A stretch of 64,000 nt of DNA from an uncultured Lysobacteraceae bacterium (GTDB lineage: Bacteria > Pseudomonadota > Gammaproteobacteria > Xanthomonadales > Xanthomonadaceae), in NCBI GenBank assembly GCA_902825775.1, contig CADECF010000006.1, positions 198,068-262,067 on the forward strand, read 5' to 3'. Below, in pieces: positions 1-64,000 of the stretch. A program made the translations under genes and the position numbers. The notes below the pieces were generated by a model. It was not told the DNA's origin and ran no database searches. It saw only the letters and a list, made by a program, of their open reading frames with translations. Numbering within the stretch: position 1 is the stretch's first letter; every line of letters begins with the position of its first letter.

Positions 1-162
1 GGCCGCAGCTACGGCTTCCCGCTGGATGCGTTCGCCCAAACCTGCCTGCTGCAGGGAGTGGACCAGCTCGGTTACCTGCTCAATCAACAATTCGCCATTA
101 CCCGCTTCGAAAACGGCCGGCTCACGGCGCATCCCCGACAGGAGTTCCACCATGCACGCTGA
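1..162 (+). CDS. leuD: 3-isopropylmalate dehydratase small subunit, C-terminal end (partial)
   Basis: Only the last 53 codons are in the window. Reading frame 1 is open from base 1 to a TGA at 160-162 and encodes a [17 protein letters not shown]... tail, which resembles the LeuD C-terminal region with its FPLDxF...CLLxGxD motif. LeuD with LeuC isomerises 2- to 3-isopropylmalate in leucine biosynthesis. The end overlaps the start of leuB (ATG at 152) by 11 bases, as expected for a translationally coupled leu operon. The rest of the gene lies upstream of the window. The call is by motif recall plus the neighbouring leuB. Confidence 0.8.
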
Positions 163-1237
163 AATCGTCGTCCTGCCTGGCGATGGCATCGGCCCGGAAG
201 TCACCGCAGCCGCGGTCGAAGTGTTGCGCGCCGTCGGCTATCGTTATCGCCATAATTTCGCACTGCACGAGCATACGATCGGCGGGGCCGCCATCGACGC
301 CTGCGGCGAGCCGCTGCCGGAAAAAACCCTCGCCGCCTGCCGCTATGCCGACGCGGTGCTGCTGGGCGCTGTCGGAGGACCGAAATGGTCGGATCCGCGC
401 GCGAAAACGCGCCCGGAACAAGGCTTGCTCGCATTGCGCAAAGCGCTCGGCCTGTACGCAAACCTGCGCCCGGTACGGCCGCATCCGGCCACGCTCGGGG
501 CCGCACCGATCAAGCCGCACTTGCTCTCAGGCGTCGATCTGCTGGTGGTTCGAGAACTCACGGGAGGCATCTATTTCGGCGACAAGACGCGCGATGCCGA
601 CAGCGCCAGCGACACCTGCCGTTACAGCGCGGCGGAAGTCGAACGCGTCGTGCGCCGTGCCTGCGCATTGGCGCGGCAGCGCCGCGGGCACGTGACCTCG
701 GTCGACAAGGCCAACGTGCTGGAAACTTCGCGGCTCTGGCGCGAAGTGGCGACGCGCGTCGCCCGCGACGAGTTCCCGGATATCGTGCTGGAGCATCAAC
801 TGGTCGATTCGATGGCGATGCACCTGCTGGCCAAACCGCGCGCGTTCGACGTGATCGTCACCGAAAACATGTTCGGCGATATCCTCACCGACGAAGCTTC
901 GATGCTCGCCGGCTCGATGGGCCTGCTGCCTTCGGCCTCGCTGGGCGATGGAGGCATCGGCCTATACGAACCGATCCACGGCTCCGCGCCGGACATCGCC
1001 GGCCGCGGCAGTGCCAATCCTTGCGGCGCGATCCTCAGCGTCGCGCTGCTGCTGCGCTATTCGCTGGGATTGGAGATGGAAGCGAACTGCGTGGAGCAGG
1101 CGGTCTCGGCGACGCTGGACGATGGCGTGATGAGCGCGGATCTGACACCGCATCGGCCATCCAGCACGAAGCAGGTGACCGCGGCGGTGTTGGAGCGCAT
1201 CGCCGCGGATTGCCATGTGGCGGAACTGCGCGATTGA
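152..1237 (+). CDS. leuB: 3-isopropylmalate dehydrogenase
   Basis: 361 aa when started at ATG 152; an ATG at 26 would add 42 residues unlike the family, so 152 is preferred. LeuB oxidatively decarboxylates 3-isopropylmalate to 2-oxoisocaproate with NAD in cytosolic leucine synthesis. The start [12 protein letters not shown] is the classic beta-decarboxylating dehydrogenase opening. [10 protein letters not shown] (around residues 140-149), a DKANVL stretch, [13 protein letters not shown] and [15 protein letters not shown] carry the substrate, metal and NAD contacts. Length is normal for the family. It overlaps leuD and closes the leu operon here. A palindromic repeat follows 11 bases after the stop and probably separates it from the convergent kor genes. 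Confidence 0.97.
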
Positions 1238-1248
1238 GCCTTTGATCT

Positions 1249-1324
1249 TGTGGGAGCGGCTTCAGCCGCGAGCTCTTCGAGTATCGACGAAGATCAAGAG
1301 CTCGCGGCCAAAGCCGCTACCACA
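1249..1324. repeat. Palindromic repeat, family A
   Basis: An inverted repeat with arms built on GGGAGCGGCTTCAGCCGCGAGCT and its complement, separated by about 20 bases. It lies between the convergent leuB and korB genes and may work as a bidirectional transcript end, although it lacks a T-tract. The same arms recur at 17856, 29481, 38002, 38588, 43320 and 63810. Confidence 0.85.
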
Positions 1325-1338
1325 GGGCAGCCCACGCG

Positions 1339-2394
1339 TCAGCGCAACGAGGCGTTGATCTTGGCCAGCACGGCGGCTCCCGGATTCAACTCCTCCGCTT
1401 CCAATGCGTTCAACGGCATCGGCACCGTATTGAGATGCCCATGCAGATCGCCCGCTTCCTGGTCGAAGTAAAGCAGCCCGGTCACCACTTCGCCCTGCGC
1501 CTGGCGCTGCTGGATCAGGTTCATCGCCGTCAGCCGGTCGCGCGGGTCGTAGGCTTCGTCCAGTTTGCGCAGCCGCAGGACGGAACCGTCGTGCTGTTCC
1601 ACTTCGATGGCGTCCCCGGCGGCGTAATCGACCGCTATTTCGGCACGCGGCACCATCACGTCGAGCTGGTTGACCGCATCGTTGTGCTCGCGCACGTAGT
1701 CGTAGCTCTTGGTGCTGCCGGGATGGTTGTTGAAAGCCACGCAGGGGCTGATCACATCCAGGAACGCCGCACCGCGGTGCGACAACGCACCCTTGATCAG
1801 CGGCACCAGCTGTTTCTTGTCGCCGGAAAAGCTGCGCGCGACGTAGCTCGCGCCCAGTTGCAAGGCCATGCTGACCATGTCGAGCGGACTGTCGGTGTTG
1901 GCCACGCCCTTCTTCGACACGGATCCCTGGTCGGCGGTGGCCGAGAACTGGCCTTTGGTCAGCCCGTACACGCCGTTGTTCTCGACGATGTAGACCATGT
2001 TCACGCCGCGGCGGATTGCATGCACGAACTGGCCGATGCCGATCGACGCCGAATCGCCGTCGCCGGACACGCCCAGGTAGATCAGATCGCGATTGGCGAG
2101 ATTGGCGCCGGTCAGCACCGACGGCATGCGGCCGTGCACGGTGTTGAAGCCGTGCGACTGGCCGAGGAAATAGTCCGGCGTCTTGGAACTGCAACCGATG
2201 CCCGACAGCTTGGCGACGCGGTGCGGTTCGATATCCAATTCCCAACAAGCCTGAATGATCGCCGCCGAGATCGAATCGTGGCCGCAACCCGCGCACAGCG
2301 TGCTGATCTTGCCTTCGTAATCGCGGCGGGTGAAGCCGATCGCGTTGCACGAGAGCGTGGGGTGATGCAGTTTCGGTTTGGCCAGATAGGTCAT
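1339..2394 (-). CDS. korB: 2-oxoacid:ferredoxin oxidoreductase, beta subunit
   Basis: 351 aa from ATG 2394-2392 (MTYLAKPKLHHP). The longer in-frame start at 2652 would run through the neighbouring gene and is rejected. This is the thiamine-diphosphate subunit that, with KorA, oxidatively decarboxylates a 2-oxoacid (often 2-oxoglutarate) to acyl-CoA and passes electrons to ferredoxin. Visible motifs are LCAGCGHD near residue 35, GIGCSSKTP, and the ThDP/metal motif GDGDSASIG running to ENNGVYGLTKGQ. Its start overlaps the stop of the membrane-protein gene by 4 bases, so the three genes are probably one operon. Substrate specificity cannot be read from the sequence. Confidence 0.92.
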   Translation of the reverse strand: MTYLAKPKLHHPTLSCNAIGFTRRDYEGKISTLCAGCGHDSISAAIIQACWELDIEPHRVAKLSGIGCSSKTPDYFLGQSHGFNTVHGRMPSVLTGANLANRDLIYLGVSGDGDSASIGIGQFVHAIRRGVNMVYIVENNGVYGLTKGQFSATADQGSVSKKGVANTDSPLDMVSMALQLGASYVARSFSGDKKQLVPLIKGALSHRGAAFLDVISPCVAFNNHPGSTKSYDYVREHNDAVNQLDVMVPRAEIAVDYAAGDAIEVEQHDGSVLRLRKLDEAYDPRDRLTAMNLIQQRQAQGEVVTGLLYFDQEAGDLHGHLNTVPMPLNALEAEELNPGAAVLAKINASLR

Positions 2395-2801
2395 ATCAAC
2401 TCCTCTACCGAAGCTTTCCGCAGCCATAGGAGGAACGTCACGACGCGCGATGCCAGCATCAGCACGCCGACTTGGAACAGCGTCCATGAGCCGCTGTCGT
2501 TCGGGCGTAAATGGGTGTCCGCGTATCCGTTCAACGCGCCGAGGACGACGAATACGCCGCCTACGAATACGACTCCGGCAGTCAGCAGCATGAACAACCA
2601 CAACGGGCGAACGAAGAAAGCCGTCGCCCAGGCCAGCACCGCGAACAGCCACAACGATGCGCTATCCGACGACGAGGGCTGTCCGGTCGTTGCGACGGCG
2701 TTAGCGGCGTCCGACGACGGCGGGACCATGGAATTCGCCATCCAGAAGCCCAGTATGAGCACGATCGCGAAACCGCCCAGCAGGAACAGCGTGGAACGCA
2801 T
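2391..2801 (-). CDS. Small multi-pass membrane protein between korA and korB
   Basis: 136 aa from ATG 2801-2799 (MRSTLFLLGG). It has three to four hydrophobic segments: about residues 4-22, 49-65, 70-95 and 111-130. I recognise no family or catalytic motif. It starts 2 bases after the korA stop and overlaps korB by 4 bases, so it is translated with both subunits. Being sandwiched between two subunits of one soluble enzyme suggests, as inference only, a role in tethering the complex to the membrane or passing its electrons on. Alternatively it is an unrelated passenger gene. Confidence 0.75.
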   Translation of the reverse strand: MRSTLFLLGGFAIVLILGFWMANSMVPPSSDAANAVATTGQPSSSDSASLWLFAVLAWATAFFVRPLWLFMLLTAGVVFVGGVFVVLGALNGYADTHLRPNDSGSWTLFQVGVLMLASRVVTFLLWLRKASVEELI

Positions 2802-2803
2802 GC

Positions 2804-4642
2804 TCAGGCCACCTTGTCTTGATGAGCCGCCGGCCGCAACCGCGCCGAAATCGCATCGCAAATGAATCTCGCCGTGATCGGCGTACCGTCGTAATGCAGT
2901 ACGGCCACAAGCCGCGCCGGGTCGATGCCGAATTCGTTCACCAGCAGCGACCGCAATTGCGCATCCCGGTTCTGCTCGACCACGAACACGGAGTCGTGCG
3001 CGTCGATGAAGGCCTTCACCGAATCCGGGAACGGGAATGCGCGCACACGGAGCGTGTCGAGCCCGACGCCATCGGCTTGCAGGCGTTCTATCGCCTCCTC
3101 CATCGCCGGGCTGGTCGAGCCGAAATAGATCGCGCCGTGGCGCGCCGGGACGTCGGACTGGCGCAACAGCGGCTGCGGCACCAGCGTTTTCGCCGTGTCG
3201 AACTTCTGCAGCAGCCGCTGCATGTTGTAGACGTAATCCGGGCCGCGCTCGGAATACTGCGCCTGCGGATTGCGCGAGGTGCCGCGGGTGAAATACGCGC
3301 CTTTTTCCGGATGCGTGCCGGGATAAGTACGGTACGGGATGCCGTCGCCGTCGACGTCCTTGTAGCGCGCGAATTCGCGGCCTTCGTCCAGTTGCTCCGC
3401 GGTCATCACCTTACCGCGGTCGTAACGCTTCGCATCGTCCCAGGCGAAGGGCGCGCACAGGCGCTGGTTCATGCCGATGTCGAGGTCGGTCATCACGAAG
3501 ATCGGCGTCTGCAGGCGGTCGGCCAGGTCGAAGGCCACGGCGGAAAACTCGAAGCACTCGTGCGGATCTTCGGGGAACAGCAGCACATGTTTGGTGTCGC
3601 CGTGCGACGCATAGGCGCAGGCCAGCACGTCCGACTGCTGCGTGCGCGTCGGCATGCCGGTCGATGGTCCGCCGCGCTGCACGTCGATGATGGTGATCGG
3701 TATTTCGGCGAAATACGCCAGACCGATGAACTCGTTCATCAGCGAAATGCCGGGGCCGGCGGTGGTAGTGAAGGCGCGGGCGCCGTTCCAGCCCGCACCG
3801 ACCACCATACCGATCGACGCGATCTCGTCTTCGGCCTGGATGATCGCGTAACGCGTCCGGCCTTCCTCGTCGACGCGGTATTTCTGGCAATACTTCTGGA
3901 AAGCCTCGGCGAGCGAAGACGACGGCGTGATCGGATACCAGGCGCAGACCGTGGCGCCGCCGTATACGCAGCCCAAAGCCGCCGCCGCATTGCCTTCGAC
4001 GAAGATCTTGTCGCCGACCGCATCGGCTTTTCGCACGCGCAGCCCGATCGGATGCGGCAGGTGTGCGCGCACCCAGTCGCGGCCCAGATGCAGGGCTTCG
4101 ATATTGGGTTTGAGCAGCTTTTCCTTGCCTTTGTACTGCTCGCCGATCAGGGCTTCGATGGTCGGCACGTCCATGTCCAGCAGCGCGCTCAGCGCGCCGA
4201 CGTACATGATGTTCTTGAACAGCTGGCGCTGGCGCGGATCGCTGTAGGTGGCGTTGCAGATCTCGGTCAGCGGCACGCCGATGATGTTGACGTCGTCGCG
4301 GAACTTGGATTTCGGCAGCGGCTTGCTGTTGTCGTAGAAGAGATAGCCGCCGGCTTCTATTTCGGCGATATCGGCGTCCCAGGTCTGCGGGTTCATCGCC
4401 ACCATCAGATCGACGCCGCCGCGCCGCCCCAGCCAGCCGCGCTCGGAAACGCGCACCTCGTACCAGGTCGGCAAGCCTTGGATATTGGATGGGAAGATGT
4501 TGCGCGGGCTGACCGGTACGCCCATGCGCAGGATGGCCTTGGCGAACAATTCGTTGGCGGAAGCGGAGCCGGAGCCGTTGACGTTGGCGAACTTGACGAC
4601 GAAGTCGTTGGTGGATTGGAGCGGAGAAAGGCTCGGAGTCAT
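2804..4642 (-). CDS. korA: 2-oxoacid:ferredoxin oxidoreductase, fused gamma-alpha subunit
   Basis: 612 aa from ATG 4642-4640 (MTPSLSPLQST). The upstream ATG at 4687 lies in a repeat and is not used. The N-terminal third is the gamma domain (VNGSGSASANELFAKAILRMG, GRRGGVDLMVAMNP). The remainder is the alpha domain, with an AWYPITPSSSLAEAF pyrimidine-domain motif, IQAEDEIASIGMVVGAGWNGARAFT and GGPSTGMPTRTQQSD. This fused layout is usual for KorA/VorA-type enzymes in xanthomonads. It is the first gene of the korA/membrane protein/korB unit, and the GltD-like gene lies 139 bases upstream across a repeat. It acts in the cytosol with KorB. Confidence 0.93.
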   Translation of the reverse strand: MTPSLSPLQSTNDFVVKFANVNGSGSASANELFAKAILRMGVPVSPRNIFPSNIQGLPTWYEVRVSERGWLGRRGGVDLMVAMNPQTWDADIAEIEAGGYLFYDNSKPLPKSKFRDDVNIIGVPLTEICNATYSDPRQRQLFKNIMYVGALSALLDMDVPTIEALIGEQYKGKEKLLKPNIEALHLGRDWVRAHLPHPIGLRVRKADAVGDKIFVEGNAAAALGCVYGGATVCAWYPITPSSSLAEAFQKYCQKYRVDEEGRTRYAIIQAEDEIASIGMVVGAGWNGARAFTTTAGPGISLMNEFIGLAYFAEIPITIIDVQRGGPSTGMPTRTQQSDVLACAYASHGDTKHVLLFPEDPHECFEFSAVAFDLADRLQTPIFVMTDLDIGMNQRLCAPFAWDDAKRYDRGKVMTAEQLDEGREFARYKDVDGDGIPYRTYPGTHPEKGAYFTRGTSRNPQAQYSERGPDYVYNMQRLLQKFDTAKTLVPQPLLRQSDVPARHGAIYFGSTSPAMEEAIERLQADGVGLDTLRVRAFPFPDSVKAFIDAHDSVFVVEQNRDAQLRSLLVNEFGIDPARLVAVLHYDGTPITARFICDAISARLRPAAHQDKVA

Positions 4643-4659
4643 ATCGCATCCTCCCTTCC

Positions 4660-4753
4660 CGTCATTCCTGCGAAAGCAGGAACCCATTTTGACCCTGATT
4701 TTGGTGGATCAACAGCAAGATCAAAATGGGTCCCAGCTTTCGCTGGGATGACG
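4660..4753. repeat. Palindromic repeat, family C
   Basis: Inverted repeat with CGTCATTCCTGCGAAAGCAG on one side and GCTTTCGCTGGGATGACG on the other, plus inner arms built on ACCCATTTTG and CAAAATGGGT. It fills the gap between korA and the GltD-like gene. Related arms occur at 7161, 14790, 24071, 27200 and 48500. Confidence 0.85.
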
Positions 4754-4781
4754 GTTCTGGAGCATTCCGCGATCTCCAACA

Positions 4782-6620
4782 TCACGCCGCCTCCTTCTGC
4801 TTCTTGCTGCGGCATCCCGAGCCGGCATAAGTCTCCAACAACAGGAACTTCTGCATGTCCCAGGCCCCCGTGGGGCAGCGTTCCGCGCATAGCCCGCAAT
4901 GCAGGCATACGTCCTCGTCCTTCACCATCACCCGCATCGTCTTCAGCGGTTCGGACACATACAGGTCCTGCCCGGCATTCAACGCCGGCGCCGTCAGGCG
5001 CGTACGCAAGTCCGCTTCGTCGCCGTTGGCGGTGAAGGTGATGCAGTCGGTCGGGCAGATGTCGACGCAGGCATCGCATTCGATGCATTTGTCGCGGGTG
5101 AATACGGTCTGCACGTCGCAGTTCAGGCAGCGCTGCGTTTCCTTCCATGCGGTGGCCGGGTCGAAACCCAATTCGACTTCCACCTGCATGCTGTCGAGCT
5201 TCTTGGCGGCTTCCGACCACGGCACCACGTAACGTTCGTCGGGCGAAACGGCGTTGTCGTAGCTCCATTCGTGGATGCCCATCTTCTGCGAATCCAGCTG
5301 CACCAGCGGGTCCGGCCGTTCTTGCGCGTCTTCGCCGTGCAGCAGCTTGTCGATCGAGATCGCCGCGGCATGGCCGTGCGCAACGGCCCAGATGATGTTC
5401 TTCGGCCCGAACGCGGCATCGCCGCCGAACAGCACGTGCGGCAACGTGGATTGATGGGTGATCTTGTCGACCGCCGGCATGCCCCATTCGTCGAAATCGA
5501 TGCCCAGGTCGCGTTCGATCCACGGGAACGCGTTCTCCTGGCCGACGGCGATCAGCACTTCGTCGCAAGCATGGAATTCGTCGGGCTCGCCGGTGGGCAC
5601 CAGCTTGCGGCGGCCTTTGTCGTCGTACTCCGCGCGCACGCGCTCGAAGGTCATGCCGGTCAGGCGGCCGCTGGCATGGACGAAGGTCTTGGGTACGCGG
5701 CAGTCGAGGATCGGGATGCCTTCGTGTTGCGCATCCTCCTTCTCCCACGAGCTGGCTTTCATTTCGTCGAAACCGGAACGCACCAGTACTTTCACGTCGG
5801 TGCCGCCGAGCCGGCGCGCCGAGCGGCAGCAGTCCATCGCGGTGTTGCCGCCGCCGAGCACGAGCACGCGCTTGCCCACCGAAGTGATGTGGCCGAAATA
5901 GACGTTGGCCAGCCAATCCAGACCGACGTGGATCTGCGCGGCCGCTTCTTGCCTGCCCGGAAGATCGAGATCGCGTCCGCGCGGTGCGCCGCTGCCGACG
6001 AACACCGCATCGTAGTTCTCGGCGAGCAGCGCCTTCATCGATCCGATGCGATGGCCGCCGACGAATTCCACGCCCAGGCCGAGGATGTAGCCGGTCTCTT
6101 CGTCTATGACGCTTTCGGGCAGGCGGAAACGCGGCACTTGCGTGCGCATGAAGCCGCCGGCCTTGGGATCGGCTTCGAACACGGTGACGTGGTAGCCGAG
6201 CGGCGCAAGATCCCGCGCAACGGTCAGCGACGATGGGCCGGCGCCGACGCAGACTATGCGTTTGCCGTTGCGTTGCGCGGCCGGTTTTGGCATGCGCGAC
6301 TGCACGTCGCCTTTGTGATCGGCGGCGACGCGTTTGAGGCGGCAGATGGCGACCGGTTCGGGCTTTTCGCTCATCGAAGCGGGGCCGTTGTTCTCTTCGA
6401 CGCGACCGCGGCGGCAGGCCGGTTCGCAGGGCCGATCGCAAGTGCGGCCGAGGATCCCGGGGAAGACATTGGAGTGCCAATTGACCATGTACGCATCGGC
6501 GTAGCGGCCGGCGGCGATCAGGCGTATGTACTCGGGCACCGGGGTATGCGCGGGGCAGGCCCACTGGCAGTCGACGACCTTGTGGAAGGTGTCGGGATTG
6601 CGAATATCGGTCGGCTTCAC
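4782..6620 (-). CDS. GltD-like NAD(P)H-dependent flavoprotein with C-terminal 4Fe-4S domains
   Basis: 612 aa from ATG 6620-6618. The N-terminus carries the cysteine-rich adaptor seen in glutamate synthase small subunits (CQWACPAHTPVPEYI near 18; CDRPCEPACRRG near 60). Next comes an FAD-binding VCVGAGPSSLTVARDL motif near 145, an NAD(P)-binding VLGGGNTAMDCCRSA and an AVGQENAFP segment. The last ~100 residues hold two ferredoxin clusters, CIECDACVDICP (about 511) and CLHCGLCAERCP (about 571). It probably moves electrons between NAD(P)H and ferredoxin. Its place directly upstream of korA makes it the likely redox partner of the Kor complex (inference). A true GltD role is less likely because no gltB is adjacent. 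Confidence 0.85.
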   Translation of the reverse strand: MKPTDIRNPDTFHKVVDCQWACPAHTPVPEYIRLIAAGRYADAYMVNWHSNVFPGILGRTCDRPCEPACRRGRVEENNGPASMSEKPEPVAICRLKRVAADHKGDVQSRMPKPAAQRNGKRIVCVGAGPSSLTVARDLAPLGYHVTVFEADPKAGGFMRTQVPRFRLPESVIDEETGYILGLGVEFVGGHRIGSMKALLAENYDAVFVGSGAPRGRDLDLPGRQEAAAQIHVGLDWLANVYFGHITSVGKRVLVLGGGNTAMDCCRSARRLGGTDVKVLVRSGFDEMKASSWEKEDAQHEGIPILDCRVPKTFVHASGRLTGMTFERVRAEYDDKGRRKLVPTGEPDEFHACDEVLIAVGQENAFPWIERDLGIDFDEWGMPAVDKITHQSTLPHVLFGGDAAFGPKNIIWAVAHGHAAAISIDKLLHGEDAQERPDPLVQLDSQKMGIHEWSYDNAVSPDERYVVPWSEAAKKLDSMQVEVELGFDPATAWKETQRCLNCDVQTVFTRDKCIECDACVDICPTDCITFTANGDEADLRTRLTAPALNAGQDLYVSEPLKTMRVMVKDEDVCLHCGLCAERCPTGAWDMQKFLLLETYAGSGCRSKKQKEAA

Positions 6621-6884
6621 CGCGATCCTCGCTTGCTGGCAGACCGGACGCGCCGGCCATCGCTTGCCGGGCGAGTCTAGACCCGAATGCGGGTCGGCGG
6701 CAAAGGTCCGCTCGTGATCCCGAAAGCCGAGGTCCAGCGCCTTGCTCTGACTTTGTAGAGCGGAGCTTGCTCCGCTGCCTTTGCGGTTGGACTCTCGCGA
6801 CCTGCCGGCCTTTCAGGCCGAGGCGACGGACCCGAATGCTTCTTTAGCGAAAATCCAAAGAAGACACGTCGCCGCAATCGCGGT

Positions 6885-7136
6885 TAATCAAAATCTAGTA
6901 CCTGCGTAAGAAGGTCAACAATGACGAAAGCAGGCCTACCCGCGGACCTTGCAGTTGCGACGAATCGCACCGCAGTTCAGGTCCTTTCTTTGGTTACTTT
7001 CTTGATTCGCGCCTTCCTGGCGCTCACCCCTTCGGGGCCGGCTTCGCCGTTCGCGCGCGCTCCGGCGCGCGCAGTGGGCCAACAAAGAAAGTGACCCGCG
7101 CGCAGCGCGGAAGCCTTTTTCCATGGCGCGAGTCGC
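6885..7136 (-). repeat. Long dispersed intergenic repeat, copy 1
   Basis: Reverse-oriented relative of the copies at 14940-15272 and 27328-27652. Shared landmarks, read on the minus strand, are a GCGCCATGGAAAAAGGCTTC start, GCGCGCGGGTCACTTTCTTT, and GTTGACCTTCTTACGCAGG near the end. The middle differs from the other two copies. It contains a short ORF-like stretch (MEKGFRAARGSLSLLA) that recurs only because the DNA repeats. Confidence 0.75.
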
Positions 7137-7160
7137 GTCGCCACTGGCAAGGACGCGGGC

Positions 7161-7268
7161 CTGGGTCCCGGCGTTCGCCGGGATGACGGGCAAGGGCAAA
7201 ATGGGTCCCAGCGTGCGCTGGGATGACGGCTTTAGGAGCAAGAGCAGCGGAGCAAGCTCCGCTCTACA
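7161..7268. repeat. Composite palindromes, families C and B
   Basis: A family C palindrome (GGGTCCCGGCGTTCGCCGGGATGACG paired with the GGGTCCCAGCGTGCGCTGGGATGACG type of arm) is followed by the family B palindrome AGCGGAGCAAGCTCCGCTCT. They sit just after the stop of the RND permease gene and could form the end of its transcript. Confidence 0.75.
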
Positions 7269-7281
7269 TATGAAACTCTAG

Positions 7282-10200
7282 TCACTGAATCGGCGAGGCG
7301 AGCGGCGCATGGCTTGCTTCGGCTTCCTGCGGCTTCACCTTGAACCACGCCGCGTACAACGCCGGCAGGAACAGCAGCGTCAGCGCCGTAGCCACGATCA
7401 GGCCGCCCATGATCGCCACCGCCATCGGCCCGTAGAACACCGAACGCGATAGCGGGATCATCGCCAGCACCGCCGCCAATGCGGTCAGCACGATCGGGCG
7501 GAAGCGGCGCACCGTCGCATCGATGATCGCGTGCCAGCGATCGTGGCCGGCGGCGATGTCCTGCTCGATCTGATCGACCAGGATCACCGAATTGCGCATG
7601 ATCATGCCCGCCAGCGCGATCGTACCGAGCATCGCCACGAAACCGAACGGCACCCGGAACATCAGCAGGAACAACGTGACTCCGATCAAACCCAACGGCG
7701 CTGTCAGCAGCACCAGACCGACCCGCGAGAAGCTGCGCAGTTGCAGCATCAGCAGCGTGATCACCGCCAGCAGGAACAGAGGCATGCCGGCATTGACCGA
7801 ATTCTGGCCGCGCGCCGAATCCTCCACCGTGCCGCCGGTGCGCAGCAGATAGCCTTCCGGCAGCGCATCGCGGATGCCTTCCAGCGTCGGCTCGATCTGC
7901 GCGACCGCGCTCGGCGGCGTGGTGCCGTCGATGATGTCGGCGCGCACGGTAACCGTCGGCAAACGGTCGCGATGCCAGACGATGCCTTCCTCGAAGGCGT
8001 ATTCCAGCTTCGCGATTTGCGATAACGGCACCGACTGGCCGCTGGCGGTCGGGATCGCCAGGCTCGACAGCAGATCCAGCCGCGCGCGCTCGTCGTCGGG
8101 ACCGCGCAGCAGCATTTCGATCAACTCGTTGCCTTCGCGATAGGTGCTGACGTGCAGGCCCGACAGCGAACCGGACAGGAAACTGGATACTTCCGCCGAA
8201 CTGATGCCCAGCGCGCGGGCGCGATCCTGGTCGATGCGCAGCCGCACCACCTTGCTGGGTTCGTCCCAATCGAGGTTCACGTTGGCCGCATGCGGATTGG
8301 CGCGTACTTTTTCCGCCACCTGCTGCGCGATCGCGCGCACGCGCTCGACATGCTCGCCGGACACGCGGAACTGCAGCGGATAGCCCACCGGCGGCCCGTT
8401 CTCCAGGCGCGTCACGCGCAACTGCAATTCCGGGAATTGCGGGATCACTTTTTCGATCAGCCACGTGCGCAGGGCCTCGCGCGATTCCAACCCGTCGGCG
8501 CGAACCACGAATTGCGCGAAATTCGCCGCGGGCAGTTGCTGATCCAGCGGCAGGTAGTAACGCGGCGAACCGGTGCCGACATAGGCGACGTAGTTGTCTA
8601 TGCCTTCATGGCCCTTCAAATAGCGCTCGAGCTTCTTCGCCTGCGCCTCGGTTGCGCGCAACGAAGCGCCTTCGGCCAATTCCATGTCGACCATCAGCTC
8701 GGGCCGTGTCGAATCGGGGAAGAACTGCTGCGGCACGAAGCGGAACATCATGATCGAAGCGACGAACGCCGCGGCGGTGATGCCGACCACCCACCAGCGG
8801 TGCGAAAGGCACCAATCCAGCAAGCTGCGGAAGCGGCGGTAAAACGCGGTTTGATAGGGATCGTGCTCATGCCCCACGATCGGCGGCGGCGCCAGCATGA
8901 AGGCCAGCCGCGGCAACCGGTCGGCGGCGCGCTGCCGCAGCGCGCGCCAGCGCCCGGACAAGGAACGCGGACCGGGTTCGTGCCGGTGCGCCAAGTCCGG
9001 CAGCATCTTGTCGCCCAGGTAAGGAATGAACAGCACTGCCGCGATCCACGACACGATCAGCGCGATCGTCACCACCTGGAACAGGGACCGCGTGTATTCG
9101 CCGGTGCTCGATGCCGCCGTCGCGATCGGCAGAAATCCGGCCGCGGTGACCAGCGTACCGGTCAGCATCGGGAACGCCGTGCTCTCGTAAGCGAAGCTCG
9201 CCGCTTTCAAGCGGCTGAAGCCCTGCTCCATCTTGATCGCCATCATCTCCACCGCGATGATCGCGTCGTCGACCAGCAGGCCCAGCGCCAGCACCAGCGC
9301 GCCGAGCGAGATCTTGTGCAGGCCGATGCCGAAGTAATGCATCACCGCGAACGTCATCGCCAGCACCAGCGGAATCGATACCGCGACCACCAGCCCGGTG
9401 CGGAAGCCCAGCGAGAAGAAACTCACCAGCAGCACGATCGCGACCGCTTCGGCCAGCACGCGCACGAATTCGCCGACCGACTCCTTCACCGCTTCGGGCT
9501 GGTCTGCCACTTTGCGCAGTTGCATGCCGGCCGGCAGGGTTTCCTGCAAGCGCTCGAATTCTTGTTCGAGGGTGCGGCCCAGGCGCAGGATGTCGCCGCC
9601 GTCTTTCATCGCCACGGCGATGCCGATGGCTTCTTCGCCCATGAAACGCATTTTCGGCGCGGCCGGATCGGAGAAGCCGCGCGTTATCGTGGCCACGTCG
9701 CCCAGGCGGAGGGTGCGGTCGCCGGCGCGGATCGGGAACTGGCGGATCTCTTCGACCGAATCGAAGGCGCCTTCCACGCGCAACTGCACGCGGTTGCCCG
9801 GTGTTTCGAAAAAGCCGCTGGGCGTGATCGCGTTCTGCTGCTCGAGCGCCTGCCTCACCGCCGACAGCGGCACGCCCAGCGTGGCCAGTTTGGTGTTGCT
9901 GACTTCGATCCAGATCTTCTGGTCCTGCAGGCCGATCAGATCGACCTTGCCGACGTCGGGCACGCGCTGCAGTTCGAGTTGCAGGCGATCCGCGTAATCT
10001 TTCAGCACCGCGTAATCGAAACCCTGGCCGGTCAACGCATAGATGTTGCCGAAGGTATCGCCGAACTCGTCGTTGAAGAACGGGCCGACCACGCCTTCCG
10101 GCAGCGTCGGCCGGATGTCACCGATTTTTTTGCGCACCTGGTACCAGAGCGGATCGATCTGCGCGGACTTCAGCGAGTCGCGCGCCACGAAGATCACCTG

Positions 10201-10476
10201 CGATTCGCCGGGCCGCGAGTACGAACGGATGAATTCGTACTGGCCGGTTTCCATCAATTTCTTTTCGATGCGCTCGGTGACCTGGGTCGACACCTGCTCG
10301 GCGGTCGCCCCCGGCCACAACGTCTGCACCACCATCGCCTTGAAAGTGAAAGGCGGATCTTCGGATTGGCCCAGATGTCGGTACGACCAGGCGCCGATCA
10401 ATCCCAGCACCAGCATCGCGTACAGCACCAGGCTGCGGTTGCTCAGCGCCCACTCGGAGAGATTGAATTTGCGCAT
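7282..10476 (-). CDS. RND family efflux pump, inner-membrane permease
   Basis: 1064 aa, normal for a HAE-1/AcrB-like proton-driven pump, with two repeats each of one transmembrane helix, a large periplasmic loop and a block of five or more helices. The N-terminal helix is LVLYAMLVLGLIGAWSY (residues 16-32). The proton-relay helix 4 motif LGLLVDDAIIAVE lies near residues 396-408. A second helix block near 870-1020 includes PLGLIGVTLFLLMF and MIMRNSVILVDQIEQD. The adaptor gene lies 5 bases upstream in the same direction, so they form one operon under the divergent TetR regulator. TolC at 13249 is the obvious outer-membrane partner. Substrates cannot be told from the sequence. Confidence 0.95.
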   Translation of the reverse strand: MRKFNLSEWALSNRSLVLYAMLVLGLIGAWSYRHLGQSEDPPFTFKAMVVQTLWPGATAEQVSTQVTERIEKKLMETGQYEFIRSYSRPGESQVIFVARDSLKSAQIDPLWYQVRKKIGDIRPTLPEGVVGPFFNDEFGDTFGNIYALTGQGFDYAVLKDYADRLQLELQRVPDVGKVDLIGLQDQKIWIEVSNTKLATLGVPLSAVRQALEQQNAITPSGFFETPGNRVQLRVEGAFDSVEEIRQFPIRAGDRTLRLGDVATITRGFSDPAAPKMRFMGEEAIGIAVAMKDGGDILRLGRTLEQEFERLQETLPAGMQLRKVADQPEAVKESVGEFVRVLAEAVAIVLLVSFFSLGFRTGLVVAVSIPLVLAMTFAVMHYFGIGLHKISLGALVLALGLLVDDAIIAVEMMAIKMEQGFSRLKAASFAYESTAFPMLTGTLVTAAGFLPIATAASSTGEYTRSLFQVVTIALIVSWIAAVLFIPYLGDKMLPDLAHRHEPGPRSLSGRWRALRQRAADRLPRLAFMLAPPPIVGHEHDPYQTAFYRRFRSLLDWCLSHRWWVVGITAAAFVASIMMFRFVPQQFFPDSTRPELMVDMELAEGASLRATEAQAKKLERYLKGHEGIDNYVAYVGTGSPRYYLPLDQQLPAANFAQFVVRADGLESREALRTWLIEKVIPQFPELQLRVTRLENGPPVGYPLQFRVSGEHVERVRAIAQQVAEKVRANPHAANVNLDWDEPSKVVRLRIDQDRARALGISSAEVSSFLSGSLSGLHVSTYREGNELIEMLLRGPDDERARLDLLSSLAIPTASGQSVPLSQIAKLEYAFEEGIVWHRDRLPTVTVRADIIDGTTPPSAVAQIEPTLEGIRDALPEGYLLRTGGTVEDSARGQNSVNAGMPLFLLAVITLLMLQLRSFSRVGLVLLTAPLGLIGVTLFLLMFRVPFGFVAMLGTIALAGMIMRNSVILVDQIEQDIAAGHDRWHAIIDATVRRFRPIVLTALAAVLAMIPLSRSVFYGPMAVAIMGGLIVATALTLLFLPALYAAWFKVKPQEAEASHAPLASPIQ

Positions 10477-10481
10477 GGGAT

Positions 10482-11609
10482 TTACTTCGCCGTAGCGACG
10501 GATTTGACGGGCAGGAGCGGCCTGTTATCGCGATCCACCGGCGTCACGAGCTGGTTCTCGCGCAACAAATGCCCGCCGGCCGAAACCACCATCGCATCGG
10601 CCTTCAACCCGCCGAGCACCGGCACGCTGTCTTCGCCGAAAGCGCCGGTGCGCACCGGCATGGCGTGCACGCGGCGAGTGGCGCGATCCACCACCCACAC
10701 CGTATTGCGGCCATCGGCGCCGCGCTGCAGCGCGGACAAGGGCAATGCCAGCGTCGCCTGCTCATCGCCGCCGGCGACGTAAACGCGTGCGCTCTGGCCG
10801 AGTTCGACCTTGTGCTCGGCATCGCCGCCCAGCGCGACGCGCGCGGCGTAAGTGCGCGCCTGCGGGTCGGCGGCTGGCGAGATTTCGCGGATCGTGCCGG
10901 GCAAACGTTGGCCGGGGGCGTTCCACAATTCGACCAGCACCGGCTGGCCGACCCGGTAACTGCGGATCTGAGATTCGGGCAGAGCGATAGCGACTTCGCG
11001 GCCGTCGTCGCCGGCCAGGGTGAATATCGTCTGCCCGGCCGCCACCACTTGCCCGGCCTCGGCCTGGCGGCTGGCGATCGCGCCGTCGCGCGGCGCGCGC
11101 AGTTGCGAATATTCGGCCTGGTTGCGGGCCACATCCAGATTGGCGCGCGCGGCGCGGGCCTGGCCTGCGGCGGCCTGATAGGAGGCGTTCTGGGCATCGA
11201 GCGCCGAGCGGCTGACCAATTGCTGTTGGGCCAGCGCCTGGTAGCGCGCTTGGTCGGCGCGGGCGCGGCCGAGCTCGGCTTCGGCCGCCGCAAGCTGAGC
11301 TTGCGCGCCCTGGGCTTGCAGACGCAGATCGCCCGGATCGAGCACCGCCAGCAGATCGCCCTTTTTGACCCGGGCGCCGACATCGACATCGCGCCGCACC
11401 AGGTTGCCGCCGACGCGGAACGACAGCGCGCTCTCTTCGCGGGCGCGGATTTCCCCGGCAAAGGCGACGACGTTTGGGGCCGCGTCCCCGGCCCGGGTCA
11501 CCAGCACCGGGCGCGCCGCTTCCTGCGGTTCGCCGCCGCCGTTGCAGGCGGATAAGAGTAAGGTCGCGCTGACCAGCGCTGTCGCTGCAAAGACGTGCCT
11601 GGCGGGCAT
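10482..11609 (-). CDS. RND efflux periplasmic adaptor (membrane fusion) lipoprotein
   Basis: 375 aa. The signal peptide ends in a lipobox, LLLSAC, with the acylated cysteine at residue 22, so it should be an inner-membrane-anchored lipoprotein. It is followed by a barrel-sandwich/lipoyl half-motif (VGARVKKGDLLAVLDPGDL), an alpha-helical hairpin rich in AQAQLAAAEAELGRA-type sequence, and the second lipoyl half (LRAPRDGAIASRQAEAGQVV). This is the standard MFP layout. It bridges the permease at 7282 to a TolC-type channel. It is transcribed divergently from tetR, with 73 bases between the starts, and is probably repressed by it. Confidence 0.94.
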   Translation of the reverse strand: MPARHVFAATALVSATLLLSACNGGGEPQEAARPVLVTRAGDAAPNVVAFAGEIRAREESALSFRVGGNLVRRDVDVGARVKKGDLLAVLDPGDLRLQAQGAQAQLAAAEAELGRARADQARYQALAQQQLVSRSALDAQNASYQAAAGQARAARANLDVARNQAEYSQLRAPRDGAIASRQAEAGQVVAAGQTIFTLAGDDGREVAIALPESQIRSYRVGQPVLVELWNAPGQRLPGTIREISPAADPQARTYAARVALGGDAEHKVELGQSARVYVAGGDEQATLALPLSALQRGADGRNTVWVVDRATRRVHAMPVRTGAFGEDSVPVLGGLKADAMVVSAGGHLLRENQLVTPVDRDNRPLLPVKSVATAK

Positions 11610-11638
11610 AACGGACTCCGACCTATTTATTGCACCGG

Positions 11639-11664
11639 TCGGTATAGTATAAATATAAAACCGA
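11639..11664. promoter_or_regulatory. Candidate TetR operator between tetR and the efflux operon
   Basis: The 73-base divergent gap holds an imperfect palindrome with arms TCGGTAT (11639-11645) and AAACCGA (11658-11664) matching at 6 of 7 positions, around an AT-rich core (AGTATAAATATA) that also looks like overlapping -10 elements. This is where a TetR protein would normally bind to control both directions. No binding evidence is available. Confidence 0.5.
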
Positions 11665-11682
11665 TTAGTCTAGTATTACGTC

Positions 11683-12342
11683 ATGAGCAAGCCAGCCGCC
11701 GCCAGCAATCTCGATACTCGAGCCAAAACCACCAGTCCTGGTCGCCCCAAGGACTTGAACAAACGCGCCGCCATTCTGGAAACGGCGAAGCGCCTGTTCA
11801 CCCTGCAGGGCTTCGACGGCGTCAGCATGGACCAGATCGCCAGCGACGCCGGGGTTTCCAAGCTGACCGTCTACAGCCATTTCGGCGACAAGGACGCGTT
11901 GTTCATGGAAGCGATCCGCGCCAAGTGCGAAGAGCAGATGCCGCCGGACTTGTTCCCCGCGGACCTGAAAGGCCCGCTGCGGGTGCAACTGACCCGGATC
12001 GCGCAGGCCTTCTTCGCCCTGATCACCAGCGACGAGGCGCTGTCGATGCATCGGATGATGCTGACCCAGTCCAGCGACGTTCGCGTCCGCCAGATGTTCT
12101 GGCAGGCCGGGCCGCAGCGCGTACAGGAAGCGTTCAACGAATTCCTGCAGGCGCGCGTCGCCGCCGGCGAGCTGGTGGTGCCCGACATCGCCCGCGCGCC
12201 GTCGCAGTTCTTCTGCCTGCTGAAAGGCGAGTTGCATATGCGCATGGTCAGCGGTCTTTGCAGCGCCCCCACCCAACGCGAAGTCGATGCGCATATCGAT
12301 GCCACCGTCGACCTGTTCCTGCGCGCCCATGAGCCGCGCTGA
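11683..12342 (+). CDS. TetR family transcriptional repressor of the adjacent RND pump
   Basis: 219 aa from ATG 11683. After a disordered N-terminal ~25 residues comes the TetR DNA-binding domain: helix AAILETAKRLFTLQGFDG, then the helix-turn-helix VSMDQIASDAGVSKLTVYSHF followed by GDKDALF. The C-terminal ~150 residues would be the ligand-binding and dimerisation domain, with a TetR_C-like MHRMMLTQSSDVRVRQMFWQAG segment. Divergence from the adaptor gene across a 73-base operator-like gap makes it the local repressor of the pump. No strong Shine-Dalgarno is visible, so translation may be weak or leaderless-like. Confidence 0.92.
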   Translation: MSKPAAASNLDTRAKTTSPGRPKDLNKRAAILETAKRLFTLQGFDGVSMDQIASDAGVSKLTVYSHFGDKDALFMEAIRAKCEEQMPPDLFPADLKGPLRVQLTRIAQAFFALITSDEALSMHRMMLTQSSDVRVRQMFWQAGPQRVQEAFNEFLQARVAAGELVVPDIARAPSQFFCLLKGELHMRMVSGLCSAPTQREVDAHIDATVDLFLRAHEPR

Positions 12343-12527
12343 GCCGGTGTCCGCCGCCGCATCGCGGACGTCCGCGGTCGCGATGACAGTTGTCATCGCT
12401 ACAAGAGTCTCGGTTACTTCCGGCACTCAGAGCCCCCTGCGGTGTGGGCGATCCTGTTTCCCGCACTTTCCCCACCCTGCCGCCAGAGACCGGTAAAATC
12501 GCGGGCCGACCGCACCAGGCACAGAGC

Positions 12528-13184
12528 ATGACGATCGATTACGCCAAAGTCCGCGAAAACATGGTCGAACAGCAGGTGCGCCCCTGGGACGTGCTGGATA
12601 CGCGCGTGCTGGAAGCCCTGGGCGCCGTGCCGCGCGATGCGTTCGTGCCCGATGCGTACCGCACGCTGGCCTACGCCGACCTGGAATTGCCGATCGGCCA
12701 CGGCCAATCGATGATGAAGCCGGTGGTCGAGGGACGCATGCTGCAGGGTTTGGAACTGGACGCGGGCGACGAAGTGCTGGAGATCGGCACCGGCACCGGT
12801 TTCGTGACCGCCTGCCTGGGTTATCTGGCACGCGATGTGCATAGTCTGGAAATAGTGCCGGAACTCGCGGCCGCGGCGAGCGCGCGTTTGGCGCAGCGCG
12901 GTTACGACAATAACGTACGCATCGAAACCGCCGATGCGCTGGCCTGGGACACGGCGCGCCGCTTCGACGCGATCTGCGTCACGGCCGCCGTCGATACGGT
13001 GCCGGCGCGCTTCGTCGAATGGCTGCGTCCCGGCGGACGCCTGTTCGTGGTCCGCGGCCGCGCGCCGGTGATGGAAGCGATTTGTTTGCGCAACGAAGTC
13101 AACGCTCCGCGCATCGAGTCGTTATTCGAAACCGAATTGCAGTATCTCGCCGGCGCCGCGCCGGCACCCGAATTCCACTTGTGA
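12528..13184 (+). CDS. pcm: Protein-L-isoaspartate O-methyltransferase-like protein
   Basis: 218 aa from ATG 12528. The in-frame ATG at 12390 adds 46 unrelated residues and is rejected. The PCMT fold is clear: MVEQQVRPWDVLD and VPRDAFVPDAYRTLAYAD at the N-terminus, the SAM-binding motif VLEIGTGTGFVTACLG near residue 84, SLEIVPELAAAA and a LRPGGRLFVVRG post-motif. These enzymes methylate abnormal isoaspartyl residues for repair. This short form, directly upstream of tolC (64 bases), is typical of xanthomonads, where I recall no demonstrated function, so a different methyl acceptor is possible. Confidence 0.87.
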   Translation: MTIDYAKVRENMVEQQVRPWDVLDTRVLEALGAVPRDAFVPDAYRTLAYADLELPIGHGQSMMKPVVEGRMLQGLELDAGDEVLEIGTGTGFVTACLGYLARDVHSLEIVPELAAAASARLAQRGYDNNVRIETADALAWDTARRFDAICVTAAVDTVPARFVEWLRPGGRLFVVRGRAPVMEAICLRNEVNAPRIESLFETELQYLAGAAPAPEFHL

Positions 13185-13248
13185 TCGATTAAGAACCCGC
13201 CCGCGCACCGAAGCGCGGACTGCCAATAAAAACCAAGGACCTCCCCGC

Positions 13249-14649
13249 ATGAGTCGCCGTCCGCTGTTTTTCGCCCTCGCCCTGGCCCTGCTGCCCGCCA
13301 GCGCTTTCGCCGAAGACCTGTTGCAGACCTATGAGCTGGCCCGCACCGGCGATCCGCAATTGTCCGCCGCCGAAGCCGACCGTCGCGCGGTCAAGGAAGG
13401 CGCCGTGCAGGCGCGCGGCGCGATGCTGCCGCAGATCGACGCCAGCGCTACGTTCAACCGCCAGCGCAACTACAGCGACAGCCCGGTGCAGATCGACCCC
13501 GACACCGGCTCGATCTCGGGCGGCAACCGCCGCACCGAAACCTCCAGCCGAAGCACCGGGGTCAACGTCGACCAGATGATCTTCGACTTCGGCAATTTCG
13601 CGCGCCTCAAAAGCCAGAAGGCGCTCAGCAAGGGCGCCGACTTCTCGCTGGAAAGCGCCGGCGACGCTCTGATCACGCGCACTTCGCAAGCCTATTTCAA
13701 CGTGCTGGTCGCGATCGAAACGCTGGCCGCGGCCGAAGCGCAGGAAACCGCGCTGAAGAAGCAATTCGATTTCGCCGACAAGCGCTTGGAAGTGGGTCTG
13801 GCGCCGATCACGGACGTGCACGAGGCGCGCGCGCAGTACGACAGCGCCCGCGCCAATACCATCGTTCGCCGCAACGAGCTCGAGGACACCTACCAGGCGC
13901 TGACCGAGATCACCGGGCAGCCGGTACGCAACCTCAAGGGCCTGCCGGAGGATTACAAGCCGGAACTGCCGCCGGAGCAGACCGTCGAGAGCTGGGTCGA
14001 AAGCGCGGTCAAGAACAATCCCGCGCTGGCGGCTACCCAATACCAGGTGGATTCGGCGGCCGCCGATGTGCAAACGGCGCGCGCCGGCCACCTGCCGCGC
14101 CTTTATCTGAGCGGCAGCTACAACGACAATACCAATTGGGGCGACGTCACGTTCGGCGGGACGCGGTTTCCGTTCACCGACGATCACGGGTACGGTCCCT
14201 CGGTAGGCCTGACGCTTTCGGTGCCGATCTTTTCCGGCGGCATAACGCAGTCGCAAGTGCGTGCGGCCATCGCACGCCGCGACGCCGCGCAAAACCGGCT
14301 GGAACAGCAGAAGCGCGCGCTCGAGCGCAGCACGCGCAGCGCTTACCAGGCGCTGATCGCGGGCGTGAGCGAAGTCGAAGCGCGGCGCTTGGCGGTCGTG
14401 TCGGCGAAGGCCGCGTACGAAGCTTCGCAGGTCGGCCTGGAAGTGGGCACCCGCACCGTGATCGACGTGCTGATCAACCAGCAGAACCTGTTCAACGCGC
14501 AGCAGCTGTACGCGCAGGCCAAGTACGGCTTCCTGCAGAACCGTCTGTTGTTGGACCAGTCCGCCGGCACGCTGGACATCGACGACGTGCAGGAAGTGAA
14601 CCGCCTGCTGACCGTTAACGCCGAAGCGCAGTTGCAGCCGACGCAATAA
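13249..14649 (+). CDS. tolC: TolC family outer-membrane efflux channel
   Basis: 466 aa with a clean signal peptide (residues 1-21, ending ASAFA before EDLLQTYELA). TolC-type repeats are visible: DLLQTYELARTGDPQL at the N-terminus and the paired QALEQQ/YxxLI-like helical segments, with two outer-membrane beta motifs (YLSGSYNDN, SVGLTLSVPIFSGG). A trimer would form the outer-membrane exit duct for the RND pump at 7282-11609 and probably for other pumps and type I exporters. It lies 64 bases after pcm in the same direction and ends at a strong intrinsic terminator (14712-14745). Confidence 0.95.
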   Translation: MSRRPLFFALALALLPASAFAEDLLQTYELARTGDPQLSAAEADRRAVKEGAVQARGAMLPQIDASATFNRQRNYSDSPVQIDPDTGSISGGNRRTETSSRSTGVNVDQMIFDFGNFARLKSQKALSKGADFSLESAGDALITRTSQAYFNVLVAIETLAAAEAQETALKKQFDFADKRLEVGLAPITDVHEARAQYDSARANTIVRRNELEDTYQALTEITGQPVRNLKGLPEDYKPELPPEQTVESWVESAVKNNPALAATQYQVDSAAADVQTARAGHLPRLYLSGSYNDNTNWGDVTFGGTRFPFTDDHGYGPSVGLTLSVPIFSGGITQSQVRAAIARRDAAQNRLEQQKRALERSTRSAYQALIAGVSEVEARRLAVVSAKAAYEASQVGLEVGTRTVIDVLINQQNLFNAQQLYAQAKYGFLQNRLLLDQSAGTLDIDDVQEVNRLLTVNAEAQLQPTQ

Positions 14650-14711
14650 CCCATCGCGCATTCCGGGCTATGCCGCAGGCCGCGCCCGCGAAAAACCCGA
14701 TAGATCCATAC

Positions 14712-14745
14712 ACGATCCCGGCGCAAGCCGGGATCGTCGTTTTTT
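14712..14745 (+). terminator. Rho-independent terminator after tolC
   Basis: Perfect 11-base stem (ACGATCCCGGC / GCCGGGATCGT) closed by a GCAA tetraloop, followed by CG and a run of six T. It starts 62 bases after the tolC stop and is oriented to end the pcm-tolC transcript. Confidence 0.9.
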
Positions 14746-15565
14746 CGCCTTGTAGAGTGGGGCTTGCTCCGCTGCCCTTGCTTCTAAACCGTCATCCCAG
14801 CGGACGCTGGGACCCATTTGCTCTTGCTCCTAAAGCCGTCATCCCAGCGAAAGCTGGGACCCATATTGCTTTTGCCCGTCGCCCGTCATCCAGACGCACG
14901 CCGGAATCCACGCCCGACGTGGCCGGTGAACGGCGCAGCGACTCGCGCCATGGAAAAAAGCTTCCGCGCTGCGCGCGGGTCACTTTCTTTGTTGGCCCAA
15001 AGAAAGTAACCCAAGAAAGGGCCCGAAGCTTATGTGATTCGCATCAGCTGAAAGTTTGTTAGCGCTCATGCTCTCGTCGCGGTTGACCTTCTTACGCAGG
15101 CATTAGATTTTGATTCGCCGCATCTGCAATGACGTGGCTTTTGCGGAATTCGCTAAGGCACAGTTCTTGTAGATCGCATCGAATCTAATATCGAAGCGAC
15201 GGAGGAATCCCGAGAGCCGGCGAGCGGCGGCCAAGAACACCGGGTTGCCTATCGCCGCCATCTCTTCCAAAGGCCCTTTTTCTTTGGTTACTTTTCTTTT
15301 TGGGCCGTACAAAAAGAAAGCATGCCCTGAGCTTGTCGAAGGGTAACCCGGCCGCGGTTTTAGCGGATGGAACCCCGAACGAAGTGAGGCAGATCACCAC
15401 AGACCACCAGCAAAGAGCAGCGGGGCAAGCCCCGCTCTACAAAGAGCGAAGCAAAGTCACTGGATGACATGCCGCTCCTGCGGCATGCCCTTCGGGCCAT
15501 CCGCTGCGCGGATGTTCGCTCCGGCATCCTGCCTCCGCAGTCCCGCCTTCGCGGGGATGACGGGT
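14746..15565. other. Gene-free stretch of about 820 bases filled with repeats
   Basis: No supported gene. It contains a family B palindrome (about 14753-14776), two family C arms (14790-14880), the + copy of the ~300-base repeat (14940-15272), a CTTTTTGGG/AAAGAAAGC-rich block (about 15278-15330), another family B palindrome (about 15417-15442) and a final family C-like arm (about 15535-15562) reaching the end of waaA. Confidence 0.75.
14940..15272 (+). repeat. Long dispersed intergenic repeat, copy 2
   Basis: Begins ACTCGCGCCATGGAAAAAAG and runs through GCGCGCGGGTCACTTTCTTT, AACCCAAGAAAGGGCCCGAAG, GTTGACCTTCTTACGCAGGC and ATTAGATTTTGATTCG to a CCAAGAACACCGGGTTGC end. It aligns over nearly its whole length with 27328-27652. 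The embedded short frame beginning MEKSFRAARGSLSLLAQRK is probably not a gene. Confidence 0.8.
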
Positions 15566-16879
15566 TCAGGGGCTTTCAACCGCGGTTACCGCCGGCAACT
15601 GCGGCTCGATCAACGCCATCGTCCGCGCAAGCGCGCCGCGCCCTTGCGCGACCAGCGCCAAGCCGGCATTGCCCATCGCGATACGCGCCTGGCCATCGGC
15701 GAGCAGCGTCTCCAATGCCGGGCAGAGTTCTTCGGCGCCGGCGATGATCCGCAGCGCGCCCGCCTGTTCCAGGTGCGAAGCGATCTCCGCGAAATTGTGC
15801 AAGTGCGGGCCGGTAACGATGGCCTTGCCCAACGCCGCCGGCTCGAGCAGATTGTGCCCGCCGATCGGTTGCAGACTGCCGCCGACGAAAGCGGCGTCGG
15901 CGCAGGCGTAGAAATCGGCGAGCTCGCCCAGCGTGTCGATCACGAATACCGCATCGCCCGCGCGCGGCCAGCGATCCTTGCTTCGCAATGCCACCTGCAG
16001 GCCTTCGCCGCGCGCCAATTCGGCCACCGGCCGGAACCGTTCCGGATGCCGCGGCGCCCACAACAACAATAGATCCGGCCAGCGCTTGCGCAGGCAGCGA
16101 TGCGCGGCGATCACCGCGGCCTCTTCGCCATCGTGCGTGCTGGCCGCGATCCATACCGGCCGCGCTACGCCCAGGCTGTCCTGGAATTGCGCCAGGAAAG
16201 CGGCCGCGCCGGCCGGCACGGCGACGTCGTACTTGAGATTCCCGGTGACCACCACCCGTTCGCGCAGCGCGCCGAGCGCGATGAAGCGTTCGCCATCCGC
16301 GGCCGATTGCGCCGCTACCCGCGTCACGCTGCGCAGCGCGCGCCCGATCAGCGGGCGCAATACCCGATAGCCGCGCATCGAGCGTTCCGACAGGCGCGCA
16401 TTGAGTACGTACGACGGGATGTCGCGGTCGCGGCAGCCGAACAGCAGATTCGGCCACAGTTCGGTTTCCAGGATCAGCGCGATCCTGGGCCGGAAATGGT
16501 CGAGGAAACGGCCGACCGCACCGGGCAGGTCGTAAGGCAGATACACGTGCTCGACCGCATCCAGCCACAGTGAGCGGGCGCGCGCCGAGCCGGTGGGCGT
16601 GATCGTGGTGACCACCAGCCGCAGGTCCGGCCGCGCGCGGCGCAGGGCATCGACCAGCGGTGCCGCGGCATTGACTTCGCCCACCGACACCGCATGCAGC
16701 CAGATCGTGGCGGCATCACGGCGCGGCGAGTAGGCGGCGTAACGCTCGTTCCAGCGCTGGAAGTATTCGCGGTGGCGGAAACCGCGCCAGATCAGGTGGT
16801 ACAGCGTGACCGGCGCCAACAGGTACAGGGTCGCCGAGTACAGGGCGCGCAGAATTCGTTCGATCGGGTCACCCTGCAT
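15566..16879 (-). CDS. waaA: 3-deoxy-D-manno-octulosonic acid (Kdo) transferase
   Basis: 437 aa from ATG 16879-16877 (MQGDPIERILRALYSA); the ATG at 16960 would overlap the divergent gene and lacks family similarity. WaaA transfers Kdo from CMP-Kdo to lipid A precursor at the cytoplasmic face. The single N-terminal anchor (LYSATLYLLAPVTLYHLIW), IWLHAVSVGEVNAA with its conserved glutamate near residue 59, ILETELWPNLL, NARLSERS, TGNLKYD and the C-terminal VGGSLQPIGGHNLLEPAALGK are all GT30 hallmarks. It is divergent from the acyltransferase gene, with 50 bases between the starts, which would also modify lipid A. Confidence 0.95.
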   Translation of the reverse strand: MQGDPIERILRALYSATLYLLAPVTLYHLIWRGFRHREYFQRWNERYAAYSPRRDAATIWLHAVSVGEVNAAAPLVDALRRARPDLRLVVTTITPTGSARARSLWLDAVEHVYLPYDLPGAVGRFLDHFRPRIALILETELWPNLLFGCRDRDIPSYVLNARLSERSMRGYRVLRPLIGRALRSVTRVAAQSAADGERFIALGALRERVVVTGNLKYDVAVPAGAAAFLAQFQDSLGVARPVWIAASTHDGEEAAVIAAHRCLRKRWPDLLLLWAPRHPERFRPVAELARGEGLQVALRSKDRWPRAGDAVFVIDTLGELADFYACADAAFVGGSLQPIGGHNLLEPAALGKAIVTGPHLHNFAEIASHLEQAGALRIIAGAEELCPALETLLADGQARIAMGNAGLALVAQGRGALARTMALIEPQLPAVTAVESP

Positions 16880-16929
16880 ACCGACACAGCATAGCGAAGC
16901 GGCGCGCTTTGTTGGCCTAAAATCGACGC

Positions 16930-17844
16930 ATGTCCTCGAACTCGCCCGCCGGGCCTCCACCTTTGTCGCTCCGCCACTGGCCGATGTGGCTGGTCCTGGG
17001 CGCGATCTGGCTGGCGGCGCGCATCTACTGGCCGCTGCAACGCAGCCTCGGCCGCGCGCTCGGCGAAGTCATGTTGCGCTTGCTGCCGGACCGGCGCGAG
17101 GCGGCCCGGACCAACCTGGCCCTATGCCTGCCGGAGTTGTCCGAAGCCGCGCGCGAAACGCTGTTGCGGCAGAGTTTCGACGACCTGGGCATCGGCTTGT
17201 TCGAATTCGCGCGCGCCTGGTGGGGTTCGATCGCTACGCTGCGACGTGACGTGCAGATCGAAGGCCTGGAGAAGTTGGCCGCGCTGCAGGCGCAGGGCCG
17301 CGGCGTGCTGCTGATCTCCGGCCACTTCATGACCCTGGAAACCTGCGGCCGCCTGCTCTGCGATCACGTCACCCTGGCCGGCATGTACCGGCGGCACCGC
17401 AATCCGGTCTTCGAATGGGCGGTCAAGCGCGGCCGGCTGCGCTACGCCAGCGCGATGTTCGCCAACGACGAACTGCGCGCCGCGGTGCGCCATCTCAAGC
17501 GCGGCGGTTTCCTGTGGTACGCGCCGGACCAGGACATGCGGGGCAAGGAAACCGTGTTCGCGCCTTTCTTCGGCATACCCGCCTCGACCATCACCGCCAC
17601 TCACCAACTGGCGCGGCTGACCGGCTGCGCGGTGGTGCCGTTCTTCCACCGCCGCGAAGGCGGCCGCTATCTGTTGCGCGTCGGCGATCCGCTACCCGAT
17701 TTTCCGACCACGGACGTGGTCGCCGACAGCGCACGGGTCAATAGCGCGATCGAGCAGATGGTGCGTCAGGCGCCATCGCAATACCTGTGGATCCATCGCC
17801 GCTTCAAGCGGCTGCCCGATGGCCGGCCTTCCGTCTATTCGTAA
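16930..17844 (+). CDS. LpxL/HtrB-type lipid A biosynthesis acyltransferase
   Basis: 304 aa. One N-terminal hydrophobic helix (WPMWLVLGAIWLAARIYW, residues 17-34) anchors it to the inner membrane. The catalytic HX4(D/E) motif is ISGHFMTLE near residue 134, and a YRRHRNP segment and DQDMRGKETVFAPFFGIPAST follow in the usual order. The enzyme adds a secondary acyl chain to Kdo2-lipid IVA. It sits back to back with waaA, whose product is its substrate. Whether it is LpxL-, LpxM- or LpxP-like is not resolved. A family A palindrome follows 11 bases after the stop. Confidence 0.92.
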   Translation: MSSNSPAGPPPLSLRHWPMWLVLGAIWLAARIYWPLQRSLGRALGEVMLRLLPDRREAARTNLALCLPELSEAARETLLRQSFDDLGIGLFEFARAWWGSIATLRRDVQIEGLEKLAALQAQGRGVLLISGHFMTLETCGRLLCDHVTLAGMYRRHRNPVFEWAVKRGRLRYASAMFANDELRAAVRHLKRGGFLWYAPDQDMRGKETVFAPFFGIPASTITATHQLARLTGCAVVPFFHRREGGRYLLRVGDPLPDFPTTDVVADSARVNSAIEQMVRQAPSQYLWIHRRFKRLPDGRPSVYS

Positions 17845-17855
17845 CTGCCCGCCGT

Positions 17856-17936
17856 TGTGGGAGCGGCTTCAGCCGCGAGCTTTTTTTGCCGGACCGCCGC
17901 GACCTCGAAGCGCTCGCGGCTGAAGCCGCTCCCACA
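17856..17936. repeat. Palindromic repeat, family A
   Basis: Near-perfect inverted repeat, TGTGGGAGCGGCTTCAGCCG on the left and CGGCTGAAGCCGCTCCCACA on the right. It lies between the convergent acyltransferase and glycosyltransferase genes, with only 14 bases from its end to the second stop. Confidence 0.9.
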
Positions 17937-17950
17937 AACGAAGGCGGGCG

Positions 17951-18721
17951 TTACGGTTCGTCGCTCCGGCGTTGCGCTTCGTAGAGCTTGGCGTATTTCA
18001 AGAACGCATAGAAAGCCTGCGTTCTCGCGGCGAAGTATCCGGCCCAGCCATTGAGGAAATAGCGCTTGCCGAAATACAGCTTGGCGAACGCGAACGGCGG
18101 ATACAGCAATAGGCGCAATCCCAGCAACGCAGGGCGACGTGACCGCTTGTGCTCGACCAAACCGCTCGAATAGCGGTTGACCTTGTCGACACGGTCGTGC
18201 AGCCGCGGCTCGCCGTAATGCAGGAACGGCGCGTCGAGGTCGATCGCGCGTCCGTCGATTTCCGGCGCGGCATGCACCGGTACGGCGTTCATGCGTCCGC
18301 GCGAACGGCGGAACAGGCGCAATTGCCAATTGCTGCGCGTCCACGGATGCGGCCAGCGCCAGAACAGCCATTCGCGGCGCGGCAACCGGTAACCGTCGGC
18401 GCGCGGCGCCAGCAGCTCGCGCTCGATCGCGACGCGGCCGGCACCGCTCAAATGCTCGTCGGCGTCGAGCAGCAGCACCCAGTCGTGGCGGGCGCGGTCG
18501 ATCGCGGATTGCTTCTGCGGCCCGTATCCCTTGAACGCTTCGATGTCCACGCGCGCGCCGTGCCGTTGCGCGATGTCGCGCGTGGCGTCGGAGGAATCCG
18601 AATCCAGCACGACGATCTCGTCGCAGAACGCAACACTGGCCAAACAACGCTCCAGCGTGGCGGCGTTGTTGTAGGTGGTCACTACCGCCGACAGCGGCGC
18701 GCGGGCGGCGGGCGCGGTCAT
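17951..18721 (-). CDS. Glycosyltransferase family 2 (WaaE/KdtX-like)
   Basis: 256 aa from ATG 18721-18719 (MTAPAARAPLSAVV). The GT2 N-terminal fold is clear: LSAVVTTYNNAATLERCLASV, DEIVVLDSDSSDATRDIA and a DXD-type LLLDADEHL near residue 80. The C-terminal LFWRWPHPW, HAAPEIDG and the hydrophobic LRLLLYPPFAFAKLYFGKRYF segment are typical of WaaE-like enzymes that decorate the LPS core. The start overlaps the O-antigen ligase stop by 4 bases, placing it third in a leftward surface-polysaccharide operon. The exact sugar added is unknown. Confidence 0.88.
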   Translation of the reverse strand: MTAPAARAPLSAVVTTYNNAATLERCLASVAFCDEIVVLDSDSSDATRDIAQRHGARVDIEAFKGYGPQKQSAIDRARHDWVLLLDADEHLSGAGRVAIERELLAPRADGYRLPRREWLFWRWPHPWTRSNWQLRLFRRSRGRMNAVPVHAAPEIDGRAIDLDAPFLHYGEPRLHDRVDKVNRYSSGLVEHKRSRRPALLGLRLLLYPPFAFAKLYFGKRYFLNGWAGYFAARTQAFYAFLKYAKLYEAQRRSDEP

Positions 18722-20013
18722 CGGTCGCCGCGCGCCAACAAGCTGCCGGCGAACAACGCCGCGAGCATCAGCGTCAATCCGCCCCAGAAGGTAGAATAGA
18801 AGGCCAGGTGCGTGTTGAACGGAAACACGGTGACGCACAGCGCCAGCATCGCCGGGCGCGCGCGTTCGCGCGATGCGGCATCGGCATAGCGCCACGCGTG
18901 CCAGGCCATCGCCGCGCCGGCCAACCACAGCAGCAGGCCGATGGCGCCGGTTTCGCTGAGGATTTCCAATACGATCTGGTGCGCATGCAGCGCCGGTCCG
19001 ACGCCCCATGCCGGCGTCTGCCCGGTGCGCGGATCGCAGTGCGGAAACGCCTCGCGGAAACCGCGCGCGCCGACGCCGTTGATCGGATGCTCGCGCACCA
19101 TGCAAGCCGCGGCGCTCCAGATCCGGCCGCGCCCGGACAGGGCCGTATCGACGCCGCCGTCCTCCTCGGCCAGCGCATGCGTGGTGCGTTCGATGCGATC
19201 GCGCACCTGCGGCGAAGAGAACGTCAGTACCGCCAGCGCGATCGCACCGAAGGCCAACACGCCGGTCAGTTTTTTCCAGCCGAACAGGCGCCAGCCCGAA
19301 AACACCAGAACCAGGCCGTACGTGATCCACGACGCGCGCGCGCCGGCCAGCATCACCACGATGCCGGCCGCAGCGGCCGCCATCAGCCAACCGGCGAAGC
19401 CGAAACGCCGGCCCGCGGCATACAGCAGGAACGGCGACAAACTGGCCAGCACGATGCCCAGCTTGAGATTGCAGGGACCGAGCACGCCGCTCAGCCGGTC
19501 GACCGCGTCCACCGCAGCGGGCGTGCACATCGGCTCGCCGCTGATCGCTCGCTTGATCGCATCCAGGCTCCAGAACAAGGGGCTGGTGCCCGACAAAGCC
19601 TGCAGCAACGCATCCAGCGTCCACACGCCGACGATGATCGCCAGGCCGCCGAACGTGATGCGGCGCCCGCGCGTATCGCCGACTGCGGCGGCGACCAGCC
19701 ACAGGAACGGCAGATAACGCAGATCGACCAGCGATTCGCGCAAGGCGCGGCCCTGGTCGAGCGCGTCGAGCGCGGATACCACTTCCGGCATCCAGTACGC
19801 GAAGAACAGTACGCTGGTCAGCGCCCAGGTCGGGCCGCTCAGCAATGCGGCCGTGCCGCGGAATCGCGCCAACAACAGGCGTACGATCGCGGCCAGCGCA
19901 CCCAGCACCATCACGCCTTCCGCATAGCCCGGCGCCGGCCACAAGGCCACGAACGCCAGCACCCAGGCGGGTGCCCAGCGCCAGCCGGTCGCGTTATCCA
20001 GCGTTTGGGTCAT
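18718..20013 (-). CDS. O-antigen ligase family (Wzy/WaaL) membrane protein
   Basis: 431 aa from ATG 20013-20011 (MTQTLDNATGWRW); the longer ATG at 20145 runs through the upstream gene. About 10-12 hydrophobic helices are visible. The family's large periplasmic loop contains SGRGRIWSAAACMVREHPINGVGARGF-like sequence (about residues 292-318) and HAHQIVLEILSETG, with the conserved arginine and histidine positions used in glycan transfer. It either ligates O-antigen to lipid A-core or acts as a Wzy-like polymerase. The genes on both sides are glycosyltransferases and overlap it by 20 and 4 bases, so the three are translationally coupled. Confidence 0.87.
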   Translation of the reverse strand: MTQTLDNATGWRWAPAWVLAFVALWPAPGYAEGVMVLGALAAIVRLLLARFRGTAALLSGPTWALTSVLFFAYWMPEVVSALDALDQGRALRESLVDLRYLPFLWLVAAAVGDTRGRRITFGGLAIIVGVWTLDALLQALSGTSPLFWSLDAIKRAISGEPMCTPAAVDAVDRLSGVLGPCNLKLGIVLASLSPFLLYAAGRRFGFAGWLMAAAAAGIVVMLAGARASWITYGLVLVFSGWRLFGWKKLTGVLAFGAIALAVLTFSSPQVRDRIERTTHALAEEDGGVDTALSGRGRIWSAAACMVREHPINGVGARGFREAFPHCDPRTGQTPAWGVGPALHAHQIVLEILSETGAIGLLLWLAGAAMAWHAWRYADAASRERARPAMLALCVTVFPFNTHLAFYSTFWGGLTLMLAALFAGSLLARGDR

Positions 20014-21130
20014 GGTCGATGAGCTCTCGGTAGCAGGCGAGCGTCGCGGCTTGCATGGCCTGCAAAGTGTAGGCGGACATCGTAACGGTTGCCGTCGACG
20101 GTTGCGCGAGCAGCTGCAATGCCGCCGCTTCCAGCGCGGCGGCATCGAATGGCGGCGCCGCGCCTTGCGGTTGCAGTTCGCGCAGCAATTCGCCGACGCC
20201 GCCGTGCGCCCAGCCGAGCACGGGCCTGCCGACCGACAACGCCTCGATCACCGTGCGTCCGAATGCTTCGGGTTTGCGCGAGAGCTGCAGCACCAGATCC
20301 GAAGCGGCATAGGCCTGGGCGATAGCGGAAGTCGCCTCTGTTATCGCGACGGCCTCGCCGACACCGCCGGTCGCAGCCGCGGCTTGCAGCTCGGCGATGT
20401 AGCGTTCGCGGCCGCGTTCGCGCGCGCCGGGCATCCACAGGCGGGCGTCGATACCGGCGCGGCGCAATCCGCCGAGCAGGTTGATCGCATCGATATGCCC
20501 TTTAAGGCGCGTACCGCGGCCCGGCAGAAGCAATAAAGGGCCGTCGCCGCGCAGTTGTGGATGCATCGCTGCGACCGCCGCGCGCGCGGTGCGATCTGGC
20601 GATGGCGCGCGCGGAAATTGCGTGGGATCGATGCCGCGCGGGATCACCCGCAATTTGCCCGGATCGGTGCGCGGATAATGCCGCAGCAGATGGTCGCGCA
20701 CCGTCTGCGAAACGCAGATCACGCGGTCGCCGCGGGCCATGATCGCGCTGTAGCGCGACGGCGAGTTGAGCCCGTGCATGGTGGTGACGAAACGCGGCCG
20801 CGGCCCCGCCGGCCAATGGCGCAATGCGCGCCAGCCGATCCAGGCCGGCAAGCGCGAGCGCGCATGCACGATATCGGCGCCGGATGCTGTCAGCAACGTG
20901 CGCAATGCGGACACGTGGCGCAGGGTCCACAGCGACTTGCGGCCGATATCCAATTCGATATGTTCGGCGCCGGCGGCGAGCAACGCCGGCAGCAGACGAC
21001 CGCCCGCGGACACGACGATGGCGCGATGACCGGCGCGTACCAGCGCATCGGCGATTTCGATCGTTGAGCGCTCCACCCCGCCCGATTCGAGCGCGGGCAG
21101 CAATTGCACGACGGTCAGCGCACGGCCCAT
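19994..21130 (-). CDS. Glycosyltransferase family 4
   Basis: 378 aa from ATG 21130-21128 (MGRALTVVQLLPALESGGVERS). The ESGGVERSTIEIADALVRAGH opening is the GT4 acceptor-domain signature. The nucleotide-sugar domain has LLLPGRGTRLKGH, and the E-X7-E motif appears as RKPEAFGRTVIEALSVGRPVLG near residue 295-315. It transfers a sugar from a nucleotide donor during LPS core or O-antigen synthesis in the cytosol. It is first in the leftward three-gene unit and overlaps the ligase gene by 20 bases. The specific linkage cannot be assigned. Confidence 0.9.
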   Translation of the reverse strand: MGRALTVVQLLPALESGGVERSTIEIADALVRAGHRAIVVSAGGRLLPALLAAGAEHIELDIGRKSLWTLRHVSALRTLLTASGADIVHARSRLPAWIGWRALRHWPAGPRPRFVTTMHGLNSPSRYSAIMARGDRVICVSQTVRDHLLRHYPRTDPGKLRVIPRGIDPTQFPRAPSPDRTARAAVAAMHPQLRGDGPLLLLPGRGTRLKGHIDAINLLGGLRRAGIDARLWMPGARERGRERYIAELQAAAATGGVGEAVAITEATSAIAQAYAASDLVLQLSRKPEAFGRTVIEALSVGRPVLGWAHGGVGELLRELQPQGAAPPFDAAALEAAALQLLAQPSTATVTMSAYTLQAMQAATLACYRELIDHDPNAG

Positions 21131-21149
21131 GCCGTCGTCGCAGCGGCGG

Positions 21150-21353
21150 TCAGTCGGCCAGGACGAAATGCGCCCCGCAATACGGGCACTGCGATTCACC
21201 GCCCTCGTCCTCGATCGCCAGATAGACGCGCGGATGCGAATTCCACAAAGCCATCGACGGCAACGGGCAGCTCAGCGGCAGGTCGCTGCGATGCACTTCG
21301 TAGCGCTTCTGAGCATTGGCGGGCGAAGAGGCGGTGGGGGTCTGATCGGGCAT
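21150..21353 (-). CDS. Small zinc-finger domain protein (zf-CHCC type)
   Basis: 67 aa. The middle and C-terminus show LPLSCPLPSMALWNSHPRVY followed by a C-P-Y-C-G-A-H-F motif, fitting the zf-CHCC family related to the NDUFS6 zinc subunit. Such proteins are common single-domain cytosolic proteins in beta- and gammaproteobacteria, without an assigned role that I know of. The gene ends 19 bases before the GT4 start and may be first in that operon. Confidence 0.8.
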   Translation of the reverse strand: MPDQTPTASSPANAQKRYEVHRSDLPLSCPLPSMALWNSHPRVYLAIEDEGGESQCPYCGAHFVLAD

Positions 21354-21442
21354 GGCGCGGTGGACCGGCTGAGCGATGGCCTTAGTTTACCCCGCCGCCG
21401 GTTTTCCCGCCTTTCGTGGCAGCGGCTTTTGCGAGATCGGCG

Positions 21443-21577
21443 CTCATGGGAGAGGCTTTATAGGAGCGGCTTTTGTAGGAGCGACTTCGGCCACGAGCTT
21501 TTTTAGCTGTCATCCCGAGCGAAGCGAGGGATCTGCTCTCACGACTAAGCAGATCCCTCGCTTCGCTCGGGATGGCA
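21443..21577. repeat. Adjacent palindromes, families A and D
   Basis: Degenerate family A half-sites (GGAGCGGCTTTTGTAGGAGC) precede a near-perfect family D palindrome, TCATCCCGAGCGAAGCGAGG paired with CCTCGCTTCGCTCGGGATGG (about 21510-21577). It lies in the 236-base gap between the zinc-finger and pirin genes. Confidence 0.85.
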
Positions 21578-21589
21578 GCAGATCAAGAA

Positions 21590-22303
21590 CTACACCGGCA
21601 GATCGAACAGGAGTACATCCGCAACCTCATCGCCCGCGCCACGGATTTTCAGTTCGCCGGTCTCCTCGGCGATGCCCAACGCATCGCCTGCGGAAAGCAT
21701 CCGGCCATCCACCTCGGCCGCGCCCTGCGCCACGTGCAACCAATAGCGGCGTTGCGGCTGCAACGCCCAATCCGTCGTTTCGCCGGGGCCGAGCAGAACG
21801 CCGCGCAGCCAGGCTTGCTGGCGTATCGCGATGCTGCCGTCGGCGCCGTCCGGCGACGCCAGCAACGCCCATCGATCGCGACGCGCCTGCGGGTCGAAAG
21901 CGCGCTGCGCATAGGCGGGCGGCGTGTTGGACCGATCCGGTTGGATCCAGATCTGCAGGAAGTGCACCGGTTCGCTGTCGGAGCCGTTGAACTCGCTGTG
22001 TTCGATGCCGCTGCCGGCGCTCATCCATTGCAATTCGCCCGGCCGCAGCACGCCGCCGGCATCGGACAGGCTGTCGCGGTGCGCCAACGCCCCCGACAGC
22101 ACATAGCTCAGGATTTCCATGTTGGCGTGGCGATGCGGCGCGAAACCGCCGCCGGGCGCGACGCGGTCCTCGTTGATCACCCGCAACGGGCCGAAACCCA
22201 TCCACTTCGGATCGTGGTAATGCCCGAACGAGAACGTGTGGCGGCTGTCGAGCCAACCCACGTCGACGCGTCCCCGTTCGCTGGCGGAACGCTGGATGCG
22301 CAT
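21590..22303 (-). CDS. Pirin family cupin protein
   Basis: 237 aa. The N-terminal cupin carries the pirin metal motif FAPHRHANMEILSYVLSGAL near residue 54 (two His, one Glu) with the fourth ligand in SAGSGIEHSEFN near residue 103. The opening DSRHTFSFGHYHDPKWMGFGPLRVINED is the family signature. The bacterial YhhW-like subgroup (~230 aa) includes proteins with quercetin 2,3-dioxygenase activity, but the physiological substrate is not predictable here. It is followed by a family D palindrome and preceded at 51 bases by the yceI gene in the same direction, perhaps co-transcribed. Confidence 0.93.
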   Translation of the reverse strand: MRIQRSASERGRVDVGWLDSRHTFSFGHYHDPKWMGFGPLRVINEDRVAPGGGFAPHRHANMEILSYVLSGALAHRDSLSDAGGVLRPGELQWMSAGSGIEHSEFNGSDSEPVHFLQIWIQPDRSNTPPAYAQRAFDPQARRDRWALLASPDGADGSIAIRQQAWLRGVLLGPGETTDWALQPQRRYWLHVAQGAAEVDGRMLSAGDALGIAEETGELKIRGAGDEVADVLLFDLPV

Positions 22304-22354
22304 GGCGATCTCCGTATAACGCCGCCGCGTCGTGCGACGCGGCGGCCTGAGCGA

Positions 22355-22945
22355 TTATTGCTTGGCGTCTTCCGGCTTGGCCACCATCGCTTCGGTGGTG
22401 ATGCGCAGTTCGACTTCGTCGCTGACGTTGGGCACGAACTTGCCGACGCCGAAATCGCTGCGCTTGATCGTGGCCTTGGCGTCGAAGCCGATCGCGGCGC
22501 GCTTGGCCATCGGATGGTCGGCGGCTTTGTTCAAGGTCACGTCGAGCACCACCGGTTTGGTCTGGTCCTTGATGGTCAGATTGCCGGTGACTTTGAGCTT
22601 GTCCTTGCCGACCGCTTCGACCTTGGTGCTCTTGAAGGTGGCGTTGGGGTATTTCTCGGCTTCGAAAAAGTCGGCGCTGCGAAGGTGTTCGTTGAAATCC
22701 GGCACGAAACCGTCGATGCCGGCCAACGGCAAAGTGACCTCCACGCTGGAGGCGCCCACCTTGTCGGCGTCGTACACCAAGGTGCCGTCGACCTGGCCGA
22801 AATTGACGGACGGGTGCGAGAAGCCGAAATGGCTCCAGCTGGCCAGCACCACGGTGTGGTTGGGATCGAGCTTGTATGTGAGCGGTGCGGCGAACGCCGA
22901 GGCGGCGGTCAGGGCGAGGGCGGCGGCAAGTACGAGGCGTCTCAT
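22355..22945 (-). CDS. YceI family periplasmic lipid-binding-like protein
   Basis: 196 aa with a signal peptide (MRRLVLAAALALTAASAFA) cleaved before APLTYKLDPNHT. The lipocalin-like YceI barrel is marked by YKLDPNHTVVLASWSHFGFS, LRSADFFEAEKYPNATFKST and the KVTGNLTIKDQTKPVVLDV strand. YceI proteins bind isoprenoid-type lipids in the periplasm, and some are induced by base or oxidative stress. It is upstream of the pirin gene in the same direction with a 51-base gap. Confidence 0.94.
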   Translation of the reverse strand: MRRLVLAAALALTAASAFAAPLTYKLDPNHTVVLASWSHFGFSHPSVNFGQVDGTLVYDADKVGASSVEVTLPLAGIDGFVPDFNEHLRSADFFEAEKYPNATFKSTKVEAVGKDKLKVTGNLTIKDQTKPVVLDVTLNKAADHPMAKRAAIGFDAKATIKRSDFGVGKFVPNVSDEVELRITTEAMVAKPEDAKQ

Positions 22946-23107
22946 CTTCTACTCTCCATGCGAAAGGTGGCGCCACAGTGAGGCAGCGCTGGGGTGAACG
23001 GGTTCTCGACCGGACCGCGTGTCGTCGCGGCGTGCGGCAAGGGCCTGCAGTGTAGAGTTCGTTCGGTTAAGCGATAGCCACGCCACCGGAACGGATTAGT
23101 CGCATTC

Positions 23108-24076
23108 GTGGAACCAATACAGACTACCCCCGGCCATTCAAACCAAATTTGGGCCGTCAGCGATGGGCACGCCGGCAACCGGCGGCAGGCTTTGGCACTG
23201 GCGGCAGCCCTGGATCTCGGGCCGGCCGACGAACAGATTCTGGACCCGCGGATCCCGTGGCGATGGTTCGCGCCGCGGCGCTGGCCGGGTGCAGTGCGGG
23301 CCTTCGGTGCGGAGTTCGCCGACCGCTCCGCGCCCTCGCTGGCGATCGGCTGTGGCCGGCAGGCGGCGCTCGCCACGCGCTTGCTGCGCGAACGCGGCGC
23401 CAGGACGGTGCAGATCCTCGATCCGCGGCTGGATCCGCGACATTGGGATCTGGTGATCGCGCCCGAGCACGACGGGCTGCGCGGCGACAATGTCATTCCC
23501 CTGCTCGGCAGCCTGCATCCGGTCGACGACGCATGGCTGGCGCAGGCGCGCACGCGTTTCGCCGCTTTCGCGGACTTGCCGCGGCCGCGCACTGCGCTGC
23601 TGCTCGGTGGCGACAGCGCGCATGTGCGGTTCGGACGCATGGCTTTCGAAGTGCTGGCGTCCAAACTCGAAGCCGCGCTGGCGCGCGACGGCGGCAGCGT
23701 GCTGATCACCCTCTCGCGACGTACGCCGCACGATTTGCGCGAGGCGTTGCGCCATCGCTACGACGAAACGCCCGGCGTGGTGTGGCGTGGCGAAGAGGAT
23801 GGCCACAATCCCTACCCCGGCCTGTTGGGCTGGGCCGACCGTATCGTCTGTTCGCCGGACTCGGTCAACATGATTTCCGAAGCCTGCGCGACGCGTGCGC
23901 CAGTCTTCGTATTCGATCCGCAGCGGGTCGGCGGCCGGCCGCGGCGTTTCCTCGATGCGCTGCTGCAGCGCGGACGCATCCGTGCGATGGACACCGTGCT
24001 GGCGCCGTTTGCGGTCGAACCCTTGCGCGAGACCGCGCGCGTGGCGGCGGAAGTGCGTGCGCGGCTGGATCTGTAG
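23108..24076 (+). CDS. ELM1/GtrOC1-like family protein (DUF1022)
   Basis: 322 aa from a GTG start at 23108; no good in-frame ATG exists before the conserved IWAVSDGHAGNRRQALALAAAL opening. The internal VIAPEHDGLRGDNVI and LLLGGDSAH segments and the C-terminal WADRIVCSPDSVNMISEACAT are hallmarks of the mitochondrial-fission ELM1-like family, which has a GT-B glycosyltransferase-like fold. In bacteria the function is unclear; a sugar-transfer role in the envelope is plausible. The stop TAG at 24074-24076 is supplied by the first bases of a large palindromic repeat. Confidence 0.85.
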   Translation: MEPIQTTPGHSNQIWAVSDGHAGNRRQALALAAALDLGPADEQILDPRIPWRWFAPRRWPGAVRAFGAEFADRSAPSLAIGCGRQAALATRLLRERGARTVQILDPRLDPRHWDLVIAPEHDGLRGDNVIPLLGSLHPVDDAWLAQARTRFAAFADLPRPRTALLLGGDSAHVRFGRMAFEVLASKLEAALARDGGSVLITLSRRTPHDLREALRHRYDETPGVVWRGEEDGHNPYPGLLGWADRIVCSPDSVNMISEACATRAPVFVFDPQRVGGRPRRFLDALLQRGRIRAMDTVLAPFAVEPLRETARVAAEVRARLDL

Positions 24077-24280
24077 AGCGGAGCTTGCTCCGCTGCTATT
24101 GCTTTATGCCGTCATCCCCGCGAAGGCGGGATCCAGCGACTTTGCCGTGGCTTTGTAGAGCGGGGCTTGCCCCGCTGCTCTTTGCTGTGCGACAGGTGAA
24201 GAGCCAAGTCGCCGGATCCCCGCCTTCGCGGGGATGACGGCTTTTAGGGCGAGAGCAGCGGAGCAAGCTCCGCTCTACAG
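24071..24280. repeat. Nested palindromic repeat cluster (families B and C)
   Basis: A 210-base nested structure. The outer arms are family B (CTGTAGAGCGGAGCTTGCTC at 24071 and its complement ending at 24280). Inside are family C arms (CCGTCATCCCCGCGAAGGCG paired with CGCCTTCGCGGGGATGACGG). At the centre is a further family B palindrome (AGCGGGGCTTGCCCCGCT). The outer left arm contains the ELM1 stop codon, and the right edge lies 2 bases before the glnE stop, so both converging genes end at its borders. Confidence 0.9.
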
Positions 24281-24282
24281 AA

Positions 24283-27087
24283 CTATTGCGGAAACGTGGC
24301 GGCGAAATCGAGGCCGGAGCCGCGTGCCGCATCGCGTATCGCCGTGCGCGCCGGCGCCAGGCTCTCGTCGTGGGCCACCAGGCGTTGCCGGCGATCGAGC
24401 GTGCAAGCCAATCCCGACGCGAGCAGCGAAGTATGCGCATCGCGCAATGCGCCAGCCGCGGATGCGTCCAGCGCGCCGGCCGAGCTCGCGGCGGCTATCA
24501 GACCCGGTGTGTCCCGCGGGCGCAGCAGTTGCGGATGCCCGTGCGAATCGCGCAATACGAGATACTGCAGCAAGAATTCGAGATCGACCAGACCACCCTC
24601 GCCCTGTTTCAGATCGAACCGTGCGGCATCGGAGCGATCCAGCTCGGCGCGCATCTTGGCGCGCATCGCCGCCACGTCGCCGCGCAATTTCTGCGGATCG
24701 CGCTGGCGCGACAAAGTCCCGCTGCGCACGCTTTCGAACGCTTCCAATAGCGCAGCGTCGCCGGCGATGCCGCGCGCCCGCACCAACGCCTGGTGCTCCC
24801 AGGTCCATGCGCGCTCGCGTTGATAGTCGGCGAAACTGGCCAGCGTCGATACCAGCAAGCCCTTGGCGCCATCCGGACGCAGGCGCACGTCGATCTCGTA
24901 CAGCTTGCCGGCGGCCGTGGGCGCGCCGAGCAGCGCCACCAGCTTCTGCGCGAGCCGCGCGTAATAGCGCGACGCTTCCAGCGAACGCGCGCCATCGGAA
25001 TGCGCGCCGTCCGCAGCGTCGTACAGGAACACCAAATCGAGATCGGAACCGAATCCCAGCTCCTCTCCGCCGAGACTGCCGTAACCGAGCACTGCGAAGC
25101 GCGCACCAGGCACCGTGCCGTGCGCGGCGGCGGTTTCGGAGATCGCCAGGCGCAACGCGATGGCCACCACCGCGTCGGCCAGCCAGGCCAGCTGCCGCGT
25201 GCTGTCGCTGGCGTTTTGGCGCGCATCGAGCACGGCCAACGCGATCCGGAAACTGAGCGCGTGGCGTTTCTCGTTGAGCGCCTGCAGCGTCGCCTCGGTA
25301 TCGCCGTCCGCGGCGCCGATGGCGGCTTCGCATTCGGCGCGCAACGCATCGCGCTGCGGCAGCGGCCCGGCGGCGCGCGCGTCGAGCAATTCGTCGAGCA
25401 GCAAGGGATGCGCGGCCAAGCGTTCGGCGAGCAAAGCGCTGCGGGCGACGGCATCGACCAGGCGCCGCAACGCCTCGGGCTGCTCGTCGAGCAGAGCGAG
25501 GTAGCTGCTGCGGCGCAGGATGTTCTTCAGCAACGCCAGCGCGCGCTGCAACGCGGCGTCGGGCTGGCGCGATCGCGCGGCGGCTTGCAGCAGGGCCGGC
25601 ACCACGCAATCCAGTCTGGCGCGCGCGGCATCCGGCAGATCGCGCACGCCGGGCGTGCGTACGAAGTCGCGCAGTTGCGCATCGAGCGCCGAGGCTTCCT
25701 CGAAACCGTTGTCGGCAAGAGCCGACGCCGCGCCCGCTTCGGGCAAAGCGCGCCAGTATGCGGCGAGCGCCGTCGGTTCGGCACGGCGTTGGTGCGTGGC
25801 CAGCAACGCTTCGAACTCTGCCGCTACGCGTCCGCGATGCGCATCCAATTGCTCGCGCAAGGCCGGCCATCCGGCAAAACCGCAGCCTTCCGCGATGCGC
25901 AGCCTCTCGACCGTGTCTTCGGGCAGCGCATGCGTCTGCGCGTCGCGCAACATCTGCAGACGGTTCTCGAGTTTGCGCAGGAAGCGGTAGGCGGCCGCCA
26001 GCGCCGCGCCGACGCCGGGTTCGATTTGCCGCGCTTCGACCAGCGCCTGCAGCGCGGGCAGCAAGCGTCGCTGCTGCAATGCCGGTTCGCGTCCGCCGCG
26101 GATCAGCTGCAAGGCTTGGGCGAGGAATTCGATCTCGCGGATGCCGCCCGGCCCGCGCTTGATGTCGTCGGCCAGTTCCTTGCGCGCGACTTCGGCGGCG
26201 ATCGCCGCCTTCATTTCGCGCAAACCGGCCAATGCGCCGTAATCCAGGTAACGGCGGTAGACGAAAGGCCGCAACGTGTCGAGAAAACGTTCGCCGGCTT
26301 CGATGTCGCCGGCCACAGGCCGCGCCTTCAGCCAGGCATAGCGTTCCCAGTCGCGGCCTTCGCGCTGGAAGTACTGTTCCATCGCAGCGAACGACAGGGC
26401 TACGCGGCCGGCGTTGCCGAACGGGCGCAGGCGCAGATCGACGCGATGGCTGAAGCCGTCGACCGTGGTCTCGTCGAGCAGTTTGGCCAACTGCTGGCCG
26501 AGCCGCGCGAAATAGTCTTCGGCGTGCAGGCCGCGCGCGCCATCGCTTTCGCCGTTTTCCGGATAGGCGTAGACCAGGTCGACATCGGAACTGAAATTCA
26601 GCTCGCCGCCGCCGAGCTTGCCCAGGCCGAACACGACCAGCCGCAGCGGTGCGCCGTCGCCGGATCGCACTGTGCCGTAACGTTGCGCGAATTCGGTTTC
26701 CAGCGCTTCCAGCGCAGCCTGGAGACAGGTTTCGGCCAGGCGGGTGCTGCCGGCGAGAGTGGCGTCGACATCGTCGAGCCCGAGCGTGTCGCGCCAGATC
26801 AGTCGCGCGGATTCGGCGGTGCGGTAGCGGCGCAACAGCATCGGCCAGTCGCTGCGGTTGGCGGCATCGAGTACGGGCGGCGGCGACGGGCCGGTCTGCG
26901 CATCGTCCGCCAAACGTGCGAGCAGATCGGGTTGCCGGGCCAGCACGCCGACTGCGAAATCGCTTGCGATCGCCACCGCGCGGCATTGCGTCAGCAGCGC
27001 GTCCGACCACGCAAGATTGGGCGCAACCGCACGCAGTTGCGCGATGGCGCGGTCGGCGATGACATCGAGAGCGGCGGGAGTGTCCAC
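24283..27087 (-). CDS. glnE: Bifunctional glutamine synthetase adenylyltransferase/adenylyl-removing enzyme
   Basis: 934 aa from a GTG at 27087-27085 ([12 protein letters not shown]). GlnE adenylylates or deadenylylates glutamine synthetase in response to nitrogen status relayed by PII. Two nucleotidyltransferase domains are visible, each with a GxGxLGGxEL...S/GSDxDLV motif: [20 protein letters not shown] near residue 150 (adenylyl-removing half) and [20 protein letters not shown] near residue 668 (adenylyl-transferring half). Family-typical [13 protein letters not shown] and [13 protein letters not shown] follow each. Length is normal. The stop lies 2 bases from the nested palindrome. Confidence 0.97.
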
Positions 27088-27327
27088 GCCGCGATTGTGT
27101 CATGGCGACTCCTGTTTTAAGCCGTTATCCCGGCTCGCGCAGGGAGCCCGCGTCGTTGCGGTCGTTCTGTAGAGCGGAGCTCGCTCCGCTGCTCTTGCTT
27201 TACGCCGTCATCCCAGCGAACGCTGGGACCCATTTTGCTCTTGCCCCTAAAGCCGTCATCCCCGCGAAGGCGGGATCCCGTGACTTCGCTCTTGGCCCAG
27301 GCCGACGTAGCCGGTGACTGACACAGA

Positions 27328-27652
27328 GACTCGCGCCATGGAAAAAAGCTTCCGCGCTGCGCGCGGGTCACTTTCTTTGCTGGCCCAAAGAAAGTAACCC
27401 AAGAAAGGGCCCGAAGCTTAAGTGATTCGAAGCACCTGAAAGGCTACAGGTGGTCAGACTTTCGTCGTGGTTGACCTTCTTACGCAGGCATTAGATTTTG
27501 ATTCGTCGCAATTGGGTGACGTGGCTTTTGCGGATTGGCGCCAAGCAGGCGTTTGGTTGATCGCATCTAAGCATCGAAGCGACGGGGAACGCCGAGGGCG
27601 ACGAGGAGGGGCCAAGAACACGGGTTGCAGCTCGCCGTAATCCATTCCAAAA
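27328..27652 (+). repeat. Long dispersed intergenic repeat, copy 3
   Basis: Aligns with 14940-15272 from GACTCGCGCCATGGAAAAAA through GTTGACCTTCTTACGCAGGC, ATTAGATTTTGATTCG and GACGTGGCTTTTGCGGA to CCAAGAACACGGGTTGC. It diverges mainly in the middle and at the right end, where a family B palindrome begins. Confidence 0.8.
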
Positions 27653-27717
27653 GCAGCGGAGCAAGCTCCGCTCTACAAGGCTGGGCAAGACGGAATCCGG
27701 AGCGCAGGCAGAAAAAA

Positions 27718-27748
27718 AGCCCGGAGCGGCGAACCGCTACGGGCTTTT
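27718..27748 (-). terminator. Intrinsic terminator after the FAD amine oxidase gene
   Basis: Stem AGCCCGGAGCGG / CCGCTACGGGCT with one mismatch and a CGAA tetraloop. Seven A residues on its left become a U-run in the minus-strand transcript, and TTTT on the right gives some bidirectional potential. It lies about 105 bases past the stop at 27854. Confidence 0.85.
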
Positions 27749-27853
27749 GCTCCCTCCCCCACGTCGGGTGCGGAGGCATCGTGAAGGAATCGTTATTCCC
27801 TATGCACGCTGCAGTGCAAAAAAGAACTGGCGGGTTCAGGAAGACGGCGCAAT

Positions 27854-29443
27854 TCAGGCCGCCTTTGCTGCCGGCTGGGCCCGGCCCATGGCGGCCAACA
27901 CCGTCTGCGCCGCCGTTTCGCCGGATTCGCAGCCGCCTTCCATGAAGCCCTGCGTGTCGAGCGCGCAATGCTCGCCGGCGAAATGCAGGCCGCCCACCGA
28001 CTCGCCCATCGCCCCGCGCAGCCCCGTCCAGTCGCCAGGCCGGAAACAGGCGTAGCTGCCCAGCGTCCATGGGTGCGACGGCCAATGGAAACGCGCTTCG
28101 CGACCGCCGGCGCGCGCCGCCACCGCGCCGGGAAACAATTTGTCGATCGCCGCGGTGGCCGCTTCGGCCTGCTGCTTGGGCGAACCCTGTCCCAATTCCA
28201 TGCCGTGGCGGCCGCCGGTGAAATTGGTCAGCACGCCGCCCGACCCCGCCTGCTTGCGCGACGTTTCCCACGTGGTCTGGAAAGACAGATCGCTCATCGA
28301 TGCGCCGTTCGCGCCGCGTTCGCGCCATATCCGGCGGTCGTAACCGATCATCAGCTTGGCGTTGCTGCCGTAGGCGAGCGTGTCGATCGCGCGGCGCTTG
28401 GCCGCAGGCAGGTCCACATCGATCCTTACTTTGCGCAGCAGGGTGAACGGCAGCGCCAGGATCGCCTGCTTCGCGCGCACGTCGCGCGTCGCGCCGTCGC
28501 GGCGGAACGTGAGCGTATAGCCGGACGCGTCGCCGCGCACCGCTTCGAGCACGCTGCCGGTTTCCATCGCATCGCTCAGCTTGTCGCCCAGGCCGCGCGG
28601 GATCAGGTCGTTGCCGCCGCGCACATGGAAGCGCTCGTCGCTGGTGCCGAATACGGCGAAGCGTTCCTTGTCCTCGGTGCCGATGAAGGTGAGGAAGTTG
28701 AGCGCCGATTGCTGATCGATCTCCAAGCCCATTTCGGTGGTATAGGCCACGTCGATCAACTTGCGCAGCCAGCCGCTGGCGCCGTTGCGGTCCAGCCACT
28801 GCGCGATGGAGATGCTGTCCAACGCCGATGCGTTCTGAGGGTCGGCGTAGGTGATGTCGCCGTCGCCCAGCGTGGCCACATCGCGCTCCACGGCTGCGGC
28901 CAGCGGCACGAAGGCTTTGACGATGTCGCGCTCGCCGATCGCGCGGCCGTCGAAGAACCAGGTGTCGTGGTCGCTATCGCCTTCGAGCAGGTCGTCGAGC
29001 TGCAGGCCCAGTTCTCCGGCCATCGCACGGATGCGGACGTGGTCGGTATCGATGAGTTCGCCGCCCAGTTCGATCACTTGGCCATCGGGGAAATGGTTGC
29101 GCAAGCTGAGCATGCGCCCGCCGATGCGGTTCTGCGCCTCGAACACCCGCACTCGCACGCCCGCCTGCCGCAAGCGATACGCCGCGGTGAGTCCGGCGAT
29201 GCCGGCGCCCACGATGACGACTTCGTCGCCTGCCTGCATCGCCGCCTTGGGCATCGATGCACACCCGGCCAACAGCAGGCCGGCGCCGGCGCCCGTGCCT
29301 TGGATGAAGCGGCGGCGCGAGCGGTCGAGGCGCAGTTCGCGGCCCTGTTCGTAGAATTCGTCCAGCGGAGCGGGGTCGTGCAGCGATGCGCGTGCGATCT
29401 TCGCGGCGCGCTGCAGCAGATCGAATAGCGGTGTGCGGCCCAT
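27854..29443 (-). CDS. FAD-dependent flavin monoamine oxidase family protein, predicted Tat-exported lipoprotein
   Basis: 529 aa. Unusually for the family, the catalytic part follows a ~50-residue head ending in a twin-arginine signal: RSRRRFIQGTGAGAGLLLAGC, residues 42-62. The end reads LLAGC, a lipobox, so it may be a Tat-exported lipoprotein with Cys 62 acylated. The dinucleotide motif VVIVGAGIAGLTAAYRL and EAQNRIGGRM follow near residues 75-105, and the C-terminal FAGEHCALDTQGFMEGGCESG matches the flavin-binding end of amine oxidases. Likely substrates are amines or amino acids, oxidised in the periplasm. It has its own terminator at 27718-27748. Confidence 0.88.
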   Translation of the reverse strand: MGRTPLFDLLQRAAKIARASLHDPAPLDEFYEQGRELRLDRSRRRFIQGTGAGAGLLLAGCASMPKAAMQAGDEVVIVGAGIAGLTAAYRLRQAGVRVRVFEAQNRIGGRMLSLRNHFPDGQVIELGGELIDTDHVRIRAMAGELGLQLDDLLEGDSDHDTWFFDGRAIGERDIVKAFVPLAAAVERDVATLGDGDITYADPQNASALDSISIAQWLDRNGASGWLRKLIDVAYTTEMGLEIDQQSALNFLTFIGTEDKERFAVFGTSDERFHVRGGNDLIPRGLGDKLSDAMETGSVLEAVRGDASGYTLTFRRDGATRDVRAKQAILALPFTLLRKVRIDVDLPAAKRRAIDTLAYGSNAKLMIGYDRRIWRERGANGASMSDLSFQTTWETSRKQAGSGGVLTNFTGGRHGMELGQGSPKQQAEAATAAIDKLFPGAVAARAGGREARFHWPSHPWTLGSYACFRPGDWTGLRGAMGESVGGLHFAGEHCALDTQGFMEGGCESGETAAQTVLAAMGRAQPAAKAA

Positions 29444-29480
29444 GCGTATCCCCTCTGCGAGTCGGTGCGGCGGACTTGCT

Positions 29481-29628
29481 TTTTGTAGGAGCGGCTTTTT
29501 GTGGGAGCGGCTTTTGTGGGAGCGGCTTTAGCCGCGAGCTCTTCTGGGTGTGGAATAGCTAACATCAAAAGCTCGCGGCTAAAGCCGCTCCCACAAAAGC
29601 CGCTCCCAACAAAGCCGCTCCCACAAAG
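29481..29628. repeat. Multi-arm palindrome cluster, family A
   Basis: Three successive left half-sites (GGAGCGGCTTTTTGTGGGAG type) and three matching right half-sites (AAGCCGCTCCCACAAAAGCC type) surround a central family A palindrome. The outer arms look like stepwise duplications of the 5-prime half-site. It lies between the two FAD oxidoreductase genes. Confidence 0.88.
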
Positions 29629-29680
29629 ATCGCCGCGGCTCTCGGAGAGAACGCCGTTTGTCCGTTCGCCAGGCCAGCGA

Positions 29681-31294
29681 TCAATCGGGACGAGGGTTCC
29701 GCCCCAGATCGCGCAGGATCTCGCGCGCGGAATTGCGACCCGGAAGTCCGGTAACCCCGCCGCCCGGATGCGTGCCCGATCCGCACAAATACAGGTTCCG
29801 CAGGCTGCCGCGGTAATTGCCCTGGCCCAGCCACGGCCGCGCGCTGAAGACCTGATCCAGCCCGAGCGAGCCGTGGAAGATGTCGCCGCCGATCAGGCCG
29901 AACTCGCGTTCCAGGTCCAGCGGCGACAGCGCGCGGTAGCCGAGCACGCTGCGCCGGAAATTCGGCGCGTACGCATCGACGGTATCGATCATCAGCTTGG
30001 CGACGGTATCGCGGTGCTCATCCCAGCCGCCGTCGACGTCGGGATGCACGTGCTGGCAGAACAGGCTGGCGACATGTTGTCTGGGCGGCGCGAGCGTATC
30101 GTCCAGCGTGGACGAAATCACCACTTCCACGATCGGCGCGCGCGACCAGCCGGCGTTGTGCTCTTTCGATTTCGCGTCGAAATAGGCGCGCTCGAAATAC
30201 TGAAGCGACGGGCCGATCAGGATGCCGCTCTGATGGTGCGGTTGCAGATGCGTACCAGGCGCGGCGGCGAAATCGGGCAACTCGGACAAGGCTACGTTCA
30301 TGCGGAACGTACCGGAACCGCAGCGATAGCGGTCGACGCGTTCGACGGTGTCGTCGTCGAGATGCTCGCGCGGAATCAGTTTCTGGTACAGCAGCTTCGG
30401 ATTGAGATTGGAAACCACGGTTTTCGCGCGCAACTCGCGCCCGTCGGCGAGCACGACGCCGGCCGCGCTGCCGTTCTCGACGATGACGCGTTCGACACCG
30501 GCGTCGGTATCCACCGTCACGCCGCGCGCTGCGCATTCCTTGGCGATGGCCTGGGTGATCGCGCCCATGCCGCCGATCGCATGGCCCCAAACGCCGGACT
30601 TGCCGTTGACCTCGCCGAAGACGTGATGCAGCAGCACGTACGCCGAACCGGGCGTGTACGGGCTGGCGAAATTGCCGACCACCGAATCCCATCCCAACGT
30701 CGCTTTCAACGGCTCGGATTCGAACCACCGGTCGAGCAGTTCGCCCGCCGATTTCGTGAACAGATCCAGCAGGTCGCGGCGGCCGCGCATGTCCAGGTGC
30801 TTGAGCTGCTTGGCCGCCGATAGCGACGCCAGCCAGTCGGCGAGCACGAAACGGTCGGACACGTTCGGCGGCGCGCGTTGCATCAGTTCGCGCAGCACCA
30901 CGACCACGCGGTCGAGCATGGCGTAGTACTCGGGCAGGCGTTCGGCGTCGCGAACGCTCCACTTGGCCACTTCGGCATGCGTCTGCTCGCCGCCCAGTCG
31001 GAACGAGCGGCCATCGGGCAGCGGCAGGAAATTCGCATAAGGCCGCTCGACCACGCGCAGGCCGTGCTCTGCCAGACGCAGGTCGCGGATCACTTTCGGA
31101 TTGAGCAGGCTGACCGTGTAGCTGGCGGTGGAGTTGCGGAAGCCGGGATGGAATTCCTCGGTGACCGCGGCGCCGCCGACGATGCCGCGGCGTTCCAGCA
31201 CCCGCACTTTCAGCCCAGCCGCGGCGAGATAGGCGGCGCAAACCAGGCCGTTGTGGCCGCCGCCGATGATCAGGATGTCGCTGTCGTTCTTCAT
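29681..31294 (-). CDS. FAD-dependent oxidoreductase, phytoene desaturase/PYROXD2-like
   Basis: 537 aa from ATG 31294-31292 (MKNDSDILIIGGGHNGLVCA); the ATG at 31720 would extend through the divergent gene. The N-terminal dinucleotide motif IIGGGHNGLVCAAYLAAAG and LERRGIVGGAAVTEEFHPGF, with the C-terminal LYLCGSGTHPGGGVTGLPGRN, place it with CrtI-related oxidoreductases. The PYROXD2-like subgroup is the closest that I recognise, and there is no carotenoid gene nearby, so a true phytoene desaturase role is unlikely. The substrate is unknown. It is divergent from the LAL regulator gene, with 179 bases between the chosen starts. Confidence 0.87.
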   Translation of the reverse strand: MKNDSDILIIGGGHNGLVCAAYLAAAGLKVRVLERRGIVGGAAVTEEFHPGFRNSTASYTVSLLNPKVIRDLRLAEHGLRVVERPYANFLPLPDGRSFRLGGEQTHAEVAKWSVRDAERLPEYYAMLDRVVVVLRELMQRAPPNVSDRFVLADWLASLSAAKQLKHLDMRGRRDLLDLFTKSAGELLDRWFESEPLKATLGWDSVVGNFASPYTPGSAYVLLHHVFGEVNGKSGVWGHAIGGMGAITQAIAKECAARGVTVDTDAGVERVIVENGSAAGVVLADGRELRAKTVVSNLNPKLLYQKLIPREHLDDDTVERVDRYRCGSGTFRMNVALSELPDFAAAPGTHLQPHHQSGILIGPSLQYFERAYFDAKSKEHNAGWSRAPIVEVVISSTLDDTLAPPRQHVASLFCQHVHPDVDGGWDEHRDTVAKLMIDTVDAYAPNFRRSVLGYRALSPLDLEREFGLIGGDIFHGSLGLDQVFSARPWLGQGNYRGSLRNLYLCGSGTHPGGGVTGLPGRNSAREILRDLGRNPRPD

Positions 31295-31473
31295 CGCCGA
31301 AGTGTAGCCGCTCTCCCTCCGAACCGGCTCCGGCGGGGCCGGTGTCCGGGTAGGGCCCGCGGTTGCGTGTATCCCGGACGATGCGCTCGCGTTGGCCGAT
31401 GCCGGGGCGCAGCGATGGCCGACCATTCCGGGCAGGCGCAAGGTCGCCCAGACCCGCCGTCCGCGGAGTTCCC

Positions 31474-34071
31474 GTGACCCACCTACTCGAACGCGAACCG
31501 CTGCTCGACACGCTGCAGGCGTTGCTGGCGGCGGCCATCGGCGGAGCCGGTCAGGTCGCATTGGTCGCGGGCGAAGCGGGAATCGGCAAGACCAGCCTGA
31601 TGGCCACGCTGCGCGAGCATTGCCGCGGCACGACGGTGTGGTGGGGGGCTTGCGATGCGTTGCAGACACCGCATCCGTTGGCTCCCTTGCACGACATAGC
31701 GCGGTCCGGCGAGACTGCATTCCGCGCGCTGCTCGCCGGCGAGGCCGACCGCGCAGGCCTGTTCGAAGCGGTGCTATCGGAGCTCAAACGCGCGCCCTTG
31801 GGCACGCTGTTCGTCGTAGAAGACGCGCACTGGGGCGATGAGGCGACGCTCGACCTGCTCAAGTTCGTCGGCCGCCGCATGCAGCAGGTGCCGTGCCTGT
31901 TGGTGGTGACGTACCGCGACGACGAAGTCACCGCCGGACATCCGCTGCGCAGGCTGATAGGCGAATTGCCGCAGGCCAGGCTGACGCATCTGCGGCTGCC
32001 GCGCCTGTCCGAGGGAGCGGTCGAGGCGATGGCGCGCGGCGCACTGCACTCGCACGACGGCATTTACGTGCTCACCCAAGGCAACCCTTTCTTCGTGACC
32101 GAAGTGCTCAGGCACGGCATCGAAGGCGTGCCTCGCGGCGTGCAGGATCTGGTCCTGGCTCGTTACGCGCGGCTCGAGCCGGCCGCTCAGGAAATCGTGC
32201 AGCTCGCTTCGATCGTGCCGCGGCGCATCGAGCGCTGGCTAGTGGATGCCGTGCTGCATCCCCCGGTGGCCGCGATCGAGGAGTGCCTGGATTCGGGATT
32301 GCTGCTGGCCGAGCGCGGCATGCTCGCGTTCCGCCACGAGCTGGCGCGCGGCGCGGTGGAGCAATCCCTGTCCGAAATGCGCGCCCAGCGCCTGCATGCC
32401 GGCCTGCTCGCTTCGCTCGAAGCCGGGCGCGACGGCATCCCGCTGGCGCGGCGCGTGCACCACGCCGATCGCGCGGGCGACGCGGCGGCCGTGCTGCGCA
32501 TGGCGCCCGCCGCCGCTCGCGAGGCGCAACGACGAGGCGCGCACCGCGAAGCCGCCGCGCATTACCGCTCGGCGCTCGCCTACGCGGATGCGGAGCCTCC
32601 TTCCGCGCGAGCCGAACTCTACGAACAGCTTTCCTACGAGGCTTACCTCACCGGCCAGATCGAGGAAGCGCTCGCCGCGCGCAAGTCCGCGCGCGCGCTG
32701 TGGCGCGAGATCGGCGACCGGCTCAGGGAAGGCGACACCGTGCGCTGGCTGTCGCGGCTGTCCTGGTACAACGGCCGCACCGCGGATGCGGAGGTCTATG
32801 CCGACGAGGCGATCGCCCTGCTCGAACCGATGGCGCCCGGCCGCGAAACGGCGATGGCCTACAGCAACCACGCGCAACTGGACATGCTGCAGGGACGCCG
32901 CGCCGAGGCGATCGCCTGGGGCGAGAAGGCGTTGGCGTTGGCCGCCTCGCTCGGCGACGGCGAAATCGAATCCCATGCGCTCAACAACATCGGCGTGGCC
33001 AAACTCGACCAGGACGACGCCACAGGCTTGAAAGACCTCCAGCGCAGCCTTGAGTTGGCCCTCGCGAGCCGGTTCGAGGAACACGCCGCCCGCGCCTACG
33101 TGAACCTCTCGTTCGATGCCGTTACCTTCAAGCGCTACGGCCGCGCGCTGGAACTCCTGCGCAGCGGAATCGAATATTGCGACGGACTCGACCTGGACGC
33201 GTGGGGCCTTTACATGTCCGCTTACGAAGCCGAAGTCTGGTTCGGACTCGGAGAATGGGATCGCGCCGCGGACTCGGCGGCGCGCGTCCTGCAAGCATCC
33301 AATCTGGCGCCGATCAGCCGCATCGTTTCCCTGACGGTGCGCGCGCAGATCCTCACCCGGCGCGGCGAAGACGACGGCGTGGCGTTGCTGGAAGAAGCGC
33401 TGCAGCTGGCGCTGCCGACCGCTTCGCTGCTGCGCGCCGGACCGGTGCTGGCTGCGAGGCTCGAAGCCGCGCGGCTGCGCGGCGACCTTGCGGCGATGCT
33501 GGCCGACGCGGAAGTGGCCGGCCGCTTGGAGGACAGGTCCGCTTACCGTCGCTGGATTTGCGCCGAGATCGCCTACCAACTGCATCTCGCGGATCTGCCG
33601 CCGCAGCCGCCCGACGCCTGGCCGGAACCTTACGCGCTGCAACTCGCGGGCCGCTGGGAAGAAGCGGCCGCGGCGTGGCAAGCGCTTGGCTGCCGCTACG
33701 AACAGGCGCGCGCGCTGAGCGAAGGCGACGACGATGCGCAACGCACGGCGCTCGCCATCTTCGAAGCGTTGGGCGCGAACGCGATGGCCGCGTTCCTGCG
33801 CCGCAAGATGCGCCGCGACGGCGTGCGCGGCATCCCGCGCGGCCAGCGCGCCTCGACCCAGTCCAATCCGCTGGCCCTGACCGCGCGCGAGATCGAGATC
33901 CTTCGCCTGGTCTGCGCCGGCCTGCGCAACGCGCAGATCGCGGCCAAGCTGTCGCGCTCGGTGCGCACCGTGGATCACCACGTGTCCGCCATCTTCGCCA
34001 AGCTGGGCGTGGCGACGCGCACCGAAGCCACGGCCGCGGCGCGGGCCGCGGGCATCGCGCTGGAAAAATAG
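31474..34071 (+). CDS. LAL-type ATP-dependent LuxR family transcriptional regulator
   Basis: 865 aa from GTG 31474, chosen because GGAG lies 6 bases upstream and the protein then begins at the conserved HLLEREPLLDTLQ. The ATG at 31363 adds 37 low-similarity residues. The STAND-type ATPase has Walker A GEAGIGKTSL at 33 and Walker B-like LFVVEDAHWGDEATLDLL near 110. A long TPR-like helical middle follows, and the C-terminal ~60 residues (from about 802) are a LuxR helix-turn-helix with LTAREIEILRLVCAGL and TVDHHVSAIFAKLG. The inducer is unknown. The DUF4242 genes downstream, 109 bases away on the same strand, are plausible targets. Confidence 0.92.
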   Translation: MTHLLEREPLLDTLQALLAAAIGGAGQVALVAGEAGIGKTSLMATLREHCRGTTVWWGACDALQTPHPLAPLHDIARSGETAFRALLAGEADRAGLFEAVLSELKRAPLGTLFVVEDAHWGDEATLDLLKFVGRRMQQVPCLLVVTYRDDEVTAGHPLRRLIGELPQARLTHLRLPRLSEGAVEAMARGALHSHDGIYVLTQGNPFFVTEVLRHGIEGVPRGVQDLVLARYARLEPAAQEIVQLASIVPRRIERWLVDAVLHPPVAAIEECLDSGLLLAERGMLAFRHELARGAVEQSLSEMRAQRLHAGLLASLEAGRDGIPLARRVHHADRAGDAAAVLRMAPAAAREAQRRGAHREAAAHYRSALAYADAEPPSARAELYEQLSYEAYLTGQIEEALAARKSARALWREIGDRLREGDTVRWLSRLSWYNGRTADAEVYADEAIALLEPMAPGRETAMAYSNHAQLDMLQGRRAEAIAWGEKALALAASLGDGEIESHALNNIGVAKLDQDDATGLKDLQRSLELALASRFEEHAARAYVNLSFDAVTFKRYGRALELLRSGIEYCDGLDLDAWGLYMSAYEAEVWFGLGEWDRAADSAARVLQASNLAPISRIVSLTVRAQILTRRGEDDGVALLEEALQLALPTASLLRAGPVLAARLEAARLRGDLAAMLADAEVAGRLEDRSAYRRWICAEIAYQLHLADLPPQPPDAWPEPYALQLAGRWEEAAAAWQALGCRYEQARALSEGDDDAQRTALAIFEALGANAMAAFLRRKMRRDGVRGIPRGQRASTQSNPLALTAREIEILRLVCAGLRNAQIAAKLSRSVRTVDHHVSAIFAKLGVATRTEATAAARAAGIALEK

Positions 34072-34180
34072 GCAAGCGGCCGTCCCAATCTGGGCAATAT
34101 CGCCGAGGCCGCGCCGAGCGCGTCTCCCTAGCCTGTGCGCTGCAGCAAGCCGCTGCATTCCACATTCTCAGGAGACCCCC

Positions 34181-34531
34181 ATGACTACCCCCATCAAGAC
34201 CGCTTTGCTTGCCGCGGGCCTGGCCCTGGCAGGCGCCGCCGCGATCGCGGCCACCCAGGCGAACACCGGCACGGCTCACCGCTACCTCGTCCAGCGTTCG
34301 TTCCCGAAAGGCGCGCTCGACGGTCTGGACGCTGCCCAGAAGGCCGAGGTCAACCGCAACAACGCCAAATACGGCGTGACCTGGGTGATGTCCTTCGCCA
34401 CCCCGGACAAGACCAAGACCTACTGCATCTACCTCAGTCCCAGCGAAGCGGCGATCCGCAGCGCCGCCGCGGCCAACCGGCTGCCGGTGGACGCGATCAC
34501 CGAAGTGCCGGTGACGCTCGATCCCCAGTAA
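34181..34531 (+). CDS. Secreted DUF4242-like protein
   Basis: 116 aa with a signal peptide (about residues 1-23, ALAGAAAIAA before TQANTG). The mature part has RYLVQRSFPKGAL, YGVTWVMSFATPDKTKTYCIYL and EAAIRSAAAANRLPVDAITEVPV, matching the DUF4242 small ferredoxin-like family (recalled as nickel-binding-like; the metal is not verifiable here). An AGGAGA ribosome-binding site precedes ATG 34181. It is followed after 38 bases by a cytoplasmic paralogue. The two share the YLVxRxFP, GVTW and DKT(K/R)T(Y/F)CIY signatures, so they arose by duplication. Confidence 0.85.
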   Translation: MTTPIKTALLAAGLALAGAAAIAATQANTGTAHRYLVQRSFPKGALDGLDAAQKAEVNRNNAKYGVTWVMSFATPDKTKTYCIYLSPSEAAIRSAAAANRLPVDAITEVPVTLDPQ

Positions 34532-34569
34532 CCCGACTTTCCATTTTCTATATTGATAGGAGACTTCCC

Positions 34570-34842
34570 ATGCCCCGCTATCTCGTCGAACGCGAATTCC
34601 CCGACCGCCTGATCGTCCCGATGGACGAGACCGGCGCCCAGGCCTGCTGCGGCGTCGTCGACGCCAACGCCAAGGACGGCGTGACCTGGATCCATTCGTA
34701 CGTGAACAACGACAAGACCCGCACCTTTTGCATCTACGACGGCCCCGATGCCGATGCCATCCGCCGCGCCGCATCGCGCAACAACCTGCCGGTGCAGCGG
34801 ATCACCGAGGTGCGCGTGCTGGATCCTTATTTCTATCGTTGA
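34570..34842 (+). CDS. DUF4242 domain protein, cytoplasmic paralogue
   Basis: 90 aa from ATG 34570 with AGGAG upstream. It lacks the signal peptide of its neighbour and consists only of the DUF4242 core: RYLVEREFPDRL, the QACCGVVDANAK stretch with two adjacent cysteines, VTWIHSYVNNDKTRTFCIYD and IRRAASRNNLPVQRITEVRV. It probably shares one transcript with the secreted copy and perhaps with the LAL regulator. A hairpin and then a bidirectional terminator follow before groL. Function is unknown. Confidence 0.88.
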   Translation: MPRYLVEREFPDRLIVPMDETGAQACCGVVDANAKDGVTWIHSYVNNDKTRTFCIYDGPDADAIRRAASRNNLPVQRITEVRVLDPYFYR

Positions 34843-34870
34843 GTCGGCCTGTTCCTGCTTCGAAAGCATC

Positions 34871-34894
34871 CCCTCTCCCGCAAGCGGGAGAGGG
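34871..34894. repeat. Perfect hairpin CCCTCTCCCGC / GCGGGAGAGGG
   Basis: Eleven-base arms with a two-base loop (AA) just after the DUF4242 gene. There is no T-run, so it is probably a repeat element; the same CCCTCTCCCG core recurs at 41399 and 48470. Confidence 0.7.
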
Positions 34895-34896
34895 CT

Positions 34897-34928
34897 AAAA
34901 AAGAAAGGCCCGCTTTCGCGGGCCTTTC
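34897..34928 (-). terminator. Intrinsic terminator of groESL
   Basis: Stem GAAAGGCCCGC / GCGGGCCTTTC with a four-base loop and six A on the left (U-run in the minus-strand transcript). It lies about 30 bases after the groL stop and may also end the + strand DUF4242 transcript. Confidence 0.88.
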
Positions 34929-34956
34929 TGCGTAGCGCATGACAGATGGGTACGGC

Positions 34957-37020
<2,064 letters not shown>

Positions 37021-37065
37021 TTAAGTGCTTGATTGGCGGGGAAAAAGTGGGAGACTGGACCGGCG

Positions 37066-37095
37066 ATTTTAGCAGTCGCACCCATCGACTGCCAG
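37066..37095 (-). promoter_or_regulatory. Candidate sigma70-type promoter for groESL
   Basis: On the minus strand: CTGGCA, 18 bases, then TAAAAT, preceded by TG one base upstream (extended -10). It lies 56 bases before the groS start. Spacing and -10 are good and the -35 is 4 of 6. Confidence 0.5.
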
Positions 37096-37107
37096 CGCCG
37101 GGCACAT

Positions 37108-37128
37108 AAAAAACCCGGGCGCTCCGGG
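37108..37128 (-). other. Terminator-like hairpin in the groESL leader
   Basis: On the minus strand CCCGG, AGCGC, CCGGG then six T: the form of a short intrinsic terminator. It falls between the heat-shock-type and the sigma70-type promoter, a few bases after the expected start site of the former. It could be an attenuator, a 5-prime stabilising hairpin or a barrier against readthrough; the stem is short. Confidence 0.5.
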
Positions 37129-37137
37129 ACGGATCAG

Positions 37138-37166
37138 ACTTGGGGCCCGCAACACAGCCTTTCAAG
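37138..37166 (-). promoter_or_regulatory. Candidate sigma32 (RpoH) heat-shock promoter for groESL
   Basis: On the minus strand: CTTGAAA, 14 bases, CCCCAAGT, against the RpoH consensus CTTGAAA-N(11-15)-CCCCATNT. The -35 is perfect and the -10 differs at one defined position. It lies 128 bases before groS. No CIRCE element was seen. Confidence 0.75.
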
Positions 37167-37230
37167 AGCCGCCACCGAGGCCGCAGGGCCAGTCGGCTAC
37201 CCTAAGCGCCCCTCGAACGGTGCCCGACCC

Positions 37231-37557
37231 TTGTCCGTACTCGTCTGCCTCTGCACCTGTCCCGACCCGGATAGCGCCGCGCGCATCGCCGATGCGCTGG
37301 TGGACGAGCGCCTGGCCGCCTGCGTCAACGTGCTGCCGGGGCTGCGCTCGGTGTACCGCTGGCAGGGCCAGGTCGAACGCGCCGACGAGAACCTGCTGCT
37401 GATCAAGACCACGGCCGAGCGGCTGCCCGCGCTGCAGCAGCGGATCGTGGCGCTGCATCCTTATGAACTGCCGGAAGTGATCGCGGTCGAAGCTGCGGGC
37501 GGCCTGCCCGCCTACCTCGGCTGGGTCGCCGAGCAGACGCGCGAAGAGAATCGATGA
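37231..37557 (+). CDS. cutA: Divalent-cation tolerance protein CutA
   Basis: 108 aa if started at the TTG at 37231 (TTG TCC GTA CTC), the first plausible start codon in frame near the conserved VLVCLCTCPDPDSAARIADALV opening. The only ATG in frame (37033) adds 66 residues and overlaps the groESL promoter. Family marks are RLAACVNVLPGLRSVYRWQGQV, ENLLLIKTTAERL and HPYELPEVIAVEA. CutA is a trimeric PII-like fold linked to copper tolerance, and in xanthomonads it commonly precedes dsbD. It overlaps dsbD by 4 bases. Confidence 0.88.
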   Translation: MSVLVCLCTCPDPDSAARIADALVDERLAACVNVLPGLRSVYRWQGQVERADENLLLIKTTAERLPALQQRIVALHPYELPEVIAVEAAGGLPAYLGWVAEQTREENR

Positions 37558-40091
37558 TGACGATGCGGTTGCGCGGCCTGGCTGCGCTGGTGCTTTTCCT
37601 GCTTGCGGGTTTGTTCGCGGCGATGCCGGCGTCGGCGGTCGACGAGAAGGATCTGTTGCCGGTCGACCAGGCTTTCGCGCTGGCGGCGAACGCGGATTCG
37701 CGCGAGCGCATTTCGCTGCGATGGAAGATCGCCGGCGGGTACTACCTCTATCGACACCGCATCAACGTGCAGCCGGATGCGGGTTTCAAGCCGCAACCGC
37801 TGCAATTGCCGCGCGGCGACAGGCATACCGACGAGTTTTTCGGCGAAGTGGAAACCTATCGCACCGAGCTGATCGCGGTGTTGCCGGGTGCGGCCGCGCA
37901 GAGCGCGCAGCGGGTCACGCTGAAAGTGAAATACCAGGGCTGCGCCGACGTCGGCGTGTGCTATCCGCCGCAGACGCGCACGCTGAACGTGGCGTTGCCT
38001 TCTGCAGGAGCGGCTGTTGTGGGAGCGGCTTTCGTGGGAGCGGCTTCAGCCGCGAGCTCTTCACAGTCGCTGCAAGATCAAAATCAAAAGATCGCGGCTG
38101 AAGCCGCTCCCACGAAAGCCGCTCCCACGAGCGACAGCGGCTTCGCTGCGTTGGGAAAATCATTGGGGGCCGGCATCCAGGGCAGCCTGCTCGGCACCGC
38201 GCCGAACGGCGCCAGCGAAGCGCTGCCGCTGCCGCCGGAACAGGCCTTCAAGTTCGAAGCGATCGCCGACGGCGGCAATGCGCTGCTGCTGCGTTTCACC
38301 CCGGCCAAGGGCTATTACCTGTATCGCGACAAGACCTCGCTCAAGCTCGATGCCGACGGCGTCGCGCTGGAACGTCCGCGCTGGCCGAAGGGACAGCTGC
38401 ATCGCGACGAGCATTTCGGCAACGTCACCGTGTATTTCGATCAGATCGATCTGCCGGTGCCACTGCGACGCACCGTGGCCGACGCGCAGAAGGTCGCGCT
38501 GACCGCGAATTTCCAGGGATGCCAGAACGATGGCATCTGTTATCCGCCGATGACGCGGTCGGTGTCGTTGAATCTGCCGACAGGCTCCGTGGAAGCGGCT
38601 TCTGTGGGAGCGGCTTCTGTGGGAGCGGCTTCAGCCGCGAGCTCTTCACAGTCGCCGCCAGATCAAAATCAAGATCTAAAGCAAGATCAAGATCAAGATC
38701 AAAAGATCGCGGCTGAAGCCGCTCCCACAAGAGCCGCTCTCACAAGAGCCGCTCCTGCAGAAGCCGTTCCCACAAAAGCCGCTGCAGCTAACGGGGACTT
38801 GGCGGAAGACTCGCGCCTGGCCGCGGCCTTATCCGGCTCGCACCGCTGGCTGACCCTGCTCGGCTTCTTCGGCGCCGGACTGCTGCTGGCGTTCACGCCT
38901 TGCGTGTTGCCGATGATCCCGATCCTGTCCGGCCTGATCGCCGGCCGCGGCGAACGCATCGGCGCGCGGCGCGCGTTCACGCTGTCGCTGGTGTACGTGC
39001 TCGCCAGCGCGGTGGTGTTCACCCTCGTCGGCGTCGTCGCGGGCCTGCTCGGCGCCAATCTGCAGATCGCGTTTCAGAAGCCGTGGGTGATCGTGCTCTT
39101 CGCCGCCTTGTTCGTCGCGTTGGCGTTGTCGATGTTCGGCCTCTACGAATTGCAGTTGCCGGCGGCCTTGCGCCAGCGCATCGGTGCGATCACCGACAAG
39201 CAACGCGGCGGCTCATGGGCCGGCGTGGCGGCGATGGGCGCATTGTCGGCGTTGATCGTCGGGCCCTGCGTAGCGCCGCCGCTCGCGGGCGCGGTGGCGT
39301 ACATCGCGCAAACGCGCGACCCGGTGTTCGGCGGCGCGGCGCTGTTCCTGCTGGCGATGGGCATGGGCGCGCCGTTGCTGGCGTTCGGCGTTGCCGCAGG
39401 TCGCGGCCTGCCGACGTCGGGTCCGTGGATGACGGCCGTGCAACGCGTGTTCGGTTTCGTGTTCGTAGGCCTGGCGATCTGGATGCTGTCGCGGCTTCTG
39501 CCCGGCGCGGCGACGCTGGCCTTGTTCGGCGTACTCGCGCTGGCCGCCGCCGCGTGGGCGTTCTCGCTGGCCAAACCCGGCAGCGGCGAACGTACGCGTT
39601 GGATCGCACGTTTCATCGGCTTGTTGCTGGCGGTGATCGGCGCGGCCGAACTGCTCGGCGCGATGGCCGGCGGCAAGGATCCGCTGCAACCGCTGGCCGG
39701 CGCGTTCGGCGGTAGGCATGAAACGCGCGAACTCGAATTCCGCGTGATCAAGTCGTCGGCCGATCTGGACCGCGAAATCGCCGCCGCGCGCGCCGCCGGC
39801 AAGCCGCTGCTGTTCGACTTCTATGCCGACTGGTGCGTGGCTTGCAAGGAAATGGAGAAGTACACCTTCACCGAACCGGCCGTGCACGACGCGCTCGCCG
39901 ACTTCGTGTTGCTGAAGGCCGACGTCACCGCCAACGACGACACCGATCAGGCGCTGATGAAACGCTTCGGCATCATCGGCCCGCCGGCGACGCTGTTCTT
40001 CGTCGACGGCAGCGAACGTCGCGAGTTGCGCCTGGTCGGCTTCGAGAAAGCCGACGCATTCGTACAACGCAGCGGGCGCGCCAAACCGTGA
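37554..40091 (+). CDS. dsbD: Thiol:disulfide interchange protein DsbD with duplicated N-terminal domain and repeat-derived linkers
   Basis: 845 aa, far above the usual ~570-600. Order: signal peptide (1-27), a DsbD-alpha domain (about 30-148, GCADVGVCYPP), a linker from an inserted palindrome (about 150-192), a second DsbD-alpha domain (about 215-345, GCQNDGICYPP), a second repeat-derived linker (about 346-410), an eight-helix membrane domain with FTPCVLPMIP and GPCVAPPLAG cysteines, and a periplasmic thioredoxin domain with CVAC at 761-764. DsbD carries reducing power from cytosolic thioredoxin to periplasmic Dsb and cytochrome maturation proteins. All catalytic cysteines are present and the frame is intact. 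cutA upstream and the TlpA-like gene downstream overlap it by 4 bases each. Confidence 0.95.
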   Translation: MMTMRLRGLAALVLFLLAGLFAAMPASAVDEKDLLPVDQAFALAANADSRERISLRWKIAGGYYLYRHRINVQPDAGFKPQPLQLPRGDRHTDEFFGEVETYRTELIAVLPGAAAQSAQRVTLKVKYQGCADVGVCYPPQTRTLNVALPSAGAAVVGAAFVGAASAASSSQSLQDQNQKIAAEAAPTKAAPTSDSGFAALGKSLGAGIQGSLLGTAPNGASEALPLPPEQAFKFEAIADGGNALLLRFTPAKGYYLYRDKTSLKLDADGVALERPRWPKGQLHRDEHFGNVTVYFDQIDLPVPLRRTVADAQKVALTANFQGCQNDGICYPPMTRSVSLNLPTGSVEAASVGAASVGAASAASSSQSPPDQNQDLKQDQDQDQKIAAEAAPTRAALTRAAPAEAVPTKAAAANGDLAEDSRLAAALSGSHRWLTLLGFFGAGLLLAFTPCVLPMIPILSGLIAGRGERIGARRAFTLSLVYVLASAVVFTLVGVVAGLLGANLQIAFQKPWVIVLFAALFVALALSMFGLYELQLPAALRQRIGAITDKQRGGSWAGVAAMGALSALIVGPCVAPPLAGAVAYIAQTRDPVFGGAALFLLAMGMGAPLLAFGVAAGRGLPTSGPWMTAVQRVFGFVFVGLAIWMLSRLLPGAATLALFGVLALAAAAWAFSLAKPGSGERTRWIARFIGLLLAVIGAAELLGAMAGGKDPLQPLAGAFGGRHETRELEFRVIKSSADLDREIAAARAAGKPLLFDFYADWCVACKEMEKYTFTEPAVHDALADFVLLKADVTANDDTDQALMKRFGIIGPPATLFFVDGSERRELRLVGFEKADAFVQRSGRAKP
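38002..38129. repeat. Family A palindrome inside dsbD, copy 1
   Basis: The standard intergenic palindrome (GGGAGCGGCTTCAGCCGCGA with its complement GCGGCTGAAGCCGCTCCCAC) lies within the dsbD reading frame without breaking it. It encodes an Ala/Val/Gly/Ser-rich linker of about 43 residues (including VGAASAASSSQS and KIAAEAAPTKAAPT) between the two DsbD-alpha domains. Confidence 0.9.
38588..38783. repeat. Family A palindrome inside dsbD, copy 2
   Basis: A second in-frame insertion, longer because half-sites are repeated on both arms and a CAAGATCAAGATCAAGATCA run expands the loop. It encodes about 65 residues (including SVGAASVGAASAASSSQS, DQDQDQKI and AAEAAPTRAALT) between the second DsbD-alpha domain and the membrane domain. 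Confidence 0.9.
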
Positions 40092-40684
40092 AGTCCGAGA
40101 CCGGCAAGATCCTGCTGATCGCCGTCGCCGCCGGCACGCTGGGATTGGTCGCGGCGCTGGTGATGGACGGCCCGGGCCCGCTGCTGAAAACCGAAGCCGG
40201 CCAGCGCGCGTTGCAGGGCGTGCTGTCGGCCAGCGCACCGCCGCCGCCGGCCGGCGTTGCCGTCGCTCAGCGCGGCGAAGCGGTGCCGGCGCTATCCCTG
40301 GCCGCTTTGGACGGCAAATCCATCGCCATTCCCCAGGCCTTCGCGGGCCGGCCGCTGCTGGTCAACGTCTGGGCCAGCTGGTGCGGCCCCTGCATCAAGG
40401 AAATGCCAGAACTGCAACGCTTCTTCGCCGAACAGGGCGACAACGGTGTACAGGTGGTCGGCATCGCGCTGGATGACGAAGCGGCGGTGCGGCAATTCCT
40501 GAAGACGACCCCGGTCGCCTACCCGATCCTGATCGAAGCCCCCGGCCCGGCCGATGCCGGCGTCCGCCTGGGCAACCCCAAAGGCGTGCTGCCCTACTCG
40601 GTATTGATCTCGGCCGATGGCCGCTTGCTGAAACAGCGTATCGGCCCCTTCGAACACGGCGAAATATCAGGCTGGGCGCGGTAG
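40088..40684 (+). CDS. TlpA-like membrane-anchored thioredoxin
   Basis: 198 aa from GTG 40088, overlapping the dsbD stop by 4 bases (GTGA). One N-terminal signal anchor (ILLIAVAAGTLGLVAALVM, residues 8-26), then a TlpA/ResA-type thioredoxin domain with LLVNVWASWCGPCIKEMPEL (active site CGPC near residue 100) and a cis-proline region near LPYSVLIS. It probably receives electrons from the adjacent DsbD and reduces periplasmic disulfides, for example during cytochrome c maturation. The stop TAG is the first part of the following palindrome. Confidence 0.9.
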   Translation: MKSETGKILLIAVAAGTLGLVAALVMDGPGPLLKTEAGQRALQGVLSASAPPPPAGVAVAQRGEAVPALSLAALDGKSIAIPQAFAGRPLLVNVWASWCGPCIKEMPELQRFFAEQGDNGVQVVGIALDDEAAVRQFLKTTPVAYPILIEAPGPADAGVRLGNPKGVLPYSVLISADGRLLKQRIGPFEHGEISGWAR

Positions 40685-40813
40685 GGGTGAGCCTTGGCCC
40701 ACCCTCGCCATCTCCGGCCGCGACAAACGCAATGGCGGAGGGATGAATCCTGTTCCGCCGATGGGTTTGTCGCGACGGGAAAGAGGGTAATGGGGGCCAA
40801 GGCCTACCCTACG
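40681..40813. repeat. Nested palindrome after the TlpA-like gene
   Basis: Outer arms GTAGGGGTGAGCCTTGGCCC and GGGCCAAGGCCTACCCTAC (imperfect), inner arms around CGCGACAAAC and GTTTGTCGCG. The left arm contains the TAG stop (40682-40684) of the TlpA-like gene. The next 120 bases up to aroQ show no gene. Confidence 0.8.
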
Positions 40814-40933
40814 TGACGCCGCCCACAAATCAAACAGGCGATTAAATTTCGCCAATTGGGATGAACTTCGGCGAACTGGACAGCATCGGCGCGATCGCGC
40901 AGACTGCCGCCTCTCGCGTCCCCGAACCTGTCG

Positions 40934-41380
40934 ATGGCCAAACTACTCGTCCTGCATGGCCCCAATCTCAACCTGCTTGGCAACCGCGAGCCGGACATCT
41001 ATGGGCATGCCACGTTGGCCGATATCGACGCCGATCTGAAGGCGCGGGCGCTGGCCGAGGGCCACGAGCTGGAGAGTTTCCAGTCCAATGCCGAGCACGC
41101 CCTGGTGGACCGGGTCCAGGCCGCCCGCGACGACGATACCGACTTCATCCTGATCAATCCGGCCGGGTTCACTCATACCTCGGTGGCCCTGCGCGATGCG
41201 CTGGCCGCCGTGGCCATCCCCTTTATCGAAGTGCACCTGTCCAACCCGCACGCCCGCGAGCCGTTCCGTCGCAATAGTTACTTCAGCGACCTGGCGGTCG
41301 GCGTGGTCTGCGGCTTCGGCCCGCTGAGTTACGGCCTGGCGTTGGCCGGCGCGATCCGGCGGCTGCAATCCGATCACTGA
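40934..41380 (+). CDS. aroQ: 3-dehydroquinate dehydratase, type II
   Basis: 148 aa. It dehydrates 3-dehydroquinate in the shikimate pathway. The family signatures are all present: [21 protein letters not shown] with the catalytic tyrosine, [53 protein letters not shown] with the catalytic histidine, and [14 protein letters not shown]. Length is normal for the dodecameric type II enzyme. It lies 60 bases upstream of accB, an arrangement (aroQ-accB-accC) common in gammaproteobacteria. Confidence 0.97.
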
Positions 41381-41440
41381 CTTCACTCTTCCACCCGACC
41401 CTCTCCCGTCCGCGGGAGCTGGCGCCAACCCGAGGCCGAC

Positions 41441-41917
41441 ATGGACCTTAGAAAAATCAAGAAACTGATCGACCTGCTCGAAGAATCCAATCTCGCCGAA
41501 ATCGAGATCAAGGAAGGCGAGGAGTCGGTACGCCTGGCGCGCACCCCGACCGGCAGCGTGACCTACGCCGCGCCGGCCGTGATGCATGCGCCGCCGGCGC
41601 AACAGGCGTCCGCGCCGATGCCGATGCAATCGCCCACCGAGGCCGCCACCGGCGGCACCGCCAAGCCGTCGGACCTGCCCGAAGGCCACGTGCTGCGCGC
41701 GCCGATGGTCGGTACGTTCTACGCCTCTCCGAGCCCGGACAAGCCGGCCTTCGTCAGCGTCGGCCAGGCGGTGAAGGCGGGCGAGACGCTGGGCATCATC
41801 GAGGCGATGAAGATGTTCAATCCGATCGAAGCCGACGTGTCCGGCACGGTGCTGGCGATCCTCGGCGAAAGCGGGCAGCCGGTCGAATTCGATCAGCCTT
41901 TGTTCGTGATCGGCTGA
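41441..41917 (+). CDS. accB: Biotin carboxyl carrier protein of acetyl-CoA carboxylase
   Basis: 158 aa. The N-terminal coiled region ([20 protein letters not shown]) and an Ala/Pro-rich hinge (about 50-80) precede the biotinyl domain, in which the biotinylated lysine sits in [14 protein letters not shown] near residue 124. It carries carboxybiotin between AccC and AccAD in the first step of fatty acid synthesis. accC follows after 10 bases in the same direction. Confidence 0.97.
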
Positions 41918-41927
41918 GGCGCGCACG

Positions 41928-43295
41928 ATGCTCGATAAAGTCGTAATCGCGAATCGCGGCGAGATCGCGCTTCGCATCTTGCGCGCCTGCCATGCCCTCG
42001 GCATCCGCACGGTCGCCGTGCACTCCACCGTGGACCGCAATCTTAAGCATGTGGCGATGGCGGACGAATCTGTCTGTATCGGACCTGCCGCCTCCAGCGA
42101 CAGTTATCTCAACATGCCGGCGATCATCGCCGCTGCCGAAGTCACCGACGCGCAGGCGATCCATCCCGGTTACGGCTTCCTCAGCGAGAACGCGGATTTC
42201 GCCGAACGCGTCGAACAATCCGGTTTCGTCTTCATCGGCCCGAAAGCCGCGACGATCCGCTTGATGGGCGACAAGGTCGAAGCGATCCGCGCGATGAAGG
42301 ACGCCGGCGTGCCCTGCGTGCCCGGCAGCGGCGGACCCTTGGGCGACGACAACACCGCCAACGTCAAGATCGCGCGCGAAATCGGCTACCCGGTGATCGT
42401 GAAGGCGGCCGGCGGCGGCGGCGGACGCGGCATGCGCGTGGTGCATACCGAAGCGCATCTGGGCAACGCGATCGCGACGACCAAGACCGAAGCCAAAGCC
42501 GCGTTCGGCAACGACATGGTCTACATGGAGAAGTTCCTCGAGAACCCGCGCCATGTGGAAATCCAGGTGCTCGCCGACGGCCAGGGCCATGCGATCCACC
42601 TGGGCGAACGCGATTGCTCGATGCAACGCCGCCACCAGAAAGTGGTGGAAGAAGCGCCCGCGCCCGGCATTACGCCCGAACAGCGCGCGGAAATCGGCAA
42701 AGTCTGCGTCGAAGCGTGTTTGCGCATCGGCTATCGCGGCGCGGGTACGTTCGAATTCCTGTACGAGAACGGCCGTTTCTACTTCATCGAAATGAACACC
42801 CGCATACAGGTGGAGCATCCGGTCACCGAACTGGTCACCGGCATCGATCTGGTGCGCGAGCAGCTGATGATCGCCGCCGGCCACAAGCTGTCGCTGAAGC
42901 AGTCGGACATCGTGCTGACTGGCCATGCGATCGAATGCCGCATCAACGCCGAGGATCCGGACACGTTCATGCCTTCGCCCGGCCTGATCAAGCATTTCCA
43001 TGCGCCCGGCGGCCCCGGCGTGCGGGTGGATTCGCACATCTACGAAGGCTACAAAGTGCCGTCGAACTACGATTCGATGATCGGCAAGCTGATCGTGCAC
43101 GGCCCCGACCGCGACACCGCGATCGCGCGCATGCGCGTGGCGCTGAGCGAGATGGTGGTGGACGGCATCAAGACCAACATCCCGCTGCAGCAGCGGATCC
43201 TGGCCGACCAGGGTTTCCAACGCGGCGGGCAGAACATTCATTATCTCGAGAAGCGGTTGGCGGAGCGGAAGGAAAAATCCTTGTCGATCGTGTGA
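41928..43295 (+). CDS. accC: Biotin carboxylase subunit of acetyl-CoA carboxylase
   Basis: 455 aa. It carboxylates biotin on AccB using ATP and bicarbonate. Start [25 protein letters not shown]-grasp loop [14 protein letters not shown] near residue 160, [38 protein letters not shown] and [16 protein letters not shown] are all canonical. Length is normal for the free-standing subunit (about 450). It is co-transcribed with accB. A family A palindrome follows 24 bases after the stop. Confidence 0.98.
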
Positions 43296-43319
43296 TCATC
43301 GCGAGCGCCGCTTCTTCTT

Positions 43320-43407
43320 TTCGTGGGAGCGGCTTCAGCCGCGAGCTTTTCCAGAGCGACGCGATCTTGTGGGAAAAAGCTCGCGGCTGAAGCCGCTCCT
43401 ACAAAAA
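43320..43407. repeat. Palindromic repeat, family A
   Basis: CGTGGGAGCGGCTTCAGCCG and CGGCTGAAGCCGCTCCTACA arms with a ~40-base loop, filling the accC to membrane-protein gap. Its right edge lies about 20 bases before the next start codon, so it may sit on that gene's leader. Confidence 0.88.
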
Positions 43408-43426
43408 AAGAAGCGGAGGCGACGCG

Positions 43427-44122
43427 ATGACCGAATCCCGACACCACCGCCGCGCCGCCAAAACCCAACTCGACAACACCGTCGTCGGCATCGAGTTGAC
43501 CCTGATCAGCATCATCCAGGGCCTGGCCTTGGGCGTGCTGGCCGCGGCGGCGATCGCGCCGCTGATCGGTTTCCAATGGACCGTATGGCCCTACATCGCA
43601 ACCGGTCTGCTGGTGGTGCTGATTTTCTGGTCGCGCGCGCTGGTGCATACGCTGTCGTTCATCGGCTGGCCGCTGGAGTTCGGTCATACCTTCATCTATT
43701 TCGGCGCGACCTTGGTCGAAGCGGTCGCACTAAGCCAGATCGCGGATCCCGAGCGCTGGTTCGCATTGAACGCGCTGTACGCAGCCGCGGTATGGGGTTT
43801 GTACGCCTGGGATCTGCGCGTGGTGCGCCAGCATGCCGACGATTTCGAAACGCCCGGCGAGCGCGCATTGCTGGAGGACATCGTCCGCGATCAGCGCCTC
43901 AACATCGCCTGGATGATGCCGATGGCGATCGCGTTCCAAACGCTGTCGTGGTGGCTGGTGCACGCGTATCCGCAATGGTTCCTCGATCGCCACTGGCATC
44001 TGCTGCCGATCGGGCTGACCCTGCTCTTCAGCCTGAACTACCTGTACGGCGGCGTGCGCCTGCTGCGCCGGCGCCAGGCGTGGATCCTCGAACGCAACGC
44101 GCAAGAGCGCGCCGAACCGTAG
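43427..44122 (+). CDS. Multi-pass membrane protein of unknown function
   Basis: 231 aa with about six hydrophobic segments (near residues 22-46, 52-72, 83-105, 108-128, 160-180 and 187-205). It opens MTESRHHRRAAKTQLDNTVVG and has a cytoplasm-like charged loop (DLRVVRQHADDFETPGERAL). I recognise no family. A GGAGG-like sequence (GGAGGCGACGCG) precedes the ATG. It lies between accC and prmA without overlap. Its TAG stop (44120-44122) lies inside a perfect 29-base-arm palindrome. Confidence 0.8.
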   Translation: MTESRHHRRAAKTQLDNTVVGIELTLISIIQGLALGVLAAAAIAPLIGFQWTVWPYIATGLLVVLIFWSRALVHTLSFIGWPLEFGHTFIYFGATLVEAVALSQIADPERWFALNALYAAAVWGLYAWDLRVVRQHADDFETPGERALLEDIVRDQRLNIAWMMPMAIAFQTLSWWLVHAYPQWFLDRHWHLLPIGLTLLFSLNYLYGGVRLLRRRQAWILERNAQERAEP

Positions 44123-44183
44123 CCCGGGTAAGCGCTGCGCACCCGGGTCGCTTTCCCGGGTGCGCAGCGCTTACCCGGGCTAC
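44119..44183. repeat. Perfect 29-base-arm palindrome
   Basis: Arms GTAGCCCGGGTAAGCGCTGC...CACCCGGG (44119-44147) and their exact complement (44155-44183) around a 7-base loop. The left arm supplies the stop codon of the membrane-protein gene. It could also act as a strong RNA hairpin upstream of prmA. A related half-site (GCTGCGCTTCCCCGGGCTAC) lies near 46728. Confidence 0.92.
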
Positions 44184-44215
44184 ACGCGCATCGCGTAATG
44201 AAGAATACTAGCGGC

Positions 44216-45139
44216 ATGCCTTTCCTCGAACTCACCCTGCGCTGCCGCGAATCCGAGCAATCGCGTTACGAGAACGCGCTGGACGATGTCGGCGCACTGG
44301 CCGTGACGATGCTCGACGCCGATGCGGACACGCCCGACGAACATGCGATCCTCGAACCCGGCGTCGGCGAAACGCCGCTGTGGGACGAGCTGATGCTGAG
44401 CGCGCTGTTCGCCGACGATGCCGACCCGCTGCTGCTGCTGGCCGCGCTGGAGGCGTTCGATCCCGGCCTGGACTGGTCGCGGGTCGGCTTCCGCAAGGTC
44501 GAGGATCAGGATTGGGAACGCGCCTGGATGGACCAATACGCGCCGCTGCGCTTCGGCCGGCGCACTTGGATCGTGCCGTGGAACCACGAACTCCCCGACG
44601 AGGCCGCCGACGCGCAGGCGGCGGTGGTGCGGCTGGATCCGGGCCTGGCCTTCGGCTCGGGCACGCATCCGACCACGTCGCTGTGTCTGCAATGGCTCGA
44701 TGCCTTGTCCGATAGCGGACAACTGCAGGACAAGACCGTGCTCGACTTCGGTTGCGGCAGCGGCATCCTGGCCCTGGCCGCGCTCAAACTCGGCGCCGCA
44801 CGCGCGGTCGGCGTCGATAACGATCCGCAGGCCGTGACCGCCACGCACGACAATGCGCAGCGCAACGGCGTGGCCGAACGCATCGATGTGTTCCTGCCGG
44901 CCGACGAACCGCCTGCGGCCTACCCCATCGTGGTCGCCAATATTCTCGCCTCGGCGCTGGAGGCCTTGGCCGGCACGCTCGCCGCGCGCGTCGCGCCCGG
45001 CGGCCGGATCGCGTTGTCGGGAATCCTGAAAGGGCAGGAGGACGCGTTGCTGCAGCGTTACGGCGCCTGGTTCGCCGATCTGTCGGTCGCGCAGGAAGGT
45101 GACTGGGTGCGCATCGACGGCCTGCGCAAACATGTTTGA
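44216..45139 (+). CDS. prmA: Ribosomal protein L11 methyltransferase
   Basis: 307 aa from ATG 44216 ([10 protein letters not shown], the usual PrmA opening); an ATG at 44198 would add 6 residues. PrmA trimethylates lysines and the N-terminus of ribosomal protein L11. Signs are [45 protein letters not shown], the SAM motif [20 protein letters not shown] near residue 176 and [14 protein letters not shown]. Length is normal. The DUF3426 gene starts 10 bases downstream, so they share a transcript, as is usual in xanthomonads. Confidence 0.96.
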
Positions 45140-45148
45140 ATAGGGCGC

Positions 45149-46129
45149 ATGTTCGTCAAATGTCCCCGCTGCCATTCGCTGGTCGCCACCGATGCCGTCA
45201 CCGGCGCGCCGCCGGACTATTGCCCGTATTGCGACGGTCCGATCGCCGGCCATCCTGATCTGGCGGAAAATTCGCCATCGGTCGAAGCCGCGGCGGAGCC
45301 GGAATCCGTAGCCGAAGCGACGGCAGCGGAGCAGGATGCAGCGCCAGCGCCGGCCGAAAACGACGACGATGCGGCGATAGGCAACGACGACGCGGCAACT
45401 TCCGCGCCAATCGCGGCTGGAGACGCCGACGATGCGCCGTCATCGGCGACAATCGCGACCGATGACGCCGCCGCAGTGGCTATCGAATCTGCGGCCATGC
45501 CGGTGGATACGGCGACCGAGGCGGCGGTGGCGCAAGACAAAGATGAATCGGCAAAACAAGATGTCGTCGTCGCCACCGCCCACGCGAACCCCAAACCGAA
45601 GCCGCGCAAGAAAAAGCGCGGTGCGCCCAGCTTCGTCCGGCGCCCTGCTCAGGCGCCCGATCGTCCTACTCCCGTGTGGTTTTGGGCGATCGCCGGTGGA
45701 TTGGCATTGCTGGCGGGATTGCAGATCGTTTTGGCCGACCGCGCGCAACTGGCGGCCGACGCGCGCTGGCGACCGCTGATCGCGTCCGCCTGCGGTGCGT
45801 TGCGTTGCGCGCTGCCGCCGTGGCGCGACCCTGGCGCCTTCGCCATGTTGCGCCGCGATGTGCGCCAGCACCCCTACATGCCAGGCGCACTGCGCGTGGA
45901 TGCCACGTTCCGCAACAATGCGCGCTGGGCGCAGCCCTGGCCGGAGCTGGTGCTGACGCTATCGGACGTCGACGGACGCGCGCTGGGGATGCGCGCGTTC
46001 TCGCCGCAGGAATACCTGGACAAGAAGGTTACGCAAAAGGAAATCGCTTCCGGCCAAAACGCGACCATACGGTTGGAGGTGATGGAGCCGGCGGCCGGCG
46101 TGGTCTCGTTTTCTTTCGATTTCCGCTGA
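45149..46129 (+). CDS. DUF3426 zinc-ribbon membrane protein
   Basis: 326 aa. The first ~30 residues form a zinc ribbon (CPRCHSL... and CPYC, two CxxC knuckles, MJ0042-like). A long acidic, alanine-rich linker (about 35-155) follows, then a basic patch, one transmembrane helix (PVWFWAIAGGLALLAGLQIVL, about 172-192) and a periplasmic DUF3426 domain (FAMLRRDVRQHPYMPGALRV... to the C-terminus). Function is unknown. It is commonly found between prmA and fis, where it may link the envelope with transcription or translation control (inference). Confidence 0.9.
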   Translation: MFVKCPRCHSLVATDAVTGAPPDYCPYCDGPIAGHPDLAENSPSVEAAAEPESVAEATAAEQDAAPAPAENDDDAAIGNDDAATSAPIAAGDADDAPSSATIATDDAAAVAIESAAMPVDTATEAAVAQDKDESAKQDVVVATAHANPKPKPRKKKRGAPSFVRRPAQAPDRPTPVWFWAIAGGLALLAGLQIVLADRAQLAADARWRPLIASACGALRCALPPWRDPGAFAMLRRDVRQHPYMPGALRVDATFRNNARWAQPWPELVLTLSDVDGRALGMRAFSPQEYLDKKVTQKEIASGQNATIRLEVMEPAAGVVSFSFDFR

Positions 46130-46247
46130 CGACGGGGCCATTTTCATTGGCGGCTGCGACGCGGGCGCGCTAGACTTGCTCCCCTTCGTCGACGCCACGC
46201 TCGGCGGATCGTCTGTTCCAGAAACCCGCTTGAGCGATTGAACCAAC

Positions 46248-46514
46248 GTGTCAGACCGCACCGACAACACCGCCCGCAATATTCCACGCACGCCCTTGCG
46301 CGACCACGTCGCCAATTCGGTGCGCCGTTACCTGCGCGACTTGAACGGCAGCGACAGCGCCGATCTCTACGACGTGGCATTGCGCGAATTCGAGATTCCG
46401 CTGTTCGTCGAAGTGATGAACCATTGCGACGGCAACCAGAGCCGCGCGGCCACGATGCTCGGCATCCATCGCGCGACGCTGCGCAAGAAACTGAAAGACT
46501 ACGGCCTGAGCTGA
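46248..46514 (+). CDS. fis: DNA-binding protein Fis
   Basis: 88 aa from GTG 46248 (GTG TCA GAC). Fis is a growth-phase nucleoid protein and activator of stable-RNA promoters. The C-terminal helix-turn-helix is clear: [20 protein letters not shown] followed by [17 protein letters not shown]. Length is close to the 98 aa of E. coli Fis with a shorter N-terminal arm. Here it follows prmA and the DUF3426 gene rather than dusB, an arrangement I associate with xanthomonads. Confidence 0.94.
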
Positions 46515-46538
46515 CCTCGCTTTTTAGTTTTTTGTTTC

Positions 46539-46754
46539 TGTCATCCCGAGCGCAGCGAGGGATCTGCTTTCGGCGAGAGCGATTTCAGTCGCAAGTTTCG
46601 CCGCACCTCCACACAGCGTTCTCATCTCCGCATTTCCGCGCGGTCTGAAAACAGATCCCTCGCTGCGCTCGGGATGACAGGCAAAAAAGAGCTCGCGGCT
46701 AAAGCCGCTCCTACAAAAAGCCGGGTGCGCTGCGCTTCCCCGGGCTACAATTCG
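46539..46754. repeat. Family D palindrome with downstream family A half-site
   Basis: Family D arms TGTCATCCCGAGCGCAGCGA (46539) and TCGCTGCGCTCGGGATGACA (ending 46679) enclose a ~90-base loop. A family A right half-site (GCTCGCGGCTAAAGCCGCTC) and the half-site GCTGCGCTTCCCCGGGCTAC follow. This fills the fis-purH gap. Confidence 0.85.
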
Positions 46755-46780
46755 CATCCCGATTCGCCTCCCTTTCGCGC

Positions 46781-48352
46781 ATGACCGCCGACCGCCTGCC
46801 CATCCGCCGGGCCCTGTTGTCCGTGTCCGACAAGACCGGACTGATCGACCTGGGCCATGCCCTGGCCGCCCACGGGGTCGAACTGCTGTCCACCGGCGGC
46901 ACCGCAAAAGCCTTGCGGGACGCAGGTTTACAGGTGAAGGACGTGGCCGAGGCGACCGGCTTCCCGGAGATGATGGACGGCCGGGTCAAGACCCTGCACC
47001 CGATGGTCCACGGCGGCCTGCTCGGCCGCGCCGGCACCGACGATGCGGTGATGGCGCAGCACGGTATCGCGCCGATCGACCTGCTGGTGCTGAATCTTTA
47101 TCCGTTCGAAAAAGTTTCTGCCGATCCGGACAGTTCGATGGACGACATCGTCGAGAACATCGACATCGGCGGCCCGGCGATGTTGCGATCCGCGGCGAAG
47201 AATTTCGCGCGCGTCGCTGTGGCGACCGAACCCGCGCAATACGCCGCGATCGTCGAAGAGCTGCAGAACAACGACGGCACGCTGTCGGCGAAGACGCGCT
47301 TCGCGTTGTCGGTAGCCGCGTTCAACCGCGTCGCGCAATACGACGCCTGCATCAGCAGCTATCTCTCCGCGATCGGCGACGACGGCGCGCGCAGCGAATT
47401 CCCGGCGCAGCAGAACGGCAATTTCGTCAAGGTGATGGATTTGCGCTACGGCGAGAATCCGCACCAGCAGGGCGCGTTCTACCGCGACCTGTATCCGGTG
47501 CCCGGCACGCTGGCCACGTTCCGGCAATTGCAGGGCAAGGAACTGAGCTACAACAACCTGGCCGATGCAGACGCGGCCTGGGAATGCGTGCGCCAGTTCC
47601 AGACGCCCGCCTGCGTGATCGTCAAGCATGCCAATCCCTGCGGCGTGGCCCAGGGCGTCGCCTGCGGCGATGCGTACGAACTGGCTTACGCGACGGATCC
47701 GACGTCGGCCTTCGGCGGCATCATCGCGTTCAATAGGAAACTCGATGCGGCGACGGCGAAAATCATTCTGGATCGCCAATTCGTCGAAGTGCTGATCGCC
47801 CCCGATTACGAAGACGGCGCGATCGATTACGCGAAGAAAAAAGCCAACGTGCGCGTATTGCAGATCCCACACGGCGATGGCCGCAATATGTACGACGTGA
47901 AACGCGTGGGTTCCGGCTTGCTGATGCAGAGCGCCGACAACCGCGAAGTGGGCCGCGACGAATTGAAAGTGGTCACGAAGCGCGCGCCGACGCCCGCCGA
48001 GCTGGACGACCTGCTGTTCGCCTGGCGCGTGGCCAAATACGTCAAATCCAACGCCATCGTCTACGCCAAGGACCAGCGCACGATCGGCGTGGGCGCCGGC
48101 CAGATGAGCCGCGTGGTCAGCGCCAAGATCGCCGGTTTGAAGGCCGAGGAAGCCGGCTTGTCGGTACCGGGTTCGGTGATGGCCAGCGATGCGTTCTTCC
48201 CGTTCCGCGACGGCATCGATGCCGCTGCGGCGGTCGGCATCAAAGCGGTGATCCAGCCGGGCGGGTCGATGCGCGACAACGAGGTGATCGCCGCGGCGGA
48301 CGAACACGGCCTGGCGATGGTGTTCACCGCCGTGCGGCATTTCCGGCACTGA
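46781..48352 (+). CDS. purH: Bifunctional AICAR formyltransferase/IMP cyclohydrolase
   Basis: 523 aa. It performs the last two steps of IMP synthesis. The N-terminal cyclohydrolase domain shows [52 protein letters not shown] and [17 protein letters not shown]. The C-terminal transformylase domain shows [43 protein letters not shown] and a C-terminal [10 protein letters not shown]. Normal length and intact. purD follows in the same direction across a 261-base repeat region. Confidence 0.98.
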
Positions 48353-48374
48353 GCTTTTGCTTTTTGTTTTTCCC

Positions 48375-48595
48375 TTCTCCCACCGGGAGAAGGTGCCCGA
48401 AGGGCGGATGAGGGTACGGCGAAGCGACGTAGTTCCACTTGCGTCGCTCCGACGAACCCTCACCCCAACCCCTCTCCCGATGGGAGAGGGGCCAGTTTCC
48501 CGTCATCCCGGCGCACGCCGGGATCCAGGGCAACCGACTAAACTGACACCACGCTGCGCAAGCCTGGATTCCGGCTTCCGCCGGAATGACGACTT
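48375..48595. repeat. Palindromic repeats between purH and purD
   Basis: CTTCTCCCACCGGGAGAAGG (short hairpin), paired arms around GAGGGTACGGCGAAGCGACG and CGTCGCTCCGACGAACCCTC, then CCCCTCTCCCGATGGGAGAG, and finally a family C pair (CCCGGCGCACGCCGGGATCC; CCGGCTTCCGCCGGAATGAC). No gene is seen in the gap. Confidence 0.85.
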
Positions 48596-48613
48596 AAGGA
48601 GACGACGTAGTCC

Positions 48614-49891
48614 ATGAAAATCCTCGTCATCGGCTCCGGCGGCCGCGAACACGCCCTCGCCTGGAAACTCGCGCAATCGCCACGCGTGGCCGAAGTGCTG
48701 GTCGCGCCCGGCAACGCCGGCACCGCCACCGAAACCAAATGCCGCAACGTGGATGTCGCCGCGACCGACATCGACAGCCTGCTCGCATTGGCCAGGAACG
48801 AAAGCGTCGCCGTCACCGTCGTCGGCCCCGAAGGCCCGCTGGTGGCCGGCGTGGTGGACCGCTTCCGCGCAGAAGGGCTGCGCATCTTCGGCCCCACCGC
48901 CGCCGCGGCGCAGTTGGAAGGCAGCAAGGCCTTCGCGAAAGATTTCCTGGCCCGCCACGGCATCCCCACCGCGCATTACGCGGTGCACACGAACGTGGAC
49001 GAGGCGCTCGCTTACGTACGCGAGAAAGGCGCGCCGATCGTGATCAAGGCCGACGGCCTGGCCGCGGGCAAAGGCGTGATCGTAGCGATGGAACTGGGCG
49101 AAGCCGAAGCGGCGATCCGCGACATGCTGGCCGGCAACGCGTTCGGCGCGGCCGGTTCGCGGGTGGTGGTCGAGGAATTCCTGGACGGCGAGGAAGCCAG
49201 TTTCATTTCGATGGTGGACGGCAAGACCGCGCTACCGATGGCCACGTCGCAAGACCACAAACGCGTCGGCGACGGCGACACCGGCCCCAACACCGGCGGC
49301 ATGGGCGCCTACTCGCCCGCGCCCGTCGTCACGGCCGAGGTGCACGAACGCGTGATGCGCGAGATCGTGGAACCCACCGTGCGCGGCATGGCCGGCGACG
49401 GCGTGCCCTTCACCGGCTTTCTGTATGCGGGCTTGATGATCGACAAGCACGGCGCACCGAAGGTGATCGAATTCAACGTGCGCTTCGGCGACCCGGAAAC
49501 GCAGCCGGTGATGATGCGCCTGAAATCGGACCTGCTGGACCTGGTCGACGCCGCCATCGACGTCCGCCTGCACGACACCACCGCGCAATGGGACCCCCGC
49601 CCCAGCCTGGGCGTGGTGATGGCCGCCGAAAACTATCCGGGAACCCCGCGCCTGGGCGACCCGATCAGCAGTTGGGACGTGCCCGACGTCCCCGACACCA
49701 AGGTCTTCCACGCCGGCACCAAGCTGGTCGATGGCCAAGTCGTCACCGCCGGCGGGCGGGTGTTGTGCGTGTGCGCGTTAGGCGAGAGCGTGGCTGAGGC
49801 GCAGAAGAAGGCGTATGCGGAGGTAGGAGGAATTTCCTGGCAGGGAGAATTTCATAGGCATGATATCGGGTGGAGAGCAATCGTTCGATGA
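48614..49891 (+). CDS. purD: Phosphoribosylamine-glycine ligase
   Basis: 425 aa. It makes GAR from phosphoribosylamine, glycine and ATP in purine synthesis. MKILVIGSGGREHALAWKLA, VTVVGPEGPLVAGVVD, the ATP-grasp IVIKADGLAAGKGVIVA near residue 140, QDHKRVGDGDTGPNTGGMGAYSP and EFNVRFGDPETQP are canonical, and the C-terminus ends FHRHDIGWRA as in the family. The last ~75 bases are visibly AT-richer than the rest of the gene, so the junction with the accessory block lies near or within the 3-prime end. Confidence 0.97.
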   Translation: MKILVIGSGGREHALAWKLAQSPRVAEVLVAPGNAGTATETKCRNVDVAATDIDSLLALARNESVAVTVVGPEGPLVAGVVDRFRAEGLRIFGPTAAAAQLEGSKAFAKDFLARHGIPTAHYAVHTNVDEALAYVREKGAPIVIKADGLAAGKGVIVAMELGEAEAAIRDMLAGNAFGAAGSRVVVEEFLDGEEASFISMVDGKTALPMATSQDHKRVGDGDTGPNTGGMGAYSPAPVVTAEVHERVMREIVEPTVRGMAGDGVPFTGFLYAGLMIDKHGAPKVIEFNVRFGDPETQPVMMRLKSDLLDLVDAAIDVRLHDTTAQWDPRPSLGVVMAAENYPGTPRLGDPISSWDVPDVPDTKVFHAGTKLVDGQVVTAGGRVLCVCALGESVAEAQKKAYAEVGGISWQGEFHRHDIGWRAIVR

Positions 49892-49904
49892 TCGAGCCTA
49901 TGCA

Positions 49905-51212
49905 ATGAAGGACATTCACCTTAAGCGCTGCCAGGTATCTACTCCACCTGAAATCGTGGAATTAACTTGGCAATTGGTAGAGAAGCTTAGGCCGAATGAA
50001 GTCTTCGACTCCGTTTTGGATTTAGGCTGCGGGGACGCTCGCTTCAGCGCTTCTGCGCATCGCTATCGAAAATACACCGGCATTGAGAGAGACCCCGCCA
50101 AGCTCGCTCTGGCAGCTTCTTCCAAATCTATTCGACTTGTTAAGGCTGACGCCCTATCTTGGCGTGGCTCACGATACTCGTTATGTATCGGAAACCCGCC
50201 TTATATTCGGCACCACGGGCTGGAGCCAGCCTGGCGCGATGACGCCATAGCCTCCATAGAACATGACGGCGGGCCGCAGCTTAAGAGAACTGCGAATGCA
50301 TTCATTATTTTTCTTGCGAAGGCATTGATAAGTACTCGGCCGAACGGCGTGATTGCGCAAGTAATACCATACGAATGGGTGACCCGCCCAAGCGCGCTAG
50401 AACTTCGTGAGTACATCAAAGAGCAAGGATGGGATGTTTATGTATATCGCTTTGAAGCGGATATTTTCCCAACTGTTCTAACAACGGCTTCGATCACGCT
50501 GATCGACAAAAATTCGACTAGTGGTAAATGGGTTTTTGGACAGATAGGTAGCGATCATAAAATTCGGACAGTAGCCCATCCCTCTGGAACTCGTTCAAGA
50601 GTCCTTGCATATTCGGATGGCCACAAGAAAGCTCGCGCAATACGTGGCCTGAGTCCTGGAGGGCAGGATATCTTCCTATTGACCGAGCAACAGCGTTTGT
50701 TATTTGGCCTGAAGAAACGCATAGATGTAATTCCTGCAATTGCGTCGCTACGGTGCCTTAAGGAAGAGTTAGAAGTGCTCGATAAGGCAACGTTTGAGAG
50801 CCTATACGTCGATGCCGGCCGAGGCTGCTGGTTGATTCGTACAGATCGCGAGACCTTAAGCCCACAATTGCGTAAATATCTTAAATCGCTGGGGGACAGC
50901 TGGAAGCGCTATACAACCTGCACCCTTCGCGAGACATGGTGGCGTTATGTTGCCCACCCCATCCCTCAACTGCTGGTATCCTCCGGATTCACTAAGCGCG
51001 CACCTAAGGTACTAGTGAACAAGGTGGGTGCCATGGCGCTAGGGTCTGTTTATGGGGTCATGGTGAAAGGTCGAGAAAGAGATGCTCGTTCATTGGCCAA
51101 GGGGCTGCGCCACTATGACTACCAAGCACGACTCGTTCACCATGCCAATGACCTAAAAAAACTGGAAGTTCGTCAACTAAACTCCGTTATTTCTCAAGTC
51201 TTAGAGCGTTAA
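49905..51212 (+). CDS. DNA N6-adenine methyltransferase-like protein (first gene of the accessory cassette)
   Basis: 435 aa from ATG 49905 (MKDIHLKRCQVSTP); an ATG at 49860 would overlap the end of purD. The SAM motif VLDLGCGDARF is near residue 34, and the catalytic gamma-class amino-methyltransferase motif is GNPPYIRHHGL near residue 89. A TaqI/Eco57I-type target-recognition-like C-terminal half follows (WLIRTDRETL, CTLRETWWRYV, KAPKVLVNKV-like sequence). It should methylate adenine in a short DNA site. No restriction endonuclease is adjacent. Codon use is distinctly AT-richer than in purD, suggesting transfer. The GHKL gene starts 12 bases after its stop. Confidence 0.85.
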   Translation: MKDIHLKRCQVSTPPEIVELTWQLVEKLRPNEVFDSVLDLGCGDARFSASAHRYRKYTGIERDPAKLALAASSKSIRLVKADALSWRGSRYSLCIGNPPYIRHHGLEPAWRDDAIASIEHDGGPQLKRTANAFIIFLAKALISTRPNGVIAQVIPYEWVTRPSALELREYIKEQGWDVYVYRFEADIFPTVLTTASITLIDKNSTSGKWVFGQIGSDHKIRTVAHPSGTRSRVLAYSDGHKKARAIRGLSPGGQDIFLLTEQQRLLFGLKKRIDVIPAIASLRCLKEELEVLDKATFESLYVDAGRGCWLIRTDRETLSPQLRKYLKSLGDSWKRYTTCTLRETWWRYVAHPIPQLLVSSGFTKRAPKVLVNKVGAMALGSVYGVMVKGRERDARSLAKGLRHYDYQARLVHHANDLKKLEVRQLNSVISQVLER

Positions 51213-51224
51213 ATCAGGCTGGGG

Positions 51225-53576
51225 ATGTTTATGCCTCATAAGCTCAAGCAAGCGCATTTTCATATTAACTCCGCTTTATTCGAGGAGCTTGGCGAACGCC
51301 TGGTCAGTCGGCCAGAGATCGCGCTGGCCGAATTAATTAAAAACAGTTATGACGCCGACGCGCATGCGTGTGAAATTGAATTTTCAGACCAAAATATCAT
51401 TGTTCGAGATAACGGGAACGGCCTAACCGAAACTCAATTTTTAAACAACTGGATGGTTGTAAGCTCTCAAGAAAAAGCAGCGCAGCGCTACTCAGCACGC
51501 TATCAACGACTAATGGCTGGATCCAAAGGCGTGGGTCGTTTCTCTGCGCGCTTTCTGGGCGACCACCTGATTTTAGACACTGTGTCGCAGCACCCTAAAA
51601 CGGGCAAGAAGTCGCGCTTGCAGGCCACCTTCGATTGGACTCAAATTGCTCGTCATAAGGACCTAAAAGATATTGTAATAAAGTACTCCGTTGACCCTGT
51701 TGCGCAAACCACGAAAACAGGCGCCACCTTGATAGTGAGTCGCTTACGAGATCATGTGAAGGATTTACCAGCGGACCGAGTACGTACAGATGTACTCAAG
51801 CTTGTCGATCCATCCGCAGGCTTGGAAATTCCAAATTTTGCCGAGAATACTTACAGTCGGCGCAATACAGATCCCGGCTTTAAAGTCATCTTCCAAATGG
51901 CGGGATCTGATGAAACAGCCGATACCAATCTGGCAGAGTCGATTCTCTCAGCGTATGTAGGACGTATTCGCTTGGAGGTAGACGCTCAGGGCGATGCTGA
52001 CTTTAAGGTCTACTGGAAAGATCACACCAAGCCATTAGCTAACTTAAAGTTCAATATTAGAAAATACAGTAAGTCCTTTACAGCCAAATCTCTGCGCACA
52101 GAGGATGGTGAACGGGATAATCGGGGCCTACCAATAGTACTAAAAGATGTACAGAACTTGCCTTTAGCCACCACTGTTGGCAGCCCAATCTTTGCTGATA
52201 TCCGCTTTTTTCCAAATCGAAAAGGCACTTTTTTAGGCCTTCCTGTCCATGGTCGGCGCGCCCTATCTTGGGTAAAAGATAATGCGGGAGTGGCTATTGT
52301 CGATCATGGATTCGTGGTACCCGCTTACGCTCATATAAACAGCGATTGGCTCGGCATTGAAGCCTCAAAAGCTGTAAATGAACGTAAATGGCAGTCGATC
52401 ATTACTCCTGCCGTTTATCCCATGACCGACGCTGAAGCAAAGAGTACTCAGCTTAATCCAATGCTGGCATTACCGCGACTAAGTCAGCTGGTGGGTCGAA
52501 TCTATATAACTACTGGAAAGCCTCAAACTGGAACATCCGATGACGGTTGGCTGCAGCCCAACATGGATCGTGAATCACTTCGCGACAATGGAGCCTATCG
52601 CCTGCTGTGGCACCTGGTTCGTTTTGGAATTGAGGCCATCGCGCATTTTGACCGGGAAGTCCGTTTAGATGCTGAGGAGGAAAAGCAGGAAAGAGTTCGC
52701 CAAGAGGCTAAAGCGGCCCTAGCGGCAGCCATTACTCAAGTCAAGCGTTCAACTGAAATATCCGACGACCACCGATCGATCATCCTTGAGCGGCTTAAAG
52801 AAGCCTCCGAACGTGTTACAGAATCGGAAACCTATGAACGAAATTCGCGCATCGCCCTGGAGCTTATGTCACTCATGGGTGTTATGGCGAGATTTATGAC
52901 GCACGAGTTTGATAAGGCATTAGATGCTCTTCAATCGGCAGCTGTTGAACTAAAACGCCTTGCAAAGGCCCATCCGTCACTAGCTAAATCCGTTGATCTT
53001 ATTCTTGCCAACGAACAGCTCTTGTCGGAACAAGCCGAGTATATGAAGCTGTTTATTGCCGCTTCTCGCGATCCAAAGATCACTTCGTTTAAAGCGCGCG
53101 CACAGATCAATGTAGCCATATCAACTCTCGCCACGTTAGCTGATGAGTATGGCGTCGACATCAAGATCGAAGCCGACGCAAAACTGGAAGGACCAGCAGT
53201 ACCGTTAGCCGCTTATCATGGCGTGATTATTAACCTCGTCTCCAATGCGATGAAAGCCCTTGTTGCAAGCACACGCACAGAGAGGACAGTCCGTGTAATT
53301 GCTTTCAGTGAGGCAGGAAAACATGTATTGATATGTGCGGACAATGGCGTTGGAATTCCCGATTACTTACAAGATCGCATCTGGGACCCTCTCTTTACGA
53401 CCACCCACGCCGGAAATGAAAACAGCCCACTCAATTCCGGACTAGGCCTTGGCTTGGCACTTGTTCGCCGCGTTGTAGAAGCAGTTAATGGCCGCATTGA
53501 ATTAATGCGCACACCTCCGCCAGATAGCACCACCGCGTTTCGTACTTATTTACCCATTGAGAGGGATGAGACGTGA
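51225..53576 (+). CDS. Double-GHKL protein: Hsp90/MutL-like ATPase fused to a histidine-kinase core
   Basis: 783 aa. ATG 51225 and ATG 51231 are both possible; GGGG lies just upstream. The N-terminal ATPase has an N-box ELIKNSYDADA (36), DNGNGL (62) and GSKGVGRFSA (99), as in Hsp90/MutL/MORC-type GHKL proteins. A ~350-residue middle region follows, then a charged coiled-coil (about 470-530). The C-terminus is a histidine kinase: candidate phosphoacceptor H560 in FMTHEFDKALDAL, N-box NLVSNAMKAL (670), DNGVGI (706) and GLGLGLALV (739). No membrane segment is seen. The stop overlaps the response-regulator gene by 4 bases, so phosphotransfer to it is likely (inference). The input is unknown. Confidence 0.87.
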   Translation: MFMPHKLKQAHFHINSALFEELGERLVSRPEIALAELIKNSYDADAHACEIEFSDQNIIVRDNGNGLTETQFLNNWMVVSSQEKAAQRYSARYQRLMAGSKGVGRFSARFLGDHLILDTVSQHPKTGKKSRLQATFDWTQIARHKDLKDIVIKYSVDPVAQTTKTGATLIVSRLRDHVKDLPADRVRTDVLKLVDPSAGLEIPNFAENTYSRRNTDPGFKVIFQMAGSDETADTNLAESILSAYVGRIRLEVDAQGDADFKVYWKDHTKPLANLKFNIRKYSKSFTAKSLRTEDGERDNRGLPIVLKDVQNLPLATTVGSPIFADIRFFPNRKGTFLGLPVHGRRALSWVKDNAGVAIVDHGFVVPAYAHINSDWLGIEASKAVNERKWQSIITPAVYPMTDAEAKSTQLNPMLALPRLSQLVGRIYITTGKPQTGTSDDGWLQPNMDRESLRDNGAYRLLWHLVRFGIEAIAHFDREVRLDAEEEKQERVRQEAKAALAAAITQVKRSTEISDDHRSIILERLKEASERVTESETYERNSRIALELMSLMGVMARFMTHEFDKALDALQSAAVELKRLAKAHPSLAKSVDLILANEQLLSEQAEYMKLFIAASRDPKITSFKARAQINVAISTLATLADEYGVDIKIEADAKLEGPAVPLAAYHGVIINLVSNAMKALVASTRTERTVRVIAFSEAGKHVLICADNGVGIPDYLQDRIWDPLFTTTHAGNENSPLNSGLGLGLALVRRVVEAVNGRIELMRTPPPDSTTAFRTYLPIERDET

Positions 53577-54664
53577 CAACGACAGTGCTAGTTATCGAAG
53601 ACGAAGGCGATAAAATCTCTGAATTTTCGCGACAGCTTGAGCATGAAGCAGAGCTGCAGTATTTGACGCCTTCTGATGTAGGCCTATTAAGCACACTTCA
53701 AGCAGAAGGTGGCGCGATTGAAGAGCAGCTAAAGAATCTTTTTGCTCGGATCATCCAAGAGAATGGCATCGATCTAGTAGTGCTAGACACGGACTTGTCT
53801 CGTGATGCTGAGTTTCAAACACACTCAACCTACCGAACAGCGTTATTCGACCTAGGTTTTCCGGTATGCCGGTATCAGAAAGGCGGAAGCGCGACCCGGT
53901 TTACTCCATTAGCTCGATTACGACAGACCGTCATTGACGGAAGCAGCGCCATCTGGCTTCGTCGCGAACTTGTTAGTCGGGATGTAGCTAACTTAGCACC
54001 ATGCTTAAAGGATATCGTAGCTGGTTTTGCAATTATCCAAGAGCAGTTGCAGGCAGACAATACCCTGCTAGCAGGAATGCATAGTCCAGCTGATGTGATA
54101 GCGAGAATTATGGGCGCTCCGGCCCAGGCAGAGGATTTTATAGGTTATGCCTCGCAGAACCTTACATTATTTGGCGAATCCAATGAGACGCTTCACGAGG
54201 GAAATATCGATCCGGCTCGACACTTTGCTACCCGTCTCGGTTATTGGCTACATAATTTTATCCTCACCTTCCCAGGCCCTTTGTTAACTAGACGTCAGGC
54301 GAGCGCATTCTTAAACGCAAAATTCGCTCCGGAACATGCAGATGTTTTGAACCGTGTTATTGCCAACTGTGCTTACGCAGGGCCTTTCATGAATCTCGAG
54401 CCAAGATATTGGCGCTCCGGCCTACTTGATCTTCTTGATAATTGCGGCGGTGATTTAGCCAAACACCCTGACGTACCGGCCAACAGCTTCGAGCGTATCG
54501 ATTCAGATAATTCAGAACGCGCCGCGTATGTGTGCCTACTCAGCGAGAGCTTCATTACTTCAGAGCAAGCAGCACCCACTCCAGACTGGATCCCTTCAGG
54601 AGCAACCGAGGCAAAATTCAGTCAGGAAAAAGTCGACGAGCTTGGGCCATTGGCAGGAATCTAA
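53573..54664 (+). CDS. Response-regulator-like protein with novel C-terminal domain
   Basis: 363 aa from GTG 53573, overlapping the kinase stop. The N-terminal ~130 residues look like a receiver domain: VLVIEDEGDK with the acidic pocket at about 8-10, LVVLDTDLS with the candidate phosphoacceptor aspartate near 66, and a basic RYQKGG segment near 102 that could give the conserved lysine. The remaining ~230 residues (including DNTLLAGMHSPADVIARIMG, ARHFATRLGYWLHNFILTFPG and YWRSGLLDLLDNCGGD) match no DNA-binding or enzymatic output domain that I recognise. The stop overlaps the next start by one base (TAATG). Confidence 0.8.
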   Translation: MTTTVLVIEDEGDKISEFSRQLEHEAELQYLTPSDVGLLSTLQAEGGAIEEQLKNLFARIIQENGIDLVVLDTDLSRDAEFQTHSTYRTALFDLGFPVCRYQKGGSATRFTPLARLRQTVIDGSSAIWLRRELVSRDVANLAPCLKDIVAGFAIIQEQLQADNTLLAGMHSPADVIARIMGAPAQAEDFIGYASQNLTLFGESNETLHEGNIDPARHFATRLGYWLHNFILTFPGPLLTRRQASAFLNAKFAPEHADVLNRVIANCAYAGPFMNLEPRYWRSGLLDLLDNCGGDLAKHPDVPANSFERIDSDNSERAAYVCLLSESFITSEQAAPTPDWIPSGATEAKFSQEKVDELGPLAGI

Positions 54665-55428
54665 TGACTGAATTTGCCCGCTTTGAACGCGCTTGCACCG
54701 AGATCGCCAGACATACAACCCAAATTGCTAGGGCGAACAATGCAGAAGTATTCCAATCGCATCCGCGAAGCTTGACCGGAAGTGATGCGGCTGAACGAGT
54801 ATATGATTTTCCTTCTCCAACACTATTATGGAATATGCCATCACGCGGCTCGAGCCGGAGAACAAACAATCGGGCAATTTTTGTCAATGGCGCATTCGTT
54901 CTTCGTGATGACAGGCTTCGAAAGTCGTATGCGCACATGGAAATATATTCGTTTAGGCGGAATGCGGACCGTGTGTTGCTCTCACTTGTAGACGCCTTCC
55001 ATTTTGATGTAGAAACAATTCCACAAACGAGGTTCCACCCAATTTTTCACGTGCAGAGGGGACGTCCTCATGGACCTCAATGGACTGACGATGTGCGTGC
55101 ACGCCTAGTTTCAACCGCCGCTCGAATTAGTTCAGAGAACGTCACCATCGATACCCAGCATTGGCAAAGCGGCGCCGACTGCGTTCGCATACCTACCCCA
55201 CAGATGGACTACTTTACAACGCTAGTTTCCATTGTCGCGGACTCTTTTGGGGGCGTTAGTGATCGTCGCGAAGTAATGGGGGCCTTTACAGCCTTGGCGC
55301 GTTTCGTATTACAGCTACAAACAACGGAATTCAGGCTTAGTCAATCTAGTGAGCTGCATGTACGTCAAACACAATGGGCTGGTGAATCTTCCGCTGCATG
55401 CGTGTGGTACGAAGAGGTCAAACCATAG
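54664..55428 (+). CDS. Unknown protein, last gene of the methyltransferase/GHKL/response-regulator cassette
   Basis: 254 aa from ATG 54664, overlapping the response-regulator stop by one base. There is no signal peptide, membrane helix or family that I recognise. Conserved-looking stretches are FDVETIPQTRFHPIFHVQRG (about 118-137) and RIPTPQMDYFTTLVSIVADS (about 179-198). Its position as the last, translationally coupled gene suggests an effector or partner of the sensor pair (inference only). AT-rich codon use matches the three upstream genes. The convergent gene at 55470 begins a different, high-GC context. Confidence 0.7.
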   Translation: MTEFARFERACTEIARHTTQIARANNAEVFQSHPRSLTGSDAAERVYDFPSPTLLWNMPSRGSSRRTNNRAIFVNGAFVLRDDRLRKSYAHMEIYSFRRNADRVLLSLVDAFHFDVETIPQTRFHPIFHVQRGRPHGPQWTDDVRARLVSTAARISSENVTIDTQHWQSGADCVRIPTPQMDYFTTLVSIVADSFGGVSDRREVMGAFTALARFVLQLQTTEFRLSQSSELHVRQTQWAGESSAACVWYEEVKP

Positions 55429-55469
55429 CGCCAGCAGCACTGTCCATCTGCCGCTATCGGTAAAACGGG

Positions 55470-56168
55470 TCAGAGATCGTTTTTTGTTTCCGAGCGCTGG
55501 GGCGGGACATCGTGCGACCAAGCCAACACCTCGTTGGTATAGGTCTCCACCACCACGCTGAAAGGCTGCCCATCGGCCGCTGTAAGTACCGCTTGGTGCT
55601 GCAGCAAGCTATGTGGGACGGCCAACTTGCTGGGGCGAGGCGGCGCAGGTGGCAACATCTCCCAACCCTCAGGCAGCGGCGACCACAGCAATCGAGCGGT
55701 CAGCGTCGAACGGTGGAAGTGCAGCGGCTGCACCACCTTGCCGAAGGGCGTGTCGGTGCCGTTGAGCATCGCATTCATCGCTGGGGTGAGCCGGTTCGGG
55801 ATATACCAGTTGTCGGCTTCCGACAGAACGTGGCCGCCGCAGGCGAGTTGTACGCGGCGGTAGGCGATCGGCTCGTTCGGCGCCGCGCTTAATGCGCTTC
55901 GCAAGTCTTCCGGGAGCGGCTTGTCAGCACCGCGCACCCGCGTAGCCGTCACTTTGGCCGGCGAGGCCATGCGGTGCGCGGCGCACCAGCGCTCCAACGT
56001 GAGCGTCGCGCTGTCGTGGCTGAGCAAATCGGCGTTCAAGGTTTCGAGCAAGGCCAGCACTTGGGTCCGCGCCAGCGGGGTGTCGGGCCATGCAGGTGCG
56101 CATCGCGCGGCGATCGGCAACGCCGATAGCGCTACGCAAAGCCCAAGAAGGATCCGCCGGATAGCCAT
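55470..56168 (-). CDS. Exported protein with chorismate lyase/UTRA-like fold signature
   Basis: 232 aa with a signal peptide (about residues 1-23, ALPIAARCA before PAWPDTPL). The body reads YRRVQLACGGHVLSEADNWY, IPNRLTPAMNAML, DTPFGKVVQPLHFHR and a C-terminal HQAVLTAADGQPFSVVVETYTNEVL, resembling the UbiC/UTRA fold (DUF98-type). Being periplasmic, it is unlikely to make 4-hydroxybenzoate for ubiquinone, and its function is unknown. GC content is high, like the core genome. Its upstream region (56181-56282) is a diverged copy of the leader in front of the LplT-PlsC gene. Confidence 0.75.
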   Translation of the reverse strand: MAIRRILLGLCVALSALPIAARCAPAWPDTPLARTQVLALLETLNADLLSHDSATLTLERWCAAHRMASPAKVTATRVRGADKPLPEDLRSALSAAPNEPIAYRRVQLACGGHVLSEADNWYIPNRLTPAMNAMLNGTDTPFGKVVQPLHFHRSTLTARLLWSPLPEGWEMLPPAPPRPSKLAVPHSLLQHQAVLTAADGQPFSVVVETYTNEVLAWSHDVPPQRSETKNDL

Positions 56169-56180
56169 AGCTAGCCTCTC

Positions 56181-56282
56181 TCCGCGAAGGATTGACCAGT
56201 GAAGCGCGATGCATCCCTATAAATATAGTGTGCAAAGCGATCGACCAGTCGGCAACCGAAGGACTTTGGTAGGCTCCACCCA
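56181..56282. repeat. 102-base direct repeat, copy A
   Basis: Aligns without gaps to 59621-59722, from TCCGCGAAGGATTGACCAG through TATAAATATAGTGTG to CCGAAGGACTTTGGTAGGCT, with about a dozen mismatches. Weaker similarity continues some 15 bases to the right. Each copy contains two GACCAG sub-repeats and an AT-rich core. It lies just upstream of the leftward 55470 gene and on the left side of the VirB6 block. Confidence 0.9.
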
Positions 56283-56354
56283 ACTTAGTCAGGCCCGGAA
56301 AACGGGGGCATACACCGTTTTTAACGTCTGACGCCATTATTCATCCAAGAACCG

Positions 56355-56409
56355 AAAAGGGCGGAGTAATTATCCGTTTGAATCGGATAATTACTCCGCG
56401 CCCCTTTTC
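56355..56409 (-). terminator. Terminator-like hairpin after the VirB6 block
   Basis: Perfect 16-base stem GCGGAGTAATTATCCG / CGGATAATTACTCCGC with a 7-base loop, extended by AAAAGG/CCCCTTTT on the outside. In the minus-strand transcript the hairpin ends in CCCTTTTC, 32 bases after the stop of the last block gene. The stem sequence is AT-rich, unlike the palindromes elsewhere. Confidence 0.75.
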
Positions 56410-56441
56410 TCTGGCACAGGGATTGAAACCACACCGCCGCT

Positions 56442-57092
56442 CTAACGAGTGAGATAGTCCTCGGCGTAGAAACTTTGCATGAAGTCCCGTATCGCATCTT
56501 CTGACCGATCCTTTGATCGCTTCAAAAGATCGGCCCGGGCTTTTTTGTATTCGTCAGATTTTGTGAACTCTTCAAACTTACGGTTCTTGTATTTGTTGAA
56601 CTCTACACCGTTCATCGAAAGACGTTCTATTACGCGACCTGACGAGATACGTATGATCTGATAATGGTCATAAGTTGACCCGTACCCCATATGCACATAC
56701 TCCGTCATCTCCCCGTCTGGAATGACCAAGGTCCCGGTATACCAGTCGGCTACAACTTTCGGCGTCCTTGGGAAAAGATCAGTAAGTATGCTCTTCAGAG
56801 CCTCTACGTCGCTTTCGACCTTGATGCGAATCGTGGCGTCCTTTAGCACAAGGCGATCTTCATCTATCGCCCAGGTGGCGATGTAGCCCCGCCAGTTGGC
56901 TGTTGATACTAGCGCTTCTTTTGGCGGGATCCATTCTCGACTGCCGAGATAACTCTCAAGCGGGTTGGTGTTTAGCGCATACTCCTTTCCGTCGATGATT
57001 ATGGTGTCGGGAACTTGAGCGGTGGCCTCTGCAGAACGTGGAATAAAAGCTAAGAAGATCGCTACAAATACGACTCGAAATAAATTTGACAT
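56442..57092 (-). CDS. Exported protein, candidate immunity protein 2 of the VirB6-toxin block
   Basis: 216 aa from ATG 57092-57090 (MSNLFRVVFVAIFLAFIPRS); a longer start at 57152 masks the signal peptide. Signal peptide about 1-23, cleaved after SAEA. The mature part has IIIDGKEYALNTNPLESYL and STANWRGYIATWAIDEDRL, a pattern that I recall from bacterial hypothetical proteins found beside secreted toxins. A basic C-terminal helix (KARADLLKRSKDRSED) follows. It is the last gene of the leftward VirB6 unit, 69 bases after its neighbour, AT-rich, and ends at a hairpin terminator. The immunity role is inference. Confidence 0.75.
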   Translation of the reverse strand: MSNLFRVVFVAIFLAFIPRSAEATAQVPDTIIIDGKEYALNTNPLESYLGSREWIPPKEALVSTANWRGYIATWAIDEDRLVLKDATIRIKVESDVEALKSILTDLFPRTPKVVADWYTGTLVIPDGEMTEYVHMGYGSTYDHYQIIRISSGRVIERLSMNGVEFNKYKNRKFEEFTKSDEYKKARADLLKRSKDRSEDAIRDFMQSFYAEDYLTR

Positions 57093-57161
57093 TGCTCTGC
57101 TCCGCTGAAATTTTACGATGTTTCCCGTTACTCGTTCTGCTCTACCATGCACTAGTTAACA

Positions 57162-57698
57162 CTAAATACCTTCTTCTTTTCTTGGACTAACAGTTACTTT
57201 GTGCAAGCAATCAGCAGCTATATCTAAAAACACAAAGTAGTAGCTGCCCCAAGGCTGCTTGGATTGGACGAGCGTGTCATCGAACGGCGTATGTCCTTTT
57301 GGCGTGTCTACAATAATCAGCGGCCCATACTTCTCTTTTACCTCTTTGTATCTTATGCAGATGCCATGGACTGTCAGGCCTGCATATTGGAATCGGCCTG
57401 ATCTGTCGAGCCACAGATTGAGGCCTGAAACGCCCAAGTCATTACTTAGCTCAAAGGGTTCCCCCCTCAAAACGACACCATTGCCGTCTTGACTAGGTTT
57501 TTCGAATGTGGAAACACCTAACGCATTTTCGAAAGAAGCTTTCGTTAATGGCATTTTCTGATCCATTGAATCGAGCAAGGCCCACAATTTGACCCTGCTT
57601 GCCGAATCGACGTCTTTTGGTTGCTCAGTTGCATTTGCCGCAGAAACTGCGATCAACAGTACAGTTGCCACTAAGCTAGTGACCGTAGCGGGCGTCAT
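57162..57698 (-). CDS. Exported protein, candidate immunity protein 1 of the VirB6-toxin block
   Basis: 178 aa from ATG 57698-57696 (MTPATVTSLVATVLL); the start at 57737 would hide the signal peptide. Signal peptide about 1-22 (LIAVSAANA before TEQPKDV). The body has SRVKLWALLDSMDQKMPLTK, LGVSGLNLWLDRSGRFQYAG and two cysteines (ICIRYKEV; ADCLHKV) that could pair in the periplasm. I recognise no family. It overlaps the end of the VirB6-fusion gene by 23 bases, so the two are translationally coupled, as expected of toxin and cognate immunity protein. Low GC matches the toxin tip. Confidence 0.75.
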   Translation of the reverse strand: MTPATVTSLVATVLLIAVSAANATEQPKDVDSASRVKLWALLDSMDQKMPLTKASFENALGVSTFEKPSQDGNGVVLRGEPFELSNDLGVSGLNLWLDRSGRFQYAGLTVHGICIRYKEVKEKYGPLIIVDTPKGHTPFDDTLVQSKQPWGSYYFVFLDIAADCLHKVTVSPRKEEGI

Positions 57699-59478
57699 AT
57701 GCTTCTCCGTAGTACTCTCGATAACTCTTCTTGGCATCTTTTCTCACCGATACGTACTCGTAATCTCCAAAAACGGCACCTATCGACGCCCTTAGTCCTA
57801 TGTCATCGCCGTCCACCAGATATTGGTCATAGGCGGCGTTGTACTTATCATGATTCGCCGCTGTTCCATTCAGACCGATATCCATCTTTCCGTGCGTCGA
57901 CTCCAATATTTCTCTTCTGATTTGGATGTTCTTCACCATTGCTGCAGCTTCGTCGCAAAGTGCGGCATCGATGTATGCCTCTCGCGAGGAATAATCAGCC
58001 CGGTATTGGTATTTGGCATGTCCGACTTCGTGCACAAGCGCACGAATCGTCTCTTTGTCATTACCTTCCCAGCGGCCATCAAGCAGGATTGCCGGGTGCG
58101 GGCCGCTTCGATCCGTAATCGAGCCTTTACCCGTCTCGCCGAAGCTAATCTTCCAGCTCTCTTTCTGTAGTTCGATTAGGTCTCGCTGAAGTGTGGGCGA
58201 TAGCCCTATTACTCTGTCTACCTGCTCACCCAGACCGATGGTTATGCTAGAAACATTGCTCGTGCCCGCGTCCCGCAACTTTGCGAGGTTATCGGGTAAG
58301 TGATCGCCTTTTCCAGCTTGGTCGTCCAGTGACGCTGTTGCATTCGGGTACCGTTCCAAGAACGACTTCGTATCCTCTGCCGGCTTGACCCGATCCCCAT
58401 GCGCTTCCGTACGTGCAGGCGTAGCCACGCGGTGCGCATAAGTTTGCACAGGCGCGTGCTGCCGCTCGCCCGGATCTGTGTACGCACGTGCATACGTATG
58501 CGGCTGTGAGGCGTGCGCCATACTGCTGCTAGCCGCCCCAGCATGGCCGAACGCCGAATACGGGCTGAAATCCCCTAGCAGCCCCTTGAAGAGCTTCGCC
58601 GCAGCCATCGGGGCACCAATGATCAGGGTCGTCAACAGCAGCCCCAGGCCGCCCTGCTGCATCGCCAGGCTATTGACGCCTTCGACCGACGCTCCTGTCA
58701 GCTTGGCCGTCCAGAAGGTCGCCGCCACGGCGCAAATCATGTTCACCGCGATCGCGGCCATGACGTGCAGGACTGATAGGGTGAACAGCACGCCGACCAG
58801 GTGGTTCAGCCAGCCCCAGAACAGTGCCTTGGTCTGAGGAAACAGCAGGCACAACACGAACAAGGGCGCGAAACCCAGGCACAGGGCCAGCATCACCTTG
58901 TACATCAGTAGCAAGGCGCCGGCGACGACGGCCGGGCCGCCCATACCTACGGCGACGAAGCCCATATTTCGATACTTGGCGTTAAGCAGGGCGTGGTTGT
59001 CGCCGGCCTGGATTTCGTCGATGAATCCGAAGGCCATCTGCATGTAACCCAGCATCCGGTCGATGCCTTCGAAGACATCGCCGCCGTGGCCGGTGATGAC
59101 GCGGTGGACCATTTGACCTAGGTCATGGTCGACCCATTCGTACAGCGAGCCGCCGCCCAGGTACGCCCCGGTGGCGATAGTCGTGATCACCAGCACCTGC
59201 GTCATCTCGGTCACGAAGGCCGCCATCGAGCGCTGCGTGCGGCCGATGAGGATGCGGAACCCTTCGATCAGGAACCACAACGTCAACAAGGTCGTTGCTG
59301 CGGCACCGACCCAGACCAGGGATCGACCGAATAGATCGATACCGAATTGCCGGACCATGCTGTCGAGGTACTCGTAGAGGACGCGGAAAGCGATGTAGCC
59401 GCTGGCGTCGTCCAGTGGGCCGCTGTGTAAGGCGGTCAATCCGTCGAACAAAAATGAAATCGCCGAAGGCTCGGCCAT
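57676..59478 (-). CDS. Orphan VirB6/TrbL-like protein with C-terminal HEVGH metalloprotease-like domain
   Basis: 600 aa from ATG 59478-59476 (MAEPSAISFLFDG), with GGGAG upstream. Residues about 1-305 are a VirB6/TrbL-type inner-membrane channel part with six or so helices (SLVWVGAAATTLLTLWFLIEG, FVAVGMGGPAVVAGALLLMY, VLHVMAAIAVNMICAVA, GLGLLLTTLIIGAPM). A His/Ala/Thr-rich linker (about 305-375) leads to a soluble C-terminal domain with a zincin motif, HEVGH at 483-487 and a possible third ligand E510 in LCDEAAA. The N-terminal coding part is high-GC and the C-terminal part AT-rich. No other type IV secretion genes are in the window. A secreted polymorphic toxin is the favoured reading. Confidence 0.82.
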   Translation of the reverse strand: MAEPSAISFLFDGLTALHSGPLDDASGYIAFRVLYEYLDSMVRQFGIDLFGRSLVWVGAAATTLLTLWFLIEGFRILIGRTQRSMAAFVTEMTQVLVITTIATGAYLGGGSLYEWVDHDLGQMVHRVITGHGGDVFEGIDRMLGYMQMAFGFIDEIQAGDNHALLNAKYRNMGFVAVGMGGPAVVAGALLLMYKVMLALCLGFAPLFVLCLLFPQTKALFWGWLNHLVGVLFTLSVLHVMAAIAVNMICAVAATFWTAKLTGASVEGVNSLAMQQGGLGLLLTTLIIGAPMAAAKLFKGLLGDFSPYSAFGHAGAASSSMAHASQPHTYARAYTDPGERQHAPVQTYAHRVATPARTEAHGDRVKPAEDTKSFLERYPNATASLDDQAGKGDHLPDNLAKLRDAGTSNVSSITIGLGEQVDRVIGLSPTLQRDLIELQKESWKISFGETGKGSITDRSGPHPAILLDGRWEGNDKETIRALVHEVGHAKYQYRADYSSREAYIDAALCDEAAAMVKNIQIRREILESTHGKMDIGLNGTAANHDKYNAAYDQYLVDGDDIGLRASIGAVFGDYEYVSVRKDAKKSYREYYGEAYDARYGH

Positions 59479-59620
59479 CTTCCCGTCTCCCTTCCATGTG
59501 TTGGAAGTTGAAAAGACGGAGGCCATGCAGAGCGATGGCCACGCCCATCAATCAAATTGACAGAGCGCACCGCGTCACGGCTACGGTAGGTTGAGGTGCA
59601 ACCCCAATGGCGAGCGTCGC

Positions 59621-59722
59621 TCCGAGAAGGATTGACCAGCGCAGCGCGATTTATCCATATAAATATAGTGTGTAAAGCGATTGACCAGCCGACAACCGAA
59701 GGACTTTGGTAGGCTCCGCCCA
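59621..59722. repeat. 102-base direct repeat, copy B
   Basis: Gap-free counterpart of 56181-56282. It ends 20 bases before the LplT-PlsC start codon and lies upstream of the leftward VirB6 gene. The core TATAAATATAG and, on the minus strand, TTTACA-17 bases-TAAATC could serve promoters in one or both directions. Confidence 0.9.
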
Positions 59723-59742
59723 CCGCAGTCCGGCCCCACCCC

Positions 59743-61641
59743 ATGGCCCACAACCAATTCGACCTCCTGAAACAACGCCGCTTCCTGCCCTACTTCTTCG
59801 TGCAGGCGCTGGGTGCGTTCAACGACAACGTGTTCCGGCAGGCCATCATCGGGTTGATCGGGGTGATGGTGCTGGCCGGGGCGATGAGCAGCCAGACCAA
59901 GTCGCTCTATACCCAATTGGCGCCGGCGATCTTCATCCTGCCCTACTTCCTGTTCTCGGCCACCGCCGGGCAGATCGCGGAGAAGCTGGAGAAGGCGCGG
60001 CTGATCCGGATCACCACGGCCATGGAAATCGCGATCATGTCGTTCGCGGCGGTGGGCTTCGTGGCCCAGAACATGGGCCTGCTGCTGGTGGCGCTGTTCT
60101 GCACCGGCGTGCAGTCGACGCTGTTCGGGCCGGTGAAGTATTCGATCCTGCCGTCGGTGCTGAAGCCGGAGGAGCTGACCGGCGGCAACGGGCTGGTCGA
60201 GATGGGTACTTCGATCGCGATCCTGATCGGCATGATCTTCGGCGGGCTGATCTTCGCGGTGGCCGGCGACTACGGCAAGTGGGCCGCGGGCGCGGCGGTG
60301 ATCGCGCTGGCGGTGCTGGGCAACGTGGTCAGCCGCGCCATTCCGCGCGTGGCGCCCGGCGCGCCGGATTTGAAGATCAACTGGAACCCGATCCCCGAAT
60401 CGGTGGCGATCTGGCGGCTCACCCGCAAACAGCTGGCGGTGCGCAACGCGATCCTGGGCGTGTCGTGGTTCTGGTTCGTCGGCACGGTGCTCACCGGTAA
60501 TCTGCCGAGCTACGCCGAGATCAACCTCGGCGGGCATCCGACGACTTATGTGTTTGCGTTGGCTTTGTTTTCGATCGGCGTCGGCGTCGGTTCGCTGTTG
60601 TGCGAGAAATTATCCGCGCGCACGGTGGAAATCGGGCTGGTGCCGCTGGGCGCGTTCGGCATCAGCGCGTTCATGGTCGACCTGTATTTCGCGCGCAGCG
60701 GGTTGGCGCCGGTGTCGGGGTTGGACATCGCGCAATTCGCGCGGCAGCCGGGCAGTTGGCGGATCATGCTGGATCTGACCGGGATCGGTTTCTTCTCCGG
60801 CATGTTCGTGGTGCCGCTGTTCGCGCTGATCCAGAGCCGCACGCCATCGGGCGAGCTGTCGCGCGTGATCGCGGGCATGAACATCCAGAACGCGTTCTTC
60901 ATCGTGGGCGCGGCGGTGATCGGGATCGTGGTGCAGCGCTTCTTCGGCTGGACGATCCCGCAGGTGTTCCTGGCGCTGGCCATCGCCAATGCGCTGGTGG
61001 CGATCTACATCTTCACCATCGTCCCCGAATTCGCGATGCGGTTCCTGAGCTGGGTGCTGGTGCGGACGATGTACCGGCTGAAGCTGCACGGCATCGAAAA
61101 GAACGTGCCGGACGAAGGGCCGGCGCTGATCGTCTGCAATCACGTGAGCTATATGGATGCGCTGATCCTGGCGGCGAGTATTCCGCGGCCGGTGCGGTTC
61201 GTGATGTATTACAAGATCTTCAATATTCCGGTGATGCGTTTCATCTTCCGCAATGCGAAGGCGATCCCGATCGCGGGCGCGCAAGAGAATCCGGAATTGA
61301 TGCGGCAGGCGTTCGAGGCCATCGATCAGGCGCTGGCCGAGGGCGAAATCGTCGGTATTTTCCCGGAAGGCAAGCTCACCAAGGACGGCGAGATCGCGGC
61401 GTTCAAATCCGGCATCGAGCGCGTGCTCGCCAAGCGGCCGGTGCCGGTGGTGCCGATGGCGCTGCGCGGGATGTGGAGCAGCATGTGGAGCCATCGCGAC
61501 AACCGCATGGGGCGGATGCGCGTGCCGCGGCGGTTCCGGGCGCATGTGGACGTGGTGGCGGATGCGCCGGTGGATGGGCACGAGGCGACGGCGGAGATGT
61601 TGGAGGCGAAGGTGCGGGCATTGCGGGGGGATGCGGCGTAG
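59743..61641 (+). CDS. LplT-PlsC fusion: lysophospholipid transporter and 1-acyl-glycerophosphate acyltransferase
   Basis: 632 aa. Residues about 1-420 are an LplT-like MFS transporter (FFVQALGAFNDNVFRQAI opening; about 12 helices). Residues about 440-632 are a PlsC-type acyltransferase with VCNHVSYMDALI (NHX4D) and GIFPEGKLTKDG. It should import or flip lysophospholipids and re-acylate them at the inner membrane, like E. coli LplT plus the acyltransferase part of Aas, but it lacks an acyl-ACP synthetase domain. The repeat copy B forms its leader. A family D palindrome follows 11 bases after the stop. Confidence 0.92.
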   Translation: MAHNQFDLLKQRRFLPYFFVQALGAFNDNVFRQAIIGLIGVMVLAGAMSSQTKSLYTQLAPAIFILPYFLFSATAGQIAEKLEKARLIRITTAMEIAIMSFAAVGFVAQNMGLLLVALFCTGVQSTLFGPVKYSILPSVLKPEELTGGNGLVEMGTSIAILIGMIFGGLIFAVAGDYGKWAAGAAVIALAVLGNVVSRAIPRVAPGAPDLKINWNPIPESVAIWRLTRKQLAVRNAILGVSWFWFVGTVLTGNLPSYAEINLGGHPTTYVFALALFSIGVGVGSLLCEKLSARTVEIGLVPLGAFGISAFMVDLYFARSGLAPVSGLDIAQFARQPGSWRIMLDLTGIGFFSGMFVVPLFALIQSRTPSGELSRVIAGMNIQNAFFIVGAAVIGIVVQRFFGWTIPQVFLALAIANALVAIYIFTIVPEFAMRFLSWVLVRTMYRLKLHGIEKNVPDEGPALIVCNHVSYMDALILAASIPRPVRFVMYYKIFNIPVMRFIFRNAKAIPIAGAQENPELMRQAFEAIDQALAEGEIVGIFPEGKLTKDGEIAAFKSGIERVLAKRPVPVVPMALRGMWSSMWSHRDNRMGRMRVPRRFRAHVDVVADAPVDGHEATAEMLEAKVRALRGDAA

Positions 61642-61652
61642 TTGCCTTCGCT

Positions 61653-61860
61653 CTGTCATCCCGAGCGTAGCGAGGGATCTGCTTGGTCGACGAAGCAGAT
61701 CCCTCGCTACGCTCGGGATGACAGACGAGAAAAGGTGCGGAAACTCGGGCCACCCAGCTCTTTTTTCATGGGTGAAAAAAAGCAGCGGAGCAAGCTCCAC
61801 TCTACAAAGCTGGAGCAGCGGAGCAAGCTCCGCTCTACAAAGCTAAGAGCAAATCCCCCT
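61653..61860. repeat. Palindromes of families D and B
   Basis: A near-perfect family D palindrome (CTGTCATCCCGAGCGTAGCG to CGCTACGCTCGGGATGACAG, 61653-61724) is followed by two tandem family B right half-sites (GCAGCGGAGCAAGCTCCACT and GCAGCGGAGCAAGCTCCGCT) and a CAATCCCCCTTTTTCAAAGG motif. It fills the 257-base gap between convergent genes. Confidence 0.85.
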
Positions 61861-61898
61861 CAATCCCCCTTTTTCAAAGGGGAGGAACAGCGGAAGCG

Positions 61899-62807
61899 TT
61901 AGGCCACCCAGCCGGCGATCACGAACAGGGCGATCACCGCCAGCCACAGCAGCAGGATCCGCCATACCAGACTCATCGCGTCGCGCAGTTCGGGCAGTTC
62001 GCCCAGCGATGCGGTGATCGCGGTGCCGGTGGACACGCCCGACTCCGCGTATTCCTGCGCCTCGTCGGCGATTTCGCTGCGCACGCTGGCGCGTGCGACG
62101 GCGCCGAGGAAATCGACGTCCAGACGCATCGACGCGCCGCCGCCGTCCTTCCATGCGCCAAGCACGGTGTCGAAGTTGCCCACCAATGCCATCGACAACG
62201 TCATCAGCTGCGCTACCGGCCAATCCAGCAAGGCCAGCAGCGAACGCGCGCCGGCCACGTTCTCGCCGGGCAGCAGATGCGATTCGTCGCCTTCCGCGGC
62301 CAGCGCGGTCAGGCGGTACAGCAAGGCGCCGCAGGCGCCGAACAGCAGGAACCAGAACAGCACGCCGAACCAGCGCCGCAAACTGTTGCGGAATACGGCA
62401 TCGACCAGGCTCGGGCCATCCATCGACGGCGTGCGGTCGTGCGGCCACAGGCGCGCAGCGGCGTCGCGGCGGGCGATGGGGTCTTTGGCTTCGACGATCG
62501 CATCGACATCCAAATCCAAATCGCGCGGACCCCAGGCGTAAAACAGCACCGCGACGTTGAGCAGCAAACCGGCCAAACCGAGGATGGGTTCGTCCAGCGC
62601 CAATTGGAACAGCGCCACCGTGATCACCGGCGGCGACAAGGCCAGCGCGATGCCGTAGCGGCTATGCCAGAAACCTTCGCCGAAACGCGAACCCAGCCAG
62701 CGCAGCCAATTGCCCCACCAGCCGTAATGGCGCACGGACGCGGCCAGCGACTGGGCCACATGGCCCAGCAGCAGCGCGACGACGACGGCGATCAACGTAG
62801 TGGACAT
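61899..62807 (-). CDS. ampE: AmpE-like regulatory inner-membrane protein
   Basis: 302 aa with four predicted membrane segments (about 3-20, 56-90, 147-167 and 280-300). LVDAVFRNSLRRWFGVLFWF near residue 135-154 and LLYRLTALA resemble AmpE/CobD-family proteins. AmpE pairs with AmpD in signalling beta-lactamase induction through muropeptides, but no ampD is visible here, so the assignment is by similarity only. nudC lies 9 bases upstream on the same strand, suggesting a two-gene operon. Confidence 0.82.
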   Translation of the reverse strand: MSTTLIAVVVALLLGHVAQSLAASVRHYGWWGNWLRWLGSRFGEGFWHSRYGIALALSPPVITVALFQLALDEPILGLAGLLLNVAVLFYAWGPRDLDLDVDAIVEAKDPIARRDAAARLWPHDRTPSMDGPSLVDAVFRNSLRRWFGVLFWFLLFGACGALLYRLTALAAEGDESHLLPGENVAGARSLLALLDWPVAQLMTLSMALVGNFDTVLGAWKDGGGASMRLDVDFLGAVARASVRSEIADEAQEYAESGVSTGTAITASLGELPELRDAMSLVWRILLLWLAVIALFVIAGWVA

Positions 62808-62816
62808 GGCCGGATT

Positions 62817-63776
62817 CTAGCGCGGCGGCGTGCCGCTAGGGTCGTACCAGTATTCGATCAGCCAGCGTGAAATGGAGATCGACGGCGACAGCAGCAATCC
62901 GCCTTCGCCGGACTGGCCGCGCATCGCCGCGCCGATCTGGTCGCGGGTGAACCAGCGCGCTTCTTCCAATTCGTCGCTGGCGCGCGGCTCGTCGGGTTCG
63001 GCCTGGGCGATGAAGCCCAGCATCAGCGAGCCCGGGAACGGCCACGGTTGCGAGGCGAGATAACGGCTGCTGCGCACGCGCACGCCGCTTTCCTCGAAGA
63101 CTTCGCGCACTACCGTCTGCTCGAGCGACTCGCCCGGCTCGACGAAACCGGCCAAGGTCGAATAGCGGCGCGGCGGCCATGCGGCCTGGCGGCCGAGCAG
63201 CAATCGCTCGCCGTCGGTGATGGCCACGATCACGGCCGGATCGGTGCGCGGATAGTGTTCGGCGGCGCAGGCGCTGCAGCGCCCCAGCCAGCCGCCGCGC
63301 AGGAATTCCAGCGCGCCGCCGCAGACGCTGCAGTGGCGATGGCGGCTCTGCCAGTGCAGCACCGCGCGCGCTTGCGCGAACACGGACGCTTCGAAGCCGG
63401 GCCATAGCGCGGCTGCGGCGCGAAGGTCGATGCGCGGTGCGGCGTCGGTGTCGGCGCCGCGGGTGCGGGCCGCGAACCAGGCTCGATCTTCACGCAGGCC
63501 CAGGAACACCGGCTGCAATGCCGCGTAGTCCAACTCCGCACCGTCGGCGGGCAGCAAGGCCCGGTCGCCATCGGCGCCGGTCTGGCCTTCGTCGTCGATC
63601 AGCAGCACTTTGCCGCGCGCCCAAAGTTCGGACAGCGCGGCGGGATCGTCGCGGAGATGATCGGCGCGATCCGGGCCCGGATCGGCGAAGGCGAACGTGG
63701 GTTGCGGGTCGTTGGCGCTGTCGGGAGCCGTCACGTGGGCAGTCGGAAAAGTGCGTCCGCCCAGTTTACTCCGCAT
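62817..63776 (-). CDS. nudC: NAD(+) diphosphatase / RNA NAD-decapping hydrolase
   Basis: 319 aa from ATG 63776-63774. The zinc ribbon has CSVCGGALEFL and CSACAAEHYPRTDPAVIV (four cysteines, about 165-190), the Nudix box is GFVEPGESLEQTVVREVFEESGV near residue 225, and the NADH-pyrophosphatase motif SQPWPFPGSLM follows. NudC hydrolyses NAD(H) to NMN(H) and AMP and removes NAD caps from RNA. Length is longer than E. coli NudC (257 aa) through a larger N-terminal domain, as in many proteobacteria. It is followed 9 bases later by the AmpE-like gene. Confidence 0.95.
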   Translation of the reverse strand: MRSKLGGRTFPTAHVTAPDSANDPQPTFAFADPGPDRADHLRDDPAALSELWARGKVLLIDDEGQTGADGDRALLPADGAELDYAALQPVFLGLREDRAWFAARTRGADTDAAPRIDLRAAAALWPGFEASVFAQARAVLHWQSRHRHCSVCGGALEFLRGGWLGRCSACAAEHYPRTDPAVIVAITDGERLLLGRQAAWPPRRYSTLAGFVEPGESLEQTVVREVFEESGVRVRSSRYLASQPWPFPGSLMLGFIAQAEPDEPRASDELEEARWFTRDQIGAAMRGQSGEGGLLLSPSISISRWLIEYWYDPSGTPPR

Positions 63777-64000
63777 GATGTGTAGAGACTTTTTCTTCCT
63801 GCGGAAGCGGCTTTCGTGGGAGCGGCTTCAGCCGCGAGCTCTTGATGTTGCCGTCAACCCGAGCGAAGCGAGGGATCTGATTCTCAAAGGTTTGAACAAG
63901 CAGATCCCTCGCTTCGCTCGGGATGACAGCTGAAGGAAGGCAAATCAAAAGATCGCGGCTGAAGCCGCTCCCCCGAACACCGCGCACACGCAAGCCGATG
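63777..64000. other. Right-hand end of the window: repeats only
   Basis: No gene is supported in the last 224 bases. They contain the nested family A/D palindrome described separately and about 25 bases of unassigned sequence after it. Confidence 0.7.
63810..63975. repeat. Family D palindrome nested in a family A palindrome
   Basis: Family A arms (GTGGGAGCGGCTTCAGCCGC at about 63816 and GCGGCTGAAGCCGCTCCC at about 63953) enclose a complete family D palindrome (CCGAGCGAAGCGAGGGATCT with AGATCCCTCGCTTCGCTCGG). The D element occupies the loop of the A element. Confidence 0.88.

What the first reader, a model, noticed from the sequence alone, without database searches (positions are those of the whole stretch)
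49905..55428. Four-gene AT-rich cassette: DNA methyltransferase, double-GHKL kinase, response-regulator-like protein, unknown protein
The sequence shows four same-strand genes with gaps or overlaps of 12, -4 and -1 bases, all visibly AT-richer than the flanking core genes and wedged directly after purD. A modification methylase coupled to a two-component-like pair and an unknown last gene looks like a mobile defence or genome-surveillance module. It is not a standard restriction-modification system (no nuclease), and it does not match Detocs (no membrane or TPR sensor, different third gene), DISARM, BREX or the MutL-type MZA system as I know them. The defence role is inference.
Basis: partly seen in the sequence, partly recalled or inferred. 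Interest (0 to 1): 0.88.

Follow-up and report, generated by a model that had tools for sequence, protein, structure and literature searches.

The report
Methylase-coupled phosphorelay defence cassette
Four neighbouring genes combine an enzyme that marks the cell's own DNA with a two-step signalling relay and a protein of unknown kind; the set recurs in bacteria and archaea and is most likely an untested immune system that recognises foreign DNA by its missing marks.

Summary
In detail: four co-directional genes (gap 12, overlaps 4 and 1) at 49905-55428, 49.1% GC in a 64.9% window: a TaqI-like adenine methylase, a GHKL ATPase fused to a histidine kinase, a receiver-domain protein and an unknown protein (P4). 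The kinase-receiver-P4 trio is a real unit. Of 80 kinase relatives fetched, 74 have a receiver-type gene next and 72 a P4-sized third gene. Phospho-His is kept in 72 of 72 kinases, phospho-Asp in 75 of 75 receivers, one P4 His in 73 of 73. In the window's clade, 24 of 24 loci have an adenine methylase nearby; other clades carry adenine or cytosine methylases or DndC/DndB-like genes. Behind purD, three congeneric genomes carry other restriction or ABC-3C systems. Closest prior art is the HEF_HK/Response_reg_2 'two-component-like' family of 2021 (PMC8011034, read in part; no defence test there). Ours differs in response regulator, methylase type and the added P4. P4 resembles DUF2290, a defence-associated family, over one stretch. 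Best reading: modification-linked immunity using a His-Asp phosphorelay; P4 as effector is inferred. New variant of a known kind.

The parts
49905..51212 (+). Gene 1: TaqI/Eco57I-like N6-adenine DNA methyltransferase (435 aa; NPPY motif; C-terminal half unassigned, probably target recognition)
   Evidence: PF07669 2.6e-8, residues 89-186; M.TaqI structures 3.4e-12, residues 10-203; 37-58% identity to the methylases of 18 other cassettes
51225..53576 (+). Gene 2: N-terminal GHKL ATPase fused to a histidine kinase (783 aa); of the paraMORC kind by the literature, not tested against paraMORC models here
   Evidence: HATPase_c_3 4e-20 (residues 30-147), HATPase_c 5.8e-20 (666-779), HEF_HK 0.013, below its cut-off (551-595); E36, N40, D43, D62, H560, N670 kept in 72 of 72; N-terminus like BbrUII/HgiDII restriction enzymes 6.6e-16
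53573..54664 (+). Gene 3: response-regulator-like protein (363 aa); receiver domain 1 to about 165, mostly helical C-terminal part 168-363, fold not tested on its own
54664..55428 (+). Gene 4 (P4): 254 aa, no solved relative found; motif H-x-D ... H-P-x-[FY]-H-x-Q ... R
48614..49891 (+). purD, core gene at the left edge; variable site behind it
   Evidence: purD found in 4 of 4 genomes of the genus, with different genes behind it
55470..56168 (-). first ORF beyond the cassette, opposite strand, not part of it
   Evidence: ORF list

Best explanation
A mobile, modification-coupled defence system in which restriction is run by a His-Asp phosphorelay. (1) Gene 1 methylates adenine in a specific site and marks host DNA as self. 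(2) Gene 2, a GHKL clamp, inspects DNA; on unmodified or otherwise foreign DNA its N-terminal ATPase state switches the C-terminal kinase on and H560 is phosphorylated. (3) The phosphate passes to D72 of gene 3. (4) Phosphorylated gene 3, through its C-terminal domain, activates P4, the likely effector: its invariant His/Asp cluster looks like a metal-dependent active site, perhaps a nuclease or other hydrolase. Shown: gene set, order, co-divergence, conserved catalytic-type residues, exchangeable modification gene, variable-site location. Inferred: methylation protects self, the signal is unmodified DNA, the direction of signalling, P4 as effector.
For: Of 39 viral-contig loci with a relative of the kinase, 18 have receiver hits and 13 P4 hits, same order. 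Catalytic-type residues invariant. All six protein pairs co-diverge in 19 loci (r 0.84-0.94, permutation p 0.0005). Around 23 clade-A cassettes the only flanking gene family in more than two loci within 3 kb is a methylase. The modification gene is replaced rather than lost: 19 loci with gene-1-type methylase, 26 with another adenine methylase, 10 with C5 methylase (7 of them with Vsr beside or fused), 7 with PAPS-reductase/DndB-like genes, of 75. The site behind purD holds RM or ABC-3C in the three other genomes of the genus. P4 core of clades B+D resembles DUF2290 (hhalign 91.7%; 40 column shuffles at most 1.2%; reversed 0.15%); helicase+DUF2290 inhibits T7 (PMC9122126, passage).
Against: No functional data for this set or, in what I read, for its cousin. 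No nuclease or known toxin family detected in the four proteins and no usable fold match for P4, so the effector step is guesswork; an unlinked effector is possible. In the window protein residue 102, Ser or Thr in 39 of 75 aligned receivers, is Gln, and the Lys of canonical receivers was not located, so phosphotransfer could be weakened. P4 of clade C is linked by position and motif only: hhalign 57% to A, 1% to B, 8% to D, 62% to A+B+D, and one of 40 column shuffles scored 99. The DUF2290 link fails for clade A alone (1.2%), covers 56 columns and rests on 4 DUF2290 sequences. 13 of 75 loci show no same-strand modification gene by my motif test; 2 of these reach a contig end and 5 have an opposite-strand NPPY gene. 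C5 and DndC-like calls rest mostly on motifs.
Confidence: 0.6

Rival explanations
1. A true two-component regulator that controls expression of a restriction-modification system or other genes, as proposed in 2021 for the cousin family; the methylase would be its client or its epigenetic target. (The rivals overlap in part with each other and with the best explanation, so the odds do not add up to 1.)
For: Intact kinase and receiver; this is the published suggestion for HEF_HK/Response_reg_2, and the founding Pectobacterium genes were transcriptionally activated under stress (PMC8011034).
Against: Around clade-A cassettes no restriction enzyme recurs that it could regulate; gene 3 of the window has no helix-turn-helix hit, and of 44 relatives one has an OST-HTH hit at 0.014; the trio stays together with very different modification genes.
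Confidence: 0.15
2. A restriction-modification system whose nuclease is simply unrecognised (P4 or the C-terminal part of gene 3), with the kinase part acting as a structural ATPase and no real phosphotransfer.
For: Kinase N-terminus relates to BbrUII/HgiDII restriction enzymes; P4 has an invariant His and His/Arg plus Asp/Glu positions; DUF2290 likeness of relatives.
Against: H560 and D72 would not need to be invariant in 72 of 72 and 75 of 75 proteins if phosphotransfer were absent.
Confidence: 0.15
3. A DNA repair or mismatch module tied to methylation, as MutL-like ATPases and Vsr in some relatives might suggest.
For: Vsr beside or fused to C5 methylase in clade C; MutL model hits for relatives L043 and L068.
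Against: Patchy presence of gene 3 relatives (2 of 299, 2 of 369, 2 of 398 genomes, the window's own included each time), site shared with RM and ABC-3C, no Vsr by motif in clade A.
Confidence: 0.05
4. An abortive-infection system whose cue is phage damage or nucleotide pools rather than unmodified DNA, the methylase guarding the host against its own sensor.
For: Signalling layout like Detocs in outline (recalled); fast-evolving P4 (median identity 0.19 in 19 loci).
Against: Constant pairing with a DNA adenine methylase in clade A (24 of 24) points to DNA as the cue.
Confidence: 0.2

Closest known systems
HEF_HK / Response_reg_2 two-component-like system (PF19191/PF19192; PMC8011034)
   Same: HATPase_c_3 + H-box + HATPase_c kinase next to a receiver-like protein; DNA methylase neighbours; proposed paraMORC relation.
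   Different: Response regulator not matched by PF19192 (P0003; 0 of 44 aligned family members, window included) and not alignable by hhalign (at most 5%); HEF_HK only 16.4 bits against cut-off 24.1; adenine instead of C5 methylase; a conserved P4 gene, not seen in the 4 PF19192 loci inspected (L103 ends soon after its regulator gene); the PF19192-type kinases branch apart from the other 69 with support 100.
BbrUII/HgiDII family restriction enzymes with TaqI-type methylases (NF050001)
   Same: N-terminal GHKL domain homologous (6.6e-16); that their partner is an adenine methylase is recalled.
   Different: Match covers residues 13-187 only, 58 bits against a cut-off of 550; kinase half instead of their C-terminal part; extra receiver and P4.
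paraMORC RM operons (PMC2292703, passages) and Shedu type I-D VcSduA (PMC12137116, passages)
   Same: GHKL ATPase in an RM-like operon.
   Different: paraMORC3/VcSduA carry a C-terminal nuclease; here a histidine kinase plus receiver and P4.
Helicase + DUF2290 (PMC9122126, passages)
   Same: P4 relatives share the RFDFD...HPxSH...RIP stretch with DUF2290.
   Different: No helicase; P0004 itself is not hit by PF10053.
Detocs
   Same: Kinase-to-receiver layout in a defence operon (recalled; one search gave only a listing).
   Different: No TPR and no nucleosidase family found by Pfam; a methylase and P4 are present instead.
DndCDEA-PbeABCD (PMC6459918, PMC10853773, passages)
   Same: Modification plus a four-gene set; some relatives of the trio pair with DndC/DndB-like genes.
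   Different: PbeA is an HKD-nuclease helicase and PbeC an ABC ATPase.

Membership tests
HEF_HK/Response_reg_2 TCS-like | HATPase_c_3 N-terminal and HATPase_c C-terminal in one protein | tested here: met
   4e-20 and 5.8e-20
HEF_HK/Response_reg_2 TCS-like | HEF_HK domain (PF19191) over its cut-off | tested here: not met
   16.4 bits, cut-off 24.1
HEF_HK/Response_reg_2 TCS-like | Adjacent Response_reg_2 (PF19192) protein | tested here: not met
   no PF19192 hit for P0003 or any of 44 aligned members; hhalign at most 5%
Type II restriction-modification (BbrUII/HgiDII type) | DNA methylase in the operon | tested here: met
Type II restriction-modification (BbrUII/HgiDII type) | Full-length restriction enzyme match or nuclease domain | tested here: not met
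   NF050001 58 bits of 550, N-terminus only; no nuclease family by Pfam or NCBIfam; PADLOC REase_II hits lie in the GHKL part
Two-component phosphorelay | Conserved phospho-His in kinase and phospho-Asp in receiver | tested here: met
   72 of 72 and 75 of 75
Two-component phosphorelay | Actual phosphotransfer | not testable with these tools
   needs biochemistry
Detocs | TPR sensor kinase | tested here: not met
   no TPR family in P0002 at E<=1; the feature itself is recalled
Detocs | Receiver fused to nucleosidase effector | tested here: inconclusive
   no Pfam match in P0003 C-terminal part, but residues 168-363 were barely tested by fold
DndCDEA-PbeABCD | HKD-helicase PbeA and CxC ABC ATPase PbeC | tested here: not met
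   domains of the four genes against the description
DISARM / BREX / MZA / MADS | Signature genes beyond a generic methylase or GHKL match | tested here: not met
   PADLOC: mad2 7.2e-16 and weak PglX on the methylase domain, MzaB 0.0033 on GHKL only, nothing for genes 3 and 4 (25 of 27 hits of gene 1 were shown)
DUF2290 (PF10053) | Pfam match over cut-off | tested here: not met
   P0004 none; 1 of 38 aligned members at 0.14
DUF2290 superfamily (distant) | Profile-profile similarity above shuffled controls | tested here: inconclusive
   91.7% for clades B+D and 89.5% for A+B+D against 4 DUF2290 rows, shuffles at most 1.2%; 1.2% for A alone, 73% B, 85% D, 0.2% C against 6 rows

The most novel reading that the evidence does not exclude
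Immunity that reads missing DNA modification through a histidine-aspartate phosphorelay: a GHKL clamp that is itself a histidine kinase reports unmodified DNA to a receiver protein, which fires an enzyme of unseen fold (P4, distantly like DUF2290). The sensing-and-firing trio is a general cartridge that different modification enzymes (m6A, m5C, phosphorothioate-type) plug into.
Probability: 0.4. Interest if true: 0.9.

Novelty: new variant of a known kind. Interest (0 to 1): 0.7.

Why it matters
Restriction-modification is normally methylase plus nuclease. Here no nuclease is recognisable and a phosphorelay stands in its place, so self/non-self reading of DNA could be turned into a reversible, amplifiable signal. 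Relatives of the trio occur in many bacterial phyla and in haloarchaea and a Hodarchaeota bin and sit beside several modification chemistries, so one tested member would explain a large unassigned family, give the 2021 HEF_HK family a testable function, and give P4 and perhaps DUF2290 a role.

Tried and rejected
PbeABCD was suspected after DndC/DndB-like neighbours appeared; rejected on gene content. PADLOC and PHROGs gave no system for genes 3 and 4. Sequence search of plasmids for P4, of E. coli genomes with the DNA of genes 1, 2 and the start of 3, and of phage records with the kinase found nothing; the plasmid collection held one relative. Fold searches for P4 in PDB and BFVD gave nothing usable; this does not prove a new fold. 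L043 (gene-1-type methylase plus GHKL protein without kinase, receiver or P4) was looked at as a possible nuclease fusion; beyond its GHKL part it matched nothing. One column shuffle in the P4 clade-C control scored 99, so that comparison is not used as proof. Rows dropped: L033 and the five clade-A loci without a gene-1-type methylase from the co-divergence test; L014 and kinases of 680 aa or less (L031, L056, L085 and others) from the tree; L100 (same as L099) and the short L107 from the second DUF2290 test. Clades A-D were my own groups before the tree; A and C came out as single clades, B needed 2 and D 3 changes. Literature searches for the arrangement found the 2021 cousin and the 2008 paraMORC paper as the relevant ones; the library holds hardly any bioRxiv papers and few subscription-journal papers, and defence models newer than PADLOC 2023 were not available.
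Full report
Observation. The cassette is 49.1% GC against 64.9% for the rest of the window, below all 191 same-length windows that do not touch it. It starts 13 bases after the end of purD. The window lies in a genome of 3.76 Mb; one relative of the same family, G330, appears from its matching contig length and cassette to be Xanthomonas massiliensis.

Is it a unit? Searches with gene 3 or 4 found the same four-gene order in a Paraburkholderia plasmid and in three genomes of three other genera of the family. It is rare: gene 3 relatives in 2 of 299 genomes of the order sample, 2 of 369 of the class and 2 of 398 of the phylum, the window's own genome included each time; P4 in 4 of 149 of the family, own included. 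Of these 80, 74 have a receiver-type gene directly after the kinase (55 by profile, 19 by position and length) and 72 have a third gene of P4 size after it (57 by a motif test, the rest by position and seen by eye). The 6 without a receiver gene are four cut by contig ends (L040, L065, L074, L091), L043 with an unrelated second half, and L044, whose receiver gene is split in two frames with a P4-like gene behind it. Of 39 loci with a kinase relative on predicted viral contigs, 18 have receiver hits and 13 P4 hits.

Conservation. Over 72 kinases longer than 680 aa (window included) E36, N40, D43, D62, H560, N670, N674 and G741 are invariant; over 75 receivers D72 is invariant and D10 is Asp in 72; over 73 P4-position proteins H129 is invariant, position 113 is H or R and 115 is D or E. 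All six protein pairs co-diverge over 19 clade-A cassettes, window included (r 0.843-0.942, permutation p 0.0005); P4 evolves fastest (median identity 0.19 against 0.41 for the methylase).

Clades and the exchangeable modification gene. A kinase tree of 73 rows puts the window in a clade of 23 rows with support 100, covering Pseudomonadota, Planctomycetota, Myxococcota, Acidobacteriota, Fidelibacterota and haloarchaea. P4 profiles link clades A, B and D (95-99.6%) and receiver profiles link A to B and D (99%). Clade C is linked less firmly: receiver 93% to A and 74% to B; P4 57% to A, 1% to B, 8% to D, 62% to A+B+D, with one of 40 shuffles at 99. Of 75 loci, 19 have a gene-1-type methylase and 26 another ORF with an adenine-methylase motif within 1 kb. 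Of 29 proteins scanned (these 26 and 3 chosen for other reasons), 25 hit Eco57I and 1 hit N6_N4_Mtase; the tally names no members, but L031 is the N6_N4 one. Ten have a C5 methylase by motif (Pfam-checked for L046 and L052), 7 a PAPS-reductase/DndC-like or DndB-like gene by motif (Pfam-checked for L071 and L092; L066 gave no Pfam hit), and 13 none on the same strand by motif. Of the 13, two reach a contig end and five have an opposite-strand NPPY gene nearby. In clade A all 24 loci have an adenine methylase near the trio: 19 of gene-1 type, L031, L035, L036 (815 bases downstream) and L037 of other types, and L021 an opposite-strand one known by motif and similarity only. Within 3 kb of 23 clade-A cassettes, the only flanking family found in more than two loci is a methylase, so no separate nuclease recurs with the system there.

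Place. The genus has four genomes in the collection, all with purD. Behind purD the window genome has this cassette, G358 a BglII-type endonuclease with an MT-A70 methylase and an integrase-core gene, G318 an ABC-three-component system (two of its three genes matched by Pfam), and G340 a type I restriction system. Three of three relatives thus carry restriction or ABC-3C genes at this spot, which is the best evidence here for a defence role, from a small sample.

Relation to what is known. Bellieny-Rabelo et al. 2021 (PMC8011034; text parts 1-4 of 7 and the Discussion read) described HATPase_c_3+HEF_HK+HATPase_c kinases adjacent to Response_reg_2 proteins, 91.6% linkage in 644 regions, with C5 methylases and Vsr. 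They suggested signalling that controls R-M; the founding genes were transcriptionally activated under stress, and I saw no defence test. I fetched four PF19192 loci (found in 4 of 150 genomes): C5 methylase by motif, kinase ORF of about 1000 aa, regulator ORF of 587-721 aa, Vsr in at least two, and no P4 seen, though L103 ends soon after its regulator gene. Their regulators do not align with ours (hhalign at most 5%) and their kinases branch apart from the 69 others with support 100. So the present set works on the same plan but is not a member. Iyer et al. 2008 (PMC2292703, passages) described GHKL paraMORC families in RM operons; the word receiver does not occur there. PMC8011034 is the only paper in the library that treats HEF_HK; one other names it once (listing).

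P4. Its core HFD...HPxFH...RIPxPxMD resembles DUF2290. Clades B+D against four DUF2290 sequences give 91.7% and A+B+D 89.5%; 40 column-shuffled versions give at most 1.2% and the reversed one 0.15% against B+D. Clade A alone, the window's own, gave 1.2% and clade C 0.2%. Helicase+DUF2290 inhibits T7 (PMC9122126, passage). This is suggestive only.

Mechanism. Most likely gene 1 marks self DNA, the GHKL-kinase clamp senses unmarked DNA, phosphate passes from H560 to D72, and the receiver protein releases or activates P4. The relay residues and gene set are shown; the cue, the direction and the P4 reaction are inferred. The relay could be weaker in the window protein, where Gln102 stands at a position that is Ser or Thr in 39 of 75 receivers. 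Overall confidence is 0.6 for a modification-coupled phosphorelay defence, lower (about 0.4) for P4 as the catalytic effector.

Noticed in passing
window 57676-59526 (-), with 57162-57737 and 56442-57152 (-): TrbL/VirB6-type gene (PF04610, 1.3e-22, residues 81-303 of 616) with a long C-terminal extension, followed by two small AT-rich ORFs (GC about 0.47); similar long genes stand at the same place in G358 and G318. Possibly a secretion-linked effector with partner genes.
   Followed up: partly
L122, L123, L124 (region behind purD): The site behind purD is variable in this genus: BglII-type endonuclease plus MT-A70, ABC-3C and type I RM in three relatives.
   Followed up: yes
L066, L071, L072, L080, L085, L087; L092: Clade-B trio behind a DndC-like PAPS-reductase gene (by motif; Pfam hit in L071) and an ORF of 1049-1077 aa further up (L071's has no Pfam hit; homology among the six not tested); L092 has a DndB/DpdB-like gene instead. 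A sulfur-based or other modification paired with the trio is possible.
   Followed up: partly
L054, L061, L051: AbiEii-type nucleotidyltransferase genes sit upstream of the kinase, with the methylase downstream of P4.
   Followed up: no
L043:6449-10448: Gene-1-type methylase next to a GHKL protein whose second half is unrelated to the kinase family, with no receiver or P4 found: a recombined or decayed copy.
   Followed up: partly
L031, L056, L085 (kinase), L044 (receiver): Kinase or receiver frame interrupted in these relatives, so some copies look decayed.
   Followed up: no
L035:12307-14394, L036:15087-17168: A related ORF of similar size near the trio in two haloarchaea, by eye like a helicase-type defence gene.
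   Followed up: no
window 48357-48617: Stretch between purH and purD whose reading frames look like dispersed repeat sequence (by eye).
   Followed up: no
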